Positions 1 to 64,000 of a DNA stretch of 64,000 nucleotides are shown one piece after another (the first letter of the stretch is position 1; every line of letters starts with the position of its first letter). A program made the position numbers and the translations under genes. The stretch is from Dictyophora rubrovolvata (lineage: Eukaryota; Basidiomycota; Agaricomycetes; Phallales; Phallaceae), in contig CP114124.1 of the NCBI GenBank assembly GCA_029959195.1, positions 434,001 through 498,000 of the forward strand, in the 5' to 3' direction. The notes beneath the pieces were generated by a model that did no database searches, was not told the DNA's origin, and saw nothing but the letters and a program-made list of their open reading frames with translations.

Positions 1-217
1 CGAATTCGTCAAAAGCTTCGGTTCATAAATTTGTACTGTACAGTGGGTAGGTGTCAGCGATATAAATATATTTCGTTTCGTATTTAATAAGACGACTGTT
101 GATAATGGAGGATGACCTCCGGAGTAAAACGATCGTGATGCCATCACTATTACAACAACAATTGATTGATTGATTAAGAAGCAACCATGCATAAGCAAGT
201 AGAGAACAAATTTCTCG

Positions 218-952
218 TTACATTTCTATATTCACTAGTTCGTTCAAAGCTCTTATTACAGCATCGATACCGTGCAATACGCGAGCTCGGTCCGAATCAG
301 TTATCCTATGCAAAAACCGCTGAAATTTATCAGGATGGTAATGCAAAATGGCCTCTCGAAGCTTCTCTTTCCGAGACTTGCTTGGGTCTCGAAGGGGGTG
401 AAGAAGGAATTGTGTGATAGCATTTGCAGTGAGATCGTTCACCGAAATTCGGCTCTCATTAGAGCCTGAAGGAGAAATATATTCGTATTGTTTAAGAATA
501 GGCCAGGGTATGTCGTCAAAGGTGAAATGTATCTTCCTAAACATGAATTTCTTCATAGGTTTGACCGAGAGAAATAACCTATCCCAGGCTTTGTCATATT
601 CCTTCCAGGCCTCTGATAGTATCCACACTTCGTTCGTGCGCCTCGACTTTGAGTTTGTATAGGTCAAATCGGGTTTTGCGACTAAACGTCCCCCCAAACG
701 GACATACTCTAGCTCAGCTTTGAGCTCTTCGTCTTGGATCTTCCTCTGATGCTCGCGGTGAAGTCCTTCTAGATCTTGCCATTTTCTATTACGTTCTTCT
801 TCTATTGTAGACACTGACTCTGGGGTGCTGATGAGAGCGTTTGTGCTTGTGCCAGCTTCGTCCGGAGTTGAAGATCTGAAGACTTCGTCGCTGAATCCAT
901 AAGAAAAGGCTATAAACCCGGGTCGATATTCGGCAGCTTTTCCATTGTACAT
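218..952 (-). CDS. NFKBIL1 (IkB-like)-type protein with C-terminal J-like helix
   Basis: Single-exon reading frame of 244 residues if the Met at 952 is used. The C-terminal third carries the YHPDKF motif followed by a helix ending ALNEL, the pattern of the C-terminal region of NFKBIL1/IkBL proteins, in which a J-domain-like HPD tripeptide is kept. A charged helical stretch (around residues 55-75, rich in E, R, K, Q) precedes it. The frame is open further upstream to 1363, but that part is poorly protein-like and overlaps the first exons of the divergent gene, so I prefer 952; a Met at 1045 is an alternative. Family members are nuclear or mRNA-processing linked in animals; the fungal role is unknown. 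Identification rests on the C-terminus only. Confidence 0.6.
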   Translation of the reverse strand: MYNGKAAEYRPGFIAFSYGFSDEVFRSSTPDEAGTSTNALISTPESVSTIEEERNRKWQDLEGLHREHQRKIQDEELKAELEYVRLGGRLVAKPDLTYTNSKSRRTNEVWILSEAWKEYDKAWDRLFLSVKPMKKFMFRKIHFTFDDIPWPILKQYEYISPSGSNESRISVNDLTANAITQFLLHPLRDPSKSRKEKLREAILHYHPDKFQRFLHRITDSDRARVLHGIDAVIRALNELVNIEM

Positions 953-1148
953 CGATTTTATAAAAGCACTCCTACTTGGTGGGGAATTGGAAAGAGTACT
1001 TAAGAGAAACAATATACCACTATTATCTGAACTTTTGCTAAACATTCCGCTGATTTCCGAGAGAATTTCCCTGGGGATGAATCGGGTGATTACGTAAAGC
1101 GTGTTTCCTTTGCCGAACCAAGTATCTCTTCTCGAACTGCACTTGCGC
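953..1148. promoter_or_regulatory. Short shared promoter between two divergent genes
   Basis: About 200 bases separate the preferred start codons of the NFKBIL1-like gene (minus) and the vezatin-type gene (plus). No clear TATA box was seen. Its role as a bidirectional promoter is inferred from gene arrangement. Confidence 0.4.
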
Positions 1149-3764
1149 ATGGCGCAGGCATTGTTTGCTGACCATCCTATTGAAGAGTATCTCAGAGGTG
1201 AAATTCTTACTTGGTATTGACATTTCTCATATACTAACAAATAGATAGAATCGGGTGAACTTCCTGAATTGCTTCTGCCCGGAGGAATATATGACTTCGT
1301 AAAAGAGCTAGACGTAGAAGAATACGGAAAACCGATCGAGAATGTTCTCTTACGCTCCTTCATAAATTATCTTTTAAAGGTAACCAATACAAATATGTTT
1401 GATTACGTTGCTCAACCAAGCCCCTTTAGACTTCGGATACATTCTGTCATTATGTCTCTCTGGACAGGCCTTCGCAAAGTCAACAATTCGCAGAACGTTT
1501 TAAATACCTTATTATTTCTTCGTCTCTATTGTCAACTTCTCTTCCTTCAGCACACAGCGCATACCTCACAGAAACCACCCCTGGTCACTATCCACCCGTT
1601 TCACCATCACCATCGTCCCTTTCCTTGACATCAACGATCAATATTTTTATTCCCATTCCAACTCAGACGTTTACGTTCGTTATCTTATGTTCAATTCCTA
1701 TCTTTCTTGCTCTGGGCTACTACGCCGTCACTCTATTTGCCCTTCTTGTAGCTCGATTTTTGGCTGCAGAACAGGCTCCAAGAGAAGAATCATGGTCTTC
1801 AGTAAGTGTGTTTCATTCATGAAATGCTAGCTTTCTGATTACATTTTTAATAGACTTTGGAAACCCTGGAAGCTCTGGTTCAATCAAATAGCAATTGGGA
1901 AACTACAATTATTGAATCATTAAAGCTCCTGGAAAACGAAGAGTAAGGTCTATACATCATATCTAGTCTTAATGTCACTCATTTTTTCAGGCCCTCTACT
2001 TTATATTCCTCTGCCTCATCCCTTAGTGCTCTTCGCCAAACATTCCTTGAAACCATCCATGCAATTCAAACGCAATGCGACGACGTGCGGCATCTGTTGG
2101 CTGCCATATCTCTTCCGGAGGCGGCGGCTCAACTCACACCGATGTATGCTCCGCCGTCTCCCTCACGTCTCGAGCCTCAATTTGGATTTCCAATCCCCAA
2201 TCATCGCCCCTTGTCTTTGGTCGTCTCTTCTGATTTGTCGCTACCCGCTCCTCTGTCGGACTACAATCGTATGAGGACAAGTTCTCAACCGTCACATAGT
2301 AATAAACGTGCAACCTGGAGCGCACCATCTTACCCTTCTATTCGCCCAATAAATTCTCCAAAGCGGGTATCCGCCTTTCTCACAATGAATGGTTATCGGA
2401 TGGAACCTCCTATAATCAACTATTCCGCGTCGGCCCCGGCCACTCCCTCTCTGAACTCCAGAGATGATTTTCCCTTTTATTCAGAGGGGGAAGAACCATT
2501 TGGAGTGACTGCCCTCAATATCCACCGTAGAAGACGTATACCGTCGTTCAGCCCCCCCACTCGGAGTTCACTCACGGGCTTAGTAGGCTCCCGTTTCACC
2601 TCTCTCATGTCATCTTTATCCTGGGAAAAATCGGATCCTAAGGTTGCTATTCAAACCACTTTAGCCGCGAGACGATATACATGCTCTCATTTGCTTGCTC
2701 TGCGCTTTCCTGGTTTGGGTTCGGAAACACCCGCTTCCACGTTGGAACATCTCGACTCGTCGTCAGACGAAGGCTATTGGGAAGATGTCCGCAGTATCAT
2801 CTGTCTATTGACTAATGTTCTCCAAAATGCTACGAACAAACTGAATGATATACTAGAGCAGCAGCATCGCTCAAATTTGGCGGATGATAGCCATGTTGAA
2901 AAGGAAGACTTAGTTCCGTCTGTTCGGCCCATTACCCCCCGGTCAGGCTCCGAGTCTTTATCGTTCGCACCTATGCCAAATCAATTTTCCCGCTTCGCGG
3001 CCCATATCGATGCAATATCTAGTGCCCTAGAGGAGGCACGGTCCAATCTGCGACAATGCGTAGAATCACTCGCTGAAGGCAGTGAGGATTTGACTTCTGC
3101 ACCTGAAGAGGCTCTTCAGACCTCGACAACAAAATCTAGCGCCATACATTCGTATGAGGAACTCCGTCGAACATTAGGCCATGCCCTACGGGAATGCGAA
3201 CGAGGAAAGGAGCCACTTCGTAGTCTTTTAGGAGAAGAGCGAAAACCGACTGTCGATCAGGTAGCAGAAAACGAAGGCAGCTTAGCAAAGGTCGTCGAGA
3301 CTGAAATGGAACATCACGACGAACCACTTGGTTCGGATGACTCTGATAAGACATTGTACACTATTGGAGATCATTGTTCGGAGCCGACAGATGAAAACCA
3401 AAAAGTCGAAGATAACGACGCAACCAGTCGTCTACTTCATACGGAAGATATCCAGTACCTCCCACTTCCTGGCATTGAACAAGTATTTGAAGCAGACTCA
3501 GCGCCAATCAACTTCAATCGACCACGTTCCAAATTGACACGAGAAGAACGAGTAGCTCTTGTCAAAGCCCAACGAAAGGAAGGCATCAAAGATTATGTCA
3601 ACGTGCCAAATAAGCATTCTATGCGATTGGGCCCGGGAGATGAAGTAGTGGAAGAGTTGAAAGATGTGATATGGAAAGTCAGCGAGCAGCGGCGGCAAAT
3701 GAGTTTGTCGCATACGTCAATATCCACATTTCCTTCAAAGCCCAGTACATCGAACCCTAACTAG
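1149..3764 (+). CDS. Vezatin/Inp2-type myosin-binding membrane protein
   Basis: Five exons join cleanly: 1149-1197, 1249-1379, 1430-1801, 1854-1942 and 1991-3764, giving about 804 residues. The first intron has a textbook branch site (ctaac) and all donors fit GTRNGN. Two hydrophobic segments lie close together near residues 105-150, separated by a few residues, followed by a helical region and a long Ser/Pro-rich cytosolic part; a charged segment near the C-terminus starts LTREERVALVKAQR. The segment FKYLIISSSLLSTSLP just before the membrane hairpin and the overall order match fungal vezatin-domain proteins; yeast Inp2, the peroxisome receptor for myosin V, belongs to this family. A role in organelle-myosin attachment is inferred from family. 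Confidence 0.7.
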
Positions 3765-4195
3765 TAGTTTATAAAAGCGTTCTGTTATATCCTTTTGATC
3801 GAATCACTCGATATTGCGCCATAACAACAATTATTTATATTGTAAGAAGATTTTTCACAAGCCAATACAAAGCAGAAGCCAAAACAAAACACACATAGGA
3901 TGTAAAAAGGTAAACAAATCACAAGGAAAACCGAGATTATGAAAAACGAAGAGAAAAACTAAACTGTAGCAGAGGTACAAATATATGTCGAGTCCAAACA
4001 GGGCCTCAGAGCAGGGATCCTAGGTAGAAAGGTGTATACGGAGTGATAAGGAGGGCCATAAATATGGAATCGAAGGTAACAAGGATAAGGGCTAATCTTA
4101 GACAGAAAAGAAAGAAGTATGCAAAGGTTCGAGTAGACAAATCATTGGAGGAAGGGTTGTTGCTGGAAAGAAATAAAAATTTGAAAGAAAAAAAA

Positions 4196-7100
4196 TCAGT
4201 TGATCGGGTTCATATCAATCCACTGAGAGAAATCATTGGGATCAATTTCCAAGCCCTCGAGACCAAAATTGTCCTCCATAGTATCGAAGAATCCAGTAAA
4301 TATACTGTCTGCTAATGATGACGCGGATGTAGGTGGTGCAGACAATGATGGAGCAGGCGGCGCGGGACCATTGGTGGTAGCTGACGTCGAATTATTATTA
4401 GCATTATTTGCTTGAGCGTTACTGCCACTATCAGGGCCAGACGTTTGGGGTCTAGGGAGGGATCCAATTGCTGCTGTGGGAGGTGAGATACGATTGGACA
4501 ACAACGACGATGGCGAGGGGGCATTTGGGGGATTACTGGCACCAGTTGTACCAGAAGGAGCGGGAGTTAAGGAATTAACAGGAGCAGTCTGGGGATTTGA
4601 AGATGGGGTCGAACTCTGAGGAGCAGATGCGCCGGTACCAGCACTGCTACGAGACGCGGGTCGTATACTGGGAGACGGTCCAGTCTGGCCATCAATTCTA
4701 GCCGGAGAGGGCGCGGTCTGCTCTTTGATGGGTCCAGAATTGTTGTTCATGGTACCAGTAGGAGTAGGCTGTGCAGGTGGCGGCATCATTCCTGCAGACT
4801 TTGGCACATTAATGCTTTCTGGTCTATGCGCAGGCGATGGTGGTGGCATCATGCTCCCAGGCTTATTTTGCTGAGGCTGGGTGCGGTTGGCAGCAGCAGC
4901 TGTTTGGTCTGGCGTAACGCCTTGGTTGGTCATACCGCCCATTGATCCGGGCATTTTATGCATATGAGCTCCCGGAGTGACAGGGTGTCTAAATTGTCCT
5001 TGTTGTTGGGACATAACAATATTCTAGAATACAGAGTAAATACACTTGAGGTTAAGTGCTGAGAAAAGGTGATTTCTGTTTACCTGTGAGCCTGGCATTT
5101 GATGGATATGCTGATTCGCCAATGCGGGATTCATCGGCGCTATGCTTCCTGGCGGTATGGCGTGCCCCATATTAGGTGTCAAAGATCCCATGATATTCGA
5201 ATTGGGGACTGGAGTGGGGTGGCCAGGCATCGGTGGATTTCCCACTGGACCGGGTCGGAAACCAACACCATTGGCAAATTGAGTTGTTCCTGAACCAGGA
5301 TAAGAAGCACCCAGGTGGTTTGGAGGATGGCCGGAAGAAAAACCGCTCATTGAAGACATCTGAGACAATGGAGCAGCATTAGGATTCAAATCACCGCCAA
5401 TAGGTATGGGCTGTCTTATCCCCACTTGAGGGGACTGTCGTTGTCGTTTTCTGTCAGGCGGAGACTGATCTTTCGGTGTCATGTCAGCCTGACCCTGCCA
5501 TGAAAGTAAGAAAAACAATGAGTGTTCATAAGTCCGACGGCACTTACCTCGTCTCCCGGTGATGCACTTGTCCTTTTCTGTCCCCGTTGCGTTACCCCCG
5601 GACCTTGAGAATGTGGTGGCATTGACTGTTGTTGCCGAAGCTGAGAGGCGTGGGGCGGGCCCATCATCCCCCCCATCGGTTGCATTGGAGCCATCCCAGG
5701 CCTAAAAAATGTATATATGAACTTGTTGAGCTTCCGACAAAACAAGACAGTCAGTCACCTGCCAGGCCTGGAACCAGTAGCCAAGGTACCATTAAAATTC
5801 GACATAGTTCTTTTGAAAACTTCGTTCAAGCTAGTCTAAGAGAGAGGTCAATTCTTCAATATATTCGAACACGTATTGGGGTCCGGGTGTTACGTACTTT
5901 TTGTTCGTCCGTTAACTCGTTGATTTGGACGTCCGGAACGCCAGCCTCCTGTTTCATGGAAGCTAAGAAAACCGGAGGGATTCTCGCTAAGTCCTGTTCG
6001 AGTTGTTGCAACTCTGGGTTATTGAACGATTGTGAGGTTCCCGGTCTAGAGGGTTGTTGGGAAGTCGGATGCTGCGGATGAGAGGGAATCATTGGCTGTT
6101 GGGGGGGTCGCGAACCTTGCATCACCATCGGAAATCGTCGGTTCATGTCATCGCTCATCGAATGTCCGGGGGATGTAGATTCATTGTGTACCATTAAAGG
6201 ACTACGATGGCTTACCATAGTGGTTGCCGGGGTGTTCGAGCGACTACCCGCAGAGCTTTGAGGGGCTGGGGGAACGCTAGGATTGACTAGAGGCTGTTGA
6301 AATCCTTGTGTGGGTGTCTGGACGGGGCCCCTAGGCGAAGTGTTATTTGCAGGCTGGCCTCCTTGAGATGGAGGACCTCGCATGATCTGAGCGTGCTGGC
6401 TTAAATGAGACGCGTTCTGTGAAATCCCTGGTGGGACCATGCTCATTTGCGGCGGGCCCATTTGGGGATGAGGAGAGACGCCAGGCGGATGAGCAGGGGT
6501 TATAGTTGGCGACTGAAATTGGCCGGGACCGTGAGGTCGAGTAATTTGTCGCTGACCAGGTTGTAAGTGCGGTATAGCGTTAGGATGAGAAGGAGGAGGA
6601 AGGGACTGTTGTGGAGGGGGAGGGCGGGTTGACTGTTGCTGAGATGGAGGTCTCTGAGAGGGCTGACCCATAGTATTACTCGAATCTACAATGCCATTCA
6701 TTTGTGACGGACCCGGTTGGGTTTGCTGATGTTGTTGTGGTGGCTGAGGGCCACCTGGTATGCCAGACATGGGATATGGCGTGCCCTGGGCCGCAATTGG
6801 AGGCTGAGACTGCCCAACAGGAGGTATAGGCACGCCGTTGAGTAAAGGACCCGGGGGTCGCATTGGGTTGGGAGGCATACCGCCTCTGTGCATCATGCGA
6901 GGTTGACCAGGTAAACCCAAATGACTTAGACGTGATGGATCGGTAGCTCTATTACGATCCGCCTGGTTTTGCATCCACTATTTCCGAGAATGAGTAAAAA
7001 CAGTTGAAAAAAAGATCGAGGAGTATTACTTACCTGGATATAAAGCAGGACATTCTCTGGACCCTGTTGAGTCGTTTTTGCAGAGAAGAAAACCCAAAAT

Positions 7101-7461
7101 ACATTCCACCACCTATTGAAAGATACAGCGGCCATCGAAGAAAATACAAAACAGCACACACTCAAACAAAAAACCCTGACGGGCATTAATGGGAGGACAT
7201 GGGTCATTGGCGATATCTGCTTCTATAACCAGTTCCTTTGCAGCTTTGTGAAAACCTCGTTTGATGAAATAGTCGTGAATATACACATTGAACCTGTAAT
7301 CACATTGCCAAAATCTGTGTGGGATAAATGGAAAAAGGGACGTACATTCGATCGCCTTCCCATGAAATCGGAGGTGGCTGGGAGTGGTTTGGAGAGGGAC
7401 CAGACTGGCCATTTGCAGGTGGATGGGGAGGGTTTTGAGGAGGCGGCTGAACCTGAGCCAT
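4196..7461 (-). CDS. LisH-domain, Pro/Gln-rich transcriptional cofactor (SSDP/Flo8/Som1-like)
   Basis: Eight exons join in frame: 7461-7346, 7293-7162, 7112-7034, 6977-5898, 5835-5759, 5701-5548, 5494-5084 and 5023-4196 (about 958 residues). After a Pro-rich start, residues 40-85 form a LisH motif with the core YIHDYFIKRGFHKAAKEL, followed by LFEWWNVFWVFF, the block that follows LisH in single-stranded-DNA-binding-protein (SSDP) and Flo8/Som1-type regulators. The remaining 850 residues are low complexity, rich in P, Q, G, S, N and M, and end with a conserved-looking acidic tail (GLEIDPNDFSQWID). Such proteins act in the nucleus as scaffolds for LIM-domain or Flo8-type complexes controlling development and adhesion. 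The exact orthology (Flo8 versus SSDP) cannot be settled by eye. Confidence 0.75.
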
Positions 7462-8019
7462 TGCTCACGAAAAGAAAAAAGTGCGAGAGGAGATATTAGT
7501 AGGGGCGGTGTGCGTCGCTGCTGTGTTGTGTGTTGTGTTGTGTGCTAGCGCCTGCTGATAGGGATCGGATTAGTGGAGTAAGGCGAGGGCGCCTAAAAGG
7601 AAGGGCTGGCAGTGAACGATGCGTCAACGCTGGGGCGGACAACGAGGAAAACAGTGTCGTCGACGTAGGAGATGGTGGTGATAATGCAGGAAGAGGAGGA
7701 CGAGGACGAGGGACGGGGAAAAGGGAGGGTTGCACGCTGGATCTTGGCGGGTGAGTGCACGAATTATTCAAACTCCGATTGCCATGCTAAAGAGTCATTA
7801 ATCAAAAAAAAAATAATAAAAAATGAATTCTCTTGTCAAAAATACTTCGCCCTCTTGCACTCCTCACAACAGCTGCCTTAGTTTTGAAGAAACCAGCCCA
7901 GTTTTTCAAGAGCTGTCCGTGGTTTCTATTCCGGCTTTCCGCCCCACAAAGACCGGAACCAAAAGTACAACCTATTTGAACTGCTTATGTAGTTCTGGTT
8001 ATCGAAGCGCGTGCTTGGC
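7462..8019. other. Intergenic: promoter side of the LisH gene and 5' flank of tRNA-Trp
   Basis: Read on the minus strand, about 7500-7770 is strongly pyrimidine-rich with repeated CCNC and CTC runs, a composition common in fungal core promoters and 5' leaders. Read on the plus strand the same stretch is purine-rich. The short frames here are composition artefacts. Confidence 0.4.
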
Positions 8020-8101
8020 GACCCCATAGCTCAGTGGTAGAGCGTGAGATTCCAGTTGTCGGAACATCCTCAAGGTCATCCGTTCAATCCGGGTTGGGGT
8101 C
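8020..8101 (+). tRNA. tRNA-Trp (anticodon CCA) with a short intron
   Basis: The 7-bp acceptor stem GACCCCA/TGGGGTC is perfect. The D arm (GCTC, loop AGTGGTA, GAGC) and T arm (ATCCG, loop TTCAATC, CGGGT) fold correctly and provide A and B boxes. After 27-31 TGAGA the loop reads TTCCAG, placing CCA at positions 34-36. About 11 extra bases follow position 37, before CCTCA of the 3' half of the anticodon stem; GGAA in the insert can pair with TTCC of the loop, as expected of a spliceable pre-tRNA intron. One A.C mismatch closes the anticodon stem. Confidence 0.88.
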
Positions 8102-8102
8102 A

Positions 8103-8110
8103 TTTTTTTT
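8103..8110 (+). terminator. RNA polymerase III terminator of tRNA-Trp
   Basis: A run of eight T starts two bases after the tRNA 3' end, the usual Pol III stop. Confidence 0.85.
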
Positions 8111-8945
8111 CCAAGCTCTTTCTTCGCTATGCAGTACTCACAGCCCGTGCCTGCTCCAGTGTTGAATGCTTCCCGTTGCTCGTAATACGTTTCAACAATG
8201 CGTTACTCAAAGTCCAATACCTCTCCAGGCCACTGTCGCCGGCATCAGTCAATACTAGGCTGCATTCACGTACAAAACTTAATACATATTCATATACCGT
8301 CGGGAGCCCGAAACAGTCAGCACCCTCAGATATCGACTCACTTTCTATTCTATCTGCTACTAGCACTATAGTGAATCTTGCAAAGAGATTTTCATCAATT
8401 TGACGAAACGTGTTGGCGTGCACCAAAAATGGCAATGGCGTAACGGTCCTTAGTAGAGCTGGTCCAGGACCATAACTTTGATCTCTTGTCTTAGAATATG
8501 TATATAGATCATTAACTGACCTCTCGTTATCATTGGTATTGACATAGTATAGTATACATACACTTGTATTGTGTCTAGCCATCTCGCCTTTATCATGAGG
8601 GGTTTCATATTGGCTTTTTTCTTCGTGGGTCTAATTTTTCATTCACAAGCCTTCTGGATTTCAATTTTCCATATGAGATGGAAGGCGTCCGTATTACAAG
8701 CAATATAGATGGGTCTGAATTTTATCCATTCGTTCTCGAGTTTGTATGCAATATAATGTCAACCTGTTCTTGCTAGTTGCGTTATTACTGGGAGAAGCAA
8801 ATAGCTGGGCCTTACTATGTGCATATCAAGTCCCTTTGAACGCTAAAATATAAGAAGTTGGGCGTTGTGGAAAGCTAGTATTCTCTATTTTTATGCATTA
8901 CTAGCAAAAATAAAAATTTATTTTCAAATGTAAATTACATGTTTC
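8111..8945. other. Intergenic, no supported gene
   Basis: Overlapping open frames of 119 and 151 residues lie on opposite strands here, but neither shows a recognisable domain, intron pattern or family motif. The right end is the 3' flank of the dipeptidyl aminopeptidase gene. Confidence 0.4.
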
Positions 8946-11900
8946 TTATGTTCGATAGACAATTGGCTTCACATTTGAATTCTTTCCCCAGTGCTCAACA
9001 AGAAAATCTGTCAAGAACTGATACAATTCGCGGTTGGCGCCGCGTGTGTAAATCGAGTGATCGCTAGGTGTTAAAATCATTAAGAAAACTTGTAATGTAA
9101 TTATAACAGACACACATACCTATCCGTATAAATCCTGAGACTATAATCGCGTATTTTTGAGGCGGTGAACATATCAATCAGGTGAGCGGTATTAGCAAAA
9201 TGAACTATGTTGCAGTCAGAACTCATAGTAGAAGCAAAAAAACCGTGCCAATCACCATTATCGTCTCCGGTCCCATGCGCCAATAAATAATTTATTCGTG
9301 AAAAAGGCCTGACATCCGAAATAGATGCGTTCACATATCCTCCTGGGTTTTCCTGGGGCAAACCCATATATCTTTCGGTATAGATGGAATCTAAACTTAA
9401 ACATAAGTACAAACGGGCTATAGATATGATTATTTTACCAACCGTATAAACGCCAACTTGTCACGGGCTGGAGTACAGGCATAGTGATACATTGAGAAAG
9501 CTAAGTTATGACGACTCACGGCAACTGACATGGCCAAGCTATGGACTTCAGCACCCGCTTCAGCAACCTTCGCAGCCATGAATCCCCCGTAGGACTATCG
9601 AACAATGTGTTTTCAAAATCGTCATAGAGTAAATTTTCCCTTACCCATCCCCAAATACCAATCTTAGAGGCGTCGACGTAAGGCTTTGACGCCCATAATC
9701 TAAATGACGATTAGAACAGGACACTCCGAAGTTGAGCGATAATGAATCACCTGGCTGCGTGTATTTGATCTTTTGTCTCAAAATAACCCAAGTTCCCTCT
9801 CACCGGACTGCGTAATTTCCTCCCTTTGAATCCGGTTCCTCTTCCATCTACAACTACGACAATATACCGCAAAGTGCAAGCGAGATAATTATGCCAGTCT
9901 CTACTGAATTTCTTTTCTACAGTCTGTGAACCAGGCCCGCCATATCTTAAAAAGAATGTTAACGTGAATCACAAGTGTGATCGAATGAGCACGCCCTTAC
10001 ACTCGGAATAACACAGGATACTTTGTGTTACCAGATTCATCCATGTTCGGGGGACGAATTTCAACGGCGTTCATTTCTGATTGTCAGAAGCAATATAAGA
10101 TAATTTAGTTTCGTTATAAAGTTTCTGACATTACCATATCCTTCATTCTCGATAGTGGAATAAACGAACGTCGCCTGGTAAAATTCTTTCACTGTATTAG
10201 CCAGCCTCGAATTATTCGTTAGAACAATGGGATGTTCTAAACCTCGTTGAATATTTCCATCAACGAACGCCTTAGGGGGTACACGCACCAGCATCGTCGA
10301 CATTGATCAATTTTTGCCAAGGAATATCCGGACCGTCGTAGCTCAGGAGATAATATCCGCAAAGGGGAGAGAATGAAGCACCGTAATAAGCGCCTTTTTC
10401 AACGATCGAAACCGGCGCAAAAGCGGTAGTTGTAAGCTGACTTGCTTGTGGAATAATGATATAGTACGGATCTCGGCCTGTTCCGGGCTGAGTAGCAGAT
10501 AAGTAATATCTAATTGGGGAAATTGAGGAGCTGACGGGTGTTTGTTAGAAACAAACTTACACCCTTCTTCTAATCGCATCTATACCAAGGATATCAACGA
10601 CCTCATCTTGACCTGAGGTAAGCCAAATAGGGTCAGATTGGCCAGCAGAGCTAAATAGTGCAAGTTGATTATACCCCTCTTTCGAGGGGATAATGTCAAG
10701 GTATGCCCCCTCGCTTAGACCAAATACTTCTGGAAGTAGGTGAACGTTTTGCGACTGGTAATATATGAGGTTTGTGAGAAATTCGAAATCCATTCTAGCT
10801 ACTTCCTTACGGAGTCAATCCAGCCATCATCGTTTTGTTCTCCAGCTTTACCAAGTTGGCGTACTATGGTGCCACGAACTTCCATCCCTGTCTGCTGGGT
10901 ATTTAGATCGCATAATATCACACTGCCTTGATCAGCCGCCCGGTTGACTTCTCTGACAAGCAATATAGCGTTTGCCACCCAAACTACTTCTTGAATTATA
11001 CTGTCGGTCAAATCTTGTCGATTATCCCATTCGACTTCTTTAACGAATTCACTGGGAGGAGAGATCGGAGCAGAAAGCTGATTTTGATAACTGTCCAAAT
11101 CGAATATATGAAGTGTAACAAGAGGGTTAGAATATCCGGGTTTGGGGTATTTCATCGTCACGAAATTCGTGTAAGGGTATACGGCATTTGCGTTGTTACT
11201 GGGATTGTAGATAGGAAAGGTGTAATCGTTTACTTGAGTTTCATCTGATCGAAGGAATGCAATCCGGCGTGAATCCAGGCTCCACCACAGAGCGTAATCG
11301 TTAGAGAAAACTTCCTCCTCGTAGACCCAGTCAGGAACGCCGAAAAATAACGATGAATTGCCTTGAGAAGTCACATGAATGGAAGCAATATTCATCCTTT
11401 TGTAGAATGTAGAACAAAAACTAATTATCAGGCCGAAATAAGAGAGGAATAAACGTACTCTGCAGAGGGTAAGACATAGAGGTCGTTATCAAGAACATAC
11501 GCCAGTGCATTCCCAGTAGGGGACCAAGTTGCATAGGCGATACGAGCGGGATTTGATGGAGGTGCAATGGGGTAGGTGACATGATCGTGAAGTCTATGAA
11601 TATAATAATTTCCATGACTAGACCAGCGCCATTGCTAAAGGCAATAAATTAAAACAACAGGAACATTCCGCGAAGTCGTGACATACCTTTCGATAATCAG
11701 TTTTAATCAACACGTACTGCATGTCAGGGGAAAGCTTCCATTGCGACCAGGACAGAATTCTATTGTCCTAGAAAGGGAATTGACGGAACCATGTAAACCT
11801 AGGCGATATAATTATGGTGAAATAGGTGATCCTCGACTCACGTATCGGACATCGCTATATTTCAACAGGTCTGTGGTGGTATTTTGCTTGATATTCACTA

Positions 11901-12519
11901 GCTTTATGGTGCCATAGTCACTTGTGGAATATACACCGTCGCCGGCTGATTCGTTCACAATTCAATACACGCACGGAAAGAATAAAACCTGACTGGATAA
12001 TCGCTTGTTAAACATACCTTCAGACACCCAATTTAAAGTTCTTTTTTCCATTGCGAAGGTGCCATCATAAATATTATCCAGTGCAATATGCCGTAATCCT
12101 GACCGTTGAACGGAGTTATCCGTGGAAAAGAAGAGTGGGAAGAGCGCAATGATCACCGCGAGGGAAACTAACCCAGAGATGCATAATATCAAATAACGCA
12201 AATATCGCTTTATCCCCAAACAAAGAGACTTGTAATGAGCCGTTGAAGAATAAAAATGATTTATCAAATATCTAACCTTGTCTCGCTTGCTTGTCGAGCC
12301 CCTATGTTTTATGTTATGTTCAATACCAGAATCTGACGTCAAATCTTTATCAAGAAGCGTTTCTTCATCGCCATCTACGGAACTCGGTGGAGAAAAGGGG
12401 CCGTCATTGTAATATGTTGGTGGACGAATGAAGACGACACTGTTCTCTGGGATTCGAGCACTGACGACATTATCATGTATATAGCTGTCTTCGTCTTGTG
12501 TAAGGGCTTGATAGGACAT
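8946..12519 (-). CDS. Type II membrane dipeptidyl aminopeptidase (DPP IV/Ste13/Dap2 family)
   Basis: A multi-exon gene (about a dozen introns) for a serine peptidase that removes X-Pro or X-Ala dipeptides in the vacuole or Golgi. The first exon encodes a cytosolic tail and one membrane span ([20 protein letters not shown]). The beta-propeller region follows, then the alpha/beta-hydrolase domain: the nucleophile sits in [13 protein letters not shown], split by an intron exactly before the Ser codon (about 9590); the Asp lies in HGTGDDN, split by an intron at about 9270; the His lies in [10 protein letters not shown] near the end. All three catalytic residues are kept. An apparent frame break near 10.27 kb resolves as an ordinary GT-AG intron joining [10 protein letters not shown] to [11 protein letters not shown] Met five codons upstream (12534) is an alternative start. 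Diverges from SYS1. Confidence 0.88.
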
Positions 12520-12723
12520 TATGAGCAAGCTCAATGTCTCCCAACAGCAGTTACGAGGGCTTAATTATATGCGACGAGTGAGCAGGTACTTGATGTTCAC
12601 GTTTAATTGTAGGTTTGCTCCAAGTTTGCTCCGTCGGCGGCGAGTTCGAAGATTACAAACTCCGCGGGCGCCAAACTATAGACTTTGTTCAAGTTAAAGC
12701 TACTTCGTTGTTGCCTTCATGTC
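12520..12723. promoter_or_regulatory. Divergent promoter of the dipeptidyl aminopeptidase and SYS1 genes
   Basis: About 200 bases lie between the two start codons, so both promoters must fit or be shared here. No unambiguous motif was identified. Confidence 0.4.
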
Positions 12724-13554
12724 ATGTCATCACCTCAGCTTACAAGACGCCATTGGGATCCCTGGCTGATATTAGCCCAGGTAGGAACGATTTGCATAAA
12801 TGGGGTCATTTTCCAAATTAAAAAATCATGCAAAGTAGATTATATCGTATCAAACCATTCATTATGTGACTCTTTGCTTCATCATACCTCCGCTTCTCCG
12901 ACTGTTTGCGGAACAGAGTTCACTTACTTTTGAAGGTAAATCCAATCAGTTTTCAAAAAATGGGCAACTCTCACCGAGTCACCAGGTGGTGCTGCAAATA
13001 TCGCTTTCGTCATGGATTGGCGAGAGCTGTGCTCACGGCCAACAGGGTTGCAAGGGCCAGGTCAGCTGGACTGGAGTGCTTTTGCTGGTGCCTATAGTGG
13101 TGGGAAGAAAATTGGGTTTGGTGCGCTTAGCGAAACGTTGGTTCACATGTCAGAGGGACGAAACGACCCGCGGCGTGGCTGGTGCATAGCCTTCGCTTGG
13201 ATGGTCGCTTGTTTGGCCGAGTGAGTCAGGATGCTCCATCATATTCGCACTACCATCTTCCTTTCCTTATGTGATTTATTTTTCTTTAGCGTGTACTTTC
13301 TTTACTTGTTTGTTCGTCGACCGCGCCTCATACTTGATTTTGTCTCGACGTTCATACTAAATCATGTTATTCTGACGACGTATTACTCTGGGGCATTACC
13401 GTCAGCAGTCTTTTTCTGGGTTACAGCTCTTGGTGGAGCTTTCGTTACTGTTACGTTCGCCGAGCAGCTTTGTGTCAAGCGGGAGCTGCAAGAAGGACTA
13501 CATGTTGAAGGAATTGCGACGGAGGTAGAACTCGGCCCGCTCTCGAATGATTAA
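12724..13554 (+). CDS. SYS1: SYS1, Golgi integral membrane protein
   Basis: Four exons join in frame: 12724-12780, 12839-12935, 12986-13220 and 13290-13554 (217 residues). The start RRHWDPWLILAQ-IISYQT matches the N-terminal block of SYS1 proteins (WDPLLILSQIV in animals), and the end LDFVSTFILNHVILTTYYSG...EQLCVKRELQE matches the last two membrane spans plus the short cytosolic tail. Four hydrophobic segments are visible. SYS1 recruits the Arl3/ARFRP1 GTPase to the late Golgi. The protein is longer than the animal form because of a hydrophilic insert encoded by exon 3 (roughly residues 52-95). Confidence 0.85.
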
Positions 13555-14590
13555 AATTAAAATTAAAATTGAGTCATGACTCGTCTTAACTCGTGCGCGT
13601 GACATTGGAATGTTGCCTTTGTTTGTTCCATTTACTTCCCATAGTGGCGGATGTTCTTAGACGTTGACTTCTTCCACGATGCATCTTGCCCGACAGGTAG
13701 GCAAGCGCATGAGCGTGCGGGCGCCCGAGCTCGCTTGCGCACGCGGTGTCCTGGGTTCTGGTGAGAATTAAGGCACCCGCTTGTGACTTAGGACCCGGGA
13801 AAATGGATTTTTTTTGCGTTGTAATTTGCTCCCGGAGGTTGGTTGTCGCTTATTTTAGGGCAGTGCACTGACGGCGCAGGGTTCACTTACCTATTGACGC
13901 GTTATCTTCCCTTCTGACTCAAACAAGCACGGCGATGCTGTTTAAGTACGTAACCTTTTAGGCAGCAGCGCCATCGCCTTTCTCCTAAAGCACGTTTAAA
14001 ATGAGCCTTCTTTGGCTTTCCTGTTGTCGGTTCGCGGACCAGGCGGATCGTTAAAAGAGTGGATCACCGATTGCCTACGTAACCGGTATACACTCGGCTA
14101 AAAACGATTTGAGAAACAATGAAGGAAAAGAGGTGTGGACGAGAATGGCTTTATCTTGGTGGAAAACTAATTGACCTGATATGCCTTGAGGCTGTGTGAC
14201 CTATCTTCTCAGGCAGACTCGAATGGTCCATCCTGGCGCCAGAGTAAGAACCCGTCTACACTCGCAGTCGTCCTGTAATTTCGGTTTAATTACACTCTCA
14301 AAACCTGAATCTGAACCAGACATTGCTTATCCGTAGTTCCAATACCCGGCCATCCATCCTATTGGTTTTAAGCGGGCGCCCACTGAGTCAATTTTTTTAA
14401 ATTTCTATGTTAAATTTCTGAGATTTTTTAAATTCTCGGTCTATGCAGGGCCGTGATGGAATTTCACGGCAATCTACATATTACACGAGGCGTACTAGAA
14501 TCCCTATAAAGTCAAGGCGTTTCTGATCCCATCGCCCGCCCCTTGTCCTCCTCTTCCCTCCTCCATCGCCGCTGTGTTCTTTCGACCTCA
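13555..14590. other. Intergenic, 1 kb, no gene seen
   Basis: Starts with a small tandem repeat of TAAAAT directly after the SYS1 stop (13555-13572). A TATAAA-like element lies at about 14503, some 90 bases before the BCS1-like start. No long frame or RNA gene was recognised in between. Confidence 0.4.
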
Positions 14591-17368
14591 ATGCAAGCTG
14601 TCTCTAATTTACTTACACCATTTGGTGTTAATGGAAATGCCATTAGCGATACTTTGGTTAGAAGTCTGATGTACACTATTAAGCCCGCCACAACTGACGT
14701 TGATTTACCCCCAGAAACTCGTCGTCCTTGGTGGCACTGTCGAGACCGCTCGTCGCGCTTCCATGTCTGCATGGAATGGTTTTGTTGATTGTATGTTTTT
14801 AATCTTAAGAGTTCACCACTCCTTGCTTTCTTGATGTGTCCTTACTCATTTATCAAGCTTTCTTCCTTACCGCAACTTTCTCTGAAGAAGACTATCCATA
14901 CGACTGGTATGTATCAGTATTCTTTCGAATTTGCGCATCAGTTAAATGTTCCCTAGGTTGATGCATTGGTTATCAAAGGCGAGCGCTTGATGCTTATGAA
15001 TCGCCAAGTGTGGCGGCTTATTGTTCGTTCCTTTTTAAAGCAACCCGCATGGGGGCGGTCCAGAGAATTTGAAATTAGCACTCGTTCTGCCGGAAGAGTG
15101 ACCTTGAATTCAAGCACTGCAGGTGATATTGAAGATGAAGAATTTCCGGAAGATGACTCGCTTATTCACGGTCGTCGGAAACGCAAGGTGACGATCATGC
15201 CCTCTATGAGTAAGTGAATACAGACACTGGCTCTCGCACATGTCTGAATAACTATTGTATTTCATCGTGGCAGACACTACTCATACTATCTATTATCGTG
15301 GCCACTGGTTGCGCATTACCCGAACCCAGCGATACCAGCACTATCATTGCCACGAACTGAAAGTTAGGTACGCGTCCTTCCCTAAATTAAACTTCCCTAA
15401 AGGAGCGTGATTAACCGGCATTCAAACCCCAGTGTCATCGCAAGGAACAACACAGTTTTAAAGAAGGTCTGTCATTCTTTCCCGTGGGCTTCATCGATTA
15501 TCGATTTGATCTCGGGCGTCTAACAGCTCGTACTGGAAGCTAAGCGCACCTACGAAAAGGATGCAGAACATCGTGTTCACATTTTCGTTGCCGATGCGTC
15601 AGTTTATCACTTGGTATTAACTCTGACTTTAGTTTAACCACCTCCGCGTCATTTATATAGTCACGGTAATTGGCGATGGAACGGTGCTCGCCAGAAAAGA
15701 CCTATGACCAGCATCGTTTTGGAACCGGGTATAAAAGAAATGATTTTGAATGATTGCAGGGACTTTCTACAGTCTGAGGATTGGTATGCTGAGCGTGGTG
15801 CGGTCAACTCACTCATTCTTATTGTACTCGGTTGTTAATTATCAATCAGGAATTCCGTTCCGTCGTGGCTATCTCTTGCATGGTGTTCCGGGAAGGTGTG
15901 TTGAATAGCTACTTTTGTGATTTATTGCTAAGCATGGCCTACTCACAGCGGAAAGACGTCGCTAATCCATTCCCTGGCTGGTGAACTTGGTCTCGATATT
16001 TACGTCGTCAGTCTCTCTTCGAAGGGTATGAGCGACAACATGCTCAGTTCTTTGATGGGAGATGTTCCTTCTCGCTGTATTGTTCTTCTCGAGGTCAGCA
16101 TCCCTCTTTTTGATCTTTTCGCCTTTCAAAATCCAGTAGGATCTTGACGCTGCCTTTACCCGCGGCGTCTCTCGTGACGCCAACTCTACCGGTGCACCCA
16201 TTACCAAAGACACCGGTGCTACCAGCAGCGGCACTGCTACAGCCGAAAACAAGGAGAACACTGACTCGGCCAACACCCTCAGTCTCAGCGGATTGTTGAA
16301 TAGCCTCGACGGCGTGGCCGCCGCCGAGGGTCGGTAGGATAACTTCCTTTCCTGCTTCCTCCAAGCGTCTGACCGTTTACAGACTCCTTTTCGCCACTAC
16401 CAACCATATTGAGCGCCTTGATCCTGCATTGAGTCGGCCTGGTCGTATGGATGTCTGGATAAACTTCACTAATGCTTCCAAATGGCAAGCTAAGGGTATC
16501 TTTAAATGCTTTTTCCCTTATAAACCCAAGCCTGCCGAGCCTTCAACGGATGAGGATGATAAAAGTAAAGAACCCTCGTCAGGTTATGACGCTTTGCGAT
16601 CGCCCGGCCAAAAAACCAATCCTAATCATAATATTCCCTCTCTGAGTGAAGAAGAGCTAGATGAGCTTGCTGAACGTTTCTCACAAGCTATACCTGAAGA
16701 CGAGTTTAGTGTAGGTCTTTGTGTATTATTGTTTCTTTCAATTCTTTAAATAACTTTGATTGTTATCCAGGTGGCCAGTCTACAAGGTTACCTTCTTAGA
16801 AATAAAACCCGTCCACGTGAGTGTGTTGACGAGGTCCATGAATGGATCGCCAAAGAGCGCGAGACTCGCGCGAAGTTAAAAAAAGAAAAGGAAGAGGTCG
16901 GTGTATTCATACCTCTCCGAGAATATTCTTTTATGGTTTGTATAGAAAGAAGCTCGCGAAAAACAAGAGGTATGTACGCAAGGGGTTCTTAACAGACCGT
17001 TAGTTGACATACCTCCCAATACCAAGGCAGAAGACAAGGCTGCGGTGAGTCTGGCGCGCAACAGTTCTTACTTTTTAAAAGTCTCATTCCTTCTAAAGAA
17101 AGAAGCCAAAGAAAAAGCTGAGAAAGAAGCGAAAGAAAAGGCAGAGAAGGAAACTAAGGATTCTACCAAGGTCGAGTCTGAGAAGACAGAGGTTCCTTCT
17201 CCTTCAAACGTGTCTGCTGACTCCGAACAACCTAGTGAGACTGTCGTATCTCCGGCCCAGACCGCCTCCCTGGAGTGTGATGTCGAAAGCGTTTCTGCTG
17301 ATGAATCCATTCCGTTGTCCGGTTCAATATGTGAAAAGTGGGTAGCTGTGAGTCCCCAAGCAACCTGA
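14591..17368 (+). CDS. BCS1-like AAA ATPase, mitochondrial
   Basis: A multi-exon gene with the BCS1 N-terminal domain followed by one AAA module. The N-terminal part reads [18 protein letters not shown], then [20 protein letters not shown] and [13 protein letters not shown], typical of BCS1-type proteins. Walker A is GVPGSGKTS (about 15890-15960), Walker B is CIVLLEDLDAAF, and the second region of homology reads [24 protein letters not shown]1 translocates the Rieske protein across the inner mitochondrial membrane; fungi have several paralogs, so the exact role is uncertain. A GC-AG intron (14979-15040) is needed to join HWLSK to QPAWG. The C-terminal tail is unusual: a Lys/Glu/Ala repeat region ([15 protein letters not shown]) and a Ser/Glu-rich end of about 80 residues. 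Confidence 0.85.
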
Positions 17369-17857
17369 AGCTTCCGGTTCCTGAGGCTGCGTGTGAATAC
17401 ACGTCGTATATATATACACATGTTCATCTACAGAAAATTCGTCTATCGTTTGCTTCCTTTCTCATTTTCTGCTGGAGCGATCGATCCCCGTCTTAAAAGA
17501 ATCCAGCTGATTACGTCGAGTATGACCTTATAATGCCCCATGATTTTTTTCTTCAAAGTGTAGCAAATTCATTGTTTCATTCCACATTCATTCCTTTGGT
17601 CTTTAGAGTTTGCCCTGTTGTCCTAGACGTAGTTACCCCACGATAAATACCTTTCAATCTTTTAACTGCTGTCCTCAACGTCACTAGTTGACTCCCGTTG
17701 TACGTGGTTTCAAAAGTCGTTCCCTTTAAGTTTTACGTCATATTATCGATTCATATCAACCTTGAATGGTCAGGTGCTTTTGTAGTGATACGAGATACAT
17801 AGTGGTGATTGGCATATGTCGTAAAACAGCGTATGAAGCATATACAACTCCATTCAG
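17369..17857. other. Convergent 3' flanks of the BCS1-like and RPL34 genes
   Basis: About 490 AT-rich bases between two facing stop codons. Nothing beyond presumed untranslated ends was recognised. Confidence 0.4.
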
Positions 17858-18311
17858 CTATTTCCGAGCTCCTTGGGCTTGTGACTTAATAACTTTTTTC
17901 ACAATTTTAGCCTCCTCTACCAAAAATGCTCGAACAATTCTGAGAATATTGCATAAATGAATGAGAGCAAAACGCGATTAAAAGGCTTACCGTGATTTAA
18001 CACAATCGCCGCAACGGCTTCCTCCATACGCACGAGTGACTGTTTTTTGACGTTTGGAAATGGTAGCATATTGACGCGGTCGCAAAGTGGGAACCTGGGG
18101 CAAAGTACCCAAATTCGGAATTATTAGATACTGAAGATGAACAAACACATACTCCTGAAAGCGCGACACCACAGTCACCGCACTTGGGGGCTGAAGGTAG
18201 CTTTTTTAGATGATGATACCGCAACTTTCCACCAGGGGTTTTGATAATTCGCCGGGAGTTGGACGAGGTGTTGTAGGGATTACGTTTGCGGAGAGTAACA
18301 CGTTGGGCCAT
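17858..18311 (-). CDS. RPL34: 60S ribosomal protein L34 (eL34)
   Basis: Three exons (18311-18153, 18094-17991, 17939-17858) join in frame. The product begins MAQRVTLRKRNPYNT, contains TPGGKLRYHHLKK and the zinc-binding CGDCG...CGDC cysteines, then SKRQKTVTRAYGGSRCG, and ends IVRAFLVEEAKIVKKVIKSQ, a full-length match to eukaryotic eL34. It is a structural protein of the large ribosomal subunit. A strong GTAAGT donor just upstream of the ATG on the minus strand (near 18375) suggests a 5' untranslated intron. Confidence 0.95.
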
Positions 18312-18623
18312 AGAGAACTGGAGGTGAATTTTTAGAGAAAATCAAGAATAAAGACCCAAAGAAAATTCAAACTTACAAAACCACTATGGAATGATTAGAT
18401 ATATTTGAATGAAAAATTAAGACAAACCTTGCGGCGAGTTGAAGAGAGGTGTGTCGGCGTCGGAGTAAGGTTTGTCACACAAACTAGTACAGTTGCTTAG
18501 TCATACACTAAACCGGGTCACAAGTAGTTTTTGTCTGAGCCGGATTTTGGAGAATTTAAACAATTATGAATATCATGAATCATTTGGAACGTGTGCGTAA
18601 TATGAACATGCAGACAAAATAAT

Positions 18624-21452
18624 CTATGTTGATTTTAAAGTTATCTCGGATAATGTTTTGAAAGCCTCCCTATAAGCTTCCAGGAGGGTCTTCACTCGTA
18701 CCCTTTCATTCACGATGGAATCATCCTCGTGTAATAGTTCGCCAAAAAGTTCTGGTTTATACAAGGCCGAAACTAAACGTGCCTGAACATGTTCCGCTGT
18801 GTGGTTTACCATAAAATGCATGATGGCTTTTGGGACCAGGTCAAGGATCATTTGCCGGACGATATTAAAATACGATGCAATAAACGAACGGACCAGTGTT
18901 GTTTCCATTTCTTCACGGGGTGATAAAGTCAATGGACCATTATCCGAAGGGTTCTACAAGAATATAAGTTGAGCTTCGAGACTGATATCTCCTGGATAAA
19001 CTCACAGCTTCAATGTGCTTGTCTAAGCTTTTCATCTCAAAAGCTACAGTATTTCCATCTAGTGGTGCTTTAGGAAGTAACTGCGAAGCCTCCGCAGAAG
19101 CTTGTACTGTAGTAGCCGTAACTTCTGCGAACGCCTTTGCAGTCGCATGGGTATGTGTTACGTGGTGAACATGGTGTGTTGGGACGTGAGGAACAGGGTT
19201 AGGTGATCCTGAGCTTCCACTTGAACCAGCTTGGCCGAAAAAATATCTCATGACACTGTCCCGAGCTGAAGTATGTGTGGTGGGGGAGTAGCCTCTGTCT
19301 TGCGCATAATTCGGCCTTTGCGCTATTAACGAACCCGCGGAAGCACGACCTCGGTCTTGAAGTGGAGGAGACGAAACAGAACGAGCATCTCGATGAATGC
19401 CGTTGATATGCTTGGAATTGGGGGCTACTACATCGTCATCATCTTCCTCTTCTTCGCTTTCGCTCTGTACAGGCTCCGTAGATGATGGCTTTGATTAATG
19501 AGTTACTCTGATCACTTAGGTAACGAGATGATTCTCACCCGGGGTAGAGAACTAATTTCGTAGCGTTTTGTCGACGGTGGTTGAACATGGCGTGATGCAG
19601 CCGCCATTACTTGCGAGCCCGTTACAAACGCCGGGTGATTGGTATTGATATAAGCCGCCTGAATGTCAATCAAGCTTTGCGTATACGCTGAAGTCGGCCC
19701 CAGTCGTTCACGAAGTAGTTCTGAGATAACTTCGATAAGCTGTGAATGCAACTTTGGAAACCTTTGTAGTTCCTATTAAGTCAAATGGCTAAGTATAAAA
19801 ACTCGGTGATAGGAGTTGATTCGTTACCTGACTAGTGCAATTATGACAAATTTTAACAAGTTCTTCGTACACTAATTCCACGCATCTAATACTAGGTGCT
19901 TCAAGAAGTTTGATTTGAGGTTTTACCAAAAGATCGAAAGCAGCTTCAGGGACGAAAAGACTGGGTCTTGGACCAGTTGAATTACGAATGGCAGTTCGAA
20001 TATCTTGTGTTGTCAAATTACCAGTGGCATTAATAGAATTGAGGGCATTTCCAAAAACATCATTAAAAATATAATATATGCGTGCACCGCCAGAGAGCTC
20101 TTTTGTCGAAATGGCGACAGTTGTTCCTTCAACAGAGGAAATGAAATCACGAGCAAACTGCGTCATAAGCCGTAGTACAAGGGGGCCCTGACCATCAGTG
20201 TCAAAGGCAGCCGAGTCTCCAAAGGAGTTCAACTCTTGCTGTGTTTGTCCCATTAAGGTATTAAGTCTGGCCTTCATGTCGGGTAGCTTTTCTCGGATAT
20301 GATTCAATAGAATATGGTTGAGCGTCTTAGAGAGATATTTAGTGCCTTGTTTATGCGCGATGGTTCGATAGGCGGGATGATTTGCGAAGAAAAGGGTTTC
20401 CGCGGCAAGCGCGTCGGACATAGAGCGTTCTGAGTTGATATCCTGTTGAGATCGATTGACAACACCGATGAATCCAAGTTTCAGAGGGTATATACGCCCA
20501 TTCAACACATCTGACGCGTTGGTGCCGGCATCCATTAAGTCCAGTTTAGTGAGTACTCCAATTGTGCGCCGACCCTGAGGATCCACCGAACGTGCTACCT
20601 TTAGAGATTCCGAGTTAGCTATGTCAACGTTGGCAGGTGAAACGGCAAGAATGACACTAGCAACAAGTTAAGAAAGAAAGAAAAGCAAGCAGTGGAACAG
20701 AGAACAAACCAGTTTGGCTTTGATATATAGTCGAGAACCAAATTTCTTATTTGTCTTTCTATGTCGGTAGGCTGGTCTCCAACGGGGATCTAAGAAGATG
20801 GTTATACTTAGTAAAAATACAATGCTACATAGTAGTTGGATGCTTGCTTTCGTCAGACCTGGTAAGTCCACCAAGGTAAGATCGAGAACATTGGGGCTAT
20901 GGATTCGTAAATGGATGGGGCTTTTGCTGATCCCTTTGTTTTGACCGGCTAGTCTGTAAGTTTCGGCTTCGATTTCTTTGCGAATCTCATGAAAATCAGT
21001 GAAGCGGCGGTCCACATGAAGAAATTGACCCCATTCGGAATACGGAGAAGCCGGACGCGACTCAGAGTTAGAGGAAGATGATGGCGTATTAATGAGTTGC
21101 AACACAAGAGGACACCTAGTGACAATTCCTTGGCCCCGTGGTAAGAAATCGCGCCCGACAATACTATCAACAGTACGGTTAAGTTTCATTATAACATTTC
21201 TTTGAATAGGTATAGACTCACTTTTCCAGAACACTGGATTTTCCGGAAGACTGACTGCCTACCTAAATACTTCTCAGGATATCTATAAAAGAGAAATTGA
21301 GACTATGAGCTTACTACAACCAGCTGAGGCATGTCCAATTCGCCACCTGCGCGTTTCTATTAGCAGTGCAAATAAGAAAGAAATGGGCCCATACCGAGGT
21401 TGGCGAACGTATCCTGTAGCCTGTTCACAAGCTGGATGAGATCGCTATCCAT
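18624..21452 (-). CDS. DNM1: Dynamin-related GTPase DNM1 (mitochondrial/peroxisomal fission)
   Basis: A multi-exon dynamin. The start [20 protein letters not shown] is followed by the GTPase motifs G1 GSQSSGKSS (split off on a small exon), G2 in [10 protein letters not shown]3 DLPG and G4 TKLD. The middle domain follows (to about 19800), then a low-complexity variable region (about 18950-19550) rich in S, D, E and His, replacing the PH domain of classical dynamins, and the GTPase effector domain at the end ([39 protein letters not shown]). The latter two blocks favour DNM1/Drp1 over VPS1. The enzyme assembles into rings that divide mitochondria and peroxisomes. It diverges from STT3. Confidence 0.88.
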
Positions 21453-21627
21453 AGCGGTCGTCGCCCTCTGAGAGTTAGCGATTTAAAAATTGTCAGTCGC
21501 GACGACACAGTAGCCGAGGAAGGGTAGTACGATATTGTGGGCGTGTATGGGGCAAGCGCGTCTGAACACTTGTACTACAGGACACGTCGACGACGAAGGA
21601 CGTCCGATTGTTGACCATATCGTCCAA
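21453..21627. promoter_or_regulatory. Divergent promoter of DNM1 and STT3
   Basis: Only about 175 bases separate the two chosen start codons. No TATA box seen. Confidence 0.4.
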
Positions 21628-24553
21628 ATGCCGACAGCATACTCTTTACCGTCTAAACTGTCTCGCGAAACAGTAACAAATACTGCTTCACTCATTCGCA
21701 TTGTCGCTCTCTGTTTCATTTCTGGTGCAGCCATTGCATCTCGTCTTTTTGCTGTTGTTAATTTCGAAAGTATTATTCACGAATTGTAAGCCCATTTCTG
21801 TTTGGATTCCATAGACGTATCTTGATTTTTTTCCCCAGCGACCCATGGTTCAACTAGTTCGTACTTGATCTCACTATCAATAATTGTATGGAAACTAAGC
21901 CATTCTAGCCGGGCTACGAGAGTCTTAGCCTCAAAAGGATTTTATGTAGGAATTGTTTCCTTCTGAACTATAATATCTCCTCATGCATTGCAGGAATTCT
22001 GGAATTGGTTTGACCCAACAGCTTGGTATCCTCTGGGGCGTGTTGTTGGTGGTACAATTTACCCCGGACTCATGGCAACTAGTGGTGTCATCTATAATCT
22101 TCTCCATACATTCAATTTGCCGGTTGATATTCGAAACATATGTGTTTTACTTGCGCCCGGTTTTAGTGCTCTTACTGCTTGGGCTACTTACATGTGAGCA
22201 AAATGACTATAGCCTCGCTTTTTTTCTTTAACCAAAATTCTATAACGCCAGGATCACAAAAGAGATGAAAGATGAAAGTGCTGGTCTATTAGCTGCCATC
22301 TTCATTGGTATAGCACCTGGTTATATTTCACGTTCCGTGGCAGGCTCCTATGACAATGAAGCAATTGCGATCTTTCTGTTGATGTTTACCTTCTATCTCT
22401 GGATCAAGGCCCTAAAACATGGAAGTGCATTCTTTGGAACAGGTGCTGCCATCTTTTACTTTTATATGGTTGCCGCTTGGGGTAAGTGTGGTTTTTGTTG
22501 ACATAGACGTGAATGAAATGATTATATCTCCTAGGTGGTTACGCCTTTATTACCAACATGATCCCTCTTCATGCATTGACTCTGGTTCTCATGGGAAGAT
22601 TCAGCAACCGTTTGTATGTTGCTTATAGCTCTTGGTATGCCATTGGTACCCTCGCTAGTATGCAAGTACCATTCGTAGGATTCCAACCTGTGAGGACTAG
22701 CGAGCACATGGGGGCCCTTGGTATGCTGCCTTGCCCTTTGGTAAATTTTGAAGAAACTCAAAATGTTCCTCTCCTTAGGTGTTTTTGGGCTTATTCAACT
22801 TGTCGCTTTTACGGATCTTGTACGCTCCCATGTGGGATCCGCCCAGTTTCAATCGCTTCTCCGCGTGTCGTTGATCAGCATTAGTGCCATTGGTGTGGCT
22901 ATATTTGGCGTTCTCACTATGCAAGGCTGGATCGCGCCTTGGACCGGTCGTTTTTATTCTTTATGGGATACCGGTTATGCTAAAAAGTAACGTTATATCC
23001 ATTCATTTGAAACTAATGATTAATTTTTGGAAGGTATATTCCAATTATTGCATCCGTATCGGAGCATCAGCCAACGGCCTGGAGCTCCTTCTTCATGGAC
23101 CTTCACTTTTTGATTTTCACTTTTCCCGCCGGAGTAGTCTTCTGCTTTAAAGAACTTCGTGATGAGCATGTTTTCATTATCATTTACGCGGTGGTGTCGT
23201 CTTATTTTGCCGGTGTAATGGTTCGACTTATGTTGACCCTTACGCCGGTTGTTTGTATCGCCTCCGCCATCGCCATTTCTAACCTTTTGGATGTGTATAT
23301 TGATCCCACGGTGCCTCAAATACCCGAGAACGACGATAAGGATTCTTCTTTTATGAGTGACGTTGCTTCCAATAGTGGTATTTCTACACCTTCGAAGAAG
23401 GAGAAAAAGAAGGCTGCGGCAGCCCCTCCAGCCAACAGTCTCACTTCCCTATTCACACCTAATCCGGCGACAAAGCAAGCGACGGGTAAAGCGACTCCAT
23501 CACGAGGTATATTCGGATTAGATACCAGGATTGCTGTTGTGGCAAACGTGATCTTCTTACTCTTATTCTTTGTGCAACACTGTACATATGTCACCTCGAG
23601 TTCCTACTCTTCTCCATCCGTTGTGTTGGCATCGCGTAACCCCGATGGAAGCCAACATATTATTGATGACTACCGCGAAGCCTATTATTGGTTACGACAG
23701 AACACACCTAGGGACGCTGTAGTCATGAGCTGGTGGGATTACGGCTATCAGATTGCTGGTATGGCGGACCGACCGACACTTGTCGATAACAATACCTGGA
23801 ATAACAGTCAGTGCAAAAGTCATAATAATAATGTTGTCTTGTGTAGTGTTTATCGATTTCTACAGCCCATATTGCCACTGTTGGAAAAGCCATGTCTTCA
23901 AAGGAAGAAGTTGCGTATCCCATTTTGAGAAAACACGATGTGGATTACGTCCTCGTCATCTTTGGTGGCCTTTTGGGCTACTCCGGTGATGACATAAATA
24001 AATTTCTTTGGATGGTTCGTATTGCACAAGGTGTATGGCCTGACGAGATTCAGGAACCGAACTATTTCACTCCACGAGGTGAATACCGGGTAGATGATCA
24101 AGCTAGCACTGCTATGCGAGAGAGCTTGATGTACAAAATGTCATATTATAGGCAAGCATTTACAATACCCACATTAAGTTTTTTTTAAAAAAAATGGACG
24201 TTCCTCCCTCTAGATTCAATGAACTGTTTGGAAGTTCACAAGCAGTAGACCGGGTTCGCAATCAACGTATGCCCGGAGTTGGACCAACTTTGGACTATCT
24301 GGGTTAGTGTTTGCTTTTTACCTATATGGACAAAACTAACTTCGCCTTAGAGGAAGCGTTCACTTCGGAAAATTGGATTGTGAGAGGTCTTATATTTCGT
24401 GAGAAAATGAGATGCTAATTTGCAACACAGGTCCGCATATATAAAGTTAAGAAGGAAGACATTTTAGGTCGCGATCTTAAAAGCGCAAATGCCTTTGATG
24501 AAGGCAAAAAGCGAAGGCGAGCACGTCCTGGACCGCGCCGACGAGCAATCTAA
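21628..24553 (+). CDS. STT3: STT3, catalytic subunit of oligosaccharyltransferase
   Basis: A multi-exon gene for the ER enzyme that transfers the lipid-linked glycan to Asn in N-X-S/T sequons. The N-terminal loop HEFDPWFNYRATRVLA with its catalytic DXD-like Asp, the many membrane spans, the [10 protein letters not shown] loop and the luminal signature [13 protein letters not shown] are all visible and intact, and the protein ends in a basic [11 protein letters not shown] tail as in fungal orthologs. A tiny exon encodes DPWFNY, spliced on both sides. Fungal-type insertion of about 70 low-complexity residues ([14 protein letters not shown]) follows the last membrane loop block. The Met at 21628 is preferred because it gives a short tail before NTASLIRI; the frame is open upstream. 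Confidence 0.93.
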
Positions 24554-24838
24554 CCAGGTTCAGAATGTAACAATGAGCTTAAAAATTATTTATAGCCAGT
24601 TTTTATGAAAATGTTTTTATAAAAATGTTGGATTGATAGAGCAAAAGGCGATCTAATTAAGTCCAAGGGAGTGTTTCGGACAACTCGATGTCCCAACCAC
24701 AGCGCCCTGAACTCCAAAACCGATTTCCGGAGAAATCCGAGAACAATTCACGAATGAATTCACCACTGATGTGAAACCCCCTATCAATTGTTTCCGCCGA
24801 CTTTGACGAACGGCGGCCACGAGAGCAACTTCCCAGCC

Positions 24839-27800
24839 ATGGGTCATCCTATCACACTTGCTACGCAAGTCCAGTCTTGTATATTATGCTATAGCATAGT
24901 TTTACTGACGCGTTCAATTCAGATGGTGAGCAGGGCCACTAATTCAAAGCATAATCCATCGAGCGCAACTATTCATTTGTAACGCAGCTCATTAAGCCAG
25001 TGGGCCTTGGATTTTGAAGTAATTCATTACAACGTATATATATTCCAATCTTATCTGATGCCTTTTGACCAAGGGAAACTATGAGCGAATTATGCAAAGC
25101 ATAAAAATTGCGAAAGAGAGAGGCGCATCTCTTCGTGTGGGCCCGGAATTAGAAATCCCGTTCGTCCGAGTTATGCCTCTTTTCTTCTTTGTGTACTGAT
25201 TTTTGATAGTGGATATGGCTGCCTTGATCATTTCTCGGAAGGTTAGCTCCCCTTTATCAAGTCGCTAGAACTATCTGATATCCCTTTTCAGGAGATACCG
25301 TTCTGCATTCCTGGGAAATTCCAGCCAAAATTCTTGCATCTGAAGACGCTCGAGGGATCATGTGTGATATTGGAATGTACGGAAGCACCTTAAACATTAT
25401 TTAACTTTCGTCGCGGAACTGACTGCAACCTTTTACCATAGGCCAGTTGTCCATAAGAGCGTTATTTACAACTGCCGTGTCGTCATTAACGATGGGGAAA
25501 TTTTGCTTATTCGCCCAAAGCTATGGCTAGCTAATAATGGAAATTATCGTGGAATGAGGTATTTCACTCCGTGGGCTAAACATCGTCAATGGGAGGAGCA
25601 TTTTTTGCCTAGAATGATTCGAGAGGTTACAAAACAGGTAGCTTTCATATACGCATATTATTCACGGATTCCCTTGCCATTCTTTTACAGTCTAGTGTTC
25701 CATTTGGAGACGTTGTTATCAGCACCTTAGATACTTGCATTGGCATAGAGCTTTGTGAAGAACTCTTCACTCCGGGAAGGTTTGGTCCTTGTTCTATTAA
25801 TTAATATCAAGGTTCTGAGAATATGGCAGTCCACATATTCTTATGGGCTTAGATAGTGTAGAAATTTTTTCGAACTCAAGTGACAGCCATCACGAACTGA
25901 CGAGTAGAGCTCATCAAGGAAGCTACGTTGAAGGCGGGGCAATTTCCTCCTTTGTACAATCATAATTATGATGAAACTTGTTATTATAGCTCGGCGGCGT
26001 GTATCTATACGCCAATCAACAGGGCTGCGACGGAGACCGACTTTACTATGATGGCTGCGCCATGATTGCCTTGAATGGAAAAATAATAGCTCAAGGGACC
26101 CAATTTTCCCTCAATGACGTTGAAGTAATCACCGCAACGATAGACATTGAAGATGTCCGTGCTCATCGTGCTGTTATGAGTCGGAATATGCAAGCTGCAA
26201 ATACAGAACATTACCACCGCATTCAAATTGGCAAGGCTTTATCTTCGGGCACGTTGGAGCATGTTCATGATATACAATGGGCTAGATCGTTTGAACTCAG
26301 ATATCATTCGCCCGAAGAGGAGATTGCGTAAGTTCGCTATTATGTTTTAATTGGTTCGTGAGTCTGATGAAGGTGCTTATTTTAGCTTGGGACCTGCATG
26401 TTGGCTTTGGTATTATCTCAGGCGATCGCAGACACAAGGTTACTTCGTCCCTCTAAGTGGAGGTATCGACAGTTGTGCGACAGCGGTCATTGTATATTCC
26501 ATGTGTCGATTGGTAGCTGAAGCCGCCAACAGAGCTGGTATGTTGACTTCTCCGTATATTCCTTTGTTCTAACTAACTTTCCTCTCAAGACAAGCAGGTC
26601 ATTCAAGATGCCAGAAGATTCTGGTTATATTCCATCTGATCCACGGGAGTTCTGCAAACGTATTTTTCATACGTGTTACATGGAAACTGAAAACTCTAGC
26701 GCGGACACACGTGGCAGAGCTAGGCTTCTCGGGGACGCAATCGGAAGGTGTGCATGACTTGATCGTTTTGTATGAATCTCAGACTTATATTCTTGGCTTG
26801 GAAGCTATCACATTGATCTCAACATGGACTCTGTTGTAACTGCCATGCGGCGACTTTTCGCATTTGTCACCGGCTTAAAACCCAGATATAAAGCCCATGG
26901 AGGATCCAATGCTGAGAATTTGGCTCTCCAGAATATCCAAGTAAATTGTTCTTTTCGTGCTGATTCGCTTTGGTTTGTTTTTGAGTTGACATAGGCTCGG
27001 CTGAGAATGGTTATCGCATATATGTTTGCTCAGTTACTCCCTTGGGTCGTGGTCGTTCCGGCGGCTTACTCGTGCTGGGGAGTGCGAATGTTGACGAAAG
27101 GTGATGCCGTTTTAGTCACCACTCTTCTTGTTCACTGATTATTACGACAGTTTACGGGGATACTTAACTAAATATGATTGCTCGTCTGGTAAATAATCAC
27201 TTTATTGCCACCTGGGATACATTCGACTCTGTATTTCCAGCGGACATAAACCCTATCGGAGGCATTAGTAAAACAGACTTGAAAAATTCATTGTGTATGC
27301 TTCGGACACATTCAAACTGCCCATATTAAATAGGTAGGCACCATATGTTCCCTGACCTAATTTACTGTGTCAGTAATTCGTTCCGTTTAGCTTCTTGACC
27401 GCCATCCCGACGGCTGAATTGGAGCCTATTACAAAAACCTATGTGCAATCTGATGAAGTAAGTAACGACAAATCAGAGAAGGGGAGACAGAGCTGAATCT
27501 TTGACATAGGCTGATATGGGTATGACATACGAAGAATTATCGGTGTTTGGTCGACTCAGGAAGGTCGAGAAATGTGGGCCTTATAGCATGTTCACCAAGC
27601 TACCGCATCAATAGGGCAATTTTCTTTCCCCGCAACAGGTTCGGAATCACTATTAGTTAGTGCGTTTCGTTGACTAACGACGCGATTGCAGATTGCGACG
27701 AAGGTCAAACTCTTCTATTTCGAGTACGCTCAGAACAGACATAAGATGACTACTTTGACACCTGCGTATCATGCTGTACGTGTTTAAGACGATCAGCTCT

Positions 27801-28033
27801 AATGAACGTTAGGTTATCTGTTGAATGTTTAGGAATCATACAGTCCAGATGACAATCGTATGTTGAATTTGCTTTAATTGTTCACTTCAGAATTATCGAG
27901 ACTTTTTATAGGCTATGACCTGAGACCCTTCTTATACCCGTCTCGCTCCCCATTCCAGTTTAACAAGATAGATGCTGTGGCAGCTCTCGTACCCGATCGT
28001 TCTAATGCGCAATCAAAGGAAAAGACGGAATGA
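24839..28033 (+). pseudogene. QNS1: Broken glutamine-dependent NAD+ synthetase (QNS1) copy
   Basis: Homology covers the whole enzyme: the nitrilase-type glutaminase half ([28 protein letters not shown] with the catalytic Cys) and the synthetase half (PLSGGIDS P-loop, HGGSNAENLALQNIQARLRM, LGSANVDES, SADINPIGGISKTD). Most splice sites are still good. The frame is nevertheless broken at least five times: a deletion of about 14 bases near 25903 (between SHHEL and VELIKEAT), a deletion of about 20 bases near 26610 (DARR runs into PEDSGYIP in another frame), single-base losses near 27046 and 27287, and TGG to TAG at about 27613 (in the GNFLSP region). None can be removed by an intron. The normal product makes NAD+ from nicotinic acid adenine dinucleotide and is essential, so a working copy is expected elsewhere. 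Confidence 0.85.
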
Positions 28034-28145
28034 GATATGTATACCAAGGTTAAATTTGTATACATATATACGATGCAGTGATGTTGTGTCGTCCATAAAT
28101 AATGTTATAAATAAATTAAAGAAGGAATATACTCTATACGATGGT

Positions 28146-30476
28146 TTACTGTTTAGCAACGTTGAGTAACCGGGCAAACGTTCCTTGAACGACGACCTTT
28201 TTCATTATCGTTGGTTCCTCCGCTAGAGCAAAACACGTGTCAAGATCCGTTTGAGAAGTCTTTTTACAATAGATACCACTTACGATCCGTAATTTTCTCC
28301 TCTTTGACTCTACGCTTAACACGAGCTTTCATCAAACCTTCCACGAACGCCAAACAAGGCCCATGGACTTTTGCAAAATTCCAATACGACAAGTACACGA
28401 AACTCGGCGATGCCTCAAGTAATGACAAAACCATATCAACGACTTTGAAGTAGTCTTATAGTTCAGCAGGCGATTTGAATGCCGAGAAAAAAGCGTAAGC
28501 TTCTCCAATGTCCGTTTTTATCCGATCGATTCCGGAGGGAATGCGTAATTTGGAGGCGTTCCCGAGTGCTGTCAAGTATGTGATTAGGAATGTATCCAGT
28601 AGATCTTCCAATAGTAGTTGGAAGATGGATGGGTTGAGGTATATTTGGTAATCTGTCATATAATCTTGGAATGTCTCGGTGATTTGCGCCATGATCCTAT
28701 TATACCATGTCGATGTGAATAATCGCCCCGTTGCCGGTTTTAAGTCGTGGAATATCAAGTCGATCAGCGTTTGAGTACATTTCTTCGCAACGTCGAGATA
28801 TCCGTCGATGGCGTTGTTGAGCCGCTCGCCTATAATTGCTTGATATTTCTCGGACACTAAAGGTTCGAGACGTGCTGAGAGAACTTCAGCATAATCAGCG
28901 CTCTTGATTTGATCATTCGCTACCGCAATAACGTATTCAACAAGACCACCTTTGGCTTCCTCCGGTTTTTCGACTTGCTTTTTGAACTCGCTCTCGATGG
29001 TCTTGATACATTGCAACTGTGTTTGACGCATAACGCCATTACAATCCTCGATAACTTGGGCGGGGGTGGCCCCCTGCCCACTATTGGCTGCAAGATCGAC
29101 CTGTTGGTTGACCATTTGGAACATTATAACAGCACTCTGCATGCCATAAAGACCGTCAAGATCAACTTCTGGCGGTTGTTCACGTGCAGTGAAGTCCTTG
29201 AGTTCCGTTTTCATGATATTTCCGCTCCATTCATCTAATTTCTTCACAATCAAATTACGGTAGTCATCTATCAGCGATTGTTCCTTTCCATTTCTTGATT
29301 ATGTTGTTCAGAGTCTTGTGATACCCCCGAATATAGAACTTATAAATCTCATAATCGGGAGGAAAACAGGGTACGGCGTCTTCTTCAACGCGAATGATAT
29401 CTTGATATATCCATCCTAGACCGTCGATAAAAGCAGGGGGGTTGTTTTGGTCTTCGGCGTAGGCCCTTTCGAAGGCCTTTCGAATTGATTCAGCTATATT
29501 TTTCATCATATTTAATCTGTAGTGCTTCAGCTGCCGAGCGTTGGCCTGTAAAGACCTGAACCTAGATGCGGCGTCCACCTTTCCTGCTTTTTTCAACAGT
29601 TTGATAGCGATTGCCTAAATCAACATGGACGAGGGTTAAATCTAGCTATGGGAAAGATGGGAAGAAAAGCCAACTCTTTGATCTTCCAAGCCTTCCACTT
29701 CTGCGATTTTGCAAAGTTTGACAATCACCTCGGGATGACCTGCGCGAACAATAGGCAGAACATTACGCGATAGTGCGGTGATATAAACGTTGAAATCGGT
29801 GATGACCTTATCCAGTCGTTCAAAGCGTTGGTTCAAGACTTTGAGTGACCGTGATTTAGCCGATTTGGCTTGGTGTAATGTTTCGTTGCGGAATGTCTCG
29901 ATCTGGTGGTGAATAGGGAGTAGATTGATAGCCGGACTCAAGATGTTTTGCTGTTCGGCGTGGAGCATCTCAGCTAAGTCGTCTAGTTTTGAAGACATGT
30001 CTTGTAGGTTCCGGACCATTTCTTCTACCCGTTCAAAATTCCGATGTACGTTAGGTACCTACGAAGAAAACCGTTCTCCTCATAAATCGCGTGCTATCTC
30101 AAACAATAAAAAAAAAAAAGAGCGCACCCGACTAATTTGGTCAAACGTACTGACAGCATTCTGAGGATTGCTGTAATGTGCAAAGCAGCCATTTCATCCT
30201 TGATACTCTGAACATCATTGCGGGTGCTGAACAATCTCTGCAGCCCTTCTCTGGTTCTTTAACACCGCTCTTGAGCTTGTTATCGATAGAAGCCTTCTCT
30301 TTCTCGAGTTTGTTTCTGAATGCGATTATTTTGACGAGCACAGCGCTTACTATGTTCTGATGAGTATGTCGAGCCTTCCATAGGCATCGAAGTAACAGCT
30401 TATACGGAACCTCGTCTTGTTGTCCTGTTGTATGCATGCATTGCTCATCAGCGCTCCTGTGTGTGAATATCAATAA
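28146..30476 (-). pseudogene. SEC6: Broken exocyst subunit SEC6 copy
   Basis: Matches SEC6 from near the N-terminus (LVKIIAFRNKLEKEKASID) through FDQISR-VPNVHRNFERVEEM, NVLPIVRAGHPEVIVKL, FPPDYEIY, KKLDEWSGN, ADYAEVLSARLEPLVSEKY and GYLDVAKKCTQTLIDLIF to DPEEPTIMKKV at the end. It is disabled by frameshifting deletions near 30258 and 30150, a loss of roughly 45-50 codons with frame change near 29300 (between NNIIKK and KEQSLIDDY), an in-frame TAA at 28456-28458 (where family members have Glu before DYFKVVD), and a loss of about 15 codons near 28312. No clear start codon remains. SEC6 normally tethers secretory vesicles at growth sites. It lies tail-to-tail with the broken QNS1, 112 bases apart. 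Confidence 0.85.
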
Positions 30477-30579
30477 GCGATTTTAAGGTAAATAATATTA
30501 TTGTACAAATGATTAAAAGACTAATTGAAAGGAAACATCGAGTGAAAATGATAAGGAATTGGGTGGTAAAAAGAAAAGT

Positions 30580-32670
30580 TTAATGAACGTAACGCATCTC
30601 TCGTAAATAATTCAGAACATCACGCATGTGCACAGTTTGCATCGTCTTTGGACCTTTTGCGCCTTCTTCCACAGCAAGGCGAACGACTCCCCGGTGATAA
30701 AAATATACTACCGCTGCCATTGTTTTCGGGGAAGATTTAGGCAAGGAAGATACAACCGTTGTCGGAGGGGGCCCTTGAGAAGAATCTGAACTCGTTTTCG
30801 TAGAGGGGGGTGAAAGCCCAAGTGAATTTTGAGTAGACGCTGGCAGTGAATTTGATGATGACGACGATGACTCTAGGCTAGGTCTGTCGGGTGCGAGTTT
30901 TTGTTGCTGTTCCAGTAGCTGCCAGTTCTCCGTAGCCTCGTCCGAATTTCGCAATTTTACATTGTCGTCTGCCGTTCGTGATCGTGGCCGCGACGAAGGG
31001 CGAGGGCCTTTTGGTCTAGATTCCCGACGGGGAGGTCGGCCCGTTTGCCTATCGTCTTCCGAAATCAAATTTTCGTCACCCCATATAGTAGTCTCCCCTC
31101 TGCTATGACCGTGATGATGAGAGCGATGAGGCGAAGGGTGCTGTATGGGGGACGACGTTGAAGGGGTAGAAAATTCCCCGTCTTGTCTCCTTGCAGAATG
31201 GGGCAACGATGTTTGGGGGAGAGGAGGCGTGTGAGTGGTCGTTGCTTGGATACGACTTCCAGACGCGAGCGCTACGGCTGATTGTGTTTTTCGTATACTA
31301 CGTGTAGTAGGGCTGCCGTCGGATGATAAACTCTTGTCGTGACTGTTACCGAGGGAAGGAGGATGGAGAAAGCCTGTCAAGACATGATAAGCATAAAGAG
31401 GAGGATAAAAAAGCAAGGACGTGCCCAGATGTTTTTCCTCGATAGGAGATTCGTGCATGTTTGCTGGATTTAGAAACGTTGATTTTCTCAAAGGCTCCAC
31501 CTCTGAACTGAGATGTACTCTTTCATCGTCCTTGCTGGTCTTTTCAACGATGATTGTGTTACGTGATCGTACGACTTGGACGCCTTGTGTACGCTCAGTG
31601 TCCTACATACATACATATATGTGCCAATCAGCCAGTTGCCTCCGATTATGTTACATGGAAAACTTACAGAATTTTCATCGATAGTGGAGTGCATGATAGC
31701 GTCCTTGTCAAAGGATCTTTGATTTGAACCCTTGTAGTTATCCTTGGAAAAACTCCATTCTGACCCTGCAAGCGATGTCAGCTGGATTGGGTAAAGTGTT
31801 TCGTCTAGAATAAATTAAATAAGCCATCATATCCTGAAGTACCGTGGAAGTTTCCCAAGAGAACACTGTTATATGTATTAACATATTACCTTCAGCATTT
31901 AGACCGCCTATTACGCCTTCTGCTCTCTGTGCATTTGCACCATCAGTGTTTTGTCCGTCCATTCCAACTTCCAATATGTCGGTATAACCGGCTTTAAACT
32001 TGGGCTTCCACAGCCGTAGCATAGCTCTTGAACGTTTCACCGTGGTCCCACTTGTAGGCCCAATCGTTGAGACAGATACCGCGTTCTTCATGTGCCCGCG
32101 GGAAGACCGTTTGTGCTCCGCAAAAGTCATGACATTTGATGATGAGAGAGAGCGTCCTTTATGACTCGACGTAGGTGAAAGAAGGGGTGGTTGGTCGAAA
32201 AATATGAGTTCTTTGGGTACTTCTTCGCCCAAGCGTCGTTTGAGCTTCTCGAGTTTGACCCTACGAGCGTAAATCAAGGATGTAGATTTTTCTAACGCTT
32301 CGTCTTCGGACGGAATATTGTCGAGGGATGAATGTAGAGACAGGGTGGATTCGTTATTTGGCGGCACGGAGAGGCGAGATGACGATGACAGTGGCGGCGA
32401 CAACGGCGTGAGGGGAAGCTCTTTGTCTATGGAAAACTCCATTCGTTCAATGCCTCCCAAAGTCTCGTCTTCGGGGCCTAACATTTGACGTAGCTTGCGT
32501 ACAGACCTGACTCGCCTAGCGTGGCTTGAGTAAACATTAGTACTCGAAGCGGACAGGTCGGCGAAAGAAGAGATAGAACTTGAATGTGAGTGGAGCGTTG
32601 CTGGGGTGGTAATTGCAGAAGTAATACCGCTTTTAATGCTGGCTGGCCGGGAGTGAGCGTGGTCCCTCAT
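30580..32670 (-). CDS. Unrecognised Ser/Pro-rich protein, 646 residues
   Basis: Three exons join in frame (32670-31890, 31804-31668, 31602-30580). I do not recognise the family. The N-terminal half is Ser-rich with basic KLRQML and RVKLEKLKRRLGEE segments; a short conserved-looking patch (MLRLWKPKFKAGYTDILEVG) precedes the first intron; the C-terminal half is a long disordered S/P/T/R region; the last 50 residues are ordered-looking (AAVVYFYHRGVVRLAVEEG, then NYLREMRYVH). No membrane span or signal peptide is visible. The clean junctions and long open frames support a real gene, unlike its broken neighbour SEC6. Confidence 0.65.
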
Positions 32671-34140
32671 TGTCGAAATGGGAAGGGATGGATTCGATAG
32701 AATAAAAGGTGAATTTGAAGTTTAAGAAAAGAAAAAGTGCAATCTTGACTGCGCTAATTAAATTAAACTGGAACGTAGAAGAAAAGAGGAAGAAAGATTC
32801 ATCATGGATGGAAGAGCATCGGGTCGGCCCTTTTTTGAAGCTACCCTGACCGAAGTGACACATTTTTAGGCGTGCTCAAGCGGCGAGTAGTTGCCGATGA
32901 AGTTGCACAAACAAAATGTTTGCACTATTACTATATCGCGGATTTTCTGCGAAGTGATTGTGTCTCGTTAGCGACAGCAATCACATCATTTTGCAAAAGG
33001 AGTCTATAGAAACGAAATGTGGTCAGGTATCCGGAGCTAACGAGCAGACTACAGCCAATATGGCCAAATACAAATCTGGATCATCGCCTCACCTGCCCCA
33101 GTCAGCGAAAGAGAAAGCTAGGCGGATCTTGATTAGGGTTCCGAGACTACTCTGGGTTTGGGCCGGTAAACTCGATGAGTTGTGATTACATGCGATACAC
33201 CGCCGTCGTAAAACGCATGCGATGACGACTAATGACCGCCCCTTTCGACAATTAGGCCAACTTGGGGATTTCAAGTGGGAATGTCTCGTAGTTGCTGGTC
33301 CGCAGTTATTTGATCAAGCATTATAGCCAAACGAGGGAAGTGTCTCATGTCGTATGGACGAAGATCCGAAGCAGAGACCGACTCATACAGGGTTATCTAG
33401 GGTCATCTCTGGATATCTGCATACATATCTGCACATATTTGCATCAGCTCGAGGCAGGCTCGCGCGTACTAAGTGCAAGTGGCTGGAACGACGGATGGCA
33501 GTTGCAGGAGCATACTAAATGCTAAAGGCACATCAGATTCTTAGTCAGGAGCATCATGACAAGTTTGAAACGAACGCACATGACGGCACACGGTACAAAG
33601 AACCACTGGCAGGAACCTTCGAACTAAGTCAAATAGTACTAGTTAGAACTACGGAACTCCAAAAGGGGTCTCCTGTACAAATCGACGCCCATTTGCCAGT
33701 GACCTCAAAAACCGGATTTCTCTGCAGGACCCGCGTTGTATCCCTGGAACTCGACCACCGTGTTTCCTAATGATGAGTCCTCTATTTTTCTAGTTCTTTT
33801 GTTTCAAATGCTTTCAGCAAGTCCTGAGCTGTGTATCTTCCTTATAGCAATATCTTTGAATCCATATTAATGTCCTGCGCCGAGTCGCCGATCATAAAAT
33901 TGTTTTGTTTGCATCAGCCCTTTTTTTCTTTGTCGAGCTGTTTCCCCAAACAATCCAGAGGGTTTTCACAATCTCAGGCTTCGGATAGAAGTTAGCTCCA
34001 AACAAGTGCTTAAATTCTGTCGAGGAATCATCTTAGGGAACCCCGCCCCGCAACGCCTGTGTTTTACGCAAGTCTGAGACTATACTTGTACTACTTGTAA
34101 GTATGAACTCGAGCTTGGAGTAAGGTGCACGAGTATCCAA
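32671..34140. other. Intergenic, 1.5 kb, no gene seen
   Basis: Contains only short frames without family resemblance. The left part should hold the promoter of the 646-residue gene; the right end is the 3' flank of a GST gene. Confidence 0.4.
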
Positions 34141-35462
34141 TTAATCAACCTTCTCGAAACCGAAAATAGCTGCACCAAAGGCTCTGGTTTCTTCCTTCGA
34201 CAGTTTAGCTCTCCTGAAGGGAAGGTTAATGCAATGTATCTTTCACAGTTTCACAGTTCAGTGACACAGTGATAAATGAACTTACGCATCAGGATCCGTG
34301 CGTTCGGGAACCCCAACTCCCTTGTAAGTCTTTGGGCGGGCCATTATTCGCTCGAGCCAGTTTTTCAGATTCGGGTACTCCTTGAGGTCGATTTCGGCAC
34401 TAAACAAGGCAGTACGAACCCTTTACGCAATTCAACACTTTTTACAGAGGGATGATGGATTATGGCTTGTAGGTACGTACCACGGGCTTTGAATATTTAT
34501 AAGAGGGAGCAGTCCTATCAAAAAAAAAAAAAAAATGAAAATAAAAAGGTCAAAACTCACACAGCTTTGATGTCAGCCAAGCTATAGTGTGGGCCGACCA
34601 GCCATTCACGATCCTTCAAGCGTTCTTCAAGGACGGTGTATAGACGTCTTGTCTCATCCTATGAAAGTTAATTTTGTTCTCCAGCCAAATACTAATCATA
34701 CCTGATAGCGTTTGATAGCGTATGGAATATCTTCTGGGGCCAAACGTGTGAAATGACCGCTATGAACCGCTTAGTACATTTTCCTGAGTACTTATATTAA
34801 TCAAGCCTCACGCTTGGCCTTGCCTACGAGAGAAAAAATTCGGTTGTACCCATTCTCCAAAAGTTTTCAATCTACTTACATTGGTGCGAGTCCACCATGT
34901 GAGAAAAAAATCCATTGGAGTTGTTCGCTGTATAACTTAGGTTCTTTGACTGGGTCATAGGAGATTTTACGCTCAGTATCGAAGTGTTGCGCAACGTCTA
35001 AGCACAAGTCAAGGCTGAGAGAGAAAGTAGCGGTAGGAGCTTTAATCAACAACTTACATAGAAGAATGGCAGAAGATTCCCATACGGAGAAGTCGTCCTT
35101 GGAATGATCGATGAGAGCCGGAAGACGGCCTACACAAAGAAATAAGAACACGGAGTCAGTCTTCCATGAACAGGATGTCAATTATCAGCGCACCATTCGG
35201 ATTAATTTTCAAGTACCAGTCACTTTTCTGTTCTTTGTCTTTCAAAGAAAGAGTCTTGACATTATCTAGAATGCAATGCATAATAATCCACGATAGAAGG
35301 ACTAGCAATATACATGTGAGGTCTAATTCTTCAAGAGCCACAGGAACACACAATGCTGATAGTGAAAATGTACGTCGTGATCAGCTGGGACGAAATAAAA
35401 AGGAAGGAAAGAAACTAGCCTGCGGGTGACGGGCTTGCGTAAAGAGTCAGCGGAGAGGACAT
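34141..35462 (-). CDS. Glutathione S-transferase, Ure2p/GTT-like (copy A)
   Basis: A multi-exon gene whose exons read MSSPLTLYASPSPA, ALCVPVALEELDLTY, LSLKDKEQKSDWYLKINPNG, RLPALIDHSKDDFSVWESSA, DPVKEPKLYSEQLQW, RLAPEDIPYAIKRYQ and WLVGPHYSLADIK, finishing ERIMARPKTYKGVGVPERTD and RAFGAAIFGFEKVD. This is a thioredoxin-like N-domain with the glutathione-binding NPNGRLPALID and WESSAI blocks, then the helical C-domain. The first intron must be GC-AG (35356-35419). The same exon layout and about half or more of the residues are shared with copy B at 42.2 kb. Cytosolic glutathione conjugation or thiol chemistry is inferred from family. Confidence 0.82.
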
Positions 35463-36544
35463 AATAATGGTATAATAGTAAGCTCTGGGTGCGAAGAAGA
35501 CTCGAAAAGACTTTAAATACTTCAGAATTTCATTTCGTCAATATTGAGTCTGATAAACTGAATGCTCATGGGAGAATGCTTACACAGACTACGCAATGCC
35601 AAAACGATTTCAGTTCTCCGTTAATAGCGGCCCGATTTAAGAGGCTGATCGGATTGGCTATAAAGTTTTTCCAATACCAATCATATTTGAAAAAGTTCCG
35701 ATTTTCGAGCCACCTTTTGAAGCCGAATGTTCAAAGAAGAAAGAAGTTTAGAATCATTATTCATCCGACCATTTGGGGTGGACGGACCAACCCATTACCA
35801 CATGTCGAGCCCAGTCGGAGAAGAACGCTTGATTCGGAGCACCCAGTGCAGTCTAGTTTTGGAGTAGCTTCACATCAACTAAAAGGATTCAAATTTGGAG
35901 CTAAACCTTGATTCTTACTAATTATTTAATAAATGAGTCACTACTACCCACATCAGTGGAGGATTATTGGACCTTAGGGCCTTAGTTTTTGTCACTTGAT
36001 GCAGAGCTAGCCTGATTGCGTCGGTAAACGATAATTGATCGATGGTAAACAATTCTGTCTCGTCTCGTTCCTCGTGATGGTGTTCACGAACGAGCCGTGT
36101 GAGGAATGCGGAACAAGACCGCCAGGTGGGCGGGCTCCTTGCTCAGCGGATTCAAACGCCATCTCTCGGAGTGACACAAAAATATATCACCCAAGATGTA
36201 TGTGTAATTACGCGTATAATAGCTTGGTATAAAAACTGTAGTAATGAGGGTCTGGATGGGTTTGGTGGGGAGCGAGATTTGAACAACGGAACGGACTGGT
36301 GAAGGCCGTAGTCAAATTAAAATAGGGCAATAATCAGTAGCGATGACATTACCACTCGCATCAATAAAATTCGCATCGAAAAATTTATCGAAGCTGGTCG
36401 AGTAAAGTATAGATACAATAAAGACTATTGGCTCATAAGATGTACGTCGAATCCTTCCCGCCTGTTTTTGCCAAGTCCGAGCTGCCGCGAAATGCGAACA
36501 GTGTTGAAGAAATAGCAAAGACATTAGAAAGGAGGATACGAATA
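35463..36544. other. Intergenic, about 1.1 kb, no gene seen
   Basis: A 140-residue plus-strand frame (35489-35911) has no family features. Otherwise AT-rich spacer between the GST promoter and the 3' side of the U2 gene. Confidence 0.4.
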
Positions 36545-36735
36545 ATCCCCCGACGACACAAACCAATGCTGCAGCAGTAAGGTCATCATACTCAATGACT
36601 TGCAAGCAGAGGTCAAAGAGCGAGGGCGACAAAAATTGGCTAACCAATGATGACCGCTGTGCGGCCATTTTAGTGGTTAAACTAAAAAGAACAGATACTA
36701 CACTTGATCTAAGCCAAAAGGCCAGAGTGGTGAGG
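36545..36735 (-). ncRNA. U2 spliceosomal snRNA
   Basis: The minus strand reads TCTGGCCTTTTGGCTTAGAT followed by CAAGTGTAGTATCTGTTCTT, the almost invariant 5' region of U2, including GTAGTA, which pairs with the intron branch site. Next come stem-loop IIa (TTTTAGT...ACTAAAA), stem IIb (GGCCGC/GCGGTC) and an Sm site AATTTTTG at about 36630-36637, then 3' stem-loops. A TATA box sits about 30 bases upstream. The 5' end is uncertain by a few bases and the 3' end by tens of bases. U2 defines the branch point in pre-mRNA splicing; the branch sites in this window (ctaac, tactaac) fit its guide. Confidence 0.9.
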
Positions 36736-36760
36736 AAACCGGGGTTTCCAGGCTGCTCCT

Positions 36761-36766
36761 TTTATA
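36761..36766 (-). promoter_or_regulatory. TATA box of the U2 snRNA gene
   Basis: TATAAA on the minus strand about 27-30 bases before the inferred U2 start. Confidence 0.6.
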
Positions 36767-37172
36767 CCCACAGTGAGGGTCGTGCACGGACCACCTTGAT
36801 TGTGCGAAAGGCGTAAATCTGTGACAGAGTCAGTACTGCTCACCTAAGCTAGTCACAGTAGTAAGATGCCGCCCGCGATCACTCAACCACACCATTTCGT
36901 TTGTCAGGATACGAAAACGGGCTCCCCCTCTTCGTAAAACAAAAGTACGTCCCCAACCCCCCTTGAATCTCTTATTTGTTGCTCTCTTCGTCTTCTGTGA
37001 TGAATTCTTTGAACAAATTTGCACGTCAGTCTGAATCAAGTTGTCTTCAATGGGGACAGCTTGACGGATGTCAAAAATGTCGCGTTCTTTTCTGATCATT
37101 TCGAACTAAATCTATCTGCGTGTTTTTGTTTGAATAAATCATTGATTGGACTACTTGCCTTTTATTTCCAGT
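36767..37172. other. Upstream region shared by U2 snRNA and the ELMO gene
   Basis: About 400 bases separate the U2 TATA box from the ELMO start codon; nothing else was recognised. Confidence 0.35.
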
Positions 37173-40100
37173 ATGTCATATTTACAGTCCCCGTCTCCGC
37201 GTCCACCCACTTCCTCCCCAACATCCCAAGCCCGTCGGTCTGTTCTCGTTCCAACCAACAGTGTAACAACCAAAGACGGAATTACTGTGAGCCGTATTTT
37301 TTTTTCAATGGGCTTCCACTTAGGTCTAATTCTAGGTCAAAGCTCGTATTGAATCCTCTCTTGCAAGTAGACTTTTGTCTTTTCGTCTACGTTCCATAAC
37401 GGGTCGCAATCTAGAGTGTAATCGACGTTATCAAACAATTATGTTTAAACCTACAAATTCAAGAACCTTATACCTCTTTCGCCTTGCGAGACGACTCGGA
37501 TGACCTCGTAACTGATGAAAACTTGAAAAAAATGATTAAACAAAAAGCTCACCTTCGGTTTGTTTTGTTGTGGGACTAATGTCGCACCTGGTCTAATTTT
37601 TTTCTTTCTCATTTGATAAGTCTTGTTAACGCACCCGGGCTCGAGGCACTGGAGATGGTCGACAAACTAGCAGTAAAAGACGAAAAGAGTCGTCTTGCTT
37701 TGTTTTCTTTACAGAAATACATACGCGTACTTCTGCTTCATGTTTTCTTTTCTCACTCGTCCGCAAGTACTGATTTGCATTAGGAAGCCGAGTTTGCCAG
37801 GGAATTTCTCGCCAGTGGTGGGCTACGCGAGCTCGTACAAATTATCGTGACCAGTCATGGAAACACCCTAGCTGTCAGTTGATTATCTCGAGTTTTTCAA
37901 CAACAACAAACTAACTGATGATGCCATCATTCTCCTGCATAGTATGCGTTGACGGCAATGCAAAACCTTTTGGAATTGGACTATGGATGGTCGAGCCTAG
38001 GAGAAGATTTCATCGCCGCCATTGTGCGAATCTTATCATCGCAACAACCGATCAACGTCTGTCGTCCAGCAACCGCTATTTTGAAGAAACTCGTCGAAGC
38101 AGATCCCAGGTCTGCTCCCGGACCAATGGTTGCAAGCAGCTCAAGTCGGGCGCCTCCTGTCCCTCCAAGTATGATCTTTTCATATGTAATTTATAGCCGA
38201 TGTCTTTTACTTCACACCAGACAGCGTTTATTGCTACGGGTTCGAGTGTGTATATCAACAGATGAGCCTTCACCGTGGTCTCCTGGAAATTGTTGTCGGG
38301 CGCTTAGGAAGCGCTGATAGCACCATGGTTTTGAATTCGTACGTTGGAGGATCAGATGATTTTGCTGCCCACAATTTGATTGTATCTATCAGTATGATGC
38401 TTATAAACTCCCTACTCTCACATGCTACGGATGCTTCTTGGAAGGACCTTACTTCCGAGCTTGAACGTCTGAATATCCGCAAGGCTGTTGTGGTATGTTA
38501 GATCGCTGTTAAATATTGGTATTTTTTTAATAAGATATCCCCTTTTATTAGCGGCTCATGTCCTCACATATTTTCGAAGATCTAACTTCATCAATTCTTG
38601 ATTTTCAAGCCAACACTGTTCGGGTGACTTATCGTCGTAAAATCACCCCTGTGGATCCCCAAGAGAACGCGGAGCATGAGGCGATGCTTCGCTTTATCTG
38701 GTCTTCCGCGAAGCTGCCAGAGATAATTGAGGGCAGTGAGTTATTCAGATGGCGCCGTATAGGATTCCCATCGGAAGACATCTGCAAGGAATTTGCCGAA
38801 GTTGGAGCATTGGGTTTAGATTGCCTTGTAAGTCGTACCACCCAATAATATCGCTAATTTTTTTTTGAATTATCGTTCTTTTTTCGCAGAAAAGTTTTGT
38901 GGCAGGTGATCCCGATTATTTTGCAAAAGTATGGTCTACATTGAACATGGAAATGTTTTTAATTTAAGTCGACATGGTCAACTAGGTCGTTTTAGAGCAG
39001 GTTAGTCGGCCCGAGGAACGGCGGTGTCCTGTAGCCAGAGCCTCTAACGAGGTGGTTGCCTTGCTTGCTGAACACTGGTCTATATTTGCACCCGGTTGTA
39101 TGTTTCGTCTCTTCAGATTCTGAATTAAAAGCATGAGCTGAAGATCTTTGTATTAGATTCGACGTCCACCGAATTTCAACCTTTCTTTTTGAACTTTGTC
39201 AAGGTCCACACAACTGCGCTCAAATTTTTCCTGCGGTATAGAATAGCTTTGACAAACGGTGTTACAATTCATGTTGATCTACTCCTTCGTTTCTAGAATG
39301 TGGAATGAAAGTGGTGCTGCAACGGCTGATTTCAATCGCGTCGTCTCTTTAGTTCGCAGCCAGTAAGAAATTATCAAGTGCCAACATGTTTTCTTTTGTT
39401 GACGCAAATCCTTTAGGGTGAAAGTGACACTTAAACATGAAAATACTCGGCAATGGCACGAAGTTGAGGCTGAATTTTTGGAAAGCGAGTATCGTGACGT
39501 TCGGGATCGTCAAATGAAAGAGCTGGACTTAGAGGACGACCTGATGAGCAAAGTCCCAGTCAGGTTTGTAGCTTCATATTAAAAAAAAAACGACCTTGAT
39601 TCGACTAAACCTCTTTTTTCTCTCTCTCAGGAACTTAAGAGCTAAACTATACAAAGAATCCTTTGAATTTGTACGCCAACAACGAATACAGTGCTTGATG
39701 CAAGGAGCTTGGTTTATCAATGGCCTACCTGTGATAGCGAATTCCAACGCTCCCCGGGAAAATCTCAAGCGACCGACTCGGACCTGGCGGTTTATGCGAA
39801 TGGTAAGTGACATTCCCACTTTAGGCATGTCGACGCTGACCACAAAAAAATGGCGGTTCAGGACAAGAGTGCCAGATACATACATTATGTGGATGCACAC
39901 GTGAAGTATCCTGTACGGGGAGGTTTGGAAGACCTACCGGAAAGAATCGAGGTGGCTCAAATAGTCGAGATTGGTACTGGAACATGCGCCTTACCACCTG
40001 GTGTTCAGCGAGAACCAGACTTACCCGGTGGCACACAGACCGGTTCACCACTATCGTTTTCTCTGTACAGTTTTCGCGAGGGATCATTTGCGGATGTCGT

Positions 40101-40408
40101 CGCCACGGATGCTTCATATTGGGCTGATTGGACTGATGGTTTGAACTTATTACGGAGGGACGGAGGTCACGTTGCGACCCAAGAAACTGCTGGTTTTGTC
40201 AATGCCTTAACAGAGATTGGGCTTAAAATTAAATTGCTGAGTATGTTCCCCCACAAATTTAGGGATCCTAGTTATGATGCAATTTTTCAATATTCCAGAT
40301 TTATCAGGCGAGAAAGTCGAGATACCCAGTTCGTTGGTAGCGGGACCTCCTCCACCTACGGTTGATTTTTTCTACGCCGATCCTGGATATTTATGGCAGC
40401 AAGCGTAA
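37173..40408 (+). CDS. ELMO/CED-12-type protein
   Basis: A multi-exon gene. After a Pro/Ser-rich start, an armadillo-like helical region carries TVDD-type VIDVIKQLCLNLQIQEP, FALRDDSDDLVTDENL, LASGGLRELVQIIVTS and ALTAMQNLLELDYGWSSL. The ELMO domain follows (HEAMLRFIWSSAKLPEI, WRRIGFPSEDICKEFAEVG, GLDCLKSFV), then a C-terminal PH-like part with QQRIQCLMQGAWFING and a Pro-rich end (VAGPPPPTVDFFYADPGY) that could meet an SH3 domain. ELMO proteins pair with DOCK-type exchange factors to activate Rac at growth sites. The second intron (37363-37414) appears to use the GC donor GCAAGT, the only choice that keeps the frame. Divergent from U2. Confidence 0.82.
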
Positions 40409-42243
40409 ACCATCTTGGAAAAATGGGGAATGTATCTCAGGCGGTTTATTATATTTTCTTGGGCTATCTCCCTTTTTTGGTTTTGCTGTTATATGACTCT
40501 GAACTTTAACGTTGAGTGTTTACGTCTTGTTTTTATCCGGATTAAACAGGATTGGATGTGGGAGGCGAGGAGTTGCGTGATGGTTTTGTTGTGGCCGTTA
40601 TGTTTTTTGTTTTGGTTATGTCTTGTAATATTTATAAACTTCCATTGGCAGAGCATATTGCGTTGTGATTTTGGCGGGGATTCAATTGAAAACTTGTCCA
40701 AGTCTCCTTCATTTATAACCATGGGTGACGTGACGGCCTACGCTTGCACTTTATCTTCTGTCTCATTGCATTCATGTGTTGATTCATATTAGTTCACAAG
40801 CGCATGAGGCTAAACGGAAAGTCAAACAACACGACGCTTGAAACGGTCCAGACGCCCCAACATCCAACCCACCCTGGATCCCACCAGTGGCTCTTTCAAA
40901 AACGCAGGCTAAACTAATAGATTATCTGAAACAAGTCCCCAAGGAGGCCGAGATCGAAATTGAGAAAAAAGAGCAGGAGACGATAGCATTAAAGATTCAA
41001 GCAATCCTCGGTGATACAGCGGCATTAGTATCAGAAGTTGAAGATGGCGTATTCATACTCAAGAACAATCAATTCCCCTAGACTACTTCTCTTTCACGCC
41101 CAAAAGGGTTATCGCATTTCACCGGTAAACGCCTTTTAGTCGAACTGCCTGGAGAAATGTTACTAAATGGTTCGATACGAACCCGGATGCTGCAGACATC
41201 AGGGGTTTTCTAGGGACAGACCTGAGGTTCCTCTTAAATCTGAACTTAGTCAAGAGGAGGTTGAGCGCAGACTTCAAGCCTATCGGATTTACCAATGCGC
41301 TCTCAGTTTTTCGCAATGAATCCAAGGAACGAGTAGGATATAACGGTTTCAGAGCATCAACGCCGAAAAGTGGTAAAGTGCACTAGCATGAATGATGATA
41401 ATATTGGCACGTAGAGGATCGTGTAACTGACTCAGGGTAATTGTCCGCGAAAGAACATAAATTAAAGTTAACGGTTTTTATGTCACTTTAGAACGGGACG
41501 TCCGAGTATCATAATACCCGCTACTCGCTGGACTTTGTCCAAACACTATCGATTATAGTTCCATAAATAAAATAAAATAAAACCCGCTACTCGGCTAATT
41601 AGTTACTTCTCTCGCCAAACCCAATAAAACATTGACTTTAGTATCCTTATTAATGCCACGACTTGCCACAATGCCATATGGACGCGCGGCCGTGTTCTTA
41701 CGCCCGTCTTGTCTTGTATTTGTCGCAAAAATCGATTTCGGTTAATAAATCAAAAAAAACCGAAATTGATTTTTGCGACATTCCTGATGGGTATTAGTGA
41801 GATAGCGAAGCCAATACTCCTTATGACTCAGCTCTGCTCTCGTCTTTGATCTGAATTTATTGAACCGAGAAATACGATTGGTTGTTCACCGTTGTATAAA
41901 ACCCACCATAAGGTTCGACTTAAACGGATTTGAATTCAGATTACAAAATAATTACTCAGCGAGGCATTGTGCCCTGTTTTTCTCAACATATTGCAATTGG
42001 TGCTGTCTCCCGGAATGTCAGGCCTTCTGGTTCCATTACGGCGGCTTGTTCAAAAAGTTGGGTTGATGTGTCATCTTGTTCAGTTGCTAATTCTTTTTCA
42101 AGGTTCCAAAACTCAAGCGAAGATTCGGATTACAAAGTCGTTGCTACATGTACTTGAACGCCAGGCGAACAGAATGAGAGGTTGAAATATTTAATCATGC
42201 CAGGGAGTCGGAGCTTTTCGTAGTGCTACACAATTTTCTTCAA
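40409..42243. other. Intergenic, 1.8 kb, with possible gene relic and a hairpin
   Basis: No intact gene. A 60-codon frame at 40890-41081 is helix-rich and charged (core IEKKEQETIALKIQAILGD) and a second open stretch lies at 41150-41330, but neither was recognised. AT-rich short repeats (aaaataaaata) near 41570 and a hairpin at 41721-41780 are described separately. Confidence 0.35.
41721..41780. repeat. Near-perfect inverted repeat (23-bp arms, 14-base loop)
   Basis: Arm one at 41721-41743 begins TGTCGCAAAAATC; arm two at 41758-41780 is its reverse complement with one mismatch. The A-rich loop is 14 bases. It lies outside any gene. It may be a transposon end, a fold-back element remnant or an RNA hairpin. 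Confidence 0.85.
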
Positions 42244-43547
42244 ATGTCCTCCCCCGCGTTCACACTTTATTTAGTTACGTCCCCTTCTAGTGAGTTCCAT
42301 CGCTGCTTTTGTCTTTCGGCAACCTCTGACCGAATATATGCTCTTCAGCACAGTGCGTTCCCGCAGCGCTGGAAGAATTAGACATCAATTGTACGCGCCT
42401 GTATCGTGGAAGTTTATTTTCCTAACTGCGTCGCAGATGAGTTTAAGACTCTGGCATTCGAGAAAAATGAACAGAAAAGCGAGTGGTTTCTGAAAATCAA
42501 TCCCAATGGTGAGTTGAACTTTTTGTCGTTTTCAATCGTCAGTTTCCTTCTGAGTTCTTGCCAAAATTTAGGTCGTCTCCCCGCCTTGATCGACCATTCC
42601 AGGGGAGATTTTGTTATATGGGAGTCCTCTGCCATTCTGCTCTGTAACCATCTATTTTTATTATTGCTGCTATTGTCGCGATCTTTTTCAATTGAAATTC
42701 CCTGTATTCAGATGTTGCACAGCATTACGATCCCGACCATAAGATTTCTTATGATCCCGTCAAGGAGCCAAAGCTCTACAGCGAACAGCTTCAATGGTTG
42801 TTTTTCGCTCATGGCGGGATTACTCCAATGTACGTAAATCTGAATTCAAGATTATTATGCCGGAAAATCGATTCATGTGTTTCTCAGGCAAGGCCAAGCG
42901 TAGGCATTTTACAGATGATTCATCTAGCTCCGTACTGCAGCTGATTTATTCAAACAGTGGCCATTTTATGCGCTTGGCTCCGGAAACTATTCCTTACGCA
43001 ATCAAACGGTATCAGGTGCGATTGATCACATTCAGATAAAACACAACCTTGAAGTCCATTGAACAATTCCGAATAGGATGAGACTAAACGTCTGTACTCC
43101 GTACTTGAAAAACGTTTGGAAGGACGTGACTGGCTAGTCGGTTCCCACTATAGTTTGGCCGATATTAAGACCTTGTAAGTTCCATAACTTTTGAATATGG
43201 AATGTTTTGAGGCTCAAAATGATTGTAGCACTTGGTATGTATGCTATAATATTAGTCGATAATGTTTCAAGTGACTCGACGCTTTACGAAGGATTCGGTA
43301 TGCCAAGGGGGTCGGAATCGACTTGAACGACTACCCAAATCTCCAGAAGTGGGTTGAGAGAATAATGGCTCGCCCCAAGACTTATAAAGGATTGGGCATT
43401 CCTGAACGCAGGGATCCTGATGAGTATGTAAACAAACCATGATTTGACAACTTAATTTCATTATTTCTGTTTAGACTGGCAAAAATGCCCTTGGAGCAAA
43501 CTAGGGCTTTTGGAGCTGCCTTGTTTGGTTTCAAAAAAGTTGATTAA
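42244..43547 (+). CDS. Glutathione S-transferase, Ure2p/GTT-like (copy B)
   Basis: A multi-exon gene with first exons 42244-42289, 42349-42390 and 42437-42508, all phase-compatible. Blocks: LEELDINYEFKTL, EKNEQKSEWFLKINPNG, RLPALIDHSRGDFVIWESSA, DPVKEPKLYSEQLQW, MRLAPETIPYAIKRYQ, GRDWLVGSHYSLADIK, WVERIMARPKTYKGLGIPER, and RAFGAALFGFKKVD at the end. Same domain plan and intron positions as copy A, in the opposite orientation about 7 kb away. An in-frame TAG after QGQA is avoided by a normal intron, giving QAGHFMRLAP. Both copies look functional. Confidence 0.83.
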
Positions 43548-43940
43548 TTATGCGACGAGTCCAAGCCAAATTAAATTACCATGATTTATGTACTTCCCAT
43601 AAATCGTGACGTAGTGTGTTTGAGCGTGCTTTTCAATATACATATATGCACATTACCGCTTGACAGTGGAACACCACCGCTTTCATTCTTCTCATTCTGC
43701 TTGCCATCATTTGTCGCCCTCTAGCTGTATCCGTGCGCAACTTCGGATGATTGTAGGGGAGGTCTAGGGAGATGACATAATATATCGGAACGCATTCTTT
43801 TCGACAGCGTGTAATCACTCCTAATGAATTATTGTTAATCGTACGTGAACATGATATAAATACTATAGTCCCATTACATATCTCGTCTCCTCCTTCGACC
43901 TGGGAGCCTACGCCATGTAGCTCACCAACGATTTTCCGGA
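43548..43940. other. Convergent 3' flanks of GST copy B and the monooxygenase gene
   Basis: About 390 bases between two facing stop codons; nothing recognised. Confidence 0.4.
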
Positions 43941-46343
43941 CTATTCATACATATTGGTATATATGCCTTCTTCTTTGGCTTTGATATCTAAGGAATGGAA
44001 AGTTAAACGTCTTCAAAAATGAATAGACAAATAACCCACGAAGCGCAATTGGTATGGAGTACACCCTGGCCATCAAGAGATTGCCGGTCATGTTGTATAT
44101 GTTTTTCAGACCGGTTCTCATCCAGGGCACTTCACCATCGTCGAAACGAGACAGCACCAACTTGGATGCTATTTCTTCATCAAATAGCTGGTTGCCGAAC
44201 GAATGAACTCTGAGAGAAGTGAGAGTTTCAGTGTGAGTTTATTGCCGCAAATAACTGCATACCCAGTGGCTAGGACAACTACGTCAGCCGTTAAAGATGA
44301 TCCATCTTCAAAAATCAAACCATCTTTGGTGAATTCTCGGATGTTCCCCCCTTTGATTTTAATTTTTCTGTCAATGATTAGCTGACTCGCTCCAGTATCT
44401 AGATACTACAATAAGTCTGCGAAAGAAAAGACACCACTGAAAGAAAGTTTTTTTTTTTACCAATGTAATACCCCCCAGTTCTGCCAGTTGCCAAGAGTAT
44501 GTAGCCAGAGTCCTCCGGGCCCCAATTTGTTTTGAAACCAACTTGTTGTAAAGCGTCATGCAAGGGTCTGCCAAAGACATTTAAGAGGACACATAGTCAT
44601 TTACTAAAGGACGACAGCCTAACTGATCAAATTCTTTCAAACGCTTCATGGCCAATTGATTCATTCTCACTGATAACGCAAGGGGAAATGACGCTGTGAT
44701 GCGGTCAGCGACCTCGACAGGGGGACCGTTCTCGCCCCATAAACCTAGAAGAAAATTTTCAAATGAATCCATTCATTTATTTTTGAAATAAATGCTATTG
44801 CTAACCTTCTAAAAGCACTTTTTCTGCGTGTTTGAGGCTAAAAACGCAAGTAGAGGATCGTTGAATCTGGTAATTTAAGATGTGATACGCCACGCAAGGG
44901 TTGAAGAAAATTAGGTACTATTGTTGTATCTAATCCCGCTTCACAGCAGTCTCTCGCGATATCGTGACCTATGCACATCGGTTAGCGCAGGAAGGATATA
45001 AGTTCTTGCCTTGTCCATACCTGAGGTGCAAGCCCCTACTATGACAACTTTCTTTCCACAATAATCCGACGCTTGTCGATATTTGGTAGAGTGTAACACT
45101 TCTCCTTCGAATGTATCCTGGTAATGGAAAAGTAAAATTTCGCTTATTATCGAACAAGTATAAAATCACCCACTATGCCCATGAAAGAAGGTATTTTGGG
45201 AACGGAGAAGCCCATGGCGAGGATAACGTATTTAGGCCGTAATATACGTTCTGAACCGTCCTTTATACTAGTAACCTTAACTATCCACTCATCCTTCTCA
45301 TCATCGCGTAGAATTTTAGACACTTCAGACGAGGTCCAAACATTGAGGTCCAGGATTTTAGAGTAAAACTCGAGCCAATCACCGAACTGCTAGGATTAGC
45401 ATACTGAGAAAGATGTATCAATTTGATTTTACCTTCGGTGCGGCAGGATATAATGGCCATGTGGGTGGAAATCTAATACAGTAATCAATTATATTTATAA
45501 AGAATATCATGTGAATAACGAACGGCATGTATGCCAAGTGATTCGTATCTATGAAATCAAATTCTTGATGATTATTATGATAGTCGAAATCCGATATTAA
45601 GACGCACAAACAGGATCATGTAGACTGAGTGAGGAATAGCGATTCCTCCATTCGTCTCCGATACGGGAATGTTTTTCGACGATAAGGTGGGATACGCCTA
45701 GATATTTCAATCTGGCGGCAGCATTTAAACCTGCTTGACCACCTCCAACGATAACGACGCGGGGGTTTGTCTCCTTAAACGCGATTTCCTCTTCACGGCG
45801 CTGCTTCCACCTGCTTTGATCAGGCTCGCGTTCTCGATTTGAACCTATGGCAAAGGGACGGCCGCTGATTTCCTCAAGCATAGTGCAAATTGAGTGTGCC
45901 TTCCATTCGCCATCTGGTGTAGGTACTATGCGGCAAACGCCACTGCAGGGCCCTGCGGCAGAATCGAATTCGAAAAAAGCCTGAATCCAGAGCAAATTTG
46001 GCACGCTGTTGAATAGGGCCGTGTGCTTTCCCGTGTGCGCTGATATACGGATATTACTAAATTTTGACTGAGCCAAGCGCGATTGGAGGAGCGTGCGCAC
46101 GGCTGAAGTGCCGAAGAAAGAACAAACATCCCACGTCAGTGGTAAAATATCTCTCCATAGTACCTCCTCGAGGAGTAGATGAATAACGTCGTCAACTTGG
46201 GTCGATGTTATCGCCTCGTTGAACTTGTGCAGCCAAAGGGTAGCTACTTCATGTGGGTTGGTGACATCTGGAGCAACGGTGACGCCTAGTCTGGTGAGGG
46301 TTGGTAGCTGAACAAGGTCCCTGGGTAAAGCGAAATGAGCCAT
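43941..46343 (-). CDS. FAD-dependent flavin monooxygenase (YUCCA/FMO-type) with N-terminal SnoaL-like domain
   Basis: Multi-exon gene. About 170 N-terminal residues resemble a SnoaL/NTF2-like module, then the FAD Rossmann motif [21 protein letters not shown]-type sequence (GGGQAG) and [15 protein letters not shown], the FMO signature region, then a second dinucleotide site [14 protein letters not shown] for NADPH, and DVVVLATG near the end. Apparent breaks near 44.6 kb, 44.4 kb and 44.0 kb resolve as ordinary introns ([46 protein letters not shown]). The substrate cannot be told. A Met nine codons upstream (46370) is an alternative start. Confidence 0.82.
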
Positions 46344-47173
46344 CGTGGAGAAGATGAAACAGATTTTCATTCCAAAAATTTATATATGAATCGAAACCAG
46401 GCGGTAGGATATCGCCGGGTCATTCTTGGTAAACAACACTAGGGCCCGCCACATCAGTGATCCGGATAAAAGACAAATCAGTCAGTCGGCGTCGGTGACA
46501 TTGACTTCCTGTACAGGAGTCTCGAATTCCGCGATAGGCAATTTATGTGTCCTCGAAGCTGGCGTACGCATGCACTCGTCCGGTACTTTAGTATCAGTAA
46601 TCTCAGCACTGGACACACTCGTATTCATCGATCTATCGTCGTTAAGCGCTTGGGGCCGCTTAGTACCCGGTGCTCTGAATGTGCGGAATCACGATGAAGG
46701 GATACGTTTCCTCGCGGTGAGAGAACATTGTTGATGGAATGATGGTACACAAACAGCAGCTGCCTCTGGACCATATGCATCAAGGTACGATGTAAGGTTC
46801 CTGTGTGACAAGTTGCTGATCTGCAAGGGTATTTGGACCTTGCGCAGTGGTATGTACAGATGTATGACACACTAATATTCCGTGCTTGAAAACATGGGAA
46901 CACTCTTTAATTGAGAAGTTGGGAAAGAAAGTTTTATACCGAAGATTCCTTCCCCCAATACCTTATGACTGTGGGCCTGAACACTGAGTACTGAGTACTG
47001 AGTAGGGTAGTTCAAGTTGTGTCATATGAGCCTTGCAAAGTCAGCTCTTAGAGTTTGGTGATGAATTGAGAAATTTGCTTGAAGTGAAAACTCTGGTAAC
47101 GAACAAGATCGTTATTGTCACCAAGACAAGAGTCTACTGAGTACGCTATGGTTCCCACGATCCAGGATAAGCC
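46344..47173. other. Intergenic between divergent monooxygenase and MMS19 genes
   Basis: About 830 bases with no supported gene; includes a three-copy ACTGAGT tandem repeat. Confidence 0.4.
46983..47003. repeat. Short tandem repeat, three copies of ACTGAGT
   Basis: Three perfect 7-base units in the intergenic region about 170 bases before the MMS19 start. Confidence 0.8.
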
Positions 47174-50100
47174 ATGTCGCTGTCGCGCATCATGGAGCAC
47201 ACAGCACAACTCGTCCGGACATACATGATCAATGACTCTCCTGGTGATTCGGAATTAGATGAAATAGTTTCTGGCACGTAAAGCATTAACGCGAAATACA
47301 CCTTCGATCAAACTAAGTTTACATTCCCCAACAGATATCGCGTCGGGAAAGGCGACACTGCTGCACGTCGTTAAAAATCTTGGAGAATACCTGACATCGG
47401 AAAATGAGGACGCTCGCGGAAAAGGTCCGAGTGTCTTTCTTTTTGCTTGGGTTTTCGACTCTAACTGTTTCTTTCAGGCGTCGAGCTTTTATCATCGGTC
47501 CTACAGAAATGTCCCCCAGACACATTAACGAAACAATCAGGTTATTATCCGAAGACTCTTTTTTGATAATTTACGTGCTCAGTATTGTTTATGCTACAGT
47601 TCATGTCCTCGTTACGTTCTATTGCGATAAGCTCGACGACATTGACACGGTTATCCCTGCTCTCAAAGGTCTCGTTCCACTGGTCAATAGCGCAAACTGC
47701 ACAGATGAAGATGCGATTCAAGTCGTACAATCGTAAATGAAAATTTTCCCTACAAATACTTATAAATTTATATCGAGCCAGATTATTTCAGAACATTAAT
47801 ATGCGGGCTCATGTTCAATCTAACCGTCTGCTGGTCTTCAAGATCATAGATGGTCTTTTGACACTACATAGAGAAGGTTCATAACATCGTTTGGTCAATT
47901 ATCTTCTCTTTTGTTAACTTTCTCCCTCTCAAGCTCTAAAAAACATGAGTAACGACTTTTTACGAGGTTACATTCGATTGGCCGAAGGCGAAAAAGACCC
48001 TCGAAACTTGATGATCGCGTTTTCTATTGCCAGAGTCATACTGATCGAGTTTAATATCACCAGCTGTGTCGATGTGTGTGTTCTAGAGACCCGGAAGATA
48101 ACCCCTCACTGACATTATGTTCCAGGACTTTTTTGACGTCACCTTTTGTTACTTCCCAATCAGCTTTCGACCTCCACCTGATGACCCTTACGGAATCACA
48201 GCAGAAGATTTAAAAAAGTCTTTAAGGTGCATACAATTGTTTCAAAAAAGATCTTCCAATGCATCTGCTCATTCATCCTTTTTCAGATCATGTCTATCCG
48301 CGACACCAAGATTCGGACCTTTGGCTATACCTCTGTTTTTAGAAAAGCTTTCAGCCGGATCTGGTGCTACCAAGGTAGATAGACAGTAACACCAGCACCT
48401 TTTCCCTCTAATAACCGAGCTTGTTTTGAAGCGTGATACAATGCAAACTATTTCCGAATGTCTTCCTGTTTATGGCACTACAGTTGCTCGTGATCACGCA
48501 AGCAAATTATGGAGCGCTTTAAAAGTCGAAGTTATTATTCCTTTTACCTTCTGTTTATGTTCTCTAGTCTTATTGGCACGTCCAGATCTTTCAACCCATC
48601 GACCAGGAAACTGCAGATTGTGCTCTCGAAACCACCCAAATTCTCATTAAACTTATTTATAAAACACAAATAGACGATATGGGCGATGGCATAGATGGAA
48701 TAGGAAAACACATCGTAGAGGAAAGTCTCGAGTATATTAAAGAACCTGAGAAAAGCAAAGCCAAACCGGCCGTGAAAGTCATGTCTGCCCTCATCGGAAC
48801 GACACGTCAGTTTTTCACTCATTAATTAATAACTCACTATTCTTGTTATTGAAGAACCCCTTTTTAACAGCGTTCATCAGGCGGTATGCGGTCTCCAAAG
48901 CAGTTCCTTGTTTGATAGCACTATTTCGTGACCCAGCCGAGATAACCAACCGTCCTGCAACTTTAACCGCGTCAGCAACAATTATCGGTTCCATCAAAGA
49001 TGTTTTCGCGCCAAGGTTGGACCAGGAAGAAGGAGCTAAGAAATATTCAGATGAAGCAGCCTTGAATGAATTCAAAGATGACCTCTTAGGTATCTTTACG
49101 GTGGGACTCAAAACGACTGCCACCATCCCTCCTTCACTTAGAGGGTTAGATACGATCGTCCAAATACCCTCATATCTCACAGACGAGGAGCTGGGATTCA
49201 TTGCACATAACATCAACGAAGTTTTAGAATCGAAAGATGTTTCTGCGGATAATCGGTAATGTTCAATTTGTACCTTTCCCGTGGATCGCGACTTATCACA
49301 ACCAAAAAATACAACTGCTAGAATATCCGCTCTTAATGTGCTATCCTCAGTCTCCCAAATCTCTCCCAAAATTGTCGAAGATTCCACCCTACCTCTACTT
49401 TTCAGTACTCTTCCCGACATAGCCCCTTCTCGTGATTCGGTCTCGGATCATATCCGCTATCGCCAAATATTGAATAATTTGGTTTCACTCTGCACGCCAC
49501 CTTCACTATTCGAGACATTCATAATCCGTCTGTCGACAAAGTTGGATCTTATATTCTCACAAAGAGACGGTGGCCTTCCTGGCGTCGAAGCAAATGCGGC
49601 TTATGCGCATTACATTCTCCTTAGTGTATCCAAAGTTTTGAAGGCAAAAACCCAACTAGGACATGTGGATATACCCAAATATGTTGATCGGCTCTTGCCT
49701 CGGATCTACAAACTCTTCGTCCAAGGACAACAGCGGTCGGAGAAAGGCACAGCTTTAAGCGATTATCCACAACTGGTGCAAGTCACCGGAAGAGTCATGG
49801 AACAAGTAATCCAAACCGTACCTGCCGAGTAAGTAGTGGAATTATGGAGGAAAGAAAGTTGCTAATCTTTCGCTGTGACATAGCCAACAGGCCTTGTTTG
49901 CTTCGTCCCTACTTGATGCTTTCTTGAATGGCCAGGTGCAAGCGTTGGCTAAACATCACGTCTCTATTGAAGCTCCTCTCGTCCCTTTCGAAGTATGAAC
50001 CTAGCCTTCTCCTTAACTGTTTTATGCGCATTAACGAAAGAAAATTGCAGCCCTTCACTAATACAGCCCAATACAAACTTGTTCCATTGTTCACGTTTCC

Positions 50101-51587
50101 TATTCTAGCTCTTAGAAAAGAGGTTAGTTCATATATATACGGCCAGACTGGTCCTTTAATCTCAAGCTTCCCGGCGTAGGTTTCATTACCCATCGATGAT
50201 GAATCCGAACTCGTTTCAAGGTTGGCAGCTTGGTCTTTAGACACCAATTCTGGAGACACGGAGTCTCTGAGTGCAATACATGCTGTTGCATCAATCATTA
50301 ACAAACGCGTCGGAGGTTAGAAGGGACTAAGTTTGATGACAAGTTATATCGTTAATATTTATTTACAGGGTTATCCGGTTTTCTTTCTAATCGAAGTTTG
50401 GAATTATGGGACCAATACATAGTTCAGGAAAGTAAAGATGTTGAACAGCGGCGTCGGTTAATCAGGTTGTGGATATGGGTACAATCGTTCCTTTTCCATC
50501 GAAAACGCGTTCTAATCTGTCCGTCTATCTAGATCACCAAAGCTTTGATGATACGCGATGATAGATCTTATAAAGCTTATGTCGATCAACTGTTTTCACT
50601 TTTCACTAATAGTGCTTTAACTTTACGATGGGATGCTGCTAAAGCTGTGGGAGAGATAGGAAAAGGCGGCGAAAATATATTGACAAAGGACAACTTTGCT
50701 GTCGTAAAAGTTCTGTCTACTCACTATATTCCACCTGAGCCCACGTGTTTCTGACTGTCTCGTTTTTTTTGTAGGTTTTGTCAGTCCAAAAGTACTTCAA
50801 TCAGGTATTACCGCGTATAATGGACGGTATCACATCCAACAAAAGTCTCCATTTTCTGTACTGTAACATTTGAGCCAACTGCTTACATGTTTATTATCTG
50901 TCTTTAGGTGATATCCAACAACAAGCACCTTATCTTATCGCCTTGACTTCCCTGATCAAACCTATTCCCAAGGCGATTTACGCACATCACATGCCAAAGG
51001 TCTGTTTATTCATGCACATTCCATACCTCACGCTTTTGTGTATTTTGATATCCGAACAGCTTTTGTCTTTACTACTTCGTGGGTTGGAACTATCCGATCT
51101 AGAATTACGAATTGACGTTATTGAAACATTGCGTGCCACGTCGTCGTCGGACAACGCAAAGCCAACGGATGATGCAATCGTCACAATTATTTCTGAGCAC
51201 GCTCCAAGCATTGCGTTAGCAATGCTTAAAAATAGTCAAGTTTATAATCAGCCTTTGAGTGTAAGCACAATGCACAGCGTATGCAATCACGACCGCACTT
51301 TGTTAATCGCTTGTTTACAGTCAAAACTTCGCCAAACAGCACTAAAATACCTCGGTGTACTACCAGAAATCGTGCGCTATGATATTCTACATCCGTACAA
51401 AGCCCAGGTGCTGCGAGAACTAGCAATTTGTCTCGATGATCCAAAACGGGATGTGAGGAAGGAAGCGGTTGATTCAAGGTATAGTTGACAGCCTCCTCCT
51501 GTTCTTGTCAATTAACAACGTTATACATTCAGGGCTAATTGGTATGGGTGTTATCGTCAAACATTTCTTTCAAAACGTATATCATAA
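47174..51587 (+). CDS. MMS19: MMS19, cytosolic iron-sulfur cluster targeting factor
   Basis: A long HEAT-repeat protein split by about twenty introns. Diagnostic blocks are GKATLLHVVKNLGEYLTSE, GVELLSSVLQKCPPDTL, VHVLVTFYCDKLDDIDTVIP, YIRLAEGEKDPRNLMIAFS, FFDVTFCYFPISFRPPPDD, FGPLAIPLFLEKLSAGS and, at the end, KLRQTALKYLGVLPEIVRYD and LDDPKRDVRKEAVDSRANW. MMS19 is the adaptor of the CIA complex that delivers Fe-S clusters to DNA polymerases, XPD and other nuclear enzymes. The whole gene can be read open with standard introns except the first, where a GC donor at 47274 gives the best frame (EIVS-DIASGKAT); a GT donor about 30 bases earlier is an alternative. Confidence 0.88.
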
Positions 51588-52120
51588 ACTTGTTTTTATG
51601 CAGGTTTTCTTACAGTGGCTGAAATCGTTGGAAATTATGGTCGACGTGCGCATGTTAATCCGGATCTTGCACTTCGTTGCAGTAGACCCTCTAAAGACCT
51701 TCGTTAACATACCGGGCCGATACCCGGTCATGTGTGCCCTGCTGCTCGGTTTGGAATGACAGCAGTAACTGGCGAAATCATGACAATTTAGTTTATTTAT
51801 TACTTTACTAGCTCGCGATGAAGTAATGAGGAGAGGAAAATGTTATATTCATACTTTACAAACTATAGGAATTGGGATGACACATAAATATGCACAAACC
51901 ATCGGTGAATGTAAGCAATGATGCATGCTGCAGTGTAGAGGAACTCACAGGGTCGCACAGTGGCCGTGTGTCGGCAAATTTTTCTTCTACATAACCTGGT
52001 GTCTGTTTATGAATATCCATAATTACTCTATGACTCTGGATGTCTTCAATCGCGAGAGACCGGGGGAAATCGCTTGAGGCATGTAGTGCGTTTATAGGGC
52101 TAGGCTGATGGCGGACTTGG
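51588..52120. other. Intergenic, no gene seen
   Basis: 3' flank of MMS19 and upstream side of the small gene at 52121. Open frames on the minus strand here look like shadows. Confidence 0.35.
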
Positions 52121-52592
52121 ATGTGGCCTGGGATTGTTGCACCCTCACCCTCATCTGGAAGCCCCATATCGAGACGTGACAACGGAACCTCGCTTGCAAG
52201 CGCTTTCGCGGGTCCGATCAGTGACATGACTGATGCCGTTTCCAGCGCACAGGCCGATCTGACGCTGGTTGCTCTCAAATTCGGGTCTATGGTGCAGGTT
52301 GTCGACAACACGGATTCCCCTGCATGATGATCCCCAACTCAGCGAAACATTTGCTAGCCTTGTGGACCAGATTACAAAATTCTCTGTGGATTCCGCTATG
52401 ATAATGCAAGCCCTTTCGGAGATCCAGGCTGGACTGAACCAGACCAACCCCGACATTGGAGATGTCTCCGCAGATGGAGGTGACGTGACTAGCAGTATCG
52501 ATAATGGTGGCAACGGCAATAGCACTGACTTAGGAAACAACACTAGCGATGGAAACAGCAGTGATGATGACATTAGTAACTTGCCATTCTAA
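52121..52592 (+). CDS. Small unrecognised protein with acidic Asn/Ser/Gly tail
   Basis: Two exons, 52121-52284 and 52343-52592, join in phase through a 58-base GT-AG intron and give about 137 residues. The first 90 are Ala/Ser-rich and helical (SDMTDAVSSAQADLTLVALK, then TFASLVDQITKFSVDSAMIM), and the last 40 are G/N/S/D-rich. The style recalls small secreted or surface proteins such as HsbA-type ones, but no signal peptide is visible at this start, so an upstream exon may be missing. Function unknown. Confidence 0.35.
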
Positions 52593-52958
52593 TGAGCCCG
52601 TTAGTTCCCTAGTCCACGCTAAACTTTACTGACTACATAGTTCTTTGCACAGGGTCTCGAGACTTGTCAACTGCCCGGTCATCGGTTGTTTAGTACGTTC
52701 GGTGCCCATGTGACGTCGTTTTTGTAACTTGTATATTTGCCTGGAACGTCTTGGTGTAATACAGAACATTTGTTTCTTATTTGCAGGGAAAAGCACCAGA
52801 GATCGACTATGAGAGTTATGCATTAAATCGTAATTTTCTGAGAAATATTGTGAGGAAAGCGTTATTATCCTGATAATTTTATGAGCATACAGTAACACGC
52901 AATTATTACTAAGCAAAGGCGGGCCCGCACAGTCTCTCCACCGATCGTCGTGTATCGT
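52593..52958. other. Intergenic, promoter side of the NDUFAF7 gene
   Basis: About 370 AT-rich bases; nothing recognised. Confidence 0.35.
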
Positions 52959-54625
52959 ATGCGTGTTCGATTGTTATGGCCACCACCGGCTCTCTCCCGC
53001 TCATTCTCGTCGTCAATAACGCGCTGTCAGTCTCGCAAAGACAGATTCAACTTCAACGACTCCGTCTTCGACGAAAGAGCTATCCCGAACTATTCCCAGT
53101 TCAAACGGGTCACTGCACTTGACCTTGCCCAATCGAAAGAGTATCCTAAGAATGTAACCATGCTCGTCCGGGATTTTATACAAGACTCGTTGTACAATCC
53201 ACATTATGGCTACTTTTCCAAACAAGCCGTCATTTTCTCTTCCAAAGACCCTCTCAGCTTTCCGTCTGTCCGCAACGCGAGAGAATTGGAAACTCACATC
53301 GTTCAGACTTATGGTTCTTACGGCAATACCATACGACACGGAGGTCCCGGTCGACAGGTTTGGCATACTCCAACAGAACTTTTCAAGGTTTGGTTTGCCC
53401 CAGTGGCCGTCTCCTCTCCCAGCATTGATGATTTGAACACTAAATAAAAAGAATTCATAGCCGTGGTATGGTCGCGCTATTGCTCAATTCATACTGTCAG
53501 AATACATGCTCAAAAGCTATCCTTACGACGACCTTGTTATATACGAAGTTGGTGCCGGTAATGGCACCTTGGCCAATGACATTCTCGATTTCGTTCATCA
53601 GGAATATCCTCCCGAAGTGTACGAGCGAATACGATACAGCATTATCGAAATCAGCCCTCAGCTGGCCAAAATTCAGGAAAAGCGGCTCAAATCACATCCA
53701 AATGTTAAAGTCTTCAATAAAAGTGTATTCGACTGGGAAACACGCGATAATTCTGCTTGTTTCTTCATAGCCTTAGAGGTCATCGTACGTAACAATTTCT
53801 GCTGCGCTTTCTTTCTCACCCCTTCCGACACTCCGCTACCCTATGCAGGATAATTTTCCCCATGATGAAATTCGATATTCAACTCAAACAAGAGAGCCAT
53901 ATCAGGGCGTAGTCGCCATCGACGAATGGGGAGATTTCTACCAGCTCTACGAACCTATCACCGATCCATTGATATCCGCTTTCCTTAGTCAACGGTCCGC
54001 ACTAGGTTATGTCTCTCCGGCCTTACCATCAGCTTCTCCTTTTCTTCGTCGCCTCAGAGCATCCCTTCCATTCGCACCTAACCTCTCAAAATCCGAATTT
54101 ATTCCAACCCGCCTCTTAGAACTTCTTCACATATTACGGAACAAGTTTCCTCGGCATCGTCTCCTCCTTTCTGACTTTTCTTCCTTGCCTGATACCATAC
54201 CGGGATATTATGCACCCGTCGTCCAAACGCGCATACGCGACGTCATGGTACCCTGTCAAACATTTCTCGTCAAACAGGGCTTTTTCGACATATTCTTTCC
54301 AACGCAATTCGACTTACTACGGGACATGTACGAACATGTCATGTCGAAGCTTTATACCGATCCGCTGGAAGGAAGTAGAGCTTCTCCCCTGCTTACTATG
54401 GCTGCACCAAGCAACCTGGGTGCCAACTTCTTTTTCTCGCACTACAGAAGGCCATTAACTGATACAATAACATCCACTAGTGGATTACCCGTCGGCGGTC
54501 ATAGATCAAACGTATTCTCTCACAAAGAGTTTATGCAGACATACGCTACCCTATCACAAACACGTTTAAAAAGTGGAGAGAATCCATTATTAGAGTATTA
54601 TCAGAATGTTAAATTCCTCTTCTGA
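52959..54625 (+). CDS. NDUFAF7/MidA-type protein arginine methyltransferase, mitochondrial
   Basis: Three exons (first ends in ELFK, second in ALEVI) join in frame through PWYGRAIAQFILSEYMLKSY and DNFPHDE. An Arg/Ser-rich start without acids (RVRLLWPPPALSRSFSSSI) is a good mitochondrial presequence. The SAM-binding motif is YEVGAGNGTLANDIL, followed by YSIIEISPQLAKIQ and the FFIALEVIDNFPHD block typical of the family. NDUFAF7 dimethylates an arginine of the NDUFS2 subunit early in complex I assembly. Length (about 490 residues) is normal for fungi. Confidence 0.87.
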
Positions 54626-54831
54626 TTTTATTTGTTCCTTTAAGATTGTAGTTAGGGTATTATTATTATCATCCGAGGGTAATTAATTACGATGTATAGC
54701 GAACATGTACGATGGATATTAATGCAGACACAGATAAACAGACAAAGCGAAATATATGGACAACATGCATCTAAAAGAATCCGAATAATAACCCTCGATG
54801 CTACGTATATATATATAACTTTATGACTTGA

Positions 54832-56190
54832 TTAAGATGCGGCCATGATAGCTTGTGTCTTTCTTCCCGCTTCAGCTAGAACAAGTTCAAACGCTGATAG
54901 TTCGTCTTGCATGACTTGTTGAAGCCGTCGACCTTTCCTATATCCAAGATTAGTGGTAGTGGTGCCCGTTTTATATAGTACATTTTCAAGGACGCCATTA
55001 ATCCCTCCCGCTGCCTCCCACTTTTCTATCCTATCCATGCTACGTTCCGCGCTTTCGGATTCGGCTCTCCATCCACCCAACTTGTTTTTCAAAGCGCGGA
55101 TTTTCCTACCAGCTTCGGCGGTGGCGGCTGCCGTAACCTGGGTATTCTCGACGACGGTGGTCAACGACTGCACTAATGACTGCGTCAGAGAACGCATATT
55201 AGAAAGTTGGGCGATAGCATTCGAAGGTGTAGGATTGTTAGAAAATGAATCCACCAATAAACTCGTCGATGATTCCCTGGCATGCGAATACGAATTCTGG
55301 CGACGGTGAGTGTGTCTATAATCCAAAGTATCGTCGTCGCCCAGGACCCGTTGTGGATCCAATTCCCAATCAGCAGTCGTATCATGATCTTCTTCTTCAG
55401 CGACGGTGTGTAGCGCACGGCCACCAGGGCCAGTTTCGGCTGCTTTTACCTCCCTTTCTCCAGAATCGTCCCCAAAACCATCTATTGTATCCAACTCTTC
55501 TAGTTCACCCAATATATCGTTCCCACCATTCTGACCGGCAATCCTTCTAAACTCTTTCTCCACTTCGCGCAGCTCGCGAACTTGTCCTTCTCGTTCTCGA
55601 GTATTATCATTAATTTTTCGAATAAAATCAGATGCCAGTCGTTCTAGTGATAATTCTCCACCTGAAGTGGGTATAGATGCGGTGGTAGGCGAGGATATTG
55701 ATGGTGAATAATCGGTATCCAAGCACCGTAGATGTTCAATGAAAAGATCGGTTGTTTGAAGGTCTTGGTTAAGGACTGCTAATGGGTCCTGGGGTATTGT
55801 CCGTGTAATAACTGGAGAGTGCGCAACAGGGGGATCATAAGCTATACCGCCATTAGCACCACCCCAATAAGAGACATCAGCCTCAAGCTCGTCGTTTAAA
55901 GCCACTGTGTCCAGTGGCGCGTCAGCTAAAATAGTCGATTCTTCTTCAACACCTTCTTCCGCGCCATCGTCAAATTCTATTCCAAATTCATCTGCTAATA
56001 ATCGAGAAGCAGTCGTTGGTTCAGGCATTAATGCAGCTGCAAGTTCGTGTGCCAGGCTCGCCGTTCGACCGTTTCCATCGCCGTGTAATAAAGCTTTCGA
56101 TCTCGCTTTGGAAATGCTTTGTGAAGAGCCTTTTGGAGGTGCTGAAGAAGAATGTCGAGGGTTGGATGAAAAATCGTCGTACAGTGACAT
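54832..56190 (-). CDS. Unrecognised 452-residue protein with helical/coiled-coil parts
   Basis: A single long exon. Not recognised. After a Ser-rich start come acidic stretches, a charged helix (about residues 180-215, NDNTREREGQVRELREVEKE) that could form a coiled coil, a disordered acidic middle, and an ordered helical C-terminal 150 residues with AGRKIRALKNKLGGWRAESE and RIEKWEAAGGINGVLENVLY. No membrane span. It sits tail-to-tail with NDUFAF7. The long open frame without introns and ordered C-terminus support a real protein. Confidence 0.65.
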   Translation of the reverse strand: MSLYDDFSSNPRHSSSAPPKGSSQSISKARSKALLHGDGNGRTASLAHELAAALMPEPTTASRLLADEFGIEFDDGAEEGVEEESTILADAPLDTVALNDELEADVSYWGGANGGIAYDPPVAHSPVITRTIPQDPLAVLNQDLQTTDLFIEHLRCLDTDYSPSISSPTTASIPTSGGELSLERLASDFIRKINDNTREREGQVRELREVEKEFRRIAGQNGGNDILGELEELDTIDGFGDDSGEREVKAAETGPGGRALHTVAEEEDHDTTADWELDPQRVLGDDDTLDYRHTHRRQNSYSHARESSTSLLVDSFSNNPTPSNAIAQLSNMRSLTQSLVQSLTTVVENTQVTAAATAEAGRKIRALKNKLGGWRAESESAERSMDRIEKWEAAGGINGVLENVLYKTGTTTTNLGYRKGRRLQQVMQDELSAFELVLAEAGRKTQAIMAAS

Positions 56191-56402
56191 TGTGGTTGGT
56201 CGGGCGATGGTGGCTGTTGAATTGGTTTTTCAATGGAGCGCGTTACAGCTTTGATATGCTTACATCACCCATCAACTCTAAGTCCACAAAGGGTAATAGG
56301 CATGAAATTACATGACAAAATTTACTAAATAAATAAATAGCGTGGTCGAACTCGGGACAATTAGGAAAAGCGTTAAATTAATAGACGGTATATTCTCTCA
56401 AT

Positions 56403-59400
56403 CTACCAATCAACATCCCATTCATGGTCGGTAGGTTTTCCATCTCTCGTTAACGCGCCCGCTGGGGTATTTCGATAATGCCTCGTCAGTAGACGCACAA
56501 CGTCTCGTTTTGTTATTAGTCCGGTTAGCTTTCCTTTTCGCGAAAATAAAGCATATCGTAGATTCTTAAGAAATGCATTTGGATGAGGGGAAATTTAGAT
56601 GTTCAGGGGTTATCTCACCAATCGCTGAAAAATGCTGACTAGCAGTTCCTGAGCCATTTCGCTCCGGAATTCCATGGGTGCCGTTTCCATGAGCGACGCC
56701 ATATTTACGCCTATATTACGCCGATCCCCGCGAAGAAAGGTGCAATGTACATCGAGTTCTTCCTGTGCCACATACGACGCTGAGAAAAAATAAATTTCAT
56801 ATCGCCTTTTCGCTAACTGCTACATGCCTAACGCCATACGAAGTCTCTCATGTGTGACAAACCCGATTAGATTATCTCCGTCAACGACAGGGAAGCCAAA
56901 ATAGTTATGAGCTCGGACGAGTGAGTCTAAATGAAAGTCAGGGATAACCCATAAATGAATACTGAATTTCTGACCTAATTCTTTAACGGTCATATCGACA
57001 CCGTTAATGACCACTAGATTATCTTTGGATGTCATGATACTAGCAGCAGTCGCACCATAGTCTCGATGTTCGATGGACGACAACCAAGAATATGCTCTCA
57101 TGGCAATCCATGCATCATAAATACCTTCTTTTCCAAAGGCATCGCCCACCCATTTGGAAACCATTACAGCAAGCATGATGGGTAACACGTGGCTCAGGGC
57201 ACCTGTTAACTGTCCAAGAGATGAATTACTGCATATCAGATGAATGTCCTGCACACCTCAAATAGAATGACCACCAATGAAACTTGACTTTTCATTTAAT
57301 AATTTTGAAGTCTTTGTTAATATTTAATGGGCTTACTAGTCATTCTTGTAACGCCTCCGAGAAGAGCCGATGCCCCTATAACAGCATAAAACCCTGGAGA
57401 AATGCATCGAGTCCCAAGATCTGGCGGACAGGCCGAAAAAATCCAAAGAGTAGGGTAAGCCCTATGAATGCTCTGACTTTGCAAGCCTCTTAATTACTAT
57501 ATCAACTCCGCGCGGAGTACCGGAAGGAACATACACTAATAAACCCGTGGCTCGACCAAGGCAAGCCCCAATCGCTATTGTAGGTAGAAAAATGCCAGCA
57601 GGTACCTGATTGCGGGATAGTTGATGTACTGTTGCTCTCAACAATAAGTTTCGATAACTCTAACCTTCATGCCAAACGTGTAGGCAGTTAGCCCGAATTT
57701 CAAAATGGCGGTTAACAGAAGCAAAAAAATATTTTGTGCGTAAGCGTCCGGACTAAAATAATAGTTATGAATTTTGACATGAATATGGAGGGAAAAATCC
57801 GGCGGCCTACTTGCATAAGCCATGCCAATCGCCTTTCAGGGGATCGCACTCCAAAAACAAATTGGCCACCAAGTCAGAGGTCTGAACCCTTATAAATGAT
57901 CCAATTCAACTACGGCTGCAATCACGAAGCGAAACGAACACGTACCGCGCGAAAATTACCAGATAGCTGAATACAGCGGTTGTCGCACTTGCTGCGACAA
58001 TTTCCATCAGTGGCCAATCAGATATGACGCTGTTCCGACGATACACAGCGATTAAAATGTTCAATCTGATCAAAAAGGCACCAAAGATACCCTACGATAT
58101 TCCAGACGTTAGAAAATGCATATTAACCAACACTCACTCCAAGAACACCAAGGAAAAGCCAGGGTAGCTATCATAATTCATCAGTCTATCAGTTCTCAAG
58201 AAGCAAAATGGAGTTTTAATACTAATTCAAAGGCTTTCCAATTCTCTTTAATTGCGGTGACCTTCCGAATTCATAATGAATACACAGTACATCTTCATTT
58301 CTGATACTTACTTGAAATAACACCAACTTTGAGGTTCCGAATGGATCGACATATTGAAGTGCCACGGCAGCAACCACTGATGTCACAAATGCACGCGAAA
58401 CAACTAGCTCGTCAGTGAAGGTATTCAATTCTATTGAGTCATTGAATATTTCTGAGATTATGAATAAGTAAGAAGGAAAGCATACCTTCCAACCCGAATA
58501 ACACGCCTCCTAAAGGACTGCCGAAAGCAACAGATACACCGGCGGCAGCCGCAGCAGCTAGTAATTTTCTTTTCTCACTTTCCGTTTGACGGGTCGGTCC
58601 AAAGTATCTGGACACAACAGCTGCCATGGCACAGCTAACGTGAATAAGCGGTCCCTATCCACAGCTTAAGAAAATAAACAACAATCAATGTATGTAAAAT
58701 TATTGACCTCTTTCCCCAATGATAGTCCAGAAGCGACGGAAAGCGCAAGACCAAATCCTTTAATTATCAATGTCCACGGCCCTAGAAATTCGTCCAGAAC
58801 GTATCCGCCAACGATCTACACGTTGAAGAAGTCAGCGTTCAGCTGTATATAATCATAGGAGATATTACCGCTTTTATTTCCGGGACTAAAAACGTGTTTC
58901 ACCAAAAATGCGAACCACACTTAGAGAATTGGGACTTACTTCCGGTATGAAAAGCACTAGGAGACTGTTGGAAATAGGCGCAGCTCGAGTGTGTGTGCCA
59001 CTTACTAAGGGGCGTATGATTTCACTAATATTCCAGCGCTTGAAGCGAAAACAACCTGTTGACTGATTTAGCCCCAATTTTTTAGGGGGAGATTGCATGC
59101 ATCCACGTACAGCCGACACAACGTAGATGGTCGTTTGTAGAAAGGATTGTAAGAAAATGTAACGTAGACCAAACCATTGGCCCCAGGTCATCCAAAATTG
59201 ACAAACCTCGCCAGCTATAGTGAAGTCCTTTCAGATTGACTTGCTTTTATTCGAACCAGGGGAAAGCATACGCTGGAGTCCGCTGCAGCATGAGAGCTGA
59301 TTGTAAAAAAAACCATACACGCAACGTCCGTCTCGTAAATCATTCAACCTACACCGATGATGAGGGGTAACCGTAATGAAAAGTAAAGTGAACAGACGTT

Positions 59401-60012
59401 ACCATGCGACAAGGACATCCAGCCAGCCGCCAATTACACCGACGCCAATACCAGTTACTAAACTGAGCTCAGCACACGAGTATATCAAAAAGACAGGCGT
59501 TGCCAGAAAATACAGACTTAAAAGGGTTAGCCACAGGCGCGTGGTATTCCATACTAGAAGAGATAATCTTTTCAGACCATACTGTGATTTCATCTCCAAC
59601 TGTCGCGCTCGTTCTCGGGCCTCTTCGTTGATCCAGTCTAAAAGTCATCCAGTATAATTAGCAGTATGTTTTCGTATACAGAGCGTCTACTATCGTACCA
59701 ATGCTATCTCCATCTCTGTATTTCACAGCAGGGATGGAAAGAAGCTCCAATTCATCAATCTCGTCTGTAGCAAACTCTGTCTCTCGGAGAGAATATGGGT
59801 GGAGTGGTATTTGTCCGTCTCTTCGGCTAATTTTCAAAACATAATCAGCTACGCCCTAAATAGCGCGATCTCTAAACATACATTTCTCCTTCACCGTCAT
59901 TATTCCACGACGTCGAACCAGGCGTAGGTTCTTCATCGTTGGCCATAGTCGTACATTCCGTGGTGTCAGTGCGTGACCGTACGATTGTCACAACTTCTTT
60001 TCGGGCTTCCAT
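56403..60012 (-). CDS. CLC-family voltage-gated chloride channel/transporter with CBS domains
   Basis: A gene with many introns, all resolvable in frame. A cytosolic N-terminus ([18 protein letters not shown]) leads to the first span near [19 protein letters not shown]. Channel motifs: HTGIPEIK (the usual GSGIP has Thr-Gly here), [13 protein letters not shown] with the gating Glu, [20 protein letters not shown], and [16 protein letters not shown], followed by [20 protein letters not shown]. Two CBS domains close the protein ([37 protein letters not shown], and [19 protein letters not shown]). It probably works in an endomembrane compartment or the plasma membrane to move chloride. The Met at 59948-59946 ([10 protein letters not shown]) is an alternative start. 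Confidence 0.88.
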
Positions 60013-61532
60013 GTCGCGAAACAAAGACGTAGAGGACGGAGAGTGGAGTCCAGTAAGGGCACCTTCTTTTCTTAGAAAAACACTTTATTAAACACATTTA
60101 GACTATCAGGAGGAGTAAACGGATCAGACTAAGTTATTCCAGAAAAGCAGAAGTTGGTACTTCGGACAGACTTTCTACTCCACCTACAAAAGATATCTTC
60201 ACCGCAACATTCTCGGAGACTGCTCTTCCAGAGATCGACGATTTTGATGCCTTCTTTCCTCTGAAAGACTCCTGGATATCTGCGAGACAGAACTATCTCC
60301 GAGATAATTCGGAACGCGATCGCTATGTCAGTTGTAAAAAAGACGTGACAATGTTATTTTTATTTCTTTTCGCTCATGCCAATTATAATAGAACCACCAA
60401 ATAAGGATGTTGACACCTGCCGAAATTCATGAACTTGAAAAATGGCTTGAAAATTGCATTGCAACGGGCAAGCAAGGTTGGACTAGCGGCAAAGCTATTC
60501 TGTACAGACGTCTTCAACTCAGAAAGGCATATACTATGTAATCTTATATTATTGTGTTACTTACCACGTCTTTTAGGTTAAAAAGGAAAACCCCGTATTC
60601 TCCTACGACATGCTACGTCAACCCCCTCCAAGAACCAAGGATCTAGAACCTTTTGCAACTATCCCAACCTCCGAACCCAATAAAGAAACAGTCGATGCTT
60701 TATATGCCATTCATAGAACGCCATACCAATCTTCCTTTGCATCACGAATTTCAGGAAATATTGAGCCTTTGGGCCGAATTTTACACAGCGACTGGCAAAC
60801 CCGGACAGTATGGATGGACGTTATGGACGATATCAAGCTGCATTACGCCTTATCACAATCAGTCTATTCATTCAAACCAAATGACAGTCCGCAAGACGTT
60901 CATTCATTGGAGAGAAGCAGTCCAATCGACTATGTTACACTCGAACCTTGGCATCTTCCCCAAATACATGAGCTCTTAACAAGAACGTTCTGGCCTGGAA
61001 TAGATGGTAAACAGCCTGTATTACAACTTTGATCACTTCACTTCCCTTACTTTTTTACGCGCAGTGACAAGCTCTTTGGAATATTCTCCCGAACAGTGCA
61101 CAGTCGTCGCGCTTTATAAACGTCTGGTCGTGGGAGCCGCCTTTCTTAGCTCTCCTATTGAGACATACCTGACGTACCTCGTCGTCCGCTCAGGTTGGGA
61201 ATGCAGTGGTGTTGCCAGGTTTGTCCATCTTACACTCGGAACAAACAGATCCTATATCATTATTCACCAGCACCATCCTTTATCTTTTACTTAATGCTAA
61301 TCCGACTAAAGATGTAACCCTGCATGTTTCCGCCAACAATCCTGCTATGGTAAGTATGATTGAATTTTTTTTGGTAACGATAATTTGACGGTCTTTTCTA
61401 AAAAAAAAAAAGTTGCTATATAACAAATTTGGATTCAAAGCAGAGGAGTTTGTAGTCGGATTCTACGATAAATATTTACCGGAAGAGTCTCAAACTTGCA
61501 AAAATGCCTTCAGATTAAGGTTGCGTCGATAA
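60011..61532 (+). CDS. KAT14/CSRP2BP-like GNAT acetyltransferase
   Basis: A multi-exon gene. A helical N-terminal region (DIFTATFSETALPEIDDFDA, then MLTPAEIHELEKWLENCIAT) leads to the GNAT fold: PWHLPQIHELLTRTFWPGID, TVVALYKRLVVGAAFLSSP, YLTYLVVRSGWE, DVTLHVSANNPAM and LLYNKFGFKAEEFVVGFYDKYL, ending NAFRLRLRR. The HVSANNPAMLLYNKFGFKAEEF block is characteristic of the C-terminal domain of KAT14, a subunit of the ATAC-type acetyltransferase complex in animals. The start at 60011 is tentative: its ATG shares the CATG with the CLC start, and the first exon junction needs a weak donor (EDGE-LSYSRKAEV). Confidence 0.72.
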
Positions 61533-61745
61533 GACTCGAACTGCCCAAATATTACCCGTGGGGACGTCCGTCTGATACAACGCGACTTTCTCCATCCGGG
61601 GATGAAAATCGCCAAGGAGAATGACGTTCAACTTCCCCCCAAATAGCGTGCCCTCGATTCTCCCCCGTTGGATTGTGGATATCGGCCACTAGCTTTGACA
61701 ACAAGCCTAAGTTTTGCAATGTCAACATTGACACTGCGTCTTTTT
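61515..61745 (-). mobile_element. Fragment of a PIF1-like helicase, probable Helitron remnant
   Basis: On the minus strand, two adjacent frames read DAVSMLTLQNLGLLSKLVAD and IHNPTGENRGHAIWGG, then GKLNVILLGDFHPRMEKVAL. This order (Walker B-like D-x-VSM, then a GG-x-NVILLGDF motif) is the core of PIF1-type helicases, the kind carried by fungal Helitrons, with FHPRMEK in the place of the usual FHQFPPV. It is broken by a frame change near 61630 and has no helicase parts on either side. The end overlaps the last codons of the KAT14-like gene. Family call is from recall of motif pattern only. Confidence 0.4.
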
Positions 61746-61761
61746 TGATATCCCCCCGTCC

Positions 61762-61980
61762 TTGTCGCCACAGTTGCTGAATGTCATTCAGGAGGCCTGC
61801 ATTCCTGATACAGAAACCGGATATTGGGACGAACCCCTTACTGCACCGGGAGTCGACGAGGATCCGGATGCCGTCATTCAGCCTTGGGAGTATGAAATGA
61901 CTGAAGAACAGCGGGACGCGTACGCAGGCATCCAGAGAAGTGAGTTATTCGAATCCCAACTTCGTGATAGATTTGCATAA
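61762..61980 (+). CDS. Short frame of unknown status
   Basis: Preceded by a good acceptor-like sequence (cgccacag), the frame reads GYWDEPLTAPGVDEDPDAVI, then QPWEYEMTEEQRDAYAGIQ, before a GTGAGT that could be a donor. Amino-acid usage is protein-like, but no family was recognised and no upstream exon was found. It may be an exon of a broken gene next to the helicase fragment. Confidence 0.25.
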   Translation: MSPQLLNVIQEACIPDTETGYWDEPLTAPGVDEDPDAVIQPWEYEMTEEQRDAYAGIQRSELFESQLRDRFA

Positions 61981-62303
61981 TGTGATTCTAGCTTTGGTAT
62001 CGACCCCTTGCCACTGTATAGGAACAACGTATTTGTTTGACCCAAAGAGGCCTTTCACACAGCAGCCCGAGCTTTAATCTCGGTTCGTTCCCGCTGTAAA
62101 ATGTGCTCGACTCGTCGTAATTGTGTCGTCAGGTGTACGGGTATTTTGTACTTGTTGTATCCACATGGTTTTTCTTAATAAGATTATAATTCTCCCGAAG
62201 CAGTATTATTCGTCTATCAAAGTTGTTTACATCTCTGGGGATGATCACGGTCATCTCTGGTAGACGCCTCTAGTTTAAATTTAAACTTCAGCCACACACC
62301 GCC
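61981..62303. other. Promoter side of the TDP2-like gene
   Basis: About 320 bases, AT-rich near the right end; nothing specific was identified. Confidence 0.35.
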
Positions 62304-63275
62304 ATGGTCACCAACAGACTCCGGCGTACTCTTTCTGCCTTCAACCGCTCCACCCGAAAGTGGGAACCCATACCTTTGAGAAACGAAGTGACGCAGAGGC
62401 TTTCTCTCACATCGCGGAACATCGACACCTTCCGGACGCAGAGACTTTCCCTCATATCGTGGAACATCGACGCCTTCTCCTCGCGGCCCGTCTCACGCGC
62501 CAAACTCATCCTCGGCCATATCCTCGATGGACCGAAATCTCCTGATATCGTCTTTCTTCAAGAAGTCACGCCTGACGTCCGGGCCTCTCTCCTGGACGAT
62601 GCGAGAGTGCGTGCTACCTTCCTGGTGACTGACGCCGAGGACCAAACGTCGTTTGAGGGCGTGCCCTTTGCGACCATGACGTTGCTGTCCAGCGCGCGCT
62701 TTACCTCCGGCCTGGATTCGCAGAAGGAAGGCGATGGGGTCGAGGGAGGGGGAAAGTTCATGCTCGGGCGCGTCTCCCGCGTGACCCTCCCGAGCAAGTA
62801 CGGGAGGGATGCGCTTTATGTGGACATCATCCCCTCAACCGCACCGGGCACAGTCTTCCGTCTCATCAATGTGCACCTCGACTCACTCGGAGATACGCTA
62901 CGTTACCGTGCCCAGCAGATGGAGATACTGGCCAACGTCCTGCGCGAGCCCGGATGCAGTGGCGGGATCATTGCGGGCGACTTCAACGCTATCAGTCCCG
63001 AGGATGATGGGCTCGTCGACAAGAACGAACTGGTAGATGCGTGGGTCGCATTGCACGGGAGGGCAGACCCTGATGGAGCTACGTGGGGTGTCGGCGCGGA
63101 ACGGCGGGACGGACTGGGGCCGGGCAGGTTGGACAAGGTTGCAATGATGGGCTTAAAGGCTAAGGAAATGGAAGTCCTGCGCCCTGGTCCTATTGAGGTG
63201 CCCAGGCCGGGCGAGAAATCTGTCGAGATCCCTTGGAGTGACCATTGCGGGCTGAGATGTACCTTTACCATCTGA
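62304..63275 (+). CDS. TDP2-like endonuclease/exonuclease/phosphatase-family enzyme
   Basis: Single exon, 323 residues, markedly more GC-rich than its neighbours. The EEP metal-dependent phosphodiesterase motifs are all present: SWNIDAF (metal-binding Asn), DIVFLQEV (catalytic Glu), INVHLDS, GDFNAISPED, and the C-terminal WSDHCGL (Asp-His). The spacing and the SWNID/FLQEV wording match tyrosyl-DNA phosphodiesterase 2, which frees topoisomerase II from DNA ends; other EEP roles are possible. Just before SWNID, a 45-base in-frame tandem duplication repeats the segment TQRLSL-S-NID. The lack of introns and different base composition set it apart from other genes here. Confidence 0.78.
   Translation: MVTNRLRRTLSAFNRSTRKWEPIPLRNEVTQRLSLTSRNIDTFRTQRLSLISWNIDAFSSRPVSRAKLILGHILDGPKSPDIVFLQEVTPDVRASLLDDARVRATFLVTDAEDQTSFEGVPFATMTLLSSARFTSGLDSQKEGDGVEGGGKFMLGRVSRVTLPSKYGRDALYVDIIPSTAPGTVFRLINVHLDSLGDTLRYRAQQMEILANVLREPGCSGGIIAGDFNAISPEDDGLVDKNELVDAWVALHGRADPDGATWGVGAERRDGLGPGRLDKVAMMGLKAKEMEVLRPGPIEVPRPGEKSVEIPWSDHCGLRCTFTI
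62390..62479 (+). repeat. 45-bp tandem duplication inside the TDP2-like gene
   Basis: Units 62390-62434 and 62435-62479 both begin gacgcagag and are about 80 percent identical. Each encodes 15 residues; only the second has the SWNID catalytic motif, the first reads SRNID. Confidence 0.85.
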
Positions 63276-63656
63276 ATACTGTCAAGCAGGTTTGGGCTGG
63301 CACCCTCGACGAGGAGTAATCGACAAGTCTAGCCCGCTTTTGAAACTTTGTTCCCAAACGTAAACCTTCGGTGACACACAACAACAAGCACGTGTGCCGG
63401 CGTGTCTCCATGTCCGGGGTTGTGTAAACATTTTTCTTCTTCTTTCCATTTCTCTTACCCTTTTTTATATTGGGTTTTCAGACTCTGCCCAGGTGGTACT
63501 CATCTATGTATCACAAATAGAGCCAATGTAGGATCTGGCGTCTCTTGACATGGCAAAGCGGCTTGCGACATTAGTTATGGAGTCCGAAAACAGGATATAA
63601 ATCAATAAATGCATAACGCTAAATTACGACGATAAATAGCTTGTATACTGTCTGCC
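63276..63656. other. Convergent 3' flanks of the TDP2-like and dehydratase genes
   Basis: About 380 bases between facing stop codons; a T-rich stretch lies near 63430-63480. Nothing else was recognised. Confidence 0.4.
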
Positions 63657-64000
63657 TCACTTATCCAGACCGTGCACAGCCCTGGCTTCAGGATCCTGCC
63701 AATACGAACCGTTCGGCCACTCGTATCTCGCAATACTCGATTCATGCATTTCGATACTACGGCAGGTTTGATATCATTTCTCTTCACCATGGGGGGGGAG
63801 GGGTTTTGTACACAACGCTCACCTGTAACCTTCTTCTGGATTCAAAGGGACATTGTATCTTCCCTTAGAGTTTATAGAACAGGGATATATAAAGTGCTCA
63901 TGGAGATGGTCAACGAATTCTAATACGTTCCTGTCGATACTTCCGGAGACGGCAATGTAGTCAATCAAACTACAAAACCCTTTCAACTGCGTGCCAGATA
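63657..64000 (-). CDS. C-terminal part of an enolase-superfamily sugar-acid dehydratase (cut by window end)
   Basis: Two exons: about 64000-63823 (continuing beyond the window) and 63756-63657. The joined product reads CSLIDYIAVSGSIDRNVLEF, VDHLHEHFIYPCSINSKGRY, NVPLNPEEGYS, IEMHESSIARYEWPNGSYW and ends AVHGLDK. This matches the C-terminus of mandelate racemase/muconate lactonizing-type dehydratases such as L-fuconate and L-galactonate dehydratase; the DHLHEHF and P-EEGYSIEM blocks are typical. It removes water from a sugar acid; the substrate cannot be decided from the tail. Confidence 0.75.

Follow-up and report, generated by a model that had tools for sequence, protein, structure and literature searches.

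Processed pseudogenes are retrocopies, in which introns are absent, and captures of the Pack type are flanked on either side by terminal inverted repeats that belong to a single element family. In maize and rice, alternative transposition of Ac/Ds is said to cause rearrangements at transposon ends. Closer to the present case, duplicated (unprocessed) pseudogenes have been catalogued in hemiascomycete yeasts, where they are reported to be able to affect functions that baker's yeast cannot live without (PMC2876123). The locus described below resembles these pseudogenes in being a duplication-born copy that decays alongside its intact parent. However, it differs from them in two respects: (i) two adjacent essential genes form a single decaying block in the interior of a contig and (ii) constraint persisted past the split. 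Among the titles listed in our literature searches, none reports the same case, which is not proof of absence.

The window, i.e. the whole stretch of 64,000 nucleotides that was analysed (C8:434001-498000), belongs to a genome of 28.24 Mb in 11 contigs. Positions 24765..30338 of the window match the minus strand of C8:888209-894019 by BLAST; the match falls into three alignments, whose DNA identities are 90.0, 94.9 and 91.6%. This block lies between STT3, for which one ORF was confirmed with Pfam, and a next gene for which neither of the two ORFs tried had a Pfam match; about 424 kb separate it from an intact QNS1-SEC6 pair on the same contig. We consider it highly probable that the block arose from this pair by unprocessed segmental duplication at the DNA level and is now decaying. 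An intact parent in the genome, retained introns and disabling lesions on the copy only, by which duplicated pseudogenes are recognised, were all found here.

The initial annotation had described both genes of the block as pseudogenes with about five disablements each, lying tail-to-tail 112 bases apart and keeping many splice sites, and alignment to the intact twin bears this out. The first, QNS1 (glutamine-dependent NAD+ synthetase), occupies 24839..28033 on the plus strand. Lesions aside, its coding region is present from ATG through stop. It carries four frameshifting deletions (14 bp after 25899, 20 bp after 26609 and 1 bp after both 27046 and 27286) and a TAG nonsense codon at 27612..27614 on the plus strand (W626*, twin numbering). 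The second, the exocyst gene SEC6, occupies 28146..30338 on the minus strand, its stop beginning at 28146 and that of QNS1 ending at 28033. It shows three frameshifting deletions (122 bp at 29290..29291 of the minus strand, 4 bp after 30178 and 13 bp after 30253), two in-frame deletions (42 bp after 28319 and 9 bp after 29899) and a TAA nonsense codon at 28456..28458 of the minus strand (E657*, twin numbering). Moreover, its 5' side is cut off at codon 24, and neither codons 1-23 nor the promoter side are part of the copy. All introns are present (19/19 in QNS1 and 3/3 in SEC6) with the splice dinucleotides of the twin, 44 of 44 donors and acceptors being the same over the 22 introns. Hence, although the copy is distant and has its left edge shortly upstream of a start codon, as a processed pseudogene would, it keeps its introns and comprises two convergent genes copied together; a retrocopy was rejected because of these introns.

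The twin at C8:888140-893953 is open and complete. Its gene models, with hand-chosen splice sites (19 + 3 introns, two of them GC-AG), comprise 20 exons and 710 codons without internal stop for QNS1, and 4 exons and 753 codons for SEC6. QNS1 (NADSYN1) encodes one full-length protein with nitrilase (CN_hydrolase) and NAD synthase domains; over residues 1-705, it matches the human NAD synthetase 6ofb (E 8.6e-293). SEC6 encodes a full-length Sec6 domain (profile positions 1-537 of 537) and its product matches yeast Sec6 5yfp (E 1.8e-80). CN_hydrolase, NAD_synthase and Sec6 all exceed the Pfam cut-offs in the twin proteins. In genome searches, all protein matches to QNS1 (23/23 and 2/2) and all matches to SEC6 (2/2 and 4/4) fell within the twin and window loci. 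A genome search with Pfam NAD_synthase gave no match although both QNS1 copies are present, presumably because the exons are too short for this method. The initial annotation had predicted that the block was a segmental duplicate decaying as a unit, with a working twin elsewhere, and had asked for a genome search; the single intact pair recovered agrees with this, its expression being presumed. This twin would supply both the NAD+ synthetase and the exocyst subunit, and its completeness alone suggests that its site is the ancestral one.

The direction of change points to decay on the window side. In the window-twin alignment, all nine exonic indels are losses in the window and both nonsense codons are found there. 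Polarised with a human outgroup, 17 of 24 QNS1 protein differences agree with the twin and 7 with the window (19 of 43 differences could not be polarised). For SEC6, polarised with yeast over residues 251-645 only, six of seven agree with the twin and one with the window (39 of 46 unpolarisable). In itself, the window copy is most likely non-functional.

However, the copy is too well conserved to have evolved neutrally throughout. Window-twin Ka/Ks is 0.182 (bootstrap 0.139-0.239), versus a mean of 0.347-0.367 for a simulated copy neutral since the split; none of 200 neutral simulations at each of four omegas reached a value as low as that observed. Two nonsense codons are observed versus a mean of 9.6-10.1 in these simulations, and the 9 exonic versus 22 noncoding indels give P 0.0005 for neutrality throughout. 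For SEC6 alone, Ka/Ks is 0.241 (attained in 0.5-1% of the runs with neutrality throughout) and the five exonic indels give P 0.007. Noncoding sites served here as the neutral standard, and any intron constraint would merely strengthen the case against neutrality throughout. The sequence of the copy shows that, over much of the period after the window copy and the twin split, selection was at work. The share of time spent in decay by the window lineage is estimated at 0.27 from indels (range 0.25-0.30), whereas Ka/Ks puts it at about 0.3 in QNS1 and at 0.5-0.7 in SEC6; the measures are alike in kind and not close in value. Overall, the window copy would have been free of constraint during something between a quarter and half of the period that followed the split. 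Since decay covers only this part of the period, and since Ka/Ks, exonic deletions, nonsense codons and splice sites are all too conserved for a copy dead throughout, either the source was probably already diverged or the copies were functional for some time.

The first of these two refinements, to which we give an even chance, is that the source was a different haplotype, the species being very polymorphic, or a related species by way of introgression, and that the copy was non-functional from insertion. In favour of this, constraint since the split is visible even in the start-less SEC6. Furthermore, neutral-site divergence between window and twin (about 12%) is fairly even along the block, at 0.073-0.167 in 13 full windows of 150 sites and 0.278 in a last part-window of 18 sites; no patches suggestive of gene conversion were seen, and this candidate was rejected. 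The window, the twin and a third QNS1 fragment are also about equally distant. Diversity that high is documented for a basidiomycete, Schizophyllum commune, with pi of 0.05-0.06 within populations (PMC4209137). Against this reading, SEC6 could have lost its start only afterwards, through a deletion. Somewhat behind it, yet still a serious contender, stands the possibility that both genes, or at least QNS1, worked at the new site for at least about half of the time and then decayed. The same Ka/Ks, indel and splice-site data fit this scenario, as do the QNS1 coding region, which runs from start to stop if its lesions are set aside, and an open frame that extends, in frame, beyond the edge of SEC6. 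However, SEC6 lacks its 23 first codons and promoter side, and just about 70 bp of QNS1's own upstream DNA were copied.

An origin of the block as a copy of the twin in this very genome, with neutral evolution from then on, is improbable: the truncated SEC6 and the many lesions would suit such an origin, but the simulated Ka/Ks, the exonic indels and the unchanged splice dinucleotides all contradict it. Still less credible is an artefact of assembly or sequencing affecting the lesions or the whole block, since the neutral-site divergence and deletions of 13, 14, 20, 42 and 122 bp are unlike an error pattern, and the flanks show no homology at both sides. Nothing was found in support of the initial annotation's alternative, a loss of both core functions and their replacement, which is barely conceivable given an intact twin of both genes. 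Mutation of the duplicate by RIP was also rejected, as twin-to-window transitions are roughly balanced (C>T 77 and G>A 76 versus T>C 89 and A>G 67).

The edges of the block bear on how it was made. At the left, about 70 bp upstream of the QNS1 ATG, lies the truncated end of a MITE-like TIR transposon (24706..24780, of which 24706-24762 were detected by BLAST and the remainder by eye); the match of the block begins at 24773 against the twin and at 24765 against the third QNS1 fragment. The outermost bases of this transposon end are also found upstream of QNS1 in the twin, and the third fragment (C8:922264-922464) starts at the same end. The existence of this fragment shows that the QNS1 region was copied more than once. 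Private changes number 14, 13 and 12 in window, twin and third fragment, respectively, and these counts give no branching order. None of four tested interior ORFs of the transposon (of six listed) exceeded a Pfam cut-off (best DUF7922, E 0.27), and one ORF may have a PIF/Harbinger-like look.

At the right, the block ends at 30338 within SEC6. The adjoining 30339..30482 on the minus strand have no twin match and contain an open frame that is in frame with the truncated SEC6; 30339-30476, the last 138 bases of the span initially annotated, do not match the SEC6 start of the twin. Short-word searches against C8:862001-922000 found no remnant of the missing SEC6 5' end to the right of 30338 and no match to the twin's upstream DNA to the left of the block. 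The best right-hand match was one of 16 bases (E 0.004) elsewhere, near C8:879190. No second inverted end was found at the right of the block, the TIR family matching the window only at 24706-24762 in a search that weak remnants below thresholds could escape. Capture by a Pack-type TIR transposon was therefore rejected, the family match being at the left edge only. As in Ac/Ds rearrangements, a break at a TIR element end adjoins duplicated host DNA; unlike in these, the element end was found at one block edge only, and neither a second end nor a target-site duplication came to light.

Most likely, a break occurred within the TIR transposon end beside QNS1 and was repaired by copying DNA to a new site. 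Since the copy lacks the first codons and promoter side of SEC6, this gene would have been cut either by the event that made the block or by later trimming; the edge is observed, and either timing would fit. The source was probably a haplotype that had diverged beforehand; alternatively, the copies would have been functional for some time. A fuller scenario, which we regard as rather doubtful, is that a piece of a diverged haplotype, from a highly polymorphic species or by introgression, was pasted at a distance by repair of a hairpin-forming transposon end that broke more than once next to QNS1. The three copies would then be diverged to about the same degree and have one edge in common.

Hence, the apparent death of two essential genes resolves into an ordinary duplicated block with an intact twin, and QNS1 and SEC6 of the window should be annotated as pseudogenes. 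Moreover, the mismatch between divergence and decay provides a small but usable sign of a diverged source or of temporarily working copies.

The genome of D. rubrovolvata (28,239,528 bases in 11 contigs) was found to carry two QNS1-SEC6 pairs, one intact and one broken, both on contig CP114124.1 (C8), of which the window is C8:434001-498000. The window ORFs were identified as NAD+ synthetase by Pfam CN_hydrolase (one ORF) and human 6ofb (two ORFs), and as exocyst Sec6 by Pfam on three ORFs, one slightly below the cut-off, and by yeast structures. As protein queries, one QNS1 exon matched two places in the genome, the window and C8:892443-892781, and the longest Sec6 ORF matched the window and C8:889406-890239. 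Window 22000-34000, used as DNA query, matched long stretches of the minus strand within C8:888209-894019 and 201 bases at C8:922264-922464, and also gave short hits to a repeat of about 57 bases. Furthermore, all 23 matches of the full QNS1 protein and all four of Pfam Sec6 lie at these two loci, among the best candidates scored, which strictly leaves room for a very diverged extra copy of either gene.

The intact pair (C8:888140-893953, the twin), with open models of 710 and 753 codons, supports the initial annotation in viewing the window block as a segmental duplicate with a working counterpart; its alternative, the replacement of two core functions, finds no support. Gene models of the twin were built from the window-twin alignment. 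QNS1 (C8:893953-890706) has 20 exons and no stop; of the 19 introns, two have GC-AG ends, with identical dinucleotides in the window copy. Its product aligns with human NAD synthetase over residues 1-705 (E 8.6e-293) and contains the two Pfam domains CN_hydrolase and NAD_synthase; its motif LATSLNQW has one residue fewer compared with human ATCALNQW. SEC6 (C8:888140-890591, four exons) matches yeast Sec6 (E 1.8e-80) and covers positions 1-537 of 537 of the Pfam Sec6 profile.

Window-twin homology spans about 24765 to 30338, from some 70 bases upstream of the QNS1 ATG (24839) to codon 24 inside SEC6. As initially annotated, both window genes are broken: QNS1 carries W626* and has lost 14, 20, 1 and 1 bases in four deletions, and SEC6 carries E657* and has lost 42, 122, 9, 4 and 13 bases in five, its 5' end being absent. 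Past the block edge, an open frame (30339-30482) continues in frame with truncated SEC6 and contains an ATG that could have provided a chimeric start. In the alignment, all nine exonic indels are losses in the window copy; among 22 noncoding indels, the window is shorter in 14 and the twin in eight. Divergence amounts to 125/2097 exonic and 132/1086 intronic sites in QNS1, 102/2002 and 18/186 in SEC6, and 12/177 between the genes. Across the 22 introns, window and twin agree in every one of the 44 splice dinucleotides.

Ka/Ks between window and twin is 0.144 for QNS1, 0.241 for SEC6 and 0.182 for both (bootstrap 0.139-0.239). When the window lineage was simulated as neutral over its whole length, the means were 0.347-0.367, with 0/200 runs as low as observed at each omega (0.02, 0.05, 0.08 and 0.10), and on average 9.6-10.1 nonsense codons against two observed. 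Per-gene simulations used 0.065 changes per site and lineage for both genes; since this rate is low for QNS1, ratios alone were used. For SEC6, neutral runs fell as low as observed at a frequency of 0.005 (omega 0.05) and 0.010 (omega 0.10); for QNS1, 0/200 did so at each of these omegas. Exonic versus noncoding indels indicate that 0.27 of the window lineage's time was unconstrained (P 0.0005 for neutrality throughout), with 0.30 for SEC6 (P 0.007) and 0.25 for QNS1 (P 0.003). Moreover, by simple arithmetic (the neutral divergence, 0.117, halved and multiplied by 88 bases), about five splice-base changes are expected under neutrality throughout, versus none observed. Based on Ka/Ks, constraint was absent for about 0.3-0.5 of the time when the two genes are taken together, and for about 0.3 (QNS1) and 0.5-0.7 (SEC6) when they are taken singly. 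Indel and Ka/Ks measures disagree on the exact share, but the measures agree that constraint on the window copy persisted through a good part of the time since the split. Noncoding sites are the neutral standard, and intron constraint would further disfavour neutrality throughout. Neutral divergence is roughly uniform across the block; therefore, no gene conversion with the twin is seen along it.

At its left edge, the block meets the end of a TIR transposon family (24706-24780). Family copies in the genome are about 450-490 bases (MITE-like), and two pairs of ends lie about 3.3-3.5 kb apart (C1:263942-267781 and C2:1280176-1283835); counts are lower bounds (20 candidates scored, 42 match pieces). 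Two longer elements reach about 3.7-3.8 kb, and the one read (C1:263700-268000) has interior ORFs. The element's end contains the palindromic sequence CACGTTGGTGAATTCCAACGTG, which the flanks of two copies show. Its outermost bases, G-C/T-GAAACCCCCTA, also occur upstream of twin QNS1 and, in altered form, in a third fragment of the QNS1 5' end (C8:922264-922464), so the element end probably adjoined QNS1 before the copies split. Breaks at this end would explain the shared edge. Above the search thresholds, no element end was found at the right edge.

The third fragment adjoins an inverted copy of a glycerol-kinase-like (FGGY) gene, 98-99% identical to the one upstream of twin QNS1 (C8:919653-922218 and C8:894376-896948, outside the window); the twin-side copy has FGGY domains. 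The QNS1 piece attached to the far copy is 15% diverged. Near-identical FGGY genes beside a diverged QNS1 flank suggest gene conversion or mixed origin. Over 204 gap-free columns of 218, the three QNS1 copies form a star with no branching order (private differences: window 14, twin 13, third 12; all three differ at two). Local direct and inverted repeats (0.2-1.2 kb, 86-96% identity) cluster between twin and third fragment (C8:901149-916714). Within the window, 12011-12593 resembles C8:239886-240416 at 70-77%, with smaller pieces close by, perhaps an older duplication, and 34283-34999 and 42710-43426 share inverted repeat pieces of 111-135 bp (75-80% identity).

Two readings of the source remain. 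The window copies may have been functional for some time after the split and then decayed. Alternatively, the source of the block may have been diverged already at copying; such diversity is known in a basidiomycete (PMC4209137). The absent SEC6 start favours a diverged source but is no proof, because SEC6 may have lost its 5' end at a later stage. Apart from this small question about its source, the QNS1-SEC6 block is a further case of a known phenomenon.
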